Shown here: in pieces, positions 1 through 64,000 of the stretch
Numbering within the stretch: position 1 is the stretch's first letter
How the letters are laid out: every line of letters starts with the position of its first letter
Origin: Paracyclopina nana
Taxonomy: Eukaryota > Arthropoda > Copepoda > Cyclopoida > Cyclopettidae
Length of the DNA stretch: 64,000 nucleotides
Assembly (NCBI GenBank): GCA_019096065.1
Contig: JAGUCH010000002.1
Location: 11,544,501 to 11,608,500 of the forward strand
Direction: 5' to 3'
Notes under the pieces: generated by a model
The model's database searches: none
Told to the model about the DNA's origin: nothing
What the model saw: the letters and a program-made list of their open reading frames with translations, nothing else
Program-made: the position numbers and the translations under genes

Positions 1-126
1 AATCATTATCTGGCACTCTTTCAATTTCTTCCCTCTTAAGTCTTAACTCTGTCAATTGTAAACAACACTGAACTCAATGAAGAAAAGTTAACTCGATTAA
101 CCTGTTGTCACTTGGCCAACTTTATC

Positions 127-3041
127 ATGGCTCTTCGCAATGAAGAAATATTCAATTACATTCCGTCAAAGTTGACTTTCGTCATATCGAAGTTAGGTTA
201 TTGCATAGGCTCGAATCCCATTGGATTTGTTGGCGTCTTCTTCCTTCTGGCCATCTTTCTCGGCACTGGTCTTCAAAGGATTGAATACGTCATTGACAAC
301 GAGTACTTGTTTGTCCCCACTGGAGCTCCTGGAATAGCTGTAAGCCATAAAATATTACTAAAATACCCTTCAAATAGGAAAAATACAACTCTCATTCGAT
401 TATTTTTAGGAAAGAGACCACGTGGAGTCTCTATTCAATCTTGACTATTCCTCGAATTACATTCTTGGCCATGAAACCAGATTTCTGGCTCAAGTGGCTG
501 TCATTGTGAAAGCCAAAGATCCCGTCCAGGATGGCATTCAAATGCACAATGGCATCATGGAAATGGCCAAGAGAGTGGATGCTGATGTCAACAAAGTTAA
601 AATCCACTCTAGAATTCATGGCAGTTTCCAATTCAAGGATGTCTGTGCCAAAACAAGGCTCAGTGAAGGTCTCAAATGTCAAGTCAACGATTTTGTCAAC
701 ATGTCTCCGACTCTGGATCTAATACGGCTAGGTCGAATGAACATGACCTATCCTATGTTTATTGACCCTTATTCTAGACTGTCCTACTTTGTTCCTGCCA
801 TTTTTGGTAACCTAAAACTTGATGATGAAAAGACTGTGGTGATTGATGCTTCTGCGGTCAAGCTCATGTTTATCCTGGATAGCAATCTCAACAACTATGC
901 TAAATCACTTAAGGTCAAAATCTGGGAGGAGGCCATATTGAATTTTATCCTTCAAAAGGTGAAAATGTTCATTTAGCTTATCATTATCTCAAATTCACAT
1001 TCCTCTTTATGATGAAGGATTGGAATGATACGAGATATGATGTTCTCGCGATCAATGCGCATTCCCTGGAAAAAGAATTGTCTGAAAACATTGACACAGC
1101 CTTTGTGCTATTGAATTACTCAGTGGCCTTCATTGCAGCCTTCACTGTTATGAATGGGTTCATACTCAAGTCCATCAGACATGGAACTCCTTTTACTGCT
1201 CTCTGGGGAATCATTAACACTATGCTTGGGACCATGGCTGGTTGGGGCCTCTTGATGTATACAGGTTAGAAAAAAATTGCATAAGTTCCATTTTCATTTA
1301 TTGTCAAATCTGATTTTAGGGCTTTGCCCGTGGCAAGCCATTAATTTGGCAAGCGTTGTTCTGCTGTTAGGTGTTGGCATTGATGACACTTTTGTCATGC
1401 TAAGTGCTTGGCATCGGCAATCGAAGCCTGACCAAGATATGGCCACCAATATGGCTGAAACATACAAGGAGGCAGCTGTCAGTATCACCATCACAAGTTT
1501 GACCAATATTTGCAGCTTTGGCATTGGGATTTTCGTCCCTAGCTTTGCCACCGTGTCCATTTTTTGCGCTTACACAACCATTGGACTTTTAGCCGTCTAC
1601 TTATGGACCTTGTTTTTTTATGGAGCTGCCATTGCACTATGTCAGCAGGTAAAATGGTTCTTTATGTCTCTCATCATTCATGACAATTTTTAAGTTTTAT
1701 TATGTAGATGTCAGATCGCACTTTTGATTCAGACCAAGAGAAGACTTGCTCGAGGTTTAACAACTTTGGGCGGAAAGTGATTGGATTTGCTTTTGAGGCT
1801 CCAAACCTGAAGCCATTTACTGCGGTCATTTTCGAAAGTGCCCTGCCTTACATTATGGAATTCGCAGTGTTCAAGCTCTTTGTCATGGCTTCATGGCTTG
1901 CTATGATATCTGTAGCTGGATATCTGGTCACTGAAATGAAAGAAGGCTTGGAAAAGAGTCGGGTTGGACGGTACAATTCTCCTGTGGCCAATTATTTTTG
2001 GGCTGAAGACAAGTACTTCCAATCCTTGAAGTACAGGATTGATATTGTAGTTGATCAACCAGGCCTAGATTACGCAGACCCAGAAGTTCAAGTCAACATT
2101 GCTAGCTTGATCAATCGCTTTCAAAGCTTACCCCTTATGTCCAACTACTCCGAGTTGACTGAAAATTGGCTTGAGCAGTTCATAGGGAGCCCTTTCAAGG
2201 ATCAGAACAAGGATTTTATCACTGGCCTAAAAAGGTTCTTAGACATCAACAAGAAAACGCCACTACCCATGAACATCAATTTCAATGGGTCACAAATCCA
2301 AGCTTGCAGGTTTTTCTTGCAGTCCAATGATATCACCAACTCCGTAGCAGAAGTTGAGCTCCTTGAGAGCTTGAGAAGTGTTGCCAAATCAGCCGTGTAC
2401 AACGTGACTGTGTTCCATCCGTTTTTTCCCTACTTTGACCAATTTGCTGGTGTCTTCAGCAACACAATGCAATGCCTTGGTTTTGGCACTATAATTGTGG
2501 TTTTGGTCACGGTGGCTTTGATCCCCAATTTCAGAGGATCGTTGTGGCTGATTTTCGCCATAGTGAGCATTGAAGTGTGTGTCGCTGGGTTCATGGTGTC
2601 GTGGAACATTTATTTGGATGTCATCAGCATGATCACCCTCATCATGTGCATTGGATTTTCAGTGGATTTCTGCGCCCATATTTGCAACCACTTCTTCTCA
2701 TCTGAGGTAATAATAGCATTCCCCTATTTTTGACAATTTCTCTTTTGCCCTTTAAATTACAGGCCATGGCAACAAATGAGCGAATCAGAGAAAGCTTGGC
2801 AGCCTATGGACCCCCCATTTTTCAAGGTGGCATTTCGACCTTGATTGCAGTCATCCCTCTCTTCTATGCCAATAGCTACATCTTGGAAACTTTTGCCAAA
2901 ATGGTCACACTTGTCATCACGCTGGGAATGGCACATGGCATCCTCATACTGCCTGTTTGCCTATCTTTGATGCCTGATTCTTCACCCTCGGTGACTTCAA
3001 CGCCAACAAAAAGTCCAAGTGCACCAAACCATCAGGATTGA
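127..3041 (+). CDS. Patched domain-containing (Patched-related) transmembrane protein
   Basis: Six exons with consistent phases: 127-339, 410-958, 1018-1264, 1320-1648, 1708-2706, 2763-3041, giving about 871 aa. I start at ATG 127; an in-frame TTG lies 15 nt upstream. It belongs to the RND-like Patched-related family of polytopic membrane proteins, not canonical Patched. Seen: an N-terminal membrane segment, a large loop, then a sterol-sensing-domain-like helix block with GVGIDD near residue 354 (the paired acidic residues of RND transmembrane helix 4), and in the second half the matching GFSVDF helix. Introns are 41-70 bp; the exon 3 acceptor (AAG at 1017) has a weak pyrimidine tract. The C-terminus is a short Ser/Thr/Pro tail. 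Family role: transport or sensing of sterols or other lipids; the specific substrate cannot be read. The downstream kelch gene is convergent, with 584 bp between stop codons. Confidence 0.9.
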
Positions 3042-3625
3042 GTGCCAGAAAAAATTGCCATTTGGGGCTCTTTTAATGTGACCATCTGTTTGCATTTTAT
3101 TATCATGGAACAAAGTTCAAGGCGAAATTTTTATACACAGCTTGACCCTTTATACCAGAAGATGCTGGCATTGAAATTAATTAAACAGTGCGCATGGAAA
3201 ATCAAAGAGCGGAAGACGCGTAAGCGCAAATTAACTTTCATTTTTTCGTACATATGATATAGAAGGCCACAAATATTGTTTTGACATTTTGTGATAGGCG
3301 CTGAAAATATTCATGACATTCATGAAATTCTTCTTGACACTTGATCATAAATCTTGCTGTGGTGAAAATGTCAGCAGCTGCAGCTTAGGTACTCGTTGAG
3401 CAATTTTCAAGGCAAATTTAGTGCTTGAAAGAGATGAAGATGCCTTGCATACCCATAACCTTTTCTGCCGCAGCCGTCTTATGAAATTGCACATTCTGCT
3501 CACTATGGAGTCTGCGTGGTCAAGCCTTTGCGCAGCATCAAAAACTTGGTCAGTCTTTACATCATATCGTTTTGAAAGGTATTTGCCATGCAGTGAAATG
3601 TTTATTCTTTACGCTTTTGCGAAAC
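3042..3625. other. Convergent intergenic spacer with 3' ends
   Basis: Holds the 3' UTRs of the Patched-related gene (+) and the kelch gene (-). TTTATT at 3601-3606 is a poly(A) signal (AATAAA) on the minus strand, 20 bp past the kelch stop codon. I see no further gene here. Confidence 0.5.
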
Positions 3626-5171
3626 TTATGGGCAACTCACAAAATTATCAGGCACTAAGAAAGTTGTGTGGAAACTTCTCTCATGCGACAATTTTGTAGC
3701 CATTTCATTCCACTCACAACCAGTATCAATGCAAGAAAGTGTGTAAATGGAAGAAGAGGGGTTATTATGATTGTCACTGCCTCCAATCAAAATGACTTCA
3801 TCATTATAGGTCACCATTGATCCACTTACTATAGGCTTCGGTAACTTTGGACCTACCACAAAATTTAAAAGTTAAAGACGTCGAAAAACATCTTTTTTTT
3901 CTTACCTAATTTCCATCCAGCGTTGGTATTGGACACATCCAAATATTCCACTGAGTCCAAATCGTGCAAGTCATCTTTGTGCCCACCAGCAATTACTATA
4001 TAGCTAGTTGAATTGGCTGTTAGCACTCCACACTCATGATTTTGCCGATTATCCATTAGGTCAGGCCCATTGACAAAACTACCTTCAGTTATTGAGTACA
4101 AATAGGTGCTCTTCAAGTGAATCGTTCCACTTCTTCCTCCGATGACCATCAAGTGGCTTGAATTGAATTGTACAATGCAATGAAATGCGACTTTGACAGG
4201 CAGCTTTGGACCAGGCAAGGCAGTCATCGAGGCCACATTATAAAACTCTGTGGAGTCCAGGAAGCCATAATTGGGATGAAATGGATCACTTTTGTCCTTT
4301 CCCCCTGTGATGAAAAGTTTTTCTCCTACGGCAATTGAGGCAGTTCCAAATCTGGCCTTGTGCAAATTTCCAGCTCTTCGCCATCTCATCTTCTTCTGCC
4401 CTAAAGTGTAGCATGCTGATAAAGGCTCAGCAGGGTTCCTTCCTCCACAAACCACAATTTTTGACCCAACTACATCACTGGCTGCCAAAGCAACATCATC
4501 TGGAAAGTCTGGCAGGGAGTAGCATTTGATTTGCTTGCCAATATTGATCATCTCTGTGGCAACAGATGTGGTGAAGGGTGCTCCAGTTGCAATGATCAGA
4601 GTGTCTATATACAACGAACATGCACTTGATATAATAAGGGATAATAATTCAGAGTATGATACTTTTGTGGTCTGAGAGCTCTGCTTCCATTGTCATGTTG
4701 CAAAACTTCTGAACTGGAGCATTGAATATAGGCCCATCATGATGCAAATAGTAGTAATCTGATTCACTGATACCGAAATTGAAATACTCGGTGCATGAGC
4801 TGGGAGCAAAAACTTTGCTCAATTCCTCCAATTTTGCAATTTTGTGGTCCTTTTTCAAAACAGCAAAAAAAATCAATGATTATTTGATATAATCACTTAA
4901 ATTACCTTTTCCACAGATTCATCTTGTAGCTCAGAAAACTTTTCTTCCAAAGCTTCAACAGTATTTTTCTGAGGTCAAGAGCAAGCTCATTTGTTGTATA
5001 CAGATTTTCTTTCAGAAAAAATTTAGTTACCATTTGCTGATGTTCCTTGATAATGTCCGACACGCTCCTTTTCAGTGTTTCTAGCTCGTGTGCTAGCTTT
5101 GGTGGCACATTACTTGTCGCTGCTGACTTCATCAAGAAAACAATCGACCAAATCAAAAGGAACTTCTTCAT
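3626..5171 (-). CDS. Secreted coiled-coil plus kelch beta-propeller protein (copy 1)
   Basis: Five exons read 5' to 3' on the minus strand: 5171-5031, 4968-4906, 4849-4663, 4604-3906, 3852-3626, total about 438 aa. Residues 1-20 are a clear signal peptide (MKKFLLIWSIVFLMKSAATS). Residues 25-90 are heptad-rich and probably coiled-coil. From about residue 140 there are kelch-type repeats with double-glycine strands: VVCGG, FITGG, VIGG, VIAGG and LIGG. It is therefore a secreted or extracellular propeller, unlike intracellular BTB-kelch proteins. I do not recognise a named orthologue and do not assign an activity; galactose-oxidase-like folds also use such repeats, but I see no copper site to support that. 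A paralog lies at 16406-17390 with the same last intron position. AATAAA lies at 3606-3601. Confidence 0.8.
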
Positions 5172-5632
5172 GTTCGTTGTATTTCTTCTACTAAAAATTG
5201 AATTTGAGAATTGGATGGCCACAAAATGCAAGTTTGCGTTAGAGTGACTAAATTGCTCTACTTTAAAAGTTAAGCCAATAGAGTTCAAAGAGGACGGCTA
5301 CTTGCAACGATTGTTCCTATTATTACTTTTAAATGAATTGAAGTAAATGTCAATCAGTTTCTACAAATAAGGTGTCGAATGCATTATAAGCTGCCTTGGA
5401 TTATTTGAGCGGAGCAATATAGGTACTATCCAAAAATTACCTGAAAGGTACAGTATTGTACTTATCGAAAACTTAGAATCAATTCTTTCTTTTGAAATGC
5501 AAAGTCAATTGACAAAAACCATTTTTAAAGGATTGTTTACACATAAGAGAAGGGAAGAAATGCGAGTTTATTGGGTGAATCACTCAGCTCGTAAAACATT
5601 GATAAATGCATGCTATTCACTCAATGAACATT
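5172..5632. other. Spacer between kelch copy 1 and FKBP8
   Basis: Contains the promoter and 5' UTR of kelch copy 1 and the 3' UTR of the FKBP8 gene, with a minus-strand AATAAA at 5572-5567. No coding sequence is visible. Confidence 0.45.
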
Positions 5633-7612
5633 TTACGAATAAAAATATTTGTTGAAAGCTGCATAGCTTCCGCCTAGTAAAATGCCTACGCTTCCCACGA
5701 TAACGCTCATCAGCAAAGTCTGGCCCCATTTCTGATTTTTGGCCTTCTTTTCCGCCTGTTCGGCCTCGTACTTGTCTAGGCCAAGCATCTTTTTGGACAT
5801 TTTCTCTTCTTTCATTCGGATTTGGGCGTTTTTGGAAAGCAACCTTTGAAGCTCAGATAAGGCCAGCTTATTTTCTTTGTACAGCCTTGTCACTCTTTTG
5901 AGAGTCCCAATGGCAAGCTCCACCTCACCCTTTTCCTTGAGGGCCATGGCCTTGCGAAAAAGGGCCTTTTCATTGTTGGGATCTAATTTGAGGACTAGTT
6001 TCACAGAGGCTAAAGCAGAATCCCAAGCTCCCAACTTGAGCTGGGACTGAGCCAAATTGTTATAGGTTTTGATCTTGAGGTCCACCAGCTCTTGTAAATC
6101 TTCAGGTAAGTCATATCGATCAATCGGAACTTCTATGCAGATGGCTTCATCGTCAAAATATTCAACAGCTTTCCTGCAAGATTATGATCATTATATAGCT
6201 GTTTAGTAGTCACGCCATGATATGAATATGAGAGATGATCTACATTGCGTGCAATTTTTTCAGATCAATTCCAGCCTAGAATATCAATTTAAAAATGCTG
6301 CATTTCATTTAAAAACATAGCAGTTGAGAACCTGTTAATTATCTAGGCTATCAGCCTCAGAGGATTATTAGAGTTGAGACAAGAAATGCATATAACTGCA
6401 AACTGTGAAATTTTGATAAGATATATATACATATATATACCTATATACAGTCTGACCGTTCAAAATTGGACGGTACGGGAATCTAAACTTTTTGTCACAT
6501 ATTCAATATATACAGGACTTTTAAATGATATCGTTGGAAAGATTGAGCCATGTTCCATCTTTTTTGTAAAAGTAGAAAATATCAATTGAAAGAGGAATAA
6601 ACCCGGAAAATTCAATTTTCCCAAGGCAAACCAGAAAATTGTCACGAAAAAACTGATGCATCATTTATTTTTTGCTATCAAGCGGAATTCTCAATAATAT
6701 TTTTCATTTTGTCAGGAAACAAAAAAGATGTCCAAAGGTTCAAGCTTTCCAACGATACCCATTAAGCCTCAAAATTCATGAATTCATGACACATACTTTT
6801 GATTCCCGCACCGTCCAATTTTGAACGGTCAGACGGTATATATAATTAGCCAAGTAAAATCAGCTATGAAACTTGAGTCATAAACTCTGACTGATATAGC
6901 AGTTCAGGATATGAGACTGACACCAAAAAATTGCAAAATAAGCCTAAACTTAGCAACGAGTGATGTTAGAGGAAGGGAGAAAAATAAAGTACCTGTAACA
7001 TTGGACAGATTTTGAAAAGTCGTTGCGAGCAAACCAGAAATTGCCCCTATCCTTTTTTCTGAGCCCAATCTGTTTCCTAAGCCCCACTTCCACGTCTAGA
7101 GGATTGGAAACAGCTTCATTCACCTCAAGCAGAGTGACCTCAAAGTTGACCGCTGCATTGGGAGGCAACACTGGAGGGAATCCAAACTTGCCATAGGCCA
7201 ATTCTGGATCAGCAATCACCTCGTTTGCTTCATTCACAGTCATGAGTGGTACTATCAAGTCCAAAGCTTGAATCGCTTCACCTTCCAAAATGTTAAACTC
7301 AAATTCAGGATTGTCTTCAAAAACTTCCTCTTGGAATTTGCCAATGATCTTGACCTTAACTGTGTCTCCTTTTGTTGGCTTGGGAGCTCCAGAGGCTCCT
7401 TGAACCAAGATTTTTCGCCTAAGTCTACCAGTTCCGAGGACATTTTCATACCCATCTTGATCAAATTCAGTCCAGTCATCATCATTGGATGATTGGTCTT
7501 CATTTTTAGTGTCTTCTTTCTCAGTTGCATTCTTGATGTCTTCAGAAGTGCTGCCTTGCTTATCCAAAGGTTCTTTGATGTCTTCACTGTTGACTTCTTT
7601 CTTGTCTTCCAT
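5633..7612 (-). CDS. FKBP8: FKBP8-like tail-anchored immunophilin
   Basis: Two exons, 7612-6993 and 6173-5633, give about 386 aa (human FKBP8 is about 412). Order of parts: an acidic N-terminus (residues 1-60), an FKBP fold from about 75 to 165 (GDTVKVKIIGKF through PNAAVNFEVTLLEV), a TPR block from about 175 to 300 (NLAQSQLKLG and ALFRKAMALKEKGE), a basic coiled region, and a C-terminal hydrophobic anchor (TLLMSVIVGSVGILLGGSYA). This is the architecture of FKBP8/FKBP38, which sits on the mitochondrial outer membrane or ER and acts as an Hsp90 co-chaperone; location here is inferred from the anchor. The FKBP domain is degenerate, as is usual for FKBP8. The 819-bp intron is long for this window because it carries a MITE at 6450-6834. 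A minus-strand AATAAA lies at 5572-5567. Confidence 0.93.
6450..6834. mobile_element. 385-bp MITE with 34-bp terminal inverted repeats in the FKBP8 intron
   Basis: The left end (6450-6483, beginning GTCTGACCGTTCAAAATTGG) is matched by the reverse complement at the right end (6801-6834), with one or two differences. No coding potential inside. It sits in an AT-rich (TATA) stretch; the target duplication cannot be fixed because both flanks are TA repeats. Confidence 0.8.
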
Positions 7613-7858
7613 GGCTGTGACAGTTTTCAGACTTTTGGTTAGTTCAATAATGATAGGATTGCTATCAATAAACAGCTGATTTCGGTTCTAGAAAAAATCA
7701 GCGTTACCAGAATCAATTTTTGGCTTATTGCTAAATCTGAAAAAATGCAACAAATATTACGCTTTGTTTGCCCGATTACAAGGCCTAATTGAAAAAATAA
7801 AATGGAATAAGCTATGATGACTCAAGTTAGGCAAACATTTATATGAAAAAGTTTATTG

Positions 7859-9110
7859 TTATTGTTCATCCATAGCATCATTATCTGAATCAAGGTCTTC
7901 CCATTCTTCACCTGCTTCACCCTCATTTTCTACATCTCCAGCAGGTTCAGGCCCCAATTCTGCCAATAGTTCATCAATATGTTTTACCTAAAATGATAAA
8001 CTGACATTTAGGTGCAAAACAATTTTAAGCATTAAAAAACTACCATTTCTTCATCGTGGGTAGGATTTTTGGCATGAACTTCTTTGGCTTTGCCTAGAAA
8101 GTATCTCGTATTGCCAACATAAATTTGATCGCTTTCAAAATCAGCTCTCAATTTGTTCAACCAACCCAAAAGATACCAAGCATCCACAACTTCATCATCT
8201 TCTTCGGTCAAACCTTCCAAAACTTGATTGGCTCTTTCCCAGTCCTCTAGTTCGATCAGCATTCGAGCAGTTGCCAACCTCGTTGTGTAAAGTAAGGGAC
8301 ATACTTCAACAGGATCAAGGTTGGAAGCTTCGTGAGCTCTATTTTCCAGGATGGCCATGTAATTTGGCAGCCAAAGTTGAAGGCTTGTGTTGAGGTCAGC
8401 TTTTGCTTCGTCGAATTCGCTCTTGATCAAATGTAGCCTGGCCTTAGTTTGCCAAGCTTCTGCATTGCTTGGATCCACATCTACTGCTAACTTTATGTGT
8501 TTGGTACACTCAGCCTCAGCTTCAGGGCAATCGCACAAGTCAGTCATGTACAATTCGGCAATGGCACAATGGGCACATGAAAGGTCCTTTTTCTCATCAG
8601 GCTCGTCTGATTTCTTATCAAGGATGGAGATGCCCTGCTTATACAACTGTAATGACTCTTGTCCTTTCAGTATTTGAGCCAAAGAGAAGAACTTGGAGTG
8701 ACCTTCATTCGGTAGGACTGTGATTGCGCGGCCAAGACATTGCTGGGCTTTTTCCACTTCTCCGGCCTCTAATAAAAGGGAGGCTGTGGTTTCCAAAGCA
8801 CGAGGATTATCGGCATCTTAAAATGAAACAGACTTTCATTACGCTTGTTTACAAGGCAAAATAGAGCGTACCAATCTGCAAGGCTCTTTCAAGGAACTTC
8901 TGGGCTAGTTCGTAATTGTATTCCTCAATGAAAGAATCAGCCTTGTCTAGGATCTCCGTGATGGAGTATTTGCCCAAGTCAGCAGAGCCTTCCTTCAAAC
9001 CTGAAAAAGTGCTCAAATCAACAAGCTTTTACTTTAAGACTATTTGAGAATTTGCCTTTTTTCTTGGCTAGCTTTTTTGCCTTCCTTGACAAAGTCCGCG
9101 GTTTTCCCAT
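7859..9110 (-). CDS. TPR protein, probable ribosomal protein L4 assembly chaperone (ACL4-like)
   Basis: Four exons: 9110-9041, 9000-8872, 8816-8044, 7987-7859, about 366 aa. The start MGKPRTLSRKAKKLAKKKG is a strongly basic, probably nuclear-targeting segment, followed by several TPR-like helical hairpins (for example SFIEEYNYELAQKFLERAL and NAEAWQTKARLHLIKSEFDE) and a very acidic tail (EEWEDLDSDNDAMDE). This matches the family annotated as probable assembly chaperone of RPL4, which guards newly made uL4 for pre-60S assembly. The donor of exon 1 is a weak A|GTCTTA; a better-looking donor nearby (9032) breaks the frame. A minus-strand AATAAA (7857-7852) lies immediately after the stop. The HAUS4-like gene upstream on the same strand ends 135 bp away. 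Confidence 0.8.
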
Positions 9111-9245
9111 AGTAGGTTTCACGAGTTTTCAGAAAATCTTCTTTTCTATCACATGCATTTGTTTTTGTTTACGAAGGTGAAGTCTACGCTCCATGATCAT
9201 GCCGAAGTGAAATCAGTGTGCCATGAAGTGAAGACATTTTGGAAT

Positions 9246-10186
9246 TTATTCAGATTCTTTAATAGAAGATAGCATCCATTGACTGCTTTGAATCTCCTGT
9301 AGAATTTTCCCATATTTTTCAGCCAAACTCTCGAATTCAAGGCCCAAAGATTGGAACTGCTGGAGCTCACCAATGCAGCCAGCCTCTTTTTTCTCCGCTG
9401 CTTCTATTTCCTCCAAGAATAGTTTTCTGATTTTTGACAGAGCTCGATTAGCTTCAGGCGTGTAAGTCATTAGCATAATTTCCAATTCTTTGCATCTTGT
9501 CTTGAGTTCCAAATTCCTAAACAATAAAGCATCAATGTAAAATTCCCATTAATAGCAATTTTACTTAAATCTTACTTTTTCTTCGCTGATGTATAATCAA
9601 CGTGGAGACGATTCAAGCTTGCCACATGCCCCAGAGCATGATTGCAAACTAGCTCTCTTGCCATTTTGACGTGATTCTGGAGCAATTCTTTCCTTCTTGA
9701 CTCCTGCTTCAGTTGCTTCACAGTAAACGCATTCTGATCCATATTGCTTTTTATGGTTTCCAAATCGGTTTGAATAAGCATTGTTAATTGCTTAGCTTTA
9801 ATGCAGTCATTCTTTTCACTGGAATCGGGCAAGTTCCAATGACTCAAAAGCTTCGCACATTGCTCCAGAAGATTTCCTTTGGCACACTCAGTTAAGGATT
9901 CCGCCAACTCAGGAGGCAATTTAACATTCTTCGATGATTTGTTCAAAATGGCGGCTTGGACTTTCTGTACCCATTTGGATTTGTTGACGATCAAATCTGG
10001 TGACAAGGATTTGTTAGAAGACATCGAGATGTCAAGCAAAACATCAGCCTTGATTTTTTCTTTCAAATATTCCAGTCGAGTCTTTTTCCATTCCAGTGAC
10101 ATTTTCTCGTAATCGGCCTTTCTTTCTGCCAATTTTTGATCAAGGCCATCAGGGAGGCCTTTTACTTTCGGCAAATTGTTCATCAT
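9246..10186 (-). CDS. HAUS augmin-like complex subunit 4 (probable)
   Basis: Two exons, 10186-9576 and 9516-9246, total about 293 aa; two adjacent ATGs (10186 and 10183) are possible starts. The protein is almost entirely helical and heptad-rich. The C-terminal pattern GLEFESLAEKYGKILQEI with a following Trp resembles the end of HAUS4, a subunit of the augmin complex that recruits gamma-tubulin to pre-existing spindle microtubules. It is shorter than human HAUS4 (about 363 aa). The assignment rests on general pattern and not on a catalytic motif, so another coiled-coil spindle or centrosome protein is possible. The AATAAA on the minus strand overlaps the stop codon (9250-9245), so the 3' UTR is very short. 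Confidence 0.6.
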
Positions 10187-10646
10187 TCTTGAAGGCTGTC
10201 GCTAATTTTGCGCTTTGTTTTGAACTTCTAAAAATCCGTCAATTCGATTTTTGCAGAGTTACCGGACTTTTTTCATCGTATCGCTAGGCAAAAATGAAAC
10301 TGGGCGCGAGCAGAGACTTATGTAACAATATAAGTATCTAGGCGCGAGCTTTGGCTTACACTTTCCCAATTTAAACAAAGCTGGTGTCATGTGCTTTAAA
10401 AAAGCATGAAAGTACGTAAAACACAACTAAATCAACAAAACATTGGCTTTTTTACTTTTGCTCTGCCTAAAATGGGAATCTGTACATTTTCCTACTAGAA
10501 GACACTGTACCTAGTCTTACCACCATGACAGAATGTGCCTAGTCCTATAAGTCTGAAAAGTACTTGTTAATACACCAGGTCCTACCAACAGAGTGATAAA
10601 TAATATGTCTGAAAAAAGGGTAATAAAATCCAGCTCTATTTTTTAA
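10187..10646. other. Promoter side of the HAUS4-like gene, then AT-rich DNA
   Basis: Upstream region of the minus-strand HAUS4-like gene, with no convincing ORF. It runs into a transposon fragment at 10647. Confidence 0.4.
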
Positions 10647-12415
10647 GAGTCTATGCAGGAGCCAGGTGGCAAATTCATGGTAAGCCAAAATTCAAGAATG
10701 AAATGACACCTATCCCAATAGTACTCCCATATAGTGGGATGATTAAGTTATAATGCAACATGGGCTTAGAAATGCTCATGGGCTGAGCTAGAGGCCAATT
10801 TTTGGACCTGGGTGGAAAATTGGCGATTATTTTCACTAGGCTCATTGGCTTGTCAGCTGAAAGAGAAAACGCTCAAAACTGTTTTTATTAAGAAAACTTT
10901 TTTGCGGTCAATGATTTTGGTATAAATCTTTGGCTCCCTAGAAAGGTAGCCTATGTTGAACTGACCCTATAGCTGCTTAGCTATTCAAGCTTGAATGTGG
11001 AAAAAACAGGTATTTGTCTTTTCTAGTGCATTTAGGGACATTTTTACTTGACAAAATAAGAATTACTTAAATTGAAAAATTGAACAAAAATTTTAAATGG
11101 TGCTTTGTATTTCTATTACCTAAATACATTACACAAGGCTTAGTACACCTAGCGATAAGAATAGTATAAGTTAAAAAGAGAACGGTTTAAAAATTGGTTT
11201 TATAATGGCCCCAGGGGCCACCATTTTTTTGTGGATCTACCCCTAATTTTGTTGGATGTATTTTCAAGGCATGGTTAAAATAATCTATGGTATCTTACAT
11301 CAACCTTGATGATCTAGACTGTAGAGCTAAAGTCTTTCATTAATATCCACTTTGTTTCATACATTTGTTTCAGTTTTAGAAATTCAATTACAAAATTAAT
11401 GTTGATGAGTATCAAATATATTCAAATGAAGTAAGGAAGCCAAAAAACAAAGCAAAACTTTTGAATTTGGAGACAATTGTTATTCATTTTTAGTTAAATA
11501 GACTGTCCCTTGTTTCTGCGAACTTGGACTAACCTTTTGTGCTTACTCACATATGTCATGTGGCTGTACTCAGATTGGCCAGAACATACTGTCCCTGGAT
11601 AGACTGCATCAGAAAATCCCTAGATTGATGCACAGTCCTTGGATTGATAAGATGGTACAATACTTGTATTGACTACTGTGACTGAGAAGGACCTGGGTCT
11701 ACTAAAAAAACTGTAATTAAATAGACTTGCAAAAAACTTATTGTGAAAACTACTGTGAACACGTACTTGATACTACTGAGGAATCCTATCTACAAAGGTT
11801 GGGTAGCCAAGACTTCCCTAGGTGGGCTTGGTGGCCAGGACTTTCCCAGCTGGGCTTGGGTGACAGAGCAAGACTTTCAAAGTTGGCCTGGGTGACTAAG
11901 TTAAGTAAGCTTTCTTAGCCTTCTCTTGGGAAGAGCTTGCAAATGTAGTCAGTTCTGGTTTATCTAAGACCTTGCTCTTGTAGGTGATCCAAGGATAATT
12001 AATTTTGTCGATCCAAGCCTGGTTCATTATTGTCTATCCACTTACAATCTATTGTTGATCCAAGGCTATAAGTTCCATTTGTGATCTAACTTGTGCATCA
12101 ATGATCCAATGTGGAATCTTACCTGTTACTACGAGAATGCATCATATTTGGAACTACTGCAACAGATCATCCCTGAAAATACTAGCTGTCAAGGCAGATT
12201 GTACTTGGTGCTACAAAATGCATTTGTATGCCATAATACAGGCTCCAGGAACAGTGCATTTTGCCAGTAGTGCCAGGTATGCGTTTTTAAGCAACAGGTA
12301 TCTGTGGCAGTACCAGGAACTGGCACCAAATCCAATTGGATGCCTGGGTTATGTCTTTTCTCAAAAAATAGAGCCATTGGGGCCACTTTTAAAGCACTCT
12401 CTTTTTAACTTATAA
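10647..12415 (+). mobile_element. Truncated copy of the long-TIR element found at 17661-20232
   Basis: Starts after TTAA (10643-10646) with GAGTCTATGCAGGAGCCAGG, the same terminus as the full element. Its first about 550 bp match that element's terminal arm, with two internal deletions: the segment around the TTTTGACAGC junction and a TCTGATCAAGCC segment. Then 11200-12415 matches the reverse complement of the full element's centre (about 18360-19540). The match stops where the second arm should begin, so one whole terminal repeat is missing. ORFs inside it are not conserved in frame with the other copy, so I read it as a non-autonomous remnant. Confidence 0.8.
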
Positions 12416-12423
12416 TGGGAAGA

Positions 12424-12520
12424 CTTATGGGAATACTAGGGTTCTAGATATTCCTCCGCGACTTCGTTTTGCTACCAGGAAGTCGCGGAGGAATATCAAG
12501 AACCCTAGGGAATACATAAG
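12424..12520. repeat. 97-nt near-perfect hairpin (42-nt arms, 13-nt loop)
   Basis: The arm at 12424-12465 pairs with the arm at 12479-12520; the 22 inner pairs (GATATTCCTCCGCGACTTC and its complement) are perfect, with a few mismatches in the outer half. The stem is clearly more GC-rich than its surroundings and sits just after the truncated end of the transposon copy. It could be a tiny palindromic element, a break-repair patch or a small-RNA precursor; the sequence does not decide. Confidence 0.75.
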
Positions 12521-13085
12521 TCACGATTTTTAAGAACACCAGCTGTCAGAAAATGTATATTTTTTGGGTGCTGTTAAGAGTTTGGATTAGGACCTTAGTC
12601 AAGTTCATGTGCTCTTATGTTGCACTCTTCACATTTTTTACCAAACAGAAATTATTTGATTTCACATGAAATTGTTTGATATTTGATGCGATTTTAGCTT
12701 AAATATTTAAACACATAATTTTACGCAATTCTACGTGATTGAGTAAAATAGTTATGTCCACAATAATAGAATTTTTTACTTTTGAATTTTTGCTCGATAA
12801 AAGGAGAGCAAATTTGATAATATTGTAATGCATTTTAAAAATCTGCTCAATGAGACCTTGGTGTAGCTATTTTTGATGTGGCCCTCATACTTTTTAACAT
12901 GGAAGGCAAAATTGGCAAAGCAAATCTCTAACGTATAAACGGATTTGCCTGAGCCTCAGCCTCAAAAAGCACTATGTCCATCCGTCTTTTGAATTTGCTT
13001 GTTAGTGCGTTTAGTTAGAAATCCCAAGAACAGAGGGATGATTGGTTCATAGTAAAGCATTTATATTGCATTTCGTCAAAACGTG
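12521..13085. other. AT-rich spacer with a short dispersed repeat
   Basis: The stretch around 12543-12610 (GCTGTTAAGAGTTTGG and following) resembles 26688-26735 inside another MITE. No gene is seen. The rest is AT-rich DNA downstream of the minus-strand secreted-protein gene. Confidence 0.4.
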
Positions 13086-13889
13086 CTATAGTTCAGTATC
13101 AAGATCTTGTTCGAATAATAATGTATCGTCGGAAGGTCCAAATATGCTCAGCGTCGAATTTTCTAGCGGTTTGATTTTGGGGAATAACACATCGTCAGAG
13201 GCAATCTTATAATTCCTGTTAGCAGCCTTTCGTTCCCAGAATTCAAGTTGTGCTTGATAAAAGTCGTTCTCTTCATTTCTTCTAATTTCATCGAGAACTG
13301 CAATCTCTGCCTGAGGAAAAATGCCGGATTTAGAACACTTTTTTGAGACTTATGGATTGATTGACAAGCTAGGAATTGAGACATAGAAGACTCAATTAAT
13401 TTCTAGCAATCAATCCCGAAAATAATTAGGAGCCGTAAGTAAAGAGTTTAGTACTTGCTTATTTGGGATTATCAAAGACTTCTACACGAAAAATATCATT
13501 TGGAAAGATAGCATATGAGAACTTGCCCGAAATCCCAGTTTGTTAATTCAGTTCAGCTTACTTGTTGAAAAGCTAGAGCTTCCTCGGAAGTAAGTTCATC
13601 CTTCAGCTCTTTTAGTTTGATTTCCTCCATGAATTGATGGCGGCCAGATATGTGAAGGTCGTAATACGCAATAATGTCAATGTGAAACCTGAAATTAATT
13701 TTTCCATACATGCCATGTGCGGTTTATGACCTCAGCTGTTACATACCTTAATTGTAGCAACCCTGCTGATCCAAACATGTTGAGAGCACACAAAAGCAAG
13801 TTTCCAGTACAAAGAGGTAAGCTCCAGGACGTCTCCAGAAGATGGACTAGTATTAGAAATCCCAACGAAAATGCAAACAAGTTCTTCAT
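13086..13889 (-). CDS. Small secreted protein of unknown function
   Basis: Three exons, 13889-13747, 13688-13562 and 13310-13086, splice with clean phases to 164 aa. None of the exons is long, so the gene is easy to miss. Residues 1-23 look like a signal peptide (MKNLFAFSLGFLILVHLLET followed by SWS). The middle (residues 49-115) is charged and helical (EEIKLKELKDELTSEEALAF and AEIAVLDEIRRNEENDFY), and the C-terminus is acidic and ends DLDTEL. I do not recognise a family. The overall plan (signal peptide, then helical acidic segment, short introns) resembles small secreted or venom/cuticle-type arthropod proteins only in a general way. It is transcribed divergently from the Tudor gene, 786 bp away. 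Confidence 0.7.
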
Positions 13890-14675
13890 TTTTCTAAGGT
13901 AACTGAACTATTTCAATTATCAAGATGTCCCAGCGAACTGCTATCAAGTAACAGCTAAGTCTGAACGTTAACTGAACTCCGAACTCGACTGAAGTTGAAG
14001 TATTGAAAAAGAAGATTATGGAGAATTATGTGATGGTGGGTCAGCTAGCACACCGATCGGTAAGCAAACATGGCTTGGAAATTATATTCCTATCGGTAAA
14101 GGCGACAAAAATGAAAAATAACCATTTCACGCTCGTCAGCAAAAATTACCCTAGTGACCTTTTTGTTGGCAGAATGGTTGCTTTCACGAAACATCGCTCT
14201 ATTTTGCACTGTTTGCCTTAAATGTCTCGTAGCCAATTCTCTCAGAAGTTAATACAAGACTCAACTTATGAAGTTGTGCAACAAAATTTCAGGCTTTCTC
14301 TTTAGAAAAACTTATCTAGTGAATTAGGTTTAAGTTGTCTTTTTATTGCGAGCCAGCCGTTGATTCATTCAATCATTTCTTGCGTTGTAGCTGAAATTAA
14401 GATTAGCTTTAATGGGATATGTTTTGGTGCGATGAATTAGAAGTAACAGCAGAATATCAGCTCGACACATATTTTTGATCCAATGCCGCGATAGTACGAT
14501 ACGGATACACTTTTAGCGATACTCTTCGATTAGTCAGCTACCTCAATTTACAGCAAGTTTTTTCACTTTCCGCGCTAAATTTCTCAAGGACGTTTGAAGA
14601 AATAGCTTGCTTTGCTGTCCTGTTTAGTTTTTATGCATAATTTTAGGCGCAACTTATTAAGGTTAAAATTCGAGA
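13890..14675. promoter_or_regulatory. Divergent promoter region: secreted protein (-) and Tudor gene (+)
   Basis: A 786-bp gene-free stretch between two head-to-head start codons. Short ORFs here have no sequence features of coding DNA. No individual promoter element can be assigned. Confidence 0.4.
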
Positions 14676-16343
14676 ATGTCGACTATTTCTTCGATTTCAA
14701 TGACTGGCCACGAGTTAATGACGGAGAAGAGCCAAGATGAGTGGAAAAGGTCGGCCAAGCCTCCGATTGTGGTTCTGGTTGCTGGAGTTGTCAGCGCGGG
14801 CAAGTTCTGGGTCCGTGAAGTGCCCATGCAGCAAAGCTCTCCAAGCGAACTCACCATGAGCTCGGTTCATTACAAACTCAATCAATTGGAGAAGAAGCTG
14901 GCTGACTTGTACTCAAATCAAGTACCGAAGCTGAATCCTGAAGGCCAAGTCCAGAATTTGAAGGCCAACATGCTTGTCGCCGTGAGGCCCTCATACAAGT
15001 AAAATGGCAAAGACTATTTTACCTTCGCTGTTAAGATTTGCCTCTTTCCAGGTCTAAATACTGGTACCGAGGACAGGTGGTCAATGTTATGTTTAAGAAA
15101 GATGTCACTGCCAAGGTTTTCCTCATTGATTACGGCTATTGCTTGGAAGAAGTCAATTCCAAGTCGTGCATCAGACTCTTGCCCAAGAGGCTGCACATGC
15201 TTGTCAAACCGCTGGCCTTTCAAGTATTCCTTGCTGGTTTGAGGCCTCTCACTATGGATGTCGACTATGAAGTGGGCATGCAAACTCTAGGCCAAACTGT
15301 GGCACCAAAATGGAGCGGTTATTCTGATCAACTCGTCTTGGCAAGCATAATTAAAGCCTTTGTATTCTACTTTTTCTTTAAAAAAGAATCATTTTCAGAG
15401 TCTGTGGCGGCAATCTAGGAGGAAATTGGCCGTTTTGCAGAATTGGAGGCTAGATAGAAAAGCCAGAGCTCATGGTGAACTTGCCTTCTTGGGCTTCAAC
15501 AAAGAGGTGAAAGTTAAACTGCATATGCACACTTGTTAAAATACTATTCATTCAACTTGCAGATAAACTTGAATGATCTGCTCGTGAATGAAGGTCATGG
15601 GGCTTATTTTGAGACTCTGCTGCTTGGTGACTTGGAAGCCAAAACAGTCAAGATTATGGGTCCAAGATTCACATCTATTTGCGGGCCAGGTCAAGCTTCG
15701 GGAACCAAGACTTGGGACTCCTCCGTGGATTTTGCTAACCTTGATCTGAATGTAAGCTTTGCAAATAGCTAAAAAGAAATTAGCGCACAGTGATATTTTT
15801 ATTCCTAGGAATCTGATGATCTTGCCACAGTTTCTCATACTGTGGACAATATTGAGAGGCCACCTCCCGAATTCGATTTTCAACATCTTGTCCCATCGCA
15901 AAAGTTTGAAAAGTGCGTCAGGAGGAACAAGAAAAGACTGGACAATTTGAGGAAAGTTGCATCGATCTCGCTAAATTCCTCGTTTGATTCGTCAAAGCCG
16001 ATGTCAAGGATGCAATGGATCAAAATGAGGCAGGGAAAGAAGTGCGAGGACAAAAAAGACTCTTCAATCTGGGATGAGTACCGAAATCAGCCCGATTTCA
16101 TTGACAGTGACGAGGATGAGGAGGACAAGGTAAGTGATGACAATAATTTAATTTCCAATTATAATAAGGTGCTGCCAGGTTAACCGGCTCAGGAGACAAG
16201 CTCAAAAGTTAGAGTATGAGAAGAGATCTCTGAACTTGCCTGCTGGTATTGATGTTGGCAGATTCATTAACGATGCTTTGAAAAAAATGCCCGAGCCGAT
16301 TGTTGGACCAAAGCAAATAATTCCGCATTTGCTGAAGAACTAA
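14676..16343 (+). CDS. Tudor domain-containing protein
   Basis: Six exons: 14676-14998, 15052-15340, 15399-15506, 15563-15751, 15809-16129, 16179-16343, about 464 aa. The beta-rich start VLVAGVVSAGKFWVREV and the core KSKYWYRGQVVNV...VFLIDYGYCLEEV (about residues 95-150) are typical of an extended Tudor domain, where Tudor is flanked by an SN-like fold; aromatic cage residues Y/W/Y and the IDYG turn are present. Such proteins bind methylated arginine on Piwi/Vasa partners in germline piRNA pathways; this role is inferred from the family. The C-terminal half is charged, with an acidic run (DSDEDEEDK). I cannot assign a named orthologue. Intron 2 uses a GC donor (LVL|GCAAGC at 15341), the only choice that keeps the frame. 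The stop is 62 bp from the stop of the convergent kelch gene. Confidence 0.85.
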
Positions 16344-16405
16344 TATGATCTTAGCTGAATAGAATGACCAAGAATACTTTGTGAAGGATATTCTTATTTG
16401 TAGTT

Positions 16406-17390
16406 TCATTCACAATTGGCAAAGCTGTCAGGCGCAGCAAATGCCAGGTGATCAGATCTTGGCTCAGTCAACTGGGTGTCCATTTCAGTCCACTCGCAAC
16501 CCCCTGTTAAGCAAGTTAGTGAGTACATGGATGATGACTGGGTCTCAACTCCACTCTCATTTTTACTTATGCCTCCAACCAGGACAATGGACTCGTCATA
16601 GGCAACCATGGAAGCATAAGATATGCCCAAAGGTAGACTTGGTCCTGGAAAAGCATACGTAGCATCGTCATCCCATTGAAAGCATGTGATTTACCTGATT
16701 TCCACTCAGCCTCTTTCGAATCAGATATCTCGAGGTACTCGGTTGACTCCAACCCTTCGCATTCTTGATGATCGCAGCCTCCAGCAACTACGACATACCT
16801 AGCAGAGCCAGTTTGCAAAACTTGGCACGAATGAACGCTTCTCTTCTCGAGCAAGTCGGGCCCGTTTTCGAAGGTCTCCTCCGGAATCGAGTAGTAAAAA
16901 GTGTCTTTCAAGTAAGATTCGCCATCCCATCCACCAATAATCAGCAAATGGGTAGAGCTAACTTGCACAACGCAATGCATGGACACATTGAGCGGGAGGC
17001 TTGGTCCGTACGAAGACTTTGCCGATTCCAAGTCGAAAAATTCGGTGGTATCAAGAAATTCAAATTTCCTATTGCGTCCTCCGGTGACGAACAACTTTCC
17101 ATCAATGGCAATTGCTCCTGCTTCGCGTCTTGGCGTCAACAATCGGCCAACATTCACCCAAAACCTTGCTCCTTCGTAAAGTGTGTAGCAACTAGGAGAG
17201 GCTGTGAAATGCTTGGGGTCTTCAGTGGCCCCTCCACACACGATAATGGTCGAATTGATGACGTCACCGAAGGCGGAAGATACCCTCTCAGGGTAATCGG
17301 GTAGGGAGCATTTCGTCTCATTATCAACGTTGAAAGCCTCCGTGGCTACTGATAAAGGCAGAGGTTCTCCAGTGGTAACAATCAAACTTG
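16406..17390 (-). CDS. Kelch beta-propeller protein (copy 2), 5' end unresolved
   Basis: Two exons are certain: 17390-16695 and 16644-16406, encoding about 310 aa. They align along their length with kelch copy 1 (3626-5171), including the same last intron position and phase, the SLPDYPERV / SLPDFPDDV pair, and the double-Gly strands IIVCGG, LFVTGG, LLIIGG, VVVAGG and LVGG. The first exon opens at an acceptor (TTTAG|CAAG) with no usable ATG, so upstream exons coding for the signal peptide and coiled-coil must exist or have been lost. The 260 bp upstream show none, and then a 2.6-kb palindromic transposon begins. A signal-peptide exon at 20846-20736 on the same strand is a candidate first exon beyond the transposon. 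Confidence 0.75.
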
Positions 17391-17660
17391 CTAAACACAA
17401 AAAAATCTGGTTGGGTAATTGCCCATCAGAGTTAGCTAATTTCAGCTAATGGTTAATTGCAAGAACTAAGTTTACATGCCACATACTTTATTTTTCACCA
17501 CTTAGGAAAATGGAATTTTTTTACAGTTATGGGGTGCAGTGAGCAGCTTTTATTATTACTAAAATGAGGTCTGATTACTTTCGAGATTCGATTGTTTTTT
17601 TTGTTTTTTTGAACATGCAGTGTTGCTATAACTTCAAGATTTGTTAAATGAGCGTTTTAA

Positions 17661-20232
17661 GAGTCTATGCAGGAGCCAGGTGGCAAATTCATGGTAAGCC
17701 AAAATTCTAGAATGAAATGACACCTATCCCAATAGTACCCCCATATAGTGGGATGATTAAGTTATTATGCAACATGGGCTTAGAAATGCTCCTGGGCTGA
17801 GCTAGAGGCCAATTTTTGGACCTAGGTGGAGAATTGGCAATTTTTTGGCCCTTTTTAGAAAGCATTAAAAATTCAATTGCTCCAGCTAGGCAAGGCTGAT
17901 CAAAAAAAAATTTTTACCACTTGACTATTGGGTTATGAGGAGTTTTTTGACAGCAAATTATTTTCACTAGGCTTATTGGTTTGTCAGCTGAAAGAGAAAA
18001 CGCTCAAAACTGTTTTTATTAAGAAAACTTTTTTGCGGTTGATGGTTTTGGCATAAATCTTTGGCTCTCTGGAAAGCTCTGATCAAGCCACACGTTATGG
18101 CAGGTAGCCTAGGTTGAACTGACCCCATAGCCGCTGAGCTATTCAAGCTTGAATGTGGAAAAAAGGGGCATTTTTCCTTTCTGGTGCATTTATGGACATT
18201 TTTACTTCATAAAATATTTTTTTTCATAAAATAAGAATTACTTAAATTGAAAAAGGGAACAAAAAATATTTATGGTGTTTTGGATTTCTATCACTTGAAT
18301 ACATAGTGCAAGGCTTGGTACACCTAGCAATAAGAATAGAATAAGTTGAAAAGAGAGTGCTTTAAAAGTGGCCCCAATGGCTCTATTTTTTGAAAAGACA
18401 TAACTCAGGCATCCAATTGGATTTGGTGCCAGTTCCTGGTACTGCCACAGATACCTGGTGCTACAAAACGCATACCTTGCACTACTCGCAAAATGCACTG
18501 CACCTGGAGCCAGTATCATGGCATACAATTGCATTTTGTGGCACCAAGTACAATCTGCCTTGACAGTATTTTCAGGGATGATCTGTTGCAGATGTTCCAT
18601 ATATGATGCATTCTGGTAGTACCAGGTAAGATTCCACATTGGATCATTGATGAACAAGTTAGATCACAAATGGAACTTATAGCCTTGGATCAACAACGTA
18701 TTGTATGTGGATAGACTTTAATGAACCAGACTTGGATCGACAAAATTAATCATCCTTGGATCACCTACAAGAGCAAGGTCTTTGATAAACCAGAACTGAC
18801 TACATTAACAAGCTCTTCCAAAGAGAAGGCTAAGAAAGCTAACTTAACTTAACTAAGCCAACTTTGAAAGTCTTGCTCTGTCACCCAAGCCCAGCTGGGA
18901 ATGTCCTGGCCACCCAACCTTTGTAGATAGGATTCCCCAGTAGTATCAAGTACATTTTCACAGTAGATCCAAGGAAAATGAGTTTTTCTGCTAGTCTATC
19001 AATTTACAGTTTCTTTTAGTAGACCCAGGTCCTTCTCAGTCACAGCAGTTGATACAAGTATTGTCCCATCTTATCAATCCAAGGACTGTGTGCCAATCAA
19101 GAGACTTTCTGTTGCAGTCCATCCAAGGGCAGTATGTTCTACCCAATCTAAGTTCAGCCACAAGACAAATGTGAGTTAGCTCAAAAGGTTAGCCCAAGTT
19201 AATATAAGGTACAGTCTATTTAACTAAAAATGAATAACAATTGTCTCCAAATTCAATAGCTTTGCTATGTTTTTTGGCTTCCTTACTTCATTTGAATAAA
19301 TTTGATAGTCATCAACATTGATTTTTGAATTGAGAATTGAATTTCTAAAGCTGACACAAATGCATGACACAAAGTGGACATTAGTGAAAGAATTGAGCTC
19401 AAAAGTCTAGATCATCAAGGTTGATGGGAGATGCCATAGATTATTCTAACCATGGAAATACATCCAACAAAATTAGAAGTGGGTCCACAAAAAATGGTGG
19501 CCTCTGGGGCCATTTTGAAACTAATTTTTTTAATTCTCTCTGTTTAACTTATTCTATTCCTATTGCTATGTGTACCAAGCCTTGCACAATGTATTTAAGT
19601 GATAGAAATCCAAAACACCATAAATATTTTTTGTTCCCTTTTTCAATTTAAGTAATTCTTATTTTATGAAAAAAAATATTTTATGAAGTAAAAATGTCCA
19701 TAAATGCACCAGAAAGGAAAAATGCCCCTTTTTTCCACATTCAAGCTTGAATAGCTCAGCGGCTATGGGGTCAGTTCAACCTAGGCTACCTGCCATAATG
19801 TGTGGCTTGATCAGAGCTTTCCAGAGAGCCAAAGATTTATGCCAAAACCATCGACTGCAAAAAAGTTTTCTTAATAAAAACAGTTTTGAGCATTTTCTCT
19901 TTCAGCTGACAAACCAATAAGCCTAGTGAAAATAATTTGCTGTCAAAAAACTCCTCATAACCCAATAGTCAAGTGGTAAAATTTTTTTTTTGATCAGCCT
20001 TGCCTAGCTGGAGCAATTGAATTTTTAATGCTTTCTAAAAAGGGCCAAAAAATTGCCAATTCTCCACCTAGGTCCAAAAATTGGCCTCTAGCTCAGCCCA
20101 GGAGCATTTCTAAGCCCATGTTGCATAATAACTTAATCATCCCACTATATGGGGGTACTATTGGGATAGGTGTCATTTCATTCTAGAATTTTGGCTTACC
20201 ATGAATTTGCCACCTGGCTCCTGCATAGACTC
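17661..20232. mobile_element. Non-autonomous DNA transposon with about 690-bp terminal inverted repeats, flanked by TTAA
   Basis: The left arm (17661 to about 18356) is matched almost base for base by the reverse complement of the right arm (about 19541-20232), so the element is a large foldback. Both ends are GAGTCTATGCAGG/CCTGCATAGACTC next to TTAA (17657-17660 and 20233-20236). A TTAA duplication is the hallmark of piggyBac-type insertion, though because TTAA is its own complement it could also belong to the repeat. The centre (18357-19540) has no transposase-like ORF. A truncated relative lies at 10647-12415. It lies just upstream of the first recognisable exon of kelch copy 2. Confidence 0.85.
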
Positions 20233-20236
20233 TTAA

Positions 20237-20735
20237 GATAATGAGCTGAAATTTTTTGTTATGTGGTATTTTTAAAACTTCTCATATTTGTCAAGGTAAT
20301 CTTGAATCATTTTGAGGGTCACTTTTATAGTGTCTGCATTATTTTTGTCAAATAAGCGCTCCTAAAATTGAAAACGCCTAATTATACCATTAATAATTGT
20401 GGCGACAAAAGCTTTTGTTGCTCCTCGTGCCTTTTATTTATATTAAAATTTCTTTCAGGTCAGGAATTTTCAGTTTCGTACACACAAAGTAATGATTCAT
20501 AGCTAAAATCAATTAACACATTTCAATGAATTTTCAATGAAAGTTGCTCCCATAACAAAAAATAACCAAAATAAATATTGTTCATAACGCACCATAATTA
20601 AGGTAAAATTTCATTTCCAGGTCATGAATTTCCAGTCTGTTCAATAAAGTTACATAGGCTAAAATATGATGCATCATTTTTTGAAAGGGTCAAAATGGGA
20701 GACTTATTTTCGAACGTGCTGATTCTCGAACGTAC
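20237..20735 (-). repeat. AT-rich gap with a diverged direct duplication
   Basis: A segment around 20442-20510 resembles 20600-20670 (shared AAAATTTC...CAGGTCA.GAATTT.CAG core, period about 160 bp). On the minus strand both copies give short related open stretches (LEIHDLEMKF and LKIPDLKEIL) that look like coiled-coil, like exon 2 of kelch copy 1. I could not join them to neighbouring exons in phase, so they may be decayed exons or coincidence. Confidence 0.3.
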
Positions 20736-20846
20736 CTCAATTAGCTCGGGTACGGTAATTAACTGATAGTTTTTGAGATTACCCATTTGCTCTTCACCGA
20801 GACTTAGTGTCGACAAGGATAGGAGCAAAGCAACTTGATGGAACAT
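20736..20846 (-). CDS. Candidate signal-peptide first exon (possibly of kelch copy 2)
   Basis: ATG at 20846 opens MFHQVALLLSLSTLSLGEEQ, a good secretory signal, followed by 17 residues to a strong donor (GAG|GTACGT at 20735). This resembles exon 1 of kelch copy 1 in length (37 versus 47 codons) and style. No phase-matching next exon is visible before the palindromic element. If unspliced, the frame continues to 20622, giving a 74-aa secreted peptide; that is the main alternative. Confidence 0.35.
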
Positions 20847-20949
20847 CTTATGTCTGAAAGTACTTTGGAATGAAGTGGTCGTCTTATTGCGCAAAAGAAT
20901 CAACCAATTTGCCAAGAGAGCTCAACCAAACTAAGACTCTTTTGAGTGA

Positions 20950-21315
20950 AGTGGCTTGCTCATAAGCTTGAACGGAGAAGACAAACTCTGAAGCCTCTCT
21001 CGTGTAAAGTGTGTCTCATTATTTTGAAATTGAATAATGCATCACAACGAAAACTACTGGATAAGACTCTCTGTATGTACAGAAGCTACTGCTATAATTG
21101 AGCTTCTTTCAATATGCCAGGCAAGTTATATCTGGTAAAATGTACTCAATGATTTCGAGCCACTGTGTCAACAATGAGGTTTTTGCGATGAAGCTATTTT
21201 TGCAATCTTTTTTCAGATTCGTTGCATAAAAATTGAAGGATGAATAAAAATCCATTACTGATTATTTATGCAAAGCACCAACCCATCACGCAACATCGCT
21301 TTGCTGCTTAACACT
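20950..21315. other. Non-coding spacer
   Basis: Upstream side of the signal-peptide exon. I see no gene or repeat here. Confidence 0.35.
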
Positions 21316-22780
21316 CTACTGGTTTAAAAAGGCTAATAGGAAAAAGGCTAATTGGTGAAAGGCCAACTGGCCAAAGGCTAATTTGATGAAAGGCCACCGA
21401 ACATGAAGTTTGGGCATGTTATATGTTCCCCTTATTCTCAGCAGGCCAGGTCTTGCTTAGTCAGTCAAGTCTAGCTATTGGGTGATAATAGAAGAGGCAT
21501 ATTCAGGCTGGTGGTGAGAGGCATAAATTTTGGTTGGTCGTGCTCTGCTGTGCGTTGGGAGGCAGAAACTAAAAGTGTTCATAATCTCTGTTCTGATTTA
21601 ATGGTGAATTGGTTTCACAGAAGAAACAAACACTACTCACCATTTTAAGCTTTTCACTTATATTGAACACCTATTTTTCATCATTAAGAATCAAAGATTT
21701 TGCCAATTTTTGCAAGAACTATTTGCAAAATTGCTACTTTAAGGCTTGCGTTTTCCCAGTTTATCCATGCCAGTACAACAACTATAGCATGGCAATCATG
21801 ATTACCAGAAAATTTTGTTTCCTCAACTTATTACAAGTAATGGCTAATTTGCTGAAAAATTGGCCATTTTTATTGAATCCACACCAGATGAACTTTTTTG
21901 TTTTAAACTCACACAGAGCAGAGCTACAAAAAGTAAGGCCATTTCTTCTGATTTGATCCATCATGCTCAGGTCTGGATATGATGTGACTCATGATCAAAG
22001 GGGCTTTCCATGTGGTGCTTTTTTGACACTAAGTTACCAAAACTCGACACTACAATCAGTGCTAAATTTTCCAAGTTACTGAAATTTGTCACATCACATC
22101 ACAGCACAACACAACACAAGCCAGATGGACAAAAGCTGAAAAGCATAAAAGTTTGTTTTTCATGAAGAGTTACCAGACAAAGCAGAAAGTCATATAGCTT
22201 AAATTGGTGTTTTTTGTAAGAAAAAGGGGATAAATGAATTGAGGTATGAAATAAAGTGTGTTTTGGTTGCTTGTTACATGTACATCTGCCAGTCACTCCT
22301 TGACACTGTCACTATTGCGCATTGCATAGCACACAGTTACCATTTTTTGACACTATCACTCATTTACTGTTTGTTGACGCACCACATGGAAAGACCCCAA
22401 AATTCCTTGACTTTCATGAATCTTACTCAAAATGGTACCAATCTGTTCCTTGAATCAATTGTGCTGTTACAAGCTCAAAATGAGCACTTTCTTTGTCATT
22501 TTGTTCCCAACAATTCTAAAAAACATTTTGTTTACTTTTAGTCAGAAGCCTATTTTTTTGCAATTGCTACGCGCGCTTACACGCACGCCAAAGGAACCAA
22601 AAATTCCGCCCCATCTATTGCATAATGCATAATTACTCAAAAACATCTGTCATCTGCCTTTGTGTCTGGTGGCCTTTCACCAATTTAGCCTTTGGCCAAT
22701 TGCCCTTTCACCAATATTGCCCTTTCACCATTTAGCCTTACACCAAACAGCCTTTTTCCAATTAGCCTTTAACCAGTATA
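21316..22780. mobile_element. 1.5-kb element with subrepeat-rich inverted ends
   Basis: The left end (21316-21400) is built of short units such as AAAGGCTAATTGGTG; the right end (22667-22780) is its reverse complement with at least one additional unit. The outermost words are ACTGGTTT and its complement. The interior is AT-rich with no transposase-like ORF. The unequal number of units at the two ends indicates subrepeat expansion. I cannot define a target duplication or a superfamily. Confidence 0.65.
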
Positions 22781-23736
22781 CCCTTTGACAAGACTGAAAT
22801 CTCAATGCGAAGCATGATGCAACATCTTTTTCAATCAGTATTAATCTATATCTTAATGAATGTTACGTTAATAATTATGAAAAAGCGATTCATGAAAACT
22901 AAAAAATGGGCACCATCATTTTGTCCGAAAATCTGCGGTATAGATGCACGTTTATCGAAAAGACTTTCCTAGTTGTTTTTAGTGCGACTCATACTTGGTG
23001 ACAGGTAGTATACTATCTCCGACCAAATCTATCTATTTGTACTATCCCCGAAAAATCTAGTTGTATTTTCTACGAAAATATCTGCCTAGTTGTATTTTCT
23101 CAGAAAAATAGCTGTAGTTGGGCTCCTGTCATCTCCTCGTTTTTTAAAAATCCACTTCAGTGAAGCAATGAAAGGTAATAAAAAATAATTTTAAGATATA
23201 CTATCTCCTTGTAATACATTTCAGTTGACTTGTGAAGGACTCCAACGTGTCTGAAGACAATTTTTTATGTCTTTTTCATCCCAGTGGATGATTTGTTTGA
23301 GAGAGAAAGCAAGTTTAAGGATGGTATTGATCTATCAAGAACAGGATATGATTTGCTAGCAAAAGTGATTTTTGATAAAGGCCTTAATGCTCTGTTCATT
23401 TAGTAACTCCTTAAGGAATCGGAACGCGATTTCTCTGCGCAAAGAAGTTCTCAGTACATTAAGTAGTTGCGTAGAGTTGTCATTATGCAAAGATTTGTCA
23501 TTAAGTATTCCTTCCCAACCAGAATTTTGCCGAAATTATCGGTTGATATTCGGGACCATTTTGATATCAAAGATCTTGAATACTTCGCGATTAGGGGTTT
23601 AATCCGTGACGGAATTCAATGCTGAGAAATTGATTTGCTCATGAAAAGTAACTGAAATTCAATGCTGATTACTTTAGCATAGTCTGGCCGAGTGCTATAG
23701 TAAACCTACGACACGAGCTCACCTTATACTATAGAT
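22781..23736. other. Non-coding spacer with a short imperfect tandem motif
   Basis: Around 23040-23120 the words TAGTTGTATTTTCT and CGAAAAATCT recur two or three times. No gene is supported. The final 8 bases (23729-23736) are the left target duplication of the next element. Confidence 0.4.
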
Positions 23737-24169
23737 CAGAGACTTATATAACAAGAGAAGTGCTACTGGGCGAGGCTTAAGGGGGTGCGTTTGCAGATCT
23801 GCTGCACGCTCCATAAGAGACTACAATTGAATTTTGGTCGCGGCTGCCTGAATTTGGACGGGGGAGACTTTTGGTTGCTAATGACTCCTAAATGAGCCCA
23901 CTTAGCCAAAATAGTCCTATTTTACGAGTTGCTCAATTTTGCTAGGGCTATCTTTTATATTTTATAAATATTTCCCCAACTATTAGGAATTAAAAGTTGT
24001 AAAACAGAGGTGCCAGTTGGCGTTTTCCTTTCTGGATCAAAGCAGCCTTTTGACTACTTTATTAACACAGCTGACCCAAACGTTATCAAAATCACTTGTA
24101 GCACTTGGTGCGCGCTCGCGTGCAGTGAGAATGCAAGAAGTAGCACTTCTCTTTCTATATAAGTCTCTG
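23737..24169 (+). mobile_element. hAT-type MITE, copy A (433 bp)
   Basis: Begins CAGAGACTTATATAACAAGA and ends with the near-complement ...TATATAAGTCTCTG. It is bounded by a perfect 8-bp target duplication CTATAGAT (23729-23736 and 24170-24177). The CAGAG terminus and 8-bp duplication are features of the hAT superfamily. No transposase is encoded. It has the same orientation as copy B, 206 bp further on. Confidence 0.92.
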
Positions 24170-24374
24170 CTATAGATCATCTTGGAGAAACCATCTTTGT
24201 GCTTACATTTTTAAGGCTTTTACCAGCAAATCAAAATTTAAGAAAGTGAGTACATCTTTCATTTGACATTCAATTTTCTGCCATATAGCTATTTGTAGAA
24301 TGGCAATACTTCATTGTTTTAGTTTTTACTCACATTTAAAGGTTAAAAAGCTTTAAAAATTACAAAGTCTCAAC

Positions 24375-24802
24375 CAGAGACTTATATAACAAGAGAAGTG
24401 CTACTGGGCGAGGCTTAAGGGGATGCGTTTGCAGATCTGCTGCACGCCCGAAAAGAGACTACAATGGAATTTTGGTCGTGGCTGCCTGAATTTGGGCTGG
24501 GGCAGACTTTTGGTTGCTAATAATTCCAAAATTAGTCGACTTAGACAAAATAGTCCTATTTTACGAGTTGCTCAATTTTGCTAGGGCTATCTTTTGTCTA
24601 TTGTTAATATTTTCCCAACTATTAGGAATTAAAAGTTGTAAAACAGAGGTGCCAGTTGGCGTTTTCCTTTCTGGATCAAAACAGCCCGTTGACTACTTTA
24701 TTAGAACAGCTGACCCAAACAAAATCACTTGTAGCACTTGGCGCGCGCTAGCGTGCAGTGAGAATGCAAGAAGTAGCACTTCTCTTTCTATAAAAGTCTC
24801 TG
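24375..24802 (+). mobile_element. hAT-type MITE, copy B (428 bp)
   Basis: Same family and orientation as copy A, with small indels. Its own perfect 8-bp target duplication GTCTCAAC (24367-24374 and 24803-24810) shows that it is an independent insertion and not a local duplication of copy A. Confidence 0.92.
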
Positions 24803-24810
24803 GTCTCAAC

Positions 24811-25957
24811 TAAGTCGATCAGCAGTCTAATTCGAGTTCATCCCAAAGAACGATTAAAAAATGAAAATCACCACCGAAAAATATTTTTTTAAACTAAATG
24901 ATACTTGGATATTTTTCAAGACCAAACAAAAATTAAACTTTTTATGATGTAAATTCTGTTTTCGTTACGCCCCAGTGGGCAGGCCGGTCAATGGTTCCCC
25001 TTCTAAGTGATCGACCTTTCTTATTCCTAGGGCAGCGAGCGGACTACGTACATCGAGCGCTTTAGACTACCCCCCTAGATAGTCACCATGCCGAAAGGTT
25101 TTGCTCTTGGGGCCCTGGGAGCGGAGATATTGGGCACCAAAGTTTAGGGCAATTCTTATGTAGTAAAACTTAGGACCCCTCTCACAGCCATATGAAGAAA
25201 CTTTTATCTACCCATTTTTAGGCCATTGTCAGGACGCCTACGGGTGTCTTTGGAAATGTGATAAAAGTTGTCCACTAGCTAGGGGTTAACTTTGGAGCAT
25301 TGAGGGAACTTTGTTCATTTTTTGGACAGAGTCAGTCAAAGATGAGTACTTTCAAATGAAAAAATGTAACAATACTGCCAATACTGCATGTACTCATGAG
25401 TAGTCAAATGAAAGATCACCGAGTGGCGAGGCCACGAGTGATCTGGAATTTGACTATGAATGAGCGAAAAACCCTATATGGACGAGTCAGCAGGACAGTA
25501 TAGACATTTTTGTCAGCTTCGTGACAGTTAAAAGTCCCAATAGTACTGTTTAATGCTAAAAATTGATAAATTTACCAATTAAATCGGCCTTAATCGGCCA
25601 TTTGCAGGTAAAAGTAAAACTAAGCGCAAGCGGTCAATCGCGCGCGCGCATCTCCAGCAAAAGCTCAGCATTGGGTAACCAGATATTTAGGGGAATATTT
25701 CGCCAGAATTTTTTCAAAAAGGAACAAAATGACGAATTTGGCTTTTGACAAAGATCAATAAAAGTTTTTTTTGCAAAGAAGTCTCGAAAAAAATTGATTT
25801 TTACAGACTTTTCTCAAATAAAAGATCTTTGGAAGACTTTTCTCAAATGAGAATGTTTTAGAAGACTGTTTTTACTGTTAGTAGTTATTCGGAAGACTTT
25901 CTTAGTATGGAAAGTAATTATTTTTTAAAATGCCAGAATGTGCCATAAAGAAATGGA
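24811..25957. other. Gene-free stretch of mixed composition
   Basis: 24960-25190 is more GC-rich than its surroundings (GGCAGGCCGGTC, GGGGCCCTGGGAGC) and may be a fragment of an older element; I could not match it to rRNA, snRNA or a protein. The rest is AT-rich, and no ORF is convincing. Confidence 0.35.
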
Positions 25958-26038
25958 ATTGTGATAGTACATTGGGATAGAGCAGTCCTTTCATTCAACA
26001 GACTTAGGTTCGAATCCCGGTCTAGTCTTTTTTTTTTT
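25958..26038 (+). pseudogene. tRNA-like pseudogene or tRNA-derived element with Pol III signals
   Basis: TAGTACATTGG (25965-25975) fits the Pol III A box (TRGYNNANNNG), GGTTCGAATCC (26007-26017) is a perfect B box, and an 11-T terminator follows (26028-26038). The D-loop region TTGGGATAGAGC also looks tRNA-like. However, the acceptor stem does not pair, the T-stem has a mismatch and wobbles, and the anticodon arm is poor. It is therefore not a working tRNA; it is a decayed tRNA or the head of a SINE. Confidence 0.5.
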
Positions 26039-26345
26039 AATTGAAGAAGAACTCTCAAGTTGCCAACTGTACAATAATGAGCATTATTTCTTCACATGTG
26101 ACGAAAAAATCCATTATTGTACTGTGGATGCGAGCTCAAATACAGGGATTTTCGCTTCACTGCCGTATGTAGTGAACCCACCGCCGAGTTGACAAAAATG
26201 GTCCATTTTTGTTTGAAGCCAGATATTGTCCGTCAAAGTTTTGCTAATTTTGGCCAATATAACTTTGATCAACAAACTTCAGATTCGTGACCTAAAAATG
26301 AAATTTTATTATAATTATAATATGTTTTGAATAATATTTTTTAAG

Positions 26346-26901
26346 GTCATTTTTTGTTTTGGTAGCATATGGGGGTACTTCCCTAATAAACATTTTAAGA
26401 CTTATGGAAAAAATGGTTATATTATAAAACCTCAGTTTCTGAGTGACGAACTGTAATTGAATTAACTGGAAATACTATAAATATGGGGTATCAGGAGCAA
26501 CTTTTGGTATTGTCATGCTTAGGTAATCTCAAATGTAGGGCAGTTATCTGACAAAAAAAAAACAAGTTGTTGAATATACCATATATTTAAAATAAAATTT
26601 AATTTTCAGCTCATTATCTTTAGGTTCATTTAACAAATCTATAAGTTTAAACATCACTGATGTATGTTTATTATCACATTGACTTTGGGTGTTGTTAAGA
26701 GTTTGGGTAAGGACCTTCAAGTCAATGTGTTAAAAAAGTATTCTAAACAGCAATCAAACCTCATTTAAGTAAAAATGAAAGTTGCTTGCCACAGCCAATA
26801 ATTATAATCAAATTTCATTTTCAGAGGTGAAAAATGAATTAAAAAATAATAAAACTTTTATATAGGAAGTACCCCCAGATGCTACCAAAACAAAAAATGA
26901 C
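26346..26901. mobile_element. 556-bp MITE with about 40-bp inverted ends
   Basis: The left end GTCATTTTTTGTTTTGGTAG (26346 on) and the right end (to 26901) are reverse complements for about 40 bp, with small differences. There is no coding content. An internal segment (26688-26735) resembles 12543-12610. The target duplication is not clear. Confidence 0.7.
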
Positions 26902-27105
26902 TCAGTGCCACTAGAGTGATTTTTGAAAATTCTGTGAATGCTCTCCTTAAGTTAGCCCATTGCAGTTATGACAAGATTTTGCGAAGGATTGTAGGATGAG
27001 TTTTCTGAATTGTTAATTTTGGCCTTGTAAGGTAGTTTTATGTTCAAGCACACCAATACTTTTATTCAAGAAAACAGAGAGGATTTCCATGACAAATGTG
27101 ATATT

Positions 27106-27740
27106 TCACCATCTAGGTCCACTTCGGAATCTGTGGCCTCTAAAAGGCCGGCCTCCACGAGGAGGAGGTCCATTGCTCCAATTTCCGCGGCCTCTAAAAG
27201 GGGGACGGTAATTGTTCCCCCCTCTGCCGCCCATGAGAGGTGGTGGACCCTCGGCAAAAAACGGCCTCGGTGGAGGCTGACGGAGGTTGGGAGGCTCGTT
27301 CGGAGGAAGTGGAACACCTGCCAAGTTTTTCAGCCGATCCTGTAGAGAAAGTTGGGGCTGTTGTTGCTGGTGGTGGTAATCTACCTCATCTTCACTGTTG
27401 ACAACCTCCATGTCATCATGGCTGTTATCTAGAAGGCTTGGTGGCTGCTCGTGAGGATTGCGATTCTGCAGCCTCGCCAAGGCAAGGTTTGGCGTAACCT
27501 CATCTTCATCTGGAGGCTCCTCGTCCACTGTCTGGAATTGCCATTCCGGCACTGGATCATCAGGTGGAGCCTTTAAATAGTTCAATAGTTAAAGAAAACT
27601 AGTTTTCAATTTCAAGTGAAACAAACCTGTTGAGGCCACTCTTCTGGCTTTGGTGGAGGCCAAGACACGGCCGGAGGAGGATCTGGAGGCCAATGGTGGT
27701 TTTGTAGCTCAGGATAGTAATAGTAATTATTTGTCTGAGG

Positions 27741-27771
<31 letters not shown>

Positions 27772-28969
27772 GGTAGGGGAGGTCCTGACCCTTCAGTAGC
27801 CAATTTTGTTAGATAATCTGAAAATGACTGGTTGTTTTCGTTGTGTTGCTCCTTCACAGTCTGACTTTGGTCGCCGCGGTGATTGTTGGCCTCAGTCTCG
27901 TCAGGCAACCGCAACTCGGTTTCTTGATCGTTGGGCTCGGGCGAAGGGGCGTCATAATCTGGCGAGGGAATGGGGCTAAGGTCAGCCTCAGACAAGAGGC
28001 TGGCCACCGACAGGCCTTTATCCTCCAGATCGGGCATTTTGGCCTCTAGTTTCTTTTGAACATTTTTCACTTTTTTGCCAAACGATGCGTATGCCTGAGA
28101 AGAAGCAAAATTATTGGCTATGCAAAAAAATGAGTAAGAAGAAGGAGGCTTACAGTGGCGACTATATTGGCCTCGCCATAGAGACTGTCATAGTACTTTT
28201 TTGCTTGCTCGAGCAAATCCTTGACTTGTCTCCGCTTTGTAATCTCCCTGTCGACAGCCTTGATGTAATCCTCTAATTTCTTGCGGCCATCTTCTACCTC
28301 TTGAATGCAATCGTTGCCATGCTGCCGATCCTTGAGCTTTTGCTTCATCGAAGCCTCGTCGAGGATGTCCTCAAGATCAGCCTCGCTGACCGTTTTCAGC
28401 TTGTACTCTGTGTCATCCTCGAGAGCTTTCATGATTTTCATTTGAGTGCAAAGCTGATTGGGCTGGAAGGTGTCCACAACATCGGCCGTGTTGTGCTTAC
28501 CAGCTTCCAAAATGGCAGAGAGTTCTTGAATGTATTTCTCATTGAATACTGCCCGCTCGGCCCAGATGTCAATGCAACGTTTGACTTTGCCGTAGATGGA
28601 ATCATCCTTGAGGTGAGGCATTGCCTCTTTAACCACGGACTGAAATCTCTCCAGAACTTCGTTGTAGTTTTTCCTCTTTGAGTGCTGAACGACGTCATTC
28701 AATAGGTAGAAAAGTGACAGCTTTTGTTCGATTTTCACTAAAATTCGTAAGCGGGAAAAAAGAGCGATGACAAACGATTGTTTTCGATTTTATTTGTAAT
28801 GTTTACCTTTTTTGACGACTTTTAGCCAGCAGCGGGCAATTTTGTAGGCGGACTTTTTGTTCTTGATGCACCATGCTGACAATGACTGAATTGCTTCTTG
28901 CGTGTCACGCAAATGAATGAGCTCTTTCATGAACCGCGTCTCCTCAAACGAATCTTTGCTCGCTGACAT
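27106..28969 (-). CDS. RPRD2: CID-domain Pol II regulator, RPRD2-like
   Basis: Four exons: 28969-28807, 28737-28154, 28094-27627, 27570-27106, about 559 aa. Residues 1-130 form a CTD-interacting domain (SLSAWCIKNKKSAYKIARCW, then SLFYLLNDVVQHSKRKNY), followed by a coiled-coil dimerisation segment (about 190-245, KKLEDYIKAVDREITKRRQV). The C-terminal half is low-complexity: acidic/Pro-rich stretches, ten glutamines (about 27745-27775), then RGG/PPRG-rich blocks ending RSGPRW. RPRD proteins bind the phosphorylated RNA polymerase II tail and assist its dephosphorylation. The long Pro/Gln/Gly tail favours RPRD2 over RPRD1, although it is far shorter than vertebrate RPRD2. The true start is ATG 28969; the upstream in-frame codon is GTG. 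A minus-strand AATAAA lies at 27066-27061. Confidence 0.87.
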
Positions 28970-29966
28970 TTTGCTCACTTTTCATCCCTCCTACTTTTTC
29001 ATCATTCCTAAGCGAGTTTTATTCACCAAAACAAACTCCAACTTATAGAGCTTTTTCTGAAATGCTGACTTTTTCAGTCAAATCTTTTCTAATTCAGTCA
29101 AATTGGTCTTTATTTTCATTTCGCGGAAACGCAACGCTTTTTAAGCGATTTTGTTGACGTGAATACAAAGTGCGCATTAACGACAAAAAGAACAGTTAAA
29201 ATTCCTCAAACTTTTTTGGCTTGACGCGTTTGTTTTGAAATCACGAAACCTCTATTATGTTATTTTCCCGTCCAATTTAGTGTTCTAGAACACTAGTCCA
29301 ATTATAATTAATTTTTATGAAATTTTCATTCAATTTTTTTTTTTAAATTAGGGCCAATTTTTTGTTTTTTTGCAATCACAAACGAGAATTTTCCATATTC
29401 CTACTAAAATTACACAACTAATGAAATGAAGCACATCAACTAATTTGAAGAAAAAAGGCAAGAAATGCTCAAAATCGTGTTTTTCTATCTTTATTGAAAT
29501 ACCAAGCAACAAAAGAATGTTTTTCTCTGCGTGCCTATATTATGGTCCAGACTTTATGAGGATATTTGACTGTTGCTATGTGAGCTGTTGACGTACATTT
29601 TCCTTCAATGATTTGTTAAGGCACTTTGTGGTCCTCTAAAAATCAGCTTCATTTGGACGGCCCTGAGAGTTAGACAAACCAATGGAAAATTTTTAGCATG
29701 GAAATTTACAAGTTTGAGGGTGACGCAGCAGCTACGCAAATTTATATTTAGTGCCCACATTCCTTCAAGGCATGACCAGGTCATGACTTCAGTTGCAGAG
29801 TTGCACTAAATGCTTTGGATAGAGATGGCTCCAATTCGTGACGGAAAAAGCCAGACAGTGGGTATACGATAATTTATTTTGGTCTGGACCTGCCAAAAGG
29901 TCTGAAAGTCTGCTGTGCGTTGCAAGTGGCAAAATATTGAAGTGGCCCTTGTAAGAAATTTCAAGC
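28970..29966. promoter_or_regulatory. Divergent promoter region: RPRD2-like (-) and EF-hand phosphatase (+)
   Basis: About 1 kb between head-to-head starts, AT-rich in the middle (29250-29480). No ORF or repeat is supported and individual elements cannot be assigned. Confidence 0.4.
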
Positions 29967-32648
29967 ATGGGTGGCAACCAAGTAGACATCCCTCCCAATT
30001 ACTACATTTTCGTGTACATTTGCCAAAATGACGTAGTCGTGGATGAGCAGACCAACTCTGTCCCTTGCAAGCCCTTGAAGAGTGATTCAGTCCAGTCATG
30101 GAATGACATTTCAGCCAACATCTCAAAAAGGGTAATTTGCCACCAGTTTCATTGTCCTATCAAGGCTGACAATCCTTTTCAGGTATTCACCATTGACGAG
30201 TCCAAAGTGGAGGGGCACCATGAGAACAGGAACATAGATGAATTTGCCAGAGATATCAAGGTAATTCGAATGCTCAGGTTGTGGTTCCCTCTGCCTGGCA
30301 ACAAGCACACATTCCTCCAAAGGTTCACGTTTTTCAAGAGTCTCAACGAGTCTGACAAGAAGCACATCAAGGTCAGTATTGTCACTGAGCCTTTGTCCAT
30401 TTTTTGACATTTCTCATTGCAGCTGAATCCTGGATTTGCGTGGAAATCCATCAAGTTGATGAATGACAATCAGAGCATGGATCCAGAGTATTTGGAGTTG
30501 ATCAACCTGCTCAAGAACCAGAGTGATAGCCAGTTTGGTTTCACTGGCAAAGAGCTGAATGAGGAGGAGTTCATCTTTGATCCTTTCCAAAACAAGAGCC
30601 TCCAGCGCAAGACCCAAGCTCAGCTCATGATGGGAGCTCATTTCAGCATAGAAGACCAACGGCTGATTTATAGACATTACTTTGCCAAGACGTTTCCCTT
30701 CTTCTTCCTGTCCGAGGAGAAGTTCAAGAATATGGTGGACAAATTCGGCTGGAATCCAGGCCAAATCAAGGGCCTATTCAGAGCCTTCAGGGGGAAAAGC
30801 ATTCACATCAACCACCTGTCCTTTCCAGAGTTCATTTCTGGTCTGGCCGCTTGTGAGCAAAACACGCCTCACGGAGACGGGTGCGGAGAATCCAGATGTA
30901 GATACATCTTTAGGTATTACGACTTGAACAACAATGGGAAGCTGGATTTTCAAGAGTTTTGCCACATGGTGAGTGACATCCGAGCTTTGAGGGGAGTGAG
31001 CAACTCGCCTGCTGAAGTCATTGCCGAAGCTGACAACAGTGCAAAAGTATTTGAGGCCAATCAGTCGGAGGTCTTGACCATGTCTGATTTCCTCTCAGGA
31101 GTGGGCCAATTAAAGTTCAGGGGAACTTCTGGCCTCTTGCGCAGTCCCAAATCGGTCATTTCTGTGCTAAGTAATTTTGAAGTGATTAAAATGTCCCGCT
31201 AATAGCTTATTATTTTTTTATGCTTTTTTGCAGATGGAAGTGGCGATACGAGTGGAAGTGACGTTGAAAGTCCAGATGTGAAAAGAAGGAGGACTTACAG
31301 TCCGAATTTCGATCCTTGCCAATACTTGAGGGAAACGGTGAGTGATGACCACCACGATGAAATGAGCATTGGCACAATCTCACAAATGCAAGATGATGAC
31401 TACGAATTCGCCACCCACGTAGTGAAGGTGAAGAGGTCCGGGCAAATAATAGACGTTTCTTCGCTATGGGAAATGGAGGGAGGTGCTTGCACGGCCAGCT
31501 CTTCCTCCACTCTCGCTCGTGAGGGCAGCAAATTCAGCTTTGAACGCATGGACTCGATACGGACCTTCAATTCTGGATCCGATGCCAATGAAATGCTACG
31601 AGCTCTGCGATACTTTGAACGCGCAATCCACCCCAAGGATCCCAAGATCAGGGATAAACCCAGCTATTCGTGGGGCCCTGTGGACATGAAGACACTCGCT
31701 ACATCCATCATTGATTTGTGTGGTCAAGCAAGAGCCATTTTTCTGCAAGAACCACGATTGCTGAAGCTGAAAGCTCCAGTCTACATCTTGGGTGACGTGC
31801 ATGGTAACTTTCGTGATTTGGTGTGCTTTGAAAAAGCCCTATGGCGCCTCGGCGTTCCCCTGACACCCACCAACTTTCTTTTCCTGGGAGACTACGTTGA
31901 CCGTGGCAGCAACAGTGTCGAAGTCGTCGCGTATCTCTTGGCCCAAAAAATCATCTGTCCAAATAAATTCCACTTGCTGCGTGGCAACCATGAGCTGAGA
32001 AGCGTGCAGAAGAACTTTACTTTTTACAAAGAGTGCCTTGAGAAATTTGGCAATGGCGAGTTGGCAGATAGTGTTTGGAATGCTGTCAACAAGGCATTTG
32101 ATGCCATGCCCATTGCTGCCATTGTGGACTCCAAGATATTCTGTGTTCATGGAGGCATTCCTCCACCTTGGATGTCTGGCACAGGTCTCGTGTCTTACAT
32201 AGACAGGTATAACAAGATTTCTCTATACTTGACGTAGGTCTAAGCATTTAAATTGGTTTCTCCCCACAGAGTCTCCAATGACATTCGTGATCCGGAAGAA
32301 GAAGAACCACTGGTGTGGGAATACTTGTGGAATGATCCTCTTCCAAACGAGCTCAAGAGCAACATGCCGTCCGAATTCAGGGTGGACAAGTCCGGATTTG
32401 TGCACAACTTTCGCAGAGGCACTGGTCACATGTTCACGGACAAAGCCTTGGATGACTTCTTGACGCGAAACCACTTGTCACACGTGATTCGCGCTCACGA
32501 GGTGAAAGAGTCCGGATTTCAAGTTCAGCATAAGCAAAAGCTGCTTACAGTTTTCTCATCTTCGCGTTATTGCAATGGCTCCAATGACTGTGCTTGTGTT
32601 CTCATCGACAACAAAAAGTTGCGACTCATTCGGTTGGACACCTCTTAA
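29967..32648 (+). CDS. PPP-family Ser/Thr phosphatase with an N-terminal EF-hand region
   Basis: Five exons: 29967-30131, 30183-30371, 30423-31170, 31234-32206, 32270-32648, about 817 aa. Residues 1-330 hold a helical region with one canonical EF-hand loop ([12 protein letters not shown], about 285-296) and a degenerate partner before it. Residues 380-530 are acidic and Ser-rich. The catalytic domain starts near 545 with GDVHGNF (about 554), GDYVDRG (about 586) and RGNHE (about 617), then VHGGI and IRAHEV, the full metal-binding set of PPP enzymes. Calcium regulation is inferred. In PPEF/RdgC phosphatases the EF-hands are C-terminal, so this is a different layout. Intron 1 (51 nt) has no stop and is a multiple of three. 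AATAAA at 32728-32733. Confidence 0.88.
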
Positions 32649-32763
32649 GTTATAGGTTGATGAACAAAAGAAGCTCTACCTACGACACCGGTGATTCTTA
32701 GCAATATTTTTTAATAATTTTTGTTGCAATAAAACCTTTTGGGGATTCCTTACAGGTAACTTG
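32649..32763. terminator. Shared 115-bp 3' spacer of two convergent genes
   Basis: The stop codons of the phosphatase (+) and ATR (-) are only 115 bp apart. AATAAA for the plus-strand gene is at 32728-32733, so transcripts of the two genes probably overlap at their 3' ends. Confidence 0.55.
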
Positions 32764-35700
32764 TTAAAGGTAGGAGCCCCATCCCAAGTACATTTGGGAC
32801 AGAAGCTCATCACAGGTCGCCTCTTTGATCAGGTGTTGCACCTGGCCAGCTACAGACAAAGGCATATTTATGCTGGCTGTCTTTTTCTTGCTCTCCACCA
32901 GCCCATTGAGCTTATTTTCGATGCTTTTCAGCGTCTCTACCGCCTTCTTGTTCACAACTTCTCCCGTGTCTGTTTTCTTGTGCTTCCCATCGGGAACCCA
33001 ATCAAGCAATGGGTCGAAGTAGAATGGCCTCAAAGCAGACATCAGTACGTCTTTTTGCTTCCTCATCAGTCCCAGAGCCACTTCACATGCGATCCTGAAT
33101 AAGGGGAATTTTTAGTTTTATGATCCAATAACTAAGTTATAAAAACGATATGTTACCTGAAAGGCCCTTCAACTCCTGTGGGACCCATAGCCTGCACCAT
33201 ATTGTGAGTAAGTCTGAATGGGACAACTTCGGGTATTTTCAAATCTTTGCCTTTGTCAAAAAGGCAATTGAGGTCCACGTGGACTGTATCGCCGTTGGAG
33301 GAATCAAATAAAATGTTCTCGCCGTGTCGATCACCTAAGCCAAGCAAGTAACCGACCATTGACATAACAGCCGTGGTGCGGGTGTAGGCCAATCTGGCCA
33401 TGAACCATGCCTGAGGATCAGGGAAATTTCGAACAAACCATTCGGCAAAGACAGGAGGATTCTTCTTGATCAGCCTGAAATATTTGGCCTTATTCCCTTC
33501 CACATCTGTAGGGGATGTGATAAAGGCTTTCAGCTCATCTTGCCTCATAGCGTTTTTGCCAAGGATTTCCTTGAGTAATTTGGTTATAATTGCTCTAAGC
33601 GGTTGGAGGTTGTTCACCCATTCAATAATTCCATTGGCCTCATTCAAGGGTATTACCGTCTAGGGATTGAAAATTATGAAAAACTTTGAAATTTCTTGGC
33701 ATAAGTAAAGATTTACATAAGTCCGGATGTGGAGGTTTCGCTTTCGACTCTCAGGATCTTTCATAAAAAGTTTGTTAAGAAGGTTGTTGAAATCCAGCAA
33801 TCGGCAATCTCGTCTTAAATCGTCTTTTGGCTTGCACAGGAAAGAATGCAGCCCACCATCAGAACCTCTGAAGGTTACTTTTTTGGGCTGCACTAAACTT
33901 TTCATAACAACTATGGTATCTTCGATTCCATGAATATGCACCAAGTCGCCTTGAAACGGCTCTGCTGTGTGCAACATGGACGCAGTGGGAAGCATGACGG
34001 TCATGTTGGAAGTTGAAGGCAACATAATGGATGAAAAGTTCTTGTTTGATAGCATTTTGCATAAGCTAGGCATAACTTCCTTGATGTCCATTTCTCCCAC
34101 GTCAAGTTTTTCGTCCGATAGCTTAACCAGCTTGTCAGCTAAACTGAGGCCATCATCGATGAATTTGCCGTTCTCCAACTTAGACCTCACATGGTCAAAG
34201 ATCTCCTTACACCTTGAAGCACGTTGAGCATAAGAGGACTTGGACAGTGCCACCATGTGCCAAAACACGTGTTGAGGAAATGCAATGAAAGTCCTGATGA
34301 GAATGCCTCTCAGAATGGCCCAAACTTCAGGATGAGCGTGACAAATTCTTGAGGTCAATTGAGGAAACACAGACAGGAAGTAGAAGGAGGGAGCTTTCTC
34401 ACTGAATTTCTGAATGATCTCGTTCATCTTGCTTAGACACTTGGTCATCTCAGACACGACACTTTTGGATTGACCATTGTTCTTAGCAGCAACTCTGGAT
34501 CCGTAGTCCAGCCAGAGTGATAAAAGCCTCGCTAAAGATTGGTGCAAGTGGTTGCAGCCATAAATCAAGGATCTCGCATATTGCATAATGATGTGGGAAA
34601 TGATGTCACCACGGACATCCAAGTCTGTCTCCTCATAGCTCTTCCCAATGACTTTATCAAAGAACCGAGCGCTAAAAGTAAACATTGAAGAATATCATTA
34701 AGCAATACTGTTGCAACATACCTGTAATAAAACGCATCTTCGGAAGCTGGAGCCAAGGCCTTGGCCTCGTTGTAGTAAGTGGGCACGACCTCCGGTCCAA
34801 GATTGGCAGCCTCATCTACATATCTGGCCAGCAGCAATTTGGCTTTGCCACATACCTCAAGATCGTCTTTGCCAGCTTGGGACACAGCACTTTTGGCGAA
34901 TCCAAAGGCCAAAGTAGGAAACTGATCCACAATACCTTTTTCAAGCGTGCCAATTGCTTCTGTCTTTGCATCCCTTGCCCAATAGAGTTTAGCCCTCTCG
35001 ATGAAGATCTCGGGATGGTTGGCCTTCTCAGCTTCCAGCAGCAGGTTATATGCTTTATTCAATTGTCCAGCTTTCCTGGCAACTTTGGCAGAAAGGACCC
35101 AACATTCCCCTAGCTCATGCCTCAACAGGTCGCTATTCCCTCCACTTCTTGCCAAGGCAATGTCCAGTAAGGCTCGCCTCACTTTGAGCACAGGCTCCAA
35201 GGTGCTCAGAGAATACTGGGAAAATGTGATCCTTGTTTTCCATTCGACAAATAAATTGGCCAATTCCTCATCTGGAGTACGACTGATGGCTTCAATTTCG
35301 TCCAAGATCTGAAGCTTAACCTGGTACTCGTAGCATCGTCTGTAAGCACCTTGCTCCATTGCAGCAGCCGAAATTGGGATGATCAAGTCTTTTCGCATGT
35401 TGCCAACAAGCTTTTGGAGCCCCTCCAGATCGTTCAACTGGGCTTGCAGCAAGGCCTTGCCCAGAAGTGTGGACCAGTCATTGGAGTCGGTCTTACGACA
35501 ACTCTCCTCTACCACTTCCCATTGGCCCAACTGCCAAGCAGATTCAACTTGGTACTTGACCAGCTCTGCTTGGAGATCCGGATCCCTTTCAACAAGTCCT
35601 TTGACCAACATCGAAGCAGTATGCGGCTGGTCCATTTCCAGATAGCACCTAAGGATTCCGCTTTTTAGCTCAATGCTGTCGGTTCTACTTTTACCAAGGC

Positions 35701-38700
35701 TTTCATAGCAAGCTAAGGCATCTTGGAAATTGCCAGTGACTTGATGATGGTGAATGAGCTCATCCAGGGTGGGCTTCTTCTTGCGAATAGCAGCAAGTCC
35801 TATTACATAATCAGGCTCGTCTAGGGCTCCATAAACTTGTTGCAACTTGGTCATGCAACACTCCAAATCCACGGGTTTGTCTCTCAAATGTGCCTCCAAA
35901 TGCATCAAGGATCTTGCATAGGCTCGACATTCAAAGGAAGCTAAAGCTAATTTGTGCTGCTTAATAGCCTTAATGAAGTTTTTCACTGCAACATAGTCTT
36001 CATGCTTATTGACTTCAGCCTCGAAGTCAGCACTCTTGCTCCGTCTCAACCCAGCCAAAATGTCCTTGTACTTTTTCCCCATCCATTTATTCATGTGATC
36101 CATGACGGAGAAAACTGTCTGCTTCGCCATCCAGTCCAAGTCCTGAGCCACCTTTTGCTTGACTGCCAAAATGCTGCCATTCAGGGTTGCGGCTTGAATC
36201 CCGACATCCTCATCACTTCCAAGAATGGCATCTACCTCCATGATGATTTCTTGCTTGCTTTCCGGAGATCCATTGCACAACACATACACTAGAATGTATG
36301 GCAAGAGGAATTGTGCAACTCCAGAGTCCTTCCTCACGGCTGGCTTGCAGGCGTTGAATATAGAGACGATGTACTGGTCAGAGATTTGGCTCATCAGATG
36401 AGAGCTCCAATTACTGATCCAATCTGAATAGGATAGCCCGTTTGAGGATTTGTAGATGGGAACACCAAATTTGATGTTAGTTTCAGTTTTCGTGTAGAGT
36501 GACACCAGCAAAGGTTGAAGCACTTCCTTTGTCGAATCTGACAGCTTATTCCACACCCTCCCATTTAATGTACTCAGCTTGCCAGAGCCAGTGATTTTGT
36601 AGGCTTTCAGGGACTCCTGGATGGAATAAGAGCAAGCGTCTGCATCAGTTGAGTCTGAATTGCTCAAATACGCTTTGACAAGCTTGTTGAGTAGCTCTAC
36701 AATGAAGTCCTCTTCAAGAACTGTCAAGTACACCTCATGAGTACCTTGGTTGAGATCTTCGACCCAATGAAGTCGTCCAGGATCAACAGCTCCTATGCTG
36801 CCAAGACAAGCCCCCGCAAGAATGGCCACTTTGTCATCGCTGTTCCTTGTGCACTGGAGCAGCAATAAGATGACTAAACTGATGATGGGAGCTGTCTCGT
36901 CGTTTGACAAAATCAGCCCTTGGAGCTTACCCTGGTTCAACTGCAAAAGCTTGAGTAATTTTATCAAAGTGAAAGTCCTCACGTCTGAATTTTCGTTAAG
37001 CAAAGAGTTGCAGAGGCCTTTCAGGAAACATCTGAATTCGGTCGTTTCACTCAGCATTCCATTCTTCTTTTGAACAATTAAGGTGATCTCCTTGAGATCC
37101 TCATCCTCTGGGATGAAGTTAAGCTGATCAAATGAGTCTGCCAGGCGAGCCTTGTTACTGATCAAGAGGTAATAGAATAATTTTATCAAAGTCTTCCTCT
37201 CGCATCTGTTGTAAATCTGGAGTAAACTGGCAATGACTTGGCACAGAATGGGCTTGAGACTGATGATATCAATGGTTGTTATGAAAGCTTCCCAATTGCT
37301 CAAAATAACTTGGGGGTCAATTCCAGGCACAAGATAGCCAGTGTTGAGGGTGGACAGAATTTTGTGCTTCACAGATGCAACTTTGTCACTACCCATAAAC
37401 TTGACGAGTTCAGCTAAGGAGGCCAAAATCTCGGTCTTTAATTTCAGTGGAGTGGCATCACTTTTCAATTTTTGGTCAAAGAATCCCAAGACGCCAAGAA
37501 ATCGCGGCTGAATGTACCTGGCCATGTCTTTCGAGGTCATCTGATCTTGAAGCTTGAACTCATCATCATGCTTGGCCAAAAATTTGAATGCAGTCGTTAT
37601 CCTTTTGGTATGGCCATGAAAGTGGACCAGTAGCTCAGTGATGACCTTTTGTCGATGGCTGTGGACCAGCTCCTTTATTGTCAACTTCGTCTCCTCTTCA
37701 AGGAAAGTTGTGCACTTTTGATAGTGTGCAGTGTTGGCCACTTCTGTCACAATCATGGGGTATATCTTTTGGAACCAAATGACAAGCAAAATCTTGACCT
37801 TGGTCGATAGCTGTGATGCCATGTAGAGCAATGCAGGTCTGACATCGGTCTCTGAACACTGGAAGACAACATGGGGCAAGATTCGAGGCGCCTGCGACAT
37901 GAGAAATTTGGGCACGGACACACCCCTATAAAGAACCAAAATTGAGTCTACGCTTGTTTTGGCATCGGTGTAACACATTCTCTGGGCCAACTTTTTCATA
38001 GCAAAATCCATATTGGCATTTATCAGGCTTCGGATGTCATCGCCGATCATGAAAGCTGTGACGTGAGTGCGTTCATTCATGAGAAAGTCCATGCAGAGAT
38101 CAAGGAGAGATAATTGGAAGGACTCAGTCAAGTTCCTTTTACGAGACAAGTTTTTCAGGCATTGACAAAGTGCTTCTTGATATTGATCTCCATCGCGAGA
38201 TTTTGCCTCTTTCAACCTTTCAATGATCATGTCCTCCTCCTTGTCTGGCAAGTAATGGATGAACCTGGAGAATTTCCAAGCAACATCCTCGTCAGAGCTA
38301 TCGAGACAGTGTAGCCACAAACTTGTGACCTCGGAGGTCATCAGGCCATGATTGGCCATAGGTTGAATCAAGCAGTCAATCAAATTGAGCTGCACTTGTT
38401 TGTCCTCGTGTCCAATCAGTTTGACTAGTATCTCCTTGACAATGTCAACGTCCTCTGCCGGAGCCTTTTCCGACCCAGAGCAAATTTTACAATCCAGGTC
38501 TTCGAAAACTTCGCCATCTTTGACAACATGCTTGATTTTAGTCTTTTGAGACAAAGCACATAGCAAACGGCCAGCCATTTTGGAAAGGATTCTAGTGGCT
38601 TTGGTGCAACCCATTGCATTCAATAGCAGTTCCTTGGCTAATGGAATGCCATTTTTACCCATGTAGAAGATGAGCATATCCAGATGTCCAATAGTTTGAT

Positions 38701-40814
38701 GGACCTCTAATTTTCTCAAGACAAGCATTCTCCATCGCGGAGCAATGTCTTTCATCACTGACACAAGAATTCGAACGCATGAATCTTCTAGCGAAATGCC
38801 ATCACTAATGCGAATTAGGTTAACCAGAAGTGTTTCGCTCATTCGCAAGTCTAAAGGCTTTGCCTCTGAGCTGAGGCAAGTTAATGAAGCCAATGCCACA
38901 GCCTGATTCAAGGCTGATTGCGTGAATGTCTCTTTGCCCTGACACCGAAGAAGTTTGTCCACAATCGTGATGGCCTCCGGAAAGTTTTTGGCATTGCCAA
39001 TTGTTGCATTGATTAGAAACTCAATTGTCTCTTGAATGATGTTCTTGCCAAAAAAGTCCAGTTCCACAGTGGCTACCTGAAACTCAGCTTGAACTTCAGC
39101 TTGAACCATCATAGCTATGGAGGCTAGAGAAGACAATTTCTGTATTGCAACAGATTCATTGGATAAATCGACCGTTTCCATCAAGTCTCTCCAAGATTGG
39201 CACTCTTGCTGAATCAGTACGGTTTCCAAACGTTGCCTTGGAGTAAAAACAAGCATTAGAACACTAAAATACAACTGCAGGTATTTGGCATATATCATTA
39301 CTGATCAGCTTACTAAAATTATCAGTCTTTGCTGCTCAAGACAATGTGAAGGTTAATTTTGGAGAATGTATGATTCATCCATGAAACAGCCAAAACTTAA
39401 GGCTGATTCGCAACTGGAGGGAAATCAGTTTTATCTATGATTGGCCTTACAGCCAAGTTCTTAAATCTTCCAGAAGTGACCAAGATTACAATCAATAATT
39501 GTCATTGAGCAGCTTCATGACTTGTTTACGCCTTGTTTTTCATCATTAGTACACATTATCTACTCGAGAGGCTACTTACGCGCACACTTGGTTATCCTCA
39601 ATAAGAGATAGCTTGAACTTTTCACACCTCCATACTCCAGAATCTTTCAACTCCTGGTTAATTTTTGCTGCAATCACTTCGTTGACCATGCAATCAGTGT
39701 GAACATCGGGACACACTTTCACGAGGAATGGTGTGACAGACTTCAATAATCCATCTGAAAAAGGGTAACTAACCTTAATTAAAGATACATTGACATTTTA
39801 TAGAACTACTCAGAGCAAAGAATGCCAAATATTCACCATGACGTTTTAGCAATGAGAAGTCAACTTCAGAGAGTAAGTCAACGACTTCTCTATCACAGAT
39901 TTGGCTCAGAATTGTATCACTTTTGGAGGCTTCAAAAATGCTGTCAAGAACCATGCAGAGTTGTTCACTCAGAACACATCGAGAGCCCCCTTCAATTTCA
40001 TGCTTAACCATGGCAAAAACCATGTTCACCAAATGGAGCATCAACTTGGGTGACTTGCTTACGCAACCTTTTCGCATAATGAGACTTAAAAGCTTCATGG
40101 AAGCCTTTTTCAGGCTCACTTCACCGAGATTGATAAAACATGTCAGCAAAGGCCAGAGTCCGTTCAAGGCTAGATCGAAGGTCCAATACACAAGGGGCTG
40201 CTCTTGCTCAATCAGCAGGTAAACCATGTCAGCTTCCAAGTGCTCCACAATAAAAGGGCTGAAAAATGTGAATTTGGAGTCTTCAATGTTTGCATCAGGC
40301 TCGGAAGAAGCAAATGGTGGAACCGTAGTGACATGTTTAGCTTCACCCACATCACCAAACAGAATTTGAGAAGCTTCGTTCAGATCTAAAATAGGAAATG
40401 ACATCTTAAAATTCCATTGAGCATACTTTCGGAAATTAACTTACCTTGAAGAAGCACTAAAACATGCTGAATGACTAGTCGAAAAGTAAATGGCTCCCTT
40501 AACGCTAGGAGTGAAAGCATTTCTGAAAGCATGGGATCACAAAGGCCACTTATCTCCAAGTTGCGCTCAATCAGATGACTTTTGATGAACAGCAGTCTTC
40601 GAAACAGCCAAAATATTACCTGTTTCTTGCTCGTTCGGTCGGCCTCCGTGTCATCTTTTTGTGTGAGGAAATGGCTTGAGAATTTTTGAATAATCCCAGG
40701 CCCTCTAGCCAAAAAAGTTGCAAAAGTGGACAGCTTCTCGGCCTTGGCCTTCAAGTGGTCTTCCTTGATATCAAGAAATTGATGGAACGTTTGTAGCACT
40801 TCTTCACGATTCAT
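32764..40814 (-). CDS. ATR: ATR checkpoint kinase (PIKK family)
   Basis: Seven exons: 40814-40445, 40385-39837, 39754-39580, 39236-34722 (one 4.5-kb exon), 34671-33717, 33659-33157, 33094-32764, giving about 2465 aa (human ATR is 2644). The first about 1500 residues are HEAT-like repeats; a FAT region precedes the kinase. Kinase landmarks: KPKDDLRRDCRLLDFNNLL, HIRTYTVIPLNEANGIIEW, the catalytic loop GLGDRHGENILF (about 2294-2305) and the metal-binding HVDLNCLFDKG. The protein ends in a FATC domain (IKEATCDELLSQMYLGWGSYL region); the QMYLGW ending is typical of ATR and separates it from ATM, mTOR and SMG1. ATR senses RPA-coated single-stranded DNA in the nucleus and signals to CHK1. All phases close and there are no broken codons, so the gene looks intact. 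Confidence 0.96.
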
Positions 40815-43121
40815 TTTTCTTCAAGTTCGTTCACGTTTGCCGCCAAAGTTTCATGCCTTTATTTTGTTGTTATGCTGCTGTTGCTAACGCCGCAATTTGC
40901 TCTGCGCAACATTTTTCCGCCAGTCACTCAACTTATCCAACTTCGGCTCCGCAAGAAATTTCTTCTACTAATATCTTTTTTAAAGCCTATGATAAGGTTT
41001 CGACTTTTAAAGTAGTGACTAAGCAGCATTATTATTGGAATTTCATTTCCAGAAGCAAGTTTTACTTTTAGGCTGGCATATTTTAGAAAAGAAGGGATTT
41101 AAAAAGGTTCCTCGCAGTGCAATGTCAAGGCTTTAATGGTGACCAAGTCAACAATGCCACCAAAATGAATGGCAGAGCTGTAGATCATGCAATTTGCAAC
41201 AACAGATCTCAACTTGAATGTAAATTCCCAAATCACTCAAACTTGGCTATTAAAAATATGCATTTTGCTTTGAACTCTGCAGCAGTGAATTAACAACTGA
41301 CTGATTTCGCGAGATTTTTTTTGCTAATTGTTTTTGTGATTTTGTTTGGTTTAAACAGTTTGTCAACTAGTTGCTATCGGTGAAGGTAGATAATTCATTT
41401 TTCTAAAAGCTCTTAAGAATGCCAACATTTCAGAAAAGCGTCATTTTTTACTTTAAAACTTCATAAGTTACGCAAGTAAACCTTTTTTGCAGGTCATTTT
41501 GAAAACTACCTTTCACTAGTTTGGGTCGATTATGGCTTGGCTGCTGACATGTGATATCCCAAAAGATGCAACATAAACAGCAATATCAAATTGAAAAGCT
41601 TGCCAGAGATTCATCATGGAGATTAGAATTCAAAAATTGCTTAATGACCCATTAACTGTGCGAACTTTTCGAGGTGGAGGAAGTCCGGGAAATCGCGTAA
41701 TTGTCGATGTGACCATGCTCATTATTCGGAAATGCTCGCATTTAATGAGGTAACAGTTGGACGCATCGAACTTTGAATCCGTGAAATGAGCCTACATCTT
41801 TCACCGACTTTTGTGTTTCGCGGAATAAGCTGCGAGTCTATTTTCGGAGGATCCAACTGCAGCCAAATCCACAGGTAGTATATACATTTCTACAGAATGC
41901 GCGTAGTGAGTGTGTTTTTCTGAGTTTCGGCAGCAAAAATGCGTCTAATTTTAGCATGAGGAATGGTCAGTCATTCAACTTTGAGTGCACCTGTAAAAGT
42001 AGAGCGCGCAGTAATTACACCGATTTCTGCTGCAATTTTGGGTCGGTCATTCATTGCTCCTGCTGGGATTTCTCATCATTTTCAAAAGGAAGTAATGAGA
42101 GCGAAAAATGTAATCCTTTGAATGAACCAAAAAAGGTGGCAAGAATTCTGCTTCATAATCGCACAAAATGGCCAGTTTCTTTTGCTCGCCATTAATCTTG
42201 GACAAAAGACGGCATTTTTCAAGCTGTAAATCTTCCCTTTTTTGACACTAATCTTCATAAATAGTGGCCAAACTAAATTGACCTTCATAGCGTAATAATC
42301 ACTTCGTAATGATACGCTGCAAAAGCAGCACCGCATGCATCAATCAAAAGCCTACTTTTTTCAAAGTTAATTTTGCAGCGAACGAAGTTGTGAGTTTTCC
42401 CAAGAAGATTTCAGCGTGGGCTGTTTTTATTATTATTTTTTTGGGAAGGAAAAACTGGCCTTGCACAATGGAGTCAGGAATGCAAAAACATCAATAGTTT
42501 TCCGTTACACCCAAAAGTTCTCACACTAAGAGTTTTTGCCTGGAGGCAAACAAAGTCTTTGTAACGACTGATGCTGGTGAAGAAGAGGAGAAAAATTGGA
42601 CCGAGTTCTGATAATTCCCAAGCAGATGAACAACGAGAAAAATGTCAAAACCTCCAACCGTCAAATCAAGATTAGGAGCGTCTTGAGTGGTTTAAAGCCA
42701 CCTATTACTGAATGCGATGTGGCCAAGCTATTTTCCGGAGCTGCTCTAAATGGGGTCTATTTTTGGTAAATCAATTCACGGGCCAGCTTGCTTTGCCATC
42801 AAGGCTTACGCGAAGGCCATAATTCATTCTTTGATGGGTATCATTGAGATGGGTACAATTTTGGAAATTGCTTCTTGATCTCTCCGGTACTTTAAGGGGT
42901 TGCTAGACCAGCACTGCGGGGGGATCTTGAAGCATCGTTTTCCCATGCATCAACTGATGCTATTGCTCGTGGTGTCATTTTGTGGGATCATAAAAGCCCA
43001 ACTTGAACCGTGCTCTCACCCTTCGACTCAAAATTACTGTGACTATTTTTTCCTGCCCCCTCCCAAACTGATGAACTTTTGATCAGAGTTTCCACGATTT
43101 GTAATTCAGATTTCCAAATTA
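40815..43121. other. Start of the gene-free NRARP regulatory desert
   Basis: The ATR promoter side lies at 40815-40900. The rest has no credible coding exon. One YGTGAGAA motif (42518-42525, minus) lies before the dense Su(H) site cluster begins at 43122. Confidence 0.4.
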
Positions 43122-43435
43122 TTCCCACAGGCGCATTAATTATTCATCGGCGCAACTTTGCAAGCATCATAAGTCTACATTACTGGAGTCATTTTTGCCC
43201 TTCGTGAAAATTCTAATTACTGTAAAGATTATTGGGGATATCGCTTTTTTTTAAATTAGAACCGCACAAACACATAAGCTGTCATCTTTTTTGAGTGGAA
43301 CTCCGAGCATGTACGCAGCAATGGCACAAATCCAAGTCAAGCAAGGTAAAAGGGAAGGGATCTGAAACCAAACCGTCTTTCCCACGTTTGAAGTCCCATG
43401 CACTTTTTTGAGCAGCATATATGAGTTTTCCCACA
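43122..43435. promoter_or_regulatory. Su(H)/CSL site cluster 1 (three sites in 314 bp)
   Basis: TTCCCACA at 43122-43129, TTCCCACG at 43379-43386 and TTCCCACA at 43428-43435 are reverse-strand YGTGGGAA sites. The last directly abuts CACCTGC (43433-43439), a GCAGGTG proneural E-box on the minus strand; Su(H) next to E-boxes is a common layout in Notch enhancers. It lies about 3 kb downstream of the NRARP copy 1 stop codon. Confidence 0.6.
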
Positions 43436-44162
43436 CCTGCACAGTGGGACATCTTCCTCCATAAACATGCTCACTTTTGCGGCTCTACTTGGCAAACAGA
43501 GTGACATATATCAATTACGGATCAATTACTTTTTATCATCGCCCAAATCAAATCAAGATTGGCAATCAAGGCACCGGCAGTAAATAGAACGCTGGGATTG
43601 AGCCATTACAACAAACCTCGATTTTTACTGCCAACAAACAAAGTAATAAACATTTCTGGCTTTTTCTGCTGCAGTCCGCAATAGCAATGCACGAATAGGG
43701 TTTATGCTTTTCGAATTTACGCTGTCAATGAAGATTGATCTGAAAGTGGCATAAAAGTCTTGCGGTTCTTTTGTCCTCCTCTGAATTTCGGTGGCGGCCG
43801 AAACCCCTTTTTTGTTCAAAAGGCTACTGCACCATTATTTAGCTGCGGCTTTTCTCAAAACCTCTAAAGGGAAAATGAAGACCTTTTAGCGAAAGGCTTG
43901 GCAACTCCGCCTCCAGTAAGTCCTTAAAGTCATCGTCATGACTTGCGCAAAAATGCTCCATTTTACTAGATTACTCCAAGCCTTTTATTGAAAAAACTCG
44001 TTTTCTTTTTCGCCCGAGTTACAATTTGTCCCAAATCTACTGTAGCAGAGCCTAATGAGCTCTAATTTCTTGGAAGACTTCTTATCTGGGGATTAATGCG
44101 AAAATGCGGCCCTTTTTGCTGGGAGCCGCGCCAGCTAATCCCGAGCTCCAGTCCAGTGTGAA

Positions 44163-46294
44163 TTCCCACAAAAAGAGAATTTTTTACGACAAGTTATTCT
44201 TGGTTTGTCCAAGCAATAAACATGACAACAATAATTCCCGTGTGCAAATTCCCAGGCTACATTGGATCCCACGATACACTTGGGAAAATGCGGTGGACTT
44301 TACTCGCGCGCAGGGCAAAAAAAATCACTCAGAAACAAATCGTGGGACGAAAAAGGCGGGAAATGATAAGAAAAAATAAAAAAAGGGCCTTTTTCATCGA
44401 GGGGCAAGCGAAAAAAGGGAGATTTTTTAACAAGAGGTAATTTTATGGTTTTGAGAATTCAGCAATGCAATGCGGCAATAAGAAATTCCAGCATACTTTT
44501 TACATCAGCAATGTGTCTCATAAATCTTTCGCCGAAATCAAATAGAAATTCCTCGGACTGGTTAATTTACGGCCTTTTGTTAATTTTCCGAGCAAAGAGG
44601 AAACGATGCTGCCCTAAAAAAGTGAACGCGCGAAATGCTTGACTCCTTTGATTTTTCCAATTTCACCACAGCTTTTTTTTGGACACAATCATTGTAATAA
44701 TGATGTGAATTTTCTCAAATAACTTGAGGGAAAAATTATTTGAACATAAATTGTCTGGCAAAAGAGATGATGGGAAAGACTGGAGCCGTGGGAAAAGACA
44801 ACTTGGACCATGGGAAGAAGAAGAATGAGACGTAAAAGCAATGAGTTGCAAATTCGCCTTCGCATTTATACATATTCCCACTTTGAAGCCATTATGAAAA
44901 TTGCCAATTTAATGGAGGGAAATCGAGGCTTTTTTCTCATGTTTGTCCAAGTTCGATGATTTGAATAAGAAGACGGGAAACTTGATAAATAAAATGTTTG
45001 TTTACACTCTGCGCTCATTTAATCATTTTTACACGACGGGTTCGTTTGACGGAAAAGTGGAATTGAAATTACGTAATCAGAAGTGAGGCTCACGTGAGTC
45101 AAGACTGAAAAGATTTGCCACCCACACCTCAGTTTAACGAATTTTTTGGCCCTTTTGACATGAAATACCATGGGAAAGTTCAGCAAAGGTGACTTCCATG
45201 ATTCAATGAAGATTTTCACATATGTGAACCCAACAATGCAGGCCAAAAGGTCAAGCTTCGCGCGCAAAAAGGATTTTTATATGCAACGGCTTGGGCATAA
45301 TGTAACATAAAACATGTGACGGCTTAACATTTTTTTCTGATGCGCAAATTCTGGTCAAACCCAAATATTTGAGAGGGGATCATAATTGTCGTGTTTATGC
45401 AAGTTATTAAGGATCCATAAATATGTTTGTGGCGTCAAGGGATAAACATTTTTGAGGCTTAAAAGTGGCTAATGCTAGAATTATGACTCATTATCACTCA
45501 CAAGTGGCCTAAACTTTTCACATTTTCCAATAACAGCAAACTCCTTAATGGCTTTTTTGAACTACATTAGAGTGGAGCAACCAAAAAATATTTTAGGCAT
45601 TCAAAACAAGCGACAAATAAAAAGATCTTATTCGGTGGTCATCTTAAGCGAAAAAAGAAATAATGAAGACATAACGCGCGTTAGTAATTATTTGGCTATG
45701 GAAATCATAAATATGCAAGCGAAAATAAGACATTTTTGAAAAGCTTCAAAATGGTGAATGGAGGATTGTGGGCACTTTGTGCCATTCCAAAATGCTAAAT
45801 TCTCACTGTGGGCACAAAAAGTTGATTTTTGCTGTAAATGTCACCCACCTCAGTTCCCACGCAGGGATTATGCAGTGGTATTTCAGTAGAATTTGTCCGC
45901 AGCTAGCTTTTTCAAGAGGAGCGGCTAATTTTTCATTCTTGAGCTGGAGGAGCATGCTGCGAGGGTCTCCAACCCAAAAGTTGTGACTGGCTCAAAACGC
46001 TCAAAATAACTCGTCTGTGACGAGTCAGCAAAGTAGTTCCAGATGTCAATCCGGATAAAGAGTTGGCAAATGCGTGGAAATTGAAGGAAAATGACACACG
46101 AATCGTTCCAAACACGCAATGCAAGCAGCTCAAGTTGGGATTATTTATGTATGGGCTGCAAAATGAGCCAGCGTGCTGTGTAGCCAAAAGAGACTGGCCA
46201 CCACACCAAGGTAAACTGAGCTTGGTGCGGTGGGAAAATGTCTAGGGAACCAGGTACAAAAGGAGTGAGCAAGTGTCCAGTATCATCGTGAGAA
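44163..46294. promoter_or_regulatory. Su(H)/CSL site cluster 2, downstream of NRARP copy 1
   Basis: Strict sites: 44163-44170 (TTCCCACA), 44787-44794 (CGTGGGAA), 45854-45861 (TTCCCACG). Related sites: CATGGGAA at 44809-44816 and 45169-45176, CGTGAGAA at 46287-46294. No coding sequence lies in this stretch; short ORFs here are not supported. Confidence 0.55.
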
Positions 46295-46340
46295 AGTTGA
46301 AAATAGATTGCATATAGTATAAAGCGTCACATATTTATTG

Positions 46341-46982
46341 TCATGAGCTTTGATCGTGGTGGCCTTTGCGAAGGTCAAGAATGTACACAAGCAGATCGGA
46401 GTGTCCGGAAAAGGCGGCAATGTGGAGCGTGGAGAAGCCGTCTCTGGTTGTGAGTCGATGATCCGCACCGAACTTGGTCAAGACTTTGGCTAATGACAAT
46501 CGGCCTTCGAAGCACGCTTGTTGCAGAGCCGTTCGGCCTTCGCCGTTGTACTGGTTGATGTTGATCCTTGTCGAGTGTCGGCTCAAAAAGTCCTCGACCT
46601 TCTCCGCCTGTCCTTCGGCTATCACAGATTCAAATTGCAATTGGAGTTGAGGGTCCTTTGCCATTGGCCTTTGGCAGCGCACCTCATAGGGTAGCGTGGT
46701 GACCGGGCTCAGCGGTTGCAGCCTTTCCTCATACTTGTTCGCAAACTTTGGCTTTTTGCTCACGAACGCCGTTGGCCCTTGGTCGATGGGTCTCTTCTTG
46801 GGCTGATTATCACAGATGCTGGCGCTCTCGTCGGAGCTGCTGACGGACATGTTGGTCACTTCGGCGGCCTCGTCAAAGTCGAGGCTGTTTGTCGAGGACA
46901 TGGGCGAGGAAGGCTCCGAGAAGGCTGGCGAGTAGACCTGCCCGTGAAAATGGTAGTTTTGCACGCGGATCTCTGCGGACAT
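46341..46982 (-). CDS. NRARP: NRARP-like Notch-regulated ankyrin repeat protein, copy 1
   Basis: A single exon of 213 aa, starting at ATG 46982 (the in-frame codon further upstream is TTG). The C-terminal half (about residues 110-205) carries ankyrin repeats matching NRARP, for example NGEGRTALQQACFEGRLSLA then LTKFGADHRLTTRDGFSTLH and IAAFSGHSDLLVYIL. NRARP is a small Notch target that joins the Notch intracellular domain/CSL complex and promotes its loss, giving negative feedback; that role is inferred from vertebrates. Unlike the 114-aa vertebrate protein, it has a 100-residue N-terminal extension with GQVYSPAFSEPSSPM and FANKYEERLQPLSPV, both kept in copy 2. AATAAA (46339-46334) lies right after the stop, so the 3' UTR is very short. 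CSL sites surround the gene. Confidence 0.88.
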   Translation of the reverse strand: MSAEIRVQNYHFHGQVYSPAFSEPSSPMSSTNSLDFDEAAEVTNMSVSSSDESASICDNQPKKRPIDQGPTAFVSKKPKFANKYEERLQPLSPVTTLPYEVRCQRPMAKDPQLQLQFESVIAEGQAEKVEDFLSRHSTRININQYNGEGRTALQQACFEGRLSLAKVLTKFGADHRLTTRDGFSTLHIAAFSGHSDLLVYILDLRKGHHDQSS

Positions 46983-47012
46983 GTTTGCTCTTTCCAACTA
47001 ACTGAGGATTAA

Positions 47013-47391
47013 TTCCCACACTCGACGTTGGCGCCGGCCCGTGAGAATTGGGGATCGGTGGGCGCGTTGGCGCTGAGTTTTCGCCAAACGGCGAGTCGCG
47101 GCGCGACGCGCCGTTCGGACGTTAAGGGAAAGCACTTTGACGCACTAATCATCCTGGGATCCGCAAAGTCCCGAATTTCCCATCATTATTATTTTGTGTT
47201 TATTTCCGGCCGCTGAGCGCCGAGCGCCGCTGCTGCGGGGGTCACGTGTCCTCCTCCGCTTGCATGGATCAAAACTCAATTACGGGATGCGGAAAAGTTG
47301 ATCAAAAAAGTTCCCACGGGGAATTCCAAATATGATAAGGAAATTACGTCTTGCCTCTGCGCATGACGTGCGGTTGAGGATTTCATGGGAA
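47013..47391 (-). promoter_or_regulatory. GC-rich promoter of NRARP copy 1 with Su(H) sites
   Basis: Within 410 bp upstream of the ATG: TTCCCACA at 47013-47020, CGTGAGAA at 47040-47047, TTCCCACG at 47311-47318 and CATGGGAA at 47384-47391. The segment 47030-47260 is strikingly GC- and CpG-rich compared with the window and holds a CACGTG E-box (47243-47248) of the kind bound by bHLH/Hes factors. The first two sites are opposed and 19 bp apart, but point outward, not in the canonical head-to-head paired arrangement. Confidence 0.65.
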
Positions 47392-47935
47392 CGGCTTTTA
47401 ACGCGATTGATCAATGCCCAATTTCGCGTTTAATTAAAATAGCCTTACGCGCATTCAGGTTTACTTTTGAATCCTTGGCCATCATCGACTGAACGATCCG
47501 CGGGTCGTTCATCAATAACTGGGCCTTTTTTTAACGATGACGAACTCGTTTGGGCCGAGGTTTTGGCAAGGTGTCATCGAGATCGTTTCGCATGCAAAAA
47601 TGTTCGGGTGGGAAAAAAACCGGTTCTCAATGACATGTCAACCGTCGCATATTTTCTTTATTGAGAGTGGCGTCAAAAGCCATCAATATTATTATAATGC
47701 AGTGGCATTGGAATGCGCGGATTCAAACGCGCATAATTGACTCGCTGCGGTAAAGAGCTTTCACACTGGGCTGCAACCCCTTTGAAAACGCAGGATCGGT
47801 CCAGCGTGCATGTGTATGGATTTTAGCGGCCGCGGCGCTCGTCGCCTTTCTGTCGTCAGATCGTTTAACGGCTGCGTGGAATTTGCGTCAATTTTTTGAA
47901 AAAAGAGCCATGCAGCTGCTTTCCGTCAAATGGAG

Positions 47936-50260
47936 TGTGGGAAAATTCGTTGCTACACATCAACGGCGCGTGCCAACAGTCAAACATCTGCCCTCACTAG
48001 AGACCCTCTGTAAACCGGGAAAACATGCGACCTTTCGGCCTTTACATCTAAAAGGAGGTGAGTTTCTGCCCTCAAAAATGGGCTCAAATCCCATTTTCAA
48101 CTATTTGTAGTTTTTTCATGAAGAGTCTCTAGCCAACCTCGATACATTTACCCTCTTCTTTTGATTCAATTAGTCCGCGGCGCAATATTTTGTTCTCGAG
48201 GACATTTTTCACGCGCGGCGTCATCGAGACCTTCCGTTTGCTGAATGCATGTCATTGGCCTTGATTTTCCAAGATGGCTGAAATGATGAGCGATATCAAA
48301 TAGCTCTTTTTTCGGGGTGTCCATCCATTCCACTTCCTCCCTTCTAATTACTTTCCAATTACTGGATGTTCCCACAGATTGGCCCCCCCTTAAAATATTA
48401 GGAGTTTAAAACTGCCTAGTTATCTCGAAGGACATCAGCAGCAACGGCTTTGTAAGAGATTACTCGTGGGAATTCCAGGCTGCGCAAGTTCATAAAAGTT
48501 TTTCCAAAGGTCACCTCGCTCATGCGGCATTCCGAACTCTTTTATTCACGCTGCTGCCGTTGGGAATTTTCGCATATTTCTCCCCGTTTCAATGCGGCTA
48601 ATTGAGCGTGAATAAAGGCCAATGCAAACAACAATAAACCAGGAATTTGGCGGCTTAAAAAGTGACCATATCGGGCGCGCTCAGCTTGAAGAATTGCATT
48701 CAAATCACCCATATTTCAGCGTGCCATGCACGAATCGGGTTTGAAAATGCTCCATTGCTGGAGTCAGCTGAGGTGAAACGCGTAAAATTGGTGGCTCAGC
48801 GAGCGAGAAAAAAAGCTGACTGTGGCTTCTTCCCTGATCGTTTGTGGCTAATTTTTATCTGGAGCCGTCGAGAATTCAAAGATTGCATAAAGTAGAAATC
48901 CGTGGCTGGCTTGTGAGAATGCTATGCCAAGGCTTTCATCAATTCCAAATTCTGCAGCTATGGAAGGCATTTCAAATGCTCACAAAATTCACAAATAGTT
49001 ATGGTATACTCACATATCGTTCCTGGCTTAATTACCAAAAACGGTTTTTCCCAGGGGGGCAAATTCCACCGTGTCAGTTGATTGAAATCAAAACAAACCT
49101 CTCTGCCTGCTTTGCACACACTCTCGCGCACATCCAGCCCCGAAAGGGGAAAGAATGCTTGAGAATCTTATGCCAAAAAAAAGCTTGAATATTTTCTCTT
49201 TTCAAGCCTCAAAAGTTGTGATCCATGGTGGTGACAATGCTACTTCTGCCATGCAGTCGACCAGAATTGTACTGGATTTCAACAAAGAATTTCGTTGGCT
49301 TGGCCAAAATTCCTTCTTCTTTTTAAAGCGCTCTGAATTCCTTTATGGACTCTTGGCTTTCAATGCATTCACCAGGATTTATGGTCTTGAAAAATGATGC
49401 CGTAAATGGACATAATATTGCATTCAGAGCATATAAGCTTTTTTTCCTGGGACATTTCAAAATTCACTGCGAGGAAAACAGCTCCAGGGTGGCTTCTTTT
49501 AAAGGTCCAACGCCCTTCCTGCGTCATGGAGGATGAGCACAAAGTTAGCATCAATTATTTTGCATTCAACAAGTTGTTGGCTGTTGCAGCACTCATAAGC
49601 ATCGTGGGAATATCCCTGTTTGTCTCCTTCAAAGTGACGATTCCTTATCTAAGATTGAATCTTTTTTGTTGCCACTTATCTCCAATTACGTTGCCATAAT
49701 TCAATGAAAAAGCCGAGCTTGATGCGTTATTATAGCCTGGAATTCTATCTGCAATTCCTTTGCATTGGAGATAATGTGAGCAAAAAATGGCCTTTCCCAG
49801 GAAATGATTGACCGCGTTGACCTCTGCGTTTTTACCTATGCACATCTCTCCACGGATATACCATGTATACCTGATCATTATGATGTGTGACCATTTGACC
49901 CACAACCAAAGGTGGGTGGGAAGAGCAGCGAGGAGTGCAGGGAAAAACCGTTGGTGACCCAAGCTGTGTGTGAACTATGTGCTTGAAAACTTCTTCGTTC
50001 TCACTCCTCTCTCAGCGCAGCAAGAGAGAGGGATATTGTGTTACTGCAATATGGCATAAGGAATTTCAATTTCATGGAAACTCTCACTTGACTATTTGTC
50101 ATCTGCGAGCGGCTAAAAATTGGTTTTATTTACCTGGCTGCTGTTGGAGTTTGACCTTTTGGCCCTCAGAGCTTAACCTTAGGATTAATTTCTAAGGCGT
50201 GAGCAGAGAAAGAAAGGTCATGATCTTTTCTTCTGCATGACTCAAAAGGAACCGTGGGAA
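47936..50260. promoter_or_regulatory. Su(H)/CSL site cluster 3, between the NRARP copies
   Basis: Strict sites at 47936-47943 (TGTGGGAA), 48369-48376 (TTCCCACA), 48465-48472 (CGTGGGAA), 49603-49610 (CGTGGGAA) and 50253-50260 (CGTGGGAA), plus TGTGAGAA at 48912-48919. A GCAGCTGC E-box (about 47912-47919) lies 17 bp before the first site. The DNA around is non-coding. Confidence 0.6.
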
Positions 50261-51256
50261 TTGTCTGATATCAAAAGATAAACGGTCACTATAGTGGCAT
50301 TTCTAAAGGAATGTAATTGAATCGTGAGCCTACAAAATGGCTAGATAGATCTTCCATCCCATTCAGAGGTGAGATCAAATATGCCTTTTGTCATCGGCCA
50401 AAAAAGCACGCATTCTATGCTCCAGATTCCAATTCATGCATTTATGTGACATAATGTTTCTAAAATCAACTTTTTAGCCAGCTTTCGTAGCATACGCTAT
50501 GTTTAAGTTACATGAAAATCCGACAGAGGTGAATTTCGTTTCATATTAGAAGAGGTCCCAGATTTGTATAGGACCTCTTGCAAGCTATTAACCATAAGAA
50601 TTCAGAAATGATGGCAATTTCTGGCAACATTTGAAATAGCATAGTATATTTTGAACAGGCCTTTGAGGCGTGTAATGCACTTTTTGGCGTTATTGGCAAG
50701 AAGCCATTAAGCCAAATTCAATTCAGCTTTGAGCATGGCAAACTTCAATTAAGCGAGAGAGTGGAAGATTTCAATTTAGACAAACAAGCCAGGGAGTTTC
50801 AATGCATGACGATGATTATCTGCAGCTCGGTCAAAATTATCTCGATATCTTTTTATAGCCTCTCATTTGTCCCAAACTGTTAAGCTAAGCAGGCATGCTG
50901 ATGTTTTGATGGAGCAGATTTTATGGACTGACATGGCCAGCTACTGGAAACTGGTAATTTGCACTTGGGAGCTCAAAATTGGCCCCCTTAAACCATCTCT
51001 GGAGAATTCTCATCATCATCATCGTTCAAGCACTTTTAACACTACCACTACTGCTCTGCTACTGCCCAGCCCTGGCCTGCATCTGAAAACACGCACAGCC
51101 AATTTAAACACCCAGTTTCGCGGACTAAACTTCACCTACTTTCCAGATGGCCAAGCCGTAAATTGGCCAAAAAATGCTATGCTACCTCATCAAATCGCAT
51201 AATAATACATAATAGAGGGAAACTTCTTTGGAACCGAGAGTGCCAAAAGCATTAAT

Positions 51257-51732
51257 GTCCTGTTGATGTACGCCCCCAACTCCTTAGGAAAATGCACGAA
51301 AAACTCCACAAGGAAAGGAGACAAATTGTCTTATGAAAAGCGCCAGCTCAAGCTAAAACAATCAGATTGACTTTAAGCCAGCTTGAAAGGAAACAAATCT
51401 AATTTTGGCTATTTTAAAGTGCTCCACATGTTAGTCCTTTTGAGCAAAATCAAAAGTTAAATTTCATCTTTTATTAAAGAAACGTGATGAAAGATAGTTT
51501 TGTCTAGAAATATGCTGAAAACCATGCGACAAAATAGCAAAAATTGCCGTTAAAAACGCTGCTCGGACCCAAGCTGAACTCGTAGAGTGGTAGTCAGCAA
51601 CAGATTCACTTTTCCTTAAGACAATTTTTTCCATTCCTTAAGGCTTTCTTAAAATACATGAACAGCATAAGGCCATTTTGAGGTGTTTTTCGTGCATTTT
51701 CCTAAGGAGTTTAGGGCGTACATGAACAGGAC
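51257..51732. mobile_element. 476-bp MITE with about 50-bp inverted ends
   Basis: The left arm 51257-51307 (GTCCTGTTGATGTACGCCCC onward) is the reverse complement of the right arm 51681-51732, with a few differences; both contain ACTCCTTAGGAAAATGCACG. There is no ORF inside. It lies in the middle of the only long gap (50.3-52.4 kb) in the series of Su(H) sites. Confidence 0.8.
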
Positions 51733-52383
51733 TACATCTTCTGAAATATGATTAAGTGATTTTGACGACCGCTTTTTTTCTGTTTAACTCAACTGCTATG
51801 AGAAAAATTACGTAGTAGAAGCCAAACAAAATTATCAAGACTTCTTGTCGGCACCTTTTTTGCTCTCTGGTTTCCTTTTGTTTGACCTCCCCGCGCGCGC
51901 ATTCAAGCTAAATTGAACGAGCAAAAATAGGAGTAGCCAGGGACATAATACAGTAGTAGTTTGGGTTAGTATGGGCGCGCAGTAATTACCATTACGTTAC
52001 TTTGTAACTGATAAACACACAGACCCTGTAATTAGCCTTTTTTTGACCAGCTACAGGGCAAAACCTTAAGTAATCTGGTGGCAAACTAGAGGCATGCAAA
52101 GGTTAACCGTGAGAAAATCAAGTTTAGCTGTGGGCATGGCCAACATTTAGCGCAAAGACGCTGCCTGCTTGTCAGCATTTTTTGCCACGAAAAATATCTC
52201 CTCCACTTTTAATTACGTGGAAATGACCAAGAGTATCAGTTTTATATTAACGACCAATTACCAGGGGAAAAAACTGATCAGGATGCATGAGTTGAAGATT
52301 TATGTAGCAGACGAGCACAATTCATTAATCCTTTGTATTCAGATCATTTAGAGGGACCATAAAAAATTGTGTATTACTACCAG

Positions 52384-54534
52384 CATGGGAAAGTTGATTG
52401 TTGCTACTATTATTGGCGATGAAAAAGCTGCATGCAGGTAAAAAAAAACATGTACGATCAAAATATAATTTTTGCTCCTCATGTTCCATTTTCCCACGCA
52501 TCCGGTCACGTCTGTGTGGGTCAAGCTGTTTCACACACAATTTTATGTGCTTCTACCTGCACAGCGTGGCCAAATGGCTCTGGGCCACATCTGGCAACTA
52601 AGCACTTCTGCCCAGATTCCCCCATTGTGAATTTCTACGCTCTCTTGCATGTGTAATGTAGAAGTAAAGACGATTTGCGGGGCTTCCAATTCAGATCTAT
52701 TTTCTAGAAGAGAAGATTTATAATTAGTTCCCGGCTTTTGCACTTACTAATAGGCATTAATACACTAATGACGTAGATGGCGCTAGTGCAGTAGGGTTGT
52801 GGGTCAAGGGCCGAGCCGCGTTTTTTAAGGCCCCATGGAATGCTTAAAGTTCCTCCATTACACCAGGTAAATTAATATGTGACGAGGGGAGAAGATCATT
52901 TGTTTTTCGTTGTTGATGAAATTGGGGTTTGCCCACCCCATGCAACTAAATTCTGGTCCAAGCTATGCATCATCATATGAGATGATAACCATCGTGGGAA
53001 CGTCTCACGGTCTTCTGAGCACTGAGCTGCTCGTCTTATCAACCTGAAGTGATCGACTTAAGCCTATTTTGGCAGCCCCTCATTATTGACCAATATTTTT
53101 TGCACCTGATGACATTGTCGATAAGATGAATGACATGCGATATTATGGCCGCGATGACCACCCAGGTGAGCCGTTGATTGATCGGGACATTGGAGATAGT
53201 CAGGGAATCCAATTTTGGCCCAAAAACGAACGATAATAGCCTCGATGATGAACCAGTTTTCCACCTCTTCTTGGGACTTGTCTCAATTTTAAAAGGTTGA
53301 GTTTCCCCCACATCATGAGGCCTGAAAGCTGATATAGGCACTGTAAGCTCTGGTCATTCATCATCATTAGAGTTCATCTATGAAAGGCATGGAATTATTT
53401 ATGGTTTGACCGGAATTCTTCCCACAACGCATGGGTGGGAAAAAAACGTCGGTTCTCACACATCATCTAAAACCATTGTGGCTTGAACAGCGATCTCACC
53501 CCCGCCCTGGAAATGCACGTATGGTGTACCTTACCTTGATGTTGATGATGGAGTTTGGAAAGGGCCATAGAACGCGAGGTGATGCAACGTTGACACAGGC
53601 TCATTCTAACTTGAGTGTTTGCTCAGCATCTTCTTATCAAACATTCAGAGATTTCAGCGAACATCGTGGGAAATTATTTGAGCCTTATCAAATGATTCCT
53701 TGTTTGCCTTTGCACGTCTCTCATAATGCTGAAATAATGCCAAAACGTCCAAGTGCCCAAAATAGCCAATTTTTCAGATTTTTATCGACAAAAATGTCCA
53801 CATGCAAAAAAGCCCCCTTTTGAAGTGCATTTCTGTCAATTTTCTTTTTTTTAAATTGGTTATGCGGAGCTCGTAATTGAAGAGTTTTGGAAAAAAAATA
53901 TTCTAATTAACCAGATAGAAAAAGTCGCATGCAGTCAAACTGTGATCAAATAAACCCACCCTCTGTTTAAGTGCCTTGTCATAAGCTGTTCATGCATGAC
54001 ATGTTTGTGAGCGTGGGATGGGAACTTTTTGAGCACTTCAAAATTCCTCAATTTTGGGTATAGAAGTGTAAACCTCACTCAATCGCAAGAAGCTGAAACG
54101 TATCTTCTGCTAGAAGAGCTTGGAAGTTAGGTTCCCACTGTGCACGACAATGGTGTATAAGGATGATGGGAAACAGGGAATTCTCAAGTAGCTCCTACTG
54201 CTCCTCACAGCGGATGTTGATTTCTCTTACAGAAAAAAGTAACACAAAAATATGTATTTTTTGGGCAAAATGTTTGTTTGCATAACGCATTCATCAAATA
54301 AGCTATGAGTGCTTTAAAAAATACTGTAATATGTTAACATGGTTGTGGTAATAGTAACAATAAACAATTCTTTTTTGCTGCCATAATTAACTGCTTATGT
54401 GGGATTGAGCATGAGAAGTCATTTGACGGGCGAAATTCAGGATTATCTCTTCCCAGCAGGGCAAAGTATGACTGTTTGTTAAGGTCATGTGACAGGAACT
54501 AGTGGGGGCACAGGAAATCTGTGAATTTCTCACA
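52384..54534. promoter_or_regulatory. Su(H)/CSL site cluster 4, downstream of NRARP copy 2
   Basis: Strict sites: 52491-52498 (TTCCCACG), 52993-53000 (CGTGGGAA), 53419-53426 (TTCCCACA), 53665-53672 (CGTGGGAA). Related: CATGGGAA 52384-52391, TTCTCACA 53453-53460 and 54527-54534. Around 53419-53460 three sites (one a GGTGGGAA variant at 53434-53441) lie within 42 bp in alternating orientation. Confidence 0.6.
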
Positions 54535-54935
54535 CTCCAACTCCTCCCACCCATAGTTGGGTTCTCATCATTGAATCATGACTAAACCAAACAAAATGGA
54601 CCTTTAACCCATGTGAATTACTCGTTTCTCTATTAGCAATGAAATCTTGGGAAATACTCGGTGGCTTTGAAAAAAACCAACCTTTCCAACCCCTTCACAA
54701 GAATCATGCTAACCAATGAATTTTTATATACTATCAAGTGTTCCTTTGGCTGGGAAAGTAGAGATTCAGTGAAACCTTGAATAGGCAACATAAAATGCTA
54801 TCTGTAGATAAAGTAATCGATTAGTTAAAATCATGAGGTGACTATGTTCATGGCTAGATTGCTGTTTATTCAACAAATAACATTAATCTGAATGCATATC
54901 ACAGACTATAAAATAGTTGGAAGGAAACACATGTG

Positions 54936-55550
54936 TCAATGTTTCAGGCTCATAATGTATGTCATGACACTGGACTGTCCTGAAAAGACAGCCAGATGGA
55001 GTGTAGAAAAGCCATCTCTGGTTGTGAGTCGATGATCTGCACCAAACTTGACCAAGACTTTGGCCATCGACAATTGGCCTTCAAGGCAGGATTGCTGCAA
55101 GGCTGTTCGGCCTTCACTGTTGTATTGGTTAATGCTGATTTTAGTCGAGTGTCGGTTCAAAAAGTCTTCAATCTTGGTCACCTGGCCTGCAGCTATCACA
55201 GATTCAAATTGCAGTTGGAGTTGAGTGTCCCGAGTTTTTGGCCTTTGGCAGCGTACCTCACAAGGTATGGTCAGGACAGGGCTCAGTGGTTGCAGCCTCT
55301 CTTCATACTTGTTCGCAAACCTTGGTTTTTTGCTCACATAACAAGGTTCCTCCTCACCAAATGGTCTTGATGGTGAACTGCAAGAAAGATTAATGTTAGC
55401 AAACTGGTCAATTATGTTGCTCGTGATCACCACTACTGACCTTGAGGGCGAGGCTGGTTCGGACGCAGCCGATGAGGTCACCGACATGGGCGAGGAAGGC
55501 TCCGAAAAGGCTGGTGAATAAACTTGGCCATTAACTTGGTAGTTAGACAT
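54936..55550 (-). CDS. NRARP: NRARP-like Notch-regulated ankyrin repeat protein, copy 2
   Basis: ATG at 55550 and stop at 54936. A 63-nt intron (55440-55378) is very likely: donor AAG|GTCAGT, branch-like GCTAAC, pyrimidine tract and TTGCAG. Spliced, the protein is 183 aa; because the intron has no stop and is a multiple of three, retention would add 21 residues in frame. The ankyrin part closely matches copy 1 (EGRTALQQSCLEGQLSMAKV, FGADHRLTTRDGFSTLHLA), as do the N-terminal GQVYSPAFSEPSSPM and FANKYEERLQPLSPV blocks. It has the same strand as copy 1, 8 kb away, so this is a tandem duplication. In the 3' UTR: a minus-strand TGTGAT (K-box-like, 54903-54898) and AATAAA (54870-54865). Confidence 0.87.
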   Translation of the reverse strand: MSNYQVNGQVYSPAFSEPSSPMSVTSSAASEPASPSRSVVVITSNIIDQFANINLSCSSPSRPFGEEEPCYVSKKPRFANKYEERLQPLSPVLTIPCEVRCQRPKTRDTQLQLQFESVIAAGQVTKIEDFLNRHSTKISINQYNSEGRTALQQSCLEGQLSMAKVLVKFGADHRLTTRDGFSTLHLAVFSGQSSVMTYIMSLKH

Positions 55551-55623
55551 GTTGCTCAGCACAGGGAAGTGTGTCCAGTCTTACTGATGAGAAGCTTGGG
55601 TTAACAGCAGAATTAGGCGTACC

Positions 55624-55631
55624 CGTGGGAA
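55624..55631 (+). promoter_or_regulatory. Su(H)/CSL site in the NRARP copy 2 promoter
   Basis: CGTGGGAA, 74 bp upstream of the ATG of copy 2 and so near the expected transcription start. It is the outermost strict site on this side of the locus. Confidence 0.6.
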
Positions 55632-57525
55632 TCGGGCAAAGTTGGGCAAGCTCTGAGCCTGTACAGCCGAGCAGTGAGACGCTAACGCTCGCCTGCGCCC
55701 CTAACCACTACTATCTTGAAGTTGTTGTTGTTCTGCTTCTTTTTACTACCTGGATTGGGACGCCAACGCCATCCTGGAATGTTAATTGGGGGCTCTTCTC
55801 AGACACAGCACTATTTTGGGCTCAAAAAGCTTCTTTATTTTCACTTTACAGCTCTGGTGGGAAAATCTTCTTTTTCAGCTCACTTTTTGATTCCACTCAA
55901 GTCAAATACAGTGTCCTTGGAGAAAGTCTACTTTTTGCCTTGTTAAGCTTACACTAGCAACACCATATAAGTTCACTTTGCAGCATTGTTAAACGAATTT
56001 TGGAATTATGATTCCTTATCATTTAACATAAAAAATGAGGACGTTAAATAGTCACTTTAAGTAACTGGGTTAGTTAAGTTACTTGCGGATTAAAATTAAT
56101 TGGTGGAGTGCAGAAGCACTTTTTGTCAAAAAGCCAGTTCGGCATAAAAGTCTTGAACTATTTGAGCCACATCAGTACGCAATTATAGCTTTGAAAGTAC
56201 GGACCGATAACTTCTTTATGAGATCAAGTACTGCGAAATTGAGGGACATTCAGGGGAAATCTTTATTTACTCAGTTCCTTAAAGCATCGTGAACAATCAT
56301 TAACTTTATAAAGTTATGATTAAAACACGCTTTATTAGAGAAATACGTAGCAGCAAACCTAGTTTATCTACTCAAATGATGCTCAGGCAAACCAGTATCT
56401 GAAGGCTCACCCATTAATGATTACCATATTTGCCGATATTTGCAACCAACATTGGTATGCAAGCCAGCAAAATTATATTTTTAGAAACTTTTGTCATTTT
56501 CCCATGCCCGCGCACTCAGTGGGGGGAAATGGGTAATTGATGTCTGACAGCTCACTTAGTCCTGTGGAATGCTGATGGATCAAAGCGATATTTGTTTACA
56601 TTTTCGAATTATGAGCAGGAAGTGAAAGGGAAATTGGAATTTAATTAACTGCCAACAACAGGAACTCGAACAAAATGCCACCGCACAGTGGATCAAAAAG
56701 CCGATTTTACATGCATGAGAAATTACGTCAAATCGCAGATTTCTGATTTTAGCACCCATTTTCAGCTTCTAATTTATAGGACTTCTAGGCTACCTAAAGA
56801 GCACAAATTAATGTTTATTGACAGATAAAGGTTCAAATTTGGTGAGGAAAACATAACTTTTGGGCAAAAGTTGACTTTGAGGAATTCAGTAGAACAGCAA
56901 CTTTGCACAATTTGAGGAAAAATGAAATCTCCCATAACTTTTGATTCCAAACGACTCCAATTGAGTGACCAAGTCAGGGAAGTCAAGCTTATAGCATAAA
57001 TTGATAATCCACCAGAATTGGCTGCTCTTACTTGCTCTCCCGGGTGCCAGAATGGCATAGTTTTAGCTTACTGCTAATAAGAAAAAGGTGCTTCGTTGAT
57101 TTCGCGACTTTTTTCCGTGCGCGTGAAATCGGCAAATAAACCCACTGTGCACCGCTCATTAAATGTAAGGGTTGACAAGAGCAACAAGCTAATTTCAAGT
57201 TTAACATTCTGAACTTGGAGAGCTTGATTACATTTGAAACACTGAGGAACTTTCAAAAATAATCATTTGAAAGCAATAAAAAACGAATTGGCTTACATTT
57301 ACGGCTTACGTAGCCATCTCATTGCATTTTGCATCAGCCTTGAACTTGTCTATCACATCCGTTTGAACAGCTGGTACTCAAAAAGGATCCTGCTGCATTC
57401 TGGACTGAAAGGAAATATTTTAATGTTACTTTCAAATAAATGCATCAAAGACGTACTTTAGGGAATTAATCACATTGGGGACTTAGCTTGAAATACCCTC
57501 AGGTTCTTGACTGATGCCCGTTCAT
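55632..57525. other. Gene-free upstream region of NRARP copy 2
   Basis: No supported coding exon. One weaker CSL-like site, TTCCCATG, is at 56499-56506. The right edge is the 3' side of the MYND gene. Confidence 0.4.
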
Positions 57526-58754
57526 TTAAGGGTAAAATTGGGGAAATGGATTTACCAAGCACGGATTGGCCACACGGTCATTATTATTGTCAAGATATTG
57601 GACAGCCCATGGGATTCTATGGAGGATCCTGTGGGCATACTTTAGGTGGTAGTAATGGTAAAACTCCTTCTCATTTGGAGGGCAGGGATCAATAAGCTTG
57701 GCCAACATACGAGGCCTTTCAACCTCTAGAATCCGGATGACTTTCTGAATGCTGGATTGTACAATGTCGGCGCTCCAAATCTTGAACACATCTCCAAAAA
57801 CCATCCGCTGAATTTTGTCCTTGGAAAAAAGCACTGATAAACCAATCAAAATAATCTTTCAACACGTGCACTCACAATGACCAAATCGACTTTCCTGAGG
57901 TCAGCAGCAGAAGTTCCGGATGAAGCTTGGTTCAAGGCAAGCATAAAAGCATCAAAGCTCTCGGAGCACGAGATGATCTTATCCCATACCACAAATCCCA
58001 ATGTCAACCCTGTTGCCAGGAACCTCGGTGGCATCTCAAAATCATCCCAATAAACATCCTGGAGTGTTTCTTGAAATAAGTGATAAGCTTCACCGAGTTT
58101 GCCTATGGTAAATCAAATCCAAACCAAAATTCAATGCAAAAAGGCAAATAAAAAAGCTTACCCATTTCCGTAAGAAAACTGATTGTTATGCATTTATCAT
58201 CCGGATCACCGACGTGCGAGAATCGGTAGGTCATGTTAGGGTTCAAATTATTCACGTAGAATTCCATTGCTCCATAATGATTATGCTGGAGAGCCAATTC
58301 CTCGATAGTTTCTAACCATTGAATCCTGGCAAAAATCTTACGGGCGTCAGACCTGCTACTGTTTTCAAAACCTGATAAAAAGAAGGAGAAAACTGAAAAT
58401 TCACAAAGCCAGAAATATACAAGCTTACCCTCATAGTGAGGGCTGTAGGTGAGTGAACAGATATTGTGGTAAATTCTTGATCGCTTGGATTTCCTAGAAT
58501 AAACCTTTGGACCATATTTTGAAGCTGCAAAAAATTTATGATGTTGACTTAAAATTAAAAAATATTCAATAGGTAACGTTACCAGCCAAAAAGTAGTGTA
58601 TGTCTCTGCAAATTGTCTTGTGGCTTGGATAATGCCTTAATTGGCAACTCCTGGAGCAATAAGTGAGAATTTGACAATCAGGACAAGTCTTGATCAATTC
58701 CGTTTCGCCAGACTTCTGGCAATAAACACAAAAAGGAGTCTTGGGTAAACTCAT
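57526..58754 (-). CDS. MYND-type zinc finger protein
   Basis: Six exons: 58754-58583, 58524-58429, 58371-58162, 58102-57876, 57819-57526 and consistent phases give about 332 aa in five joined coding blocks after the start exon is counted. Residues 9-50 are a MYND finger: CVYCQKSGETELIKTCPDC, then YCSRSCQLRHYPSHKTIC, with all seven Cys and the His in place. The rest is a globular region (WDDFEMPPRFLATGLTLGFV, IWSADIVQSSIQKVIRILEV) that I do not recognise; the lack of a SET domain argues against a SMYD methyltransferase, and an MSS51/ZMYND-like protein is one possibility. MYND fingers mostly bind Pro-rich peptides. The last acceptor is chosen as CCAAG|GAC (57820) because the upstream AG breaks the frame. 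Confidence 0.75.
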
Positions 58755-59971
<1,217 letters not shown>

Positions 59972-60443
59972 TCAGCAAGCGCAGCTTTCATGTCATGTCT
60001 ATCAAGACCTAGTTTTAGTATGTCAATAACATTCCAGCACGAAGAAAATTTTATGCATTTACACCAACACAAGAACATGTAATATCAAGAAAATCTTTGT
60101 ATTTCTAAAATCTATGACCTGATGATTAATCCATGTGATGAAGAAACTCTTATTATATGACAAATGTTTTACGCTCTTATAATGCTTACAAATAATGAAC
60201 TTTAATAATGGTTGTACCCAATCAGCGCTCGCATATTATTCGTGTGAACATTACATCGAAAATTGCTTGTTATGTAAAAAATACAAGCAAAGACTGTATT
60301 CTAGCTAAAAAATCATTTTGAATTTCCGCGCTTCCCACTATGAAGTCTGCAAAAATGTGCATGACCTTGCCTATCTAGTAGCCTGCATGAGCTGAGCTGA
60401 AATCTCAAAATTCACCTGTAGCAGCTTAACCGTAGAAAGTAAA
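59972..60443. other. Rab4 3' UTR and EndoU promoter
   Basis: AT-rich; no further gene is visible. Confidence 0.4.
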
Positions 60444-61327
60444 ATGGATGAGGATGAGGACTACGCATGTGACATGACTGAAGAGGAGCTGTTTGAGCTC
60501 ACCGAAAAGCTTTTGGACAATGATGAGAACAATTGTGCCAAATTCTTCAGGTATAACTACCAAGAACGTCGATGCGGCGAAGAAGACGTGTGCGACGAGC
60601 CACTATTTTCTGATGTTGATGAGGCCCTCTTTGAAGTACCAACCATCCGAACCTTGATGGCTCTACATGACAACTACAATCCGGTTTGTAATCCATAATT
60701 ATGTATCAGAAAGAAGTTAATTTTGTACATTTGCAGCTTGTCACAGAGGAGGAAGAAGTAACAAGGGAAGAAATCAAAGAAGAGCAAAATTTCATCGACT
60801 CAATCGTTGACACCAAAGTTACGGCGATTCTAATGGAGTTCCTCGTTGACAAAAAGCTCATTGCGCCTGACAACGTGATGGCCTTCAAAAGAATGCTGCA
60901 TAGAATGTGGTTTGCTCTGTATCCAAGAAGCAGAAGAACCAAAGGCTCTTGTGCGTTCGAGCACGTTTTCTTGGGAGAAGTGAAAAATGGCAAGGTAAAT
61001 GGGTTTCACAACTGGCTCTTCTTTCTTCTAGAAGAGCAGAGAGGCGATGTCAACTATTATGGCTTCAGCAAAGGCTTCAGCTTTGGCAGAGGTCGTGGTG
61101 GCATTCTCAAGACCATTTTCGAATGGGAAGGTTCAATTAAGCCAGTCAGTTCGATTTTCATGGGATTGAGCCCTGAGCTGGAAATGGCACTATATACTCT
61201 CAGCGTCCTTATCAAGCCTGATGATGCCTGCGAAATCTCCCTCGGTGGAAAACGCATTGAAATCCGAAATCACGTGTTCAAGCAGGACGGGAAAAAGTAC
61301 CTAGGGACAGCTTTTCCTGACATTTAA
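60444..61327 (+). CDS. EndoU (XendoU-type) endoribonuclease, not secreted
   Basis: Two exons, 60444-60683 and 60737-61327, total 276 aa. The C-terminal about 200 residues are an EndoU domain: catalytic His156 in FEHVFLGEVKNGKVNGFHNW, His171 in the same block, and Lys215 in SIKPVSSIFMGLSPELEMAL. All three residues of the catalytic triad are present, so the enzyme should be active. EndoU enzymes cut RNA after uridines, usually with Mn2+, leaving 2',3'-cyclic phosphate. The N-terminus is acidic with no signal peptide, so this is an intracellular form, unlike most animal ENDOU (placental protein 11-type) proteins with a secretion signal. AATAAA at 61342-61347. Confidence 0.9.
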
Positions 61328-61426
61328 TTTTTGTTTAAGACAATAAAAGATCAATTGTATGGCAAAAATCAGAATTTCTAGACTTGTACTAGTATATATG
61401 TTGTAGGCTGATGATGGAATGTGGAT

Positions 61427-62374
<948 letters not shown>

Positions 62375-63000
62375 TGAGGCCGATAATTCAGGATTTCAGT
62401 TACTAAGACAACGAGGGCGACGTCGGCGACGTTCAAAAATCAGCTTCAATGCCTCAGCAGCTATTGAGCAAGCCAGAATTTCACTCGGGTCATTTCACAT
62501 ATAAAAAGTCTGACGTCACATTTATCTTTTGCTTTTTAGTAACGTTATCAACTTGTGACGTCATCTTCCCAAGGTCGCTTGGTGAAAAAAGAGCATTGAA
62601 AATGATTCAAAATAAACTCCCATCGCAAAGTGCATAGAAGTAAAAATATCAAGTCAGATATGCATGCTTATCTTCATCGTATGGCATATCGGGCTTTTGG
62701 CTAATTTTGTGCTGGCTCTTTTCTCAAGACAGCGTAACCAGAGTATTCTCATTTGATGAATTTCTGAATTGGCCTGATGGACCAAATTCTGTACATTTTA
62801 AGTCTTTTCTAAGCTAATATGTTGGAACCTAATTCAAGTGAGGCTGGTTATTGTCAAAAATCTAGCCCTGCGGACACAAGAACTGAGGCTTTTTGAAAGC
62901 TATGTGATGACTTAGTATGCCTGGTCTCTGGTTCTTCTAAGTGTTGCTATCATATTAGATAAGTTGCAAACATATTTGAACTGTCATTTACCTAAAAGCC
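62375..63000. other. Divergent promoter region: REEP5-like (-) and heme oxygenase (+)
   Basis: 626 bp between head-to-head starts. TGACGTCA-type CRE-like words occur twice (CTGACGTCAC at about 62510 and GTGACGTCAT at about 62555). No gene is seen. Confidence 0.45.
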
Positions 63001-63720
63001 ATGGAAGAAGGCCCCAGTTTTTGTAGAAGACTAAGGGATGCCACAAAAGACATCCACGACACCAGTGACAAACTTGTCAACCTAAAACTTGGAGTAGCCC
63101 TGTCAGATCCCCAAGTGTGGGCAAATGGCCTGTTTGTGTTCTCCAAAATTTTCTTCAAGCTTGAGGACTTAATGGCCTCTTTTCCAGCCTTAGGAGATAT
63201 TCATGAAATAGCAGAGTTGAAGAAGGCTAAGGCTTTTGAGGAAGATCTTGACTTTTACATGCCAACCTGGAGAAGCAATCCTGTGCCAGAAGCTGTCACC
63301 AAATACTTAGACCATTTGTCTACTTTAGCCGAAGAAGATGAGCCTTTGCTTCTGGTGGCTTACATTTACCACCTCTACATGGGTTTGCTGTCTGGTGGGC
63401 AAGTTTTGGCCAAGAAAAAATCATTTTTCGGTGGTGACCAGGAGCTTAAAGGCAATGCTGTGACTTCTATCAATGGAGGTACCACTATAAGTGAACTGAA
63501 AAAGAAGCTCAGATCAGTTGTCAACCAGATGGGTGAGGAAATGAGTCCAGAATTACAATCACGAGTGGTGGAAGAAGGAGTCAATGTCTTCAAGCTCAAT
63601 AACACAATCATTCAAAGTGTCGAAGGTGTGGATGAAATATTTTACAAAAAGCTGTACAAGCTTATTGGAATCTTGATTGCCATTGTATGCATTCTTCTGG
63701 CTCTCATTTATCGCAATTAG
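63001..63720 (+). CDS. HO: Heme oxygenase, tail-anchored, atypical active site
   Basis: A single exon of 239 aa. The start RRLRDATKDIHDTSDKLVN carries the proximal heme-ligand His (His19). Distal-helix signature: AYIYHLYMGLLSGGQVLAKK. A C-terminal hydrophobic anchor (IGILIAIVCILLALIY, about 220-236) fits ER attachment. Heme oxygenase opens heme to biliverdin, CO and iron. In human HO-1 the motif is GDLSGGQ and its Asp140 is needed for oxygen activation; here that position is Leu129 (GLLSGGQ). The enzyme may therefore use the pocket differently or be a weak heme-binding protein. AATAAA at 63739-63744 is only 19 bp past the stop. Confidence 0.88.
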   Translation: MEEGPSFCRRLRDATKDIHDTSDKLVNLKLGVALSDPQVWANGLFVFSKIFFKLEDLMASFPALGDIHEIAELKKAKAFEEDLDFYMPTWRSNPVPEAVTKYLDHLSTLAEEDEPLLLVAYIYHLYMGLLSGGQVLAKKKSFFGGDQELKGNAVTSINGGTTISELKKKLRSVVNQMGEEMSPELQSRVVEEGVNVFKLNNTIIQSVEGVDEIFYKKLYKLIGILIAIVCILLALIYRN

Positions 63721-63744
63721 ATGCCTTGACTTGCCTGAAATAAA

Positions 63745-64000
63745 AACAAAAAATCACTTACCAATGTCAAATCGTGCACTGTTTATATTAGGCAATATGA
63801 CATTTAGTTAATCAGTTACCGCATTCTGGCGTTATTTTAATTTGTGTTGACTGAAATTTAAAAAAGCAATCATAGAACTTATCTGGTAGCGCTGCTGTAC
63901 TGCAGTCGAAGACAACAAAAACAAAAGATCTTCTTAAAAAGTTTGTGAAATGAAGTGAGGTCATGTGGGATAAGTTGACGGCCTCACTTCAGAGGTCGTC
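63745..64000. other. Downstream flank of heme oxygenase
   Basis: No supported feature to the end of the window. Confidence 0.4.

Follow-up and report, generated by a model that had tools for sequence, protein, structure and literature searches.

According to excerpts of the published accounts, NRARP in vertebrates is a feedback inhibitor induced by Notch (PMC8229355), and mouse Nrarp is described as dependent on CSL sequence-paired sites, in which the two sites stand head-to-head at a spacing of 15-17 nt (PMC7561103). Excerpts also describe the Enhancer of split (E(spl)) complex of insects and crustaceans, in which clustered duplicate genes lie in Su(H)/CSL-rich DNA (PMC4575448), and the Su(H) autoregulatory socket and m-alpha enhancers of Drosophila, modules with five high-affinity YGTGDGAA sites each (PMC3390367). 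On the regulation of NRARP in an arthropod no paper was found in the open-access literature searched, judged mainly from listings.

We analysed a stretch of 64,000 nucleotides from the copepod Paracyclopina nana (hereafter the window), in which positions 43122..55631 are crowded with CSL-type words around two NRARP-type genes. We estimate at roughly 80% the probability that this interval is the Notch-responsive regulatory field of two tandemly duplicated NRARP genes, acting in a direct negative feedback loop. Like the vertebrate locus, it is built on an NRARP gene, but in two tandem copies, and its sites are single, whereas those of mouse Nrarp are paired (PMC7561103). With the E(spl) complex it shares clustered duplicate genes in CSL-rich DNA, although the genes are NRARP and not bHLH-Orange or Bearded (PMC4575448); with the socket and m-alpha enhancers it shares several high-affinity sites, which here number 18 strict ones over 12.5 kb and at a different gene (PMC3390367).

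NRARP-type genes and CSL-type sites of the field

In the following, a strict site is YGTGGGAA, the second CSL form is YGTGAGAA, and YGTGRGAA denotes both together. The features are given below, all sites having been located by exact word count on both strands.

43122..43129, minus strand: CSL-type site TGTGGGAA, downstream of NRARP-A
43379..43386, minus strand: CSL-type site CGTGGGAA
43428..43435, minus strand: CSL-type site TGTGGGAA
44163..44170, minus strand: CSL-type site TGTGGGAA
44787..44794, plus strand: CSL-type site CGTGGGAA
45854..45861, minus strand: CSL-type site CGTGGGAA
46287..46294, plus strand: CSL-type site CGTGAGAA, directly 3' of NRARP-A
46341..46982, minus strand: NRARP-A, single reading frame, 213 aa (ORF, Pfam Ank, 6py8_B match, alignment)
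47013..47020, minus strand: CSL-type site TGTGGGAA, start 31 bases upstream of the NRARP-A ATG
47040..47047, plus strand: CSL-type site CGTGAGAA, near the 5' side of NRARP-A
47311..47318, minus strand: CSL-type site CGTGGGAA
47936..47943, plus strand: CSL-type site TGTGGGAA
48369..48376, minus strand: CSL-type site TGTGGGAA
48465..48472, plus strand: CSL-type site CGTGGGAA
48912..48919, plus strand: CSL-type site TGTGAGAA
49603..49610, plus strand: CSL-type site CGTGGGAA
50253..50260, plus strand: CSL-type site CGTGGGAA
51253..51732, no strand assigned: copy of a dispersed element, about 420 bases long and ending near 51671, with its first 55 bases repeated in inverted orientation at 51678-51732
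52108..52115, plus strand: CSL-type site CGTGAGAA, absent from the initial annotation
52491..52498, minus strand: CSL-type site CGTGGGAA
52993..53000, plus strand: CSL-type site CGTGGGAA; site and left flank equal 15 of the 16 bases of 49595-49610
53419..53426, minus strand: CSL-type site TGTGGGAA
53453..53460, minus strand: CSL-type site TGTGAGAA
53665..53672, plus strand: CSL-type site CGTGGGAA
54527..54534, minus strand: CSL-type site TGTGAGAA
54936..55550, minus strand: NRARP-B, single reading frame, 204 aa (ORF, Pfam Ank)
55624..55631, plus strand: CSL-type site CGTGGGAA, start 74 bases upstream of the NRARP-B ATG

All 18 strict sites (11 CGTGGGAA and 7 TGTGGGAA) had been correctly placed by the initial annotation, and none falls inside the NRARP coding frames. 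The six YGTGAGAA words that it listed are present as well, but the window holds seven, the one at 52108 having been missed, and one of those listed, at 42518, falls just outside 43122..55631. The sites occupy both strands and both sides of NRARP-A, and the dispersed element copy sits in the widest gap between strict ones; upstream of NRARP-B there is one strict site only, which counts against the reading as a Notch field. Elsewhere in the window just three strict sites occur and all look exonic, as had been claimed: 5692 is inside a TPR-containing frame, 34592 inside the ATR frames, and 32314 lies about 45 bases past an apparent splice acceptor downstream of a phosphatase frame, where an open continuation, apparently of an exon, was recognised by eye.

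NRARP-A consists of an N-terminal extension of about 110 residues, with conserved GQVYSPAFSEPSSP and KYEERLQPLSPVTTLP blocks, followed by ankyrin repeats, and is 63% identical to NRARP-B. A profile of 16 relatives matched 6py8_B, the PDB chain of NRARP, in one stretch covering residues 8-108 of 114 with 105.7 bits. By whole-sequence score this chain ranked tenth, behind nine long or designed ankyrin proteins, the first of which reached 31.7 bits in its best single stretch; when the window protein alone was used as query, 6py8_B came 21st with 83.2 bits, again in one stretch. The 114 residues of the PDB chain include no such N-terminal extension. At 213 and 204 aa, the two P. nana proteins are larger than an NRARP of about 114 aa with nothing else attached, and their extension is conserved, being common to 11 of the 14 aligned metagenomic relatives. 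A genome search found just two NRARP-type genes at comparable score, both single-exon and both in the field. The original proposal that NRARP-A and NRARP-B are NRARP-type tandem duplicates is supported, and among the relatives compared the duplication is private to the P. nana lineage.

Chance, composition and repeats as sources of the clump

Counting genes and intergenic DNA together, the genome contains 4969 YGTGGGAA words in 91.95 Mb, which corresponds to 0.68 per 12.5 kb; the 18 of the field are 27-fold this mean (Poisson P 7e-20). For CGTGGGAA the genome total of 1552 corresponds to 0.21 per 12.5 kb, against 11 in the field (52-fold). In 300 order-2 Markov sequences simulated from the non-coding part of the field, the maximum was 4 YGTGGGAA, and contig 1, over its first 5.41 Mb, had no 12.8-kb span with more than 4 CGTGGGAA, a test based on the first 100 places of this word on both strands and in agreement with two 10-kb stretches (L040 and L041). 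Thus, the outcome that the initial annotation named as refuting, a motif density that does not exceed that of other DNA of the genome, is excluded for the DNA counted. Moreover, an unguided word count of the field returned CGTGGGAA as the top 8-mer and GTGGGAA as the top 7-mer. Compared with 131 kb of other DNA of the genome, CGTGGGAA was raised 38-fold (11 words) and TGTGGGAA 24-fold (7 words), while CGTGAGAA, the highest among the one-base neighbours of the CSL word, was raised 31-fold on only 3 words. YGTGAGAA occurred 6 times in the field vs 1.0 in the simulations, YGTGRGAA is in excess over the genome, and the reversed words were absent from the field.

That chance, base composition or repeats made the clump would fit the genome-wide numbers, in which YGTGGGAA is unremarkable (4969 vs 3476 for the reversed pattern; for CGTGGGAA, 1552 vs 1820), and the one pair of sites with 15 of 16 bases in common, but this explanation has next to no probability in our view. 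The Poisson value and the simulations exclude chance or composition at the level of the sequence; tandem repeats, or one duplicated block bearing the sites, are ruled out because no tandem array was found in 40-58 kb, the flanks of the strict sites differ apart from that one pair, and the flanks of NRARP-A and NRARP-B outside the coding parts share only six short matches (15-27 bases, E up to 1, best E 0.001).

Forkhead-like and TAATTA words are also raised in the field, so the CSL word is not its sole excess. Fly-type E-box partner sites (RCAGSTG) are not raised there, with 3 found vs 6.0 expected.

Single and paired CSL-type sites in one genome

The genome encodes a Notch receptor, recognised by eye from its EGF, LNR and ankyrin parts, and one CSL gene with a conserved DNA-binding part, the corresponding exon matching the PDB chain 5e24_E, a Suppressor of hairless protein, with 290 bits. 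Five bHLH-Orange genes form an E(spl)-like cluster at C7:4.370-4.467 Mb, where a targeted count gave 21 YGTGGGAA in 110 kb and the genome mean predicts about 6; each of the five has the word 413-898 bases upstream of its Orange match, and 6 further words lie beside the CSL gene, within 5.2 kb. Since the same word is concentrated in both of these places, its identification as a Su(H)/CSL site, put forward at the outset, is well supported for the field. When the words of the E(spl)-like cluster were counted without guidance, other recurring words, probably from a repeated element, led the list instead of the CSL word, the excess of which at this cluster comes from the targeted count.

The field might in reality be read by a different factor whose word overlaps, for instance a zinc-finger protein reading TGGGAA, as the identity of the protein is beyond the reach of motif counts and CATGGGAA is raised too (5 vs 0.82 in the simulations). 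We regard this as very unlikely, because the word is raised beside the CSL gene and among the E(spl)-like genes, where some copies have partners at the distance reported for paired CSL sites (PMC7561103), and because the second CSL form is raised in the field.

Of the 21 sites in the E(spl)-like cluster, 6 are accompanied by a head-to-head partner 15-17 nt away (shuffle mean 1.18, with 0 of 2000 shuffles as high), vs 2 of 18 with a loose partner in the NRARP field, which is no excess (shuffle mean 0.92). The pattern YGTGRGAA-N14-18-TTCYCACR is absent from the window, its two occurrences in the genome being C2:13082774 and C8:920218. The field was thus rejected as a sequence-paired-site (SPS) Notch target. 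It is probably a Notch-feedback locus of a familiar type whose arrangement is new, in that single sites are scattered across two tandem genes. The initial comparison with the E(spl) complex holds for the logic only: no Hairy_orange match is in the window, the 7 found mapping to C7, C1 and C4, and the bHLH-Orange cluster, on C7, has the pair excess that is missing here. A possible, though rather doubtful, extension is that two site grammars coexist in this genome, with pairs that stand head-to-head and act cooperatively at the effectors of the E(spl) type, and with independent single sites in a broad array at the duplicated NRARP brake.

Users of the sites and the proposed feedback loop

Two other clumps were found on contig 1. 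L040 holds 4 YGTGGGAA in 2 kb, upstream of DEG/ENaC-like channel frames, and the 10-kb stretch L041 holds 2 of a looser CGTGGGAA clump of 6, adjoined by an EamA-like transporter (genes recognised by eye). These clumps lie beside genes without an evident tie to Notch and, therefore, a clump alone is no proof of a Notch target.

The sites might work not for NRARP but for a gene next to it, or for a non-coding gene that escaped detection, as 6 of the 18 strict ones lie between NRARP-A and ATR. ATR, however, is a DNA-damage kinase and is not known to have a CSL field. Moreover, when the stretch from 41 to 57.5 kb was scanned for stop-to-stop frames of 85 codons or more, the 22 found besides the two NRARP frames all stayed under the Pfam cut-offs, with FlhC and DUF1158 as weak matches; short exons and non-coding genes would escape such a scan. 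On this basis a further hidden gene in that stretch was rejected, and we consider it most improbable that the sites work for anything but NRARP.

Alternatively, the words could be true CSL sites acting mainly as a sink for the Notch-CSL complex, or in default repression, with little activation of NRARP. The sites are mostly unpaired, over 12.5 kb, on both strands and both sides of NRARP-A, which would suit such a role, and accessible paired sites have been proposed as a possible sink in the mouse (PMC7561103). Nevertheless, that proposal concerns paired sites, and none were found in the field; for each NRARP gene a strict site lies no farther than 75 bases from the ATG, and NRARP is a known Notch target in vertebrates (PMC8229355). 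Overall, a role mainly as a sink or in repression seems unlikely.

For the preferred reading, that of a Notch-responsive field, we infer CSL binding, activation, repression and feedback from the known biology of the pathway. Cleaved Notch and the single CSL protein, presumably with Mastermind, would assemble on many single sites dispersed 5', 3' and between the genes, and would activate NRARP-A and NRARP-B; the two ankyrin proteins would in turn attach to the Notch-CSL complex and reduce Notch output. When the signal is off, the same CSL sites would keep both genes down by default repression. The paired NRARP copies in DNA crowded with CSL words suggest that the Notch pathway here activates the genes that restrain it.

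If this is true, the NRARP feedback loop would extend to an arthropod lineage, in which the Notch brake would have undergone a lineage-private doubling, and paired-site and single-site architectures of Notch targets would be contrasted naturally within one small genome. Should the two grammars also hold, the NRARP brake would track Notch dose gradedly and the effectors would switch sharply, the reverse of the mouse, in which Nrarp is listed among the pair-dependent genes.

CSL-type words around the NRARP genes

The two NRARP genes lie between ATR and a Ras-family gene, with the following features in the window, which corresponds to 11544501-11608500 of contig 2:

33.7-39.3 kb: frames of ATR, on one side of the NRARP genes
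46341-46982, minus strand: open reading frame of NRARP-A
51253-51732: dispersed element (one copy), where neighbouring strict CSL-type sites are furthest apart
54936-55550, minus strand: open reading frame of NRARP-B
59 kb: Ras-family gene, on the other side of the NRARP genes

Frames past ATR, up to about 40.8 kb, and those at 57.5-58.6 kb, ahead of the Ras-family gene, had no Pfam match among those tested, and at 41-57.5 kb all 22 further frames of 85 codons or more stayed below the Pfam cut-off.

The initial annotation had listed 18 occurrences of YGTGGGAA, the strict CSL-type word, in this field; an exact motif count recovered all of them (11 CGTGGGAA and 7 TGTGGGAA) and, as also reported there, just three more in the other 51 kb of the window. 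The six YGTGAGAA sites listed were likewise present, but the window holds seven, the one at 52108 having been overlooked. No strict word falls inside the NRARP-A and NRARP-B frames (0/18): six lie between NRARP-A and ATR, 11 between A and B and a single one upstream of NRARP-B, an uneven sharing between the two genes. G directly follows the strict word at only one of the 18 field sites.

Background counts were taken from the 91.95-Mb assembly (10 contigs), which contains YGTGGGAA 4969 times (reversed control, 3476) and CGTGGGAA 1552 times (reversed control, 1820). Per 12,510 bases the genome predicts 0.68 and 0.21 occurrences, against 18 and 11 observed (Poisson P 7e-20 and 8e-16, respectively), and in 300 order-2 Markov sequences the top YGTGGGAA count was 4; the field thus stands far above both the simulated sequences and the genome mean. 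The first 5.41 Mb of contig 1, covered by 100 listed CGTGGGAA places, served to gauge clumping in real DNA: 337 of its 423 bins of 12.8 kb were empty, 76 had a single place, seven had two, two had three and one had four, with a sliding 12.8-kb maximum of 4.

In an unguided count, with coding sequence masked and expectations drawn from a third-order model built on the field, words seen at least 3 times were ranked by Poisson P. CGTGGGAA had the lowest P of 613 8-mers (11 against 1.05 expected) and GTGGGAA the lowest of 1489 7-mers (24 against 5.2). Relative to 131 kb of same-genome DNA, drawn from what remains of the window and its flanks, from both single HES/HEY-type loci and from one half of the CSL locus, CGTGGGAA was enriched 38-fold and TGTGGGAA 24-fold. 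Of the words one base away, CGTGAGAA came highest (31-fold, 3 words), followed by TGTGTGAA (20-fold, 2 words) and CATGGGAA (17-fold, 5 words), all CSL-like, and reversed CSL words numbered 0 in the field. TAATTA (12 vs 3.8 in simulation) and the forkhead-like RYAAACA (25 vs 8.4) were also raised; since the reversed forkhead word was up as well (18 vs 9.1), the forkhead reading is not specific. At 42900-55700 the forkhead-like and TAATTA words are candidate local activator sites.

The dispersed element has relatives of about 420 bases, with 84-91% identity, on nine of the 10 contigs (at least 89 matching stretches, from the 40 candidates scored out of 545). After the window copy, its first 55 bases recur in inverted orientation, a feature absent from the scored relatives; the window copy may be a later insertion.

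NRARP and Notch pathway genes

The NRARP-A and NRARP-B frames, 63% identical, matched ankyrin-repeat Pfam models only, and were the only NRARP-type frames found in the genome, a third match (contig 3) being weak (5.5e-6). A profile of 16 relatives aligned in one stretch with residues 8-108 of the 114 of PDB chain 6py8_B (NRARP), which ranked tenth by whole-sequence score, below nine many-repeat ankyrin or designed ankyrin proteins. Unlike this chain, the A/B proteins are extended at the N-terminus; the extension, common to 11 of 14 aligned relatives, includes two strongly conserved blocks, GQVYSPAFSEP and LQPLSPVTTLP. Its SP motifs, SPAFSEPSSP and LQPLSPVTT, are strongly conserved, and by eye the latter is like a phosphodegron-type sequence. 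In a tree with 64 of 111 relatives (the first 65 hits, minus one of under 150 aa), the two proteins formed one branch (support 100/98); within the compared set, therefore, only this lineage shows the duplication.

The genome has one CSL gene, whose DNA-binding exon matched PDB chains 5e24_E (fly Suppressor of hairless; 290 bits) and 3nbn_A (human RBPJ; 265 bits). A single NOD match (32.7 bits) was also present, its frame showing by eye parts of EGF-like, LNR and ankyrin type. Of seven Hairy_orange matches, five lie within 97 kb on contig 7, where the frames read are, by eye, E(spl)-like proteins. The E(spl) complex is reported from insects and crustaceans only (PMC4575448), and the genome therefore probably belongs to one of these two groups.

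The E(spl)-like cluster and the CSL locus as internal controls

Strict sites were also concentrated at two other loci:

G000:C7:4370526-4467356 (stretches L009, L010, L013 and L028): E(spl)-like cluster, five genes
G000:C6:6014149-6019362 (stretch L036): flanking the CSL gene on its expected 5' side, six strict sites over 5.2 kb

The 110 kb around the cluster contain 21 YGTGGGAA (18 of them CGTGGGAA), against about 5.9 expected from the genome mean, and 13 YGTGAGAA. In all five genes a strict site precedes the Orange match by 413-898 bases, and the site nearest to each has the same gene-relative orientation. The group beside the CSL gene recalls the fly autoregulatory Su(H) enhancer (PMC3390367), and by this analogy autoregulation of the CSL gene through the six candidate sites is possible. 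Together with the head-to-head partners at the cluster (below), both concentrations make the word hard to assign to any protein but CSL.

Four C-termini of the E(spl)-like genes were read, one assigned by position only: WRPW, the usual Groucho-binding motif, closes one of them and WRPF the other three. The WRPF ends could possibly reflect a changed co-repressor contact. At G000:C1:7100281-7100303 (L032), two CGTGGGAA stand tail-to-tail, 7 bases apart; a Hairy_orange match lies some 2 kb away.

Proposed Notch response and site layout

Taken as a Notch-response locus, a reading to which we give a probability of about 0.8, the field would be occupied by Notch-CSL complexes on many independent predicted sites, activating both NRARP genes; by analogy with vertebrate work (PMC8229355), the NRARP proteins would then associate with the Notch-CSL complex and dampen it. 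Against this reading, a stretch of contig 1 (L040) has four YGTGGGAA within 2 kb near genes without evident Notch tie by eye, and a looser contig 1 clump has six CGTGGGAA in 23 kb, 10 kb of which (L041, holding two) likewise lie near genes without evident Notch tie by eye. Moreover, the two HES/HEY-type genes outside the cluster have only 2 (contig 1) and 1 (contig 4) strict sites in the 20 kb taken around each. The uneven sharing of sites between the NRARP genes and the raised forkhead-like and TAATTA words of the field weigh against this reading too.

Head-to-head partners (a second site at a distance of 15-17 nt, two mismatches allowed) were compared with shuffles. In the E(spl)-like cluster 6/21 sites were partnered (shuffle mean 1.18; 0/2000 shuffles as high), four of the six being the site nearest its gene; the NRARP field had 2/18 (shuffle mean 0.92, P 0.24) and the CSL locus 0/6. 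Strict pairs (YGTGRGAA, head-to-head, 14-18 nt) were found genome-wide at two places only:

G000:C2:13082774-13082806: strict head-to-head CSL-type pair
G000:C8:920218-920248: strict head-to-head CSL-type pair

None was in the window or at the E(spl)-like cluster and, therefore, each E(spl)-type pair has one imperfect half.

Vertebrate NRARP agrees with the field genes in gene and probable role; however, the pair-dependent targets named for mouse include Nrarp (PMC7561103), while the field sites are mostly unpaired, and thus the site layout differs from the vertebrate case. Tentatively, and with the odds against it, this genome may use two site grammars, with paired sites at E(spl)-type genes and independent single sites at the NRARP brake.
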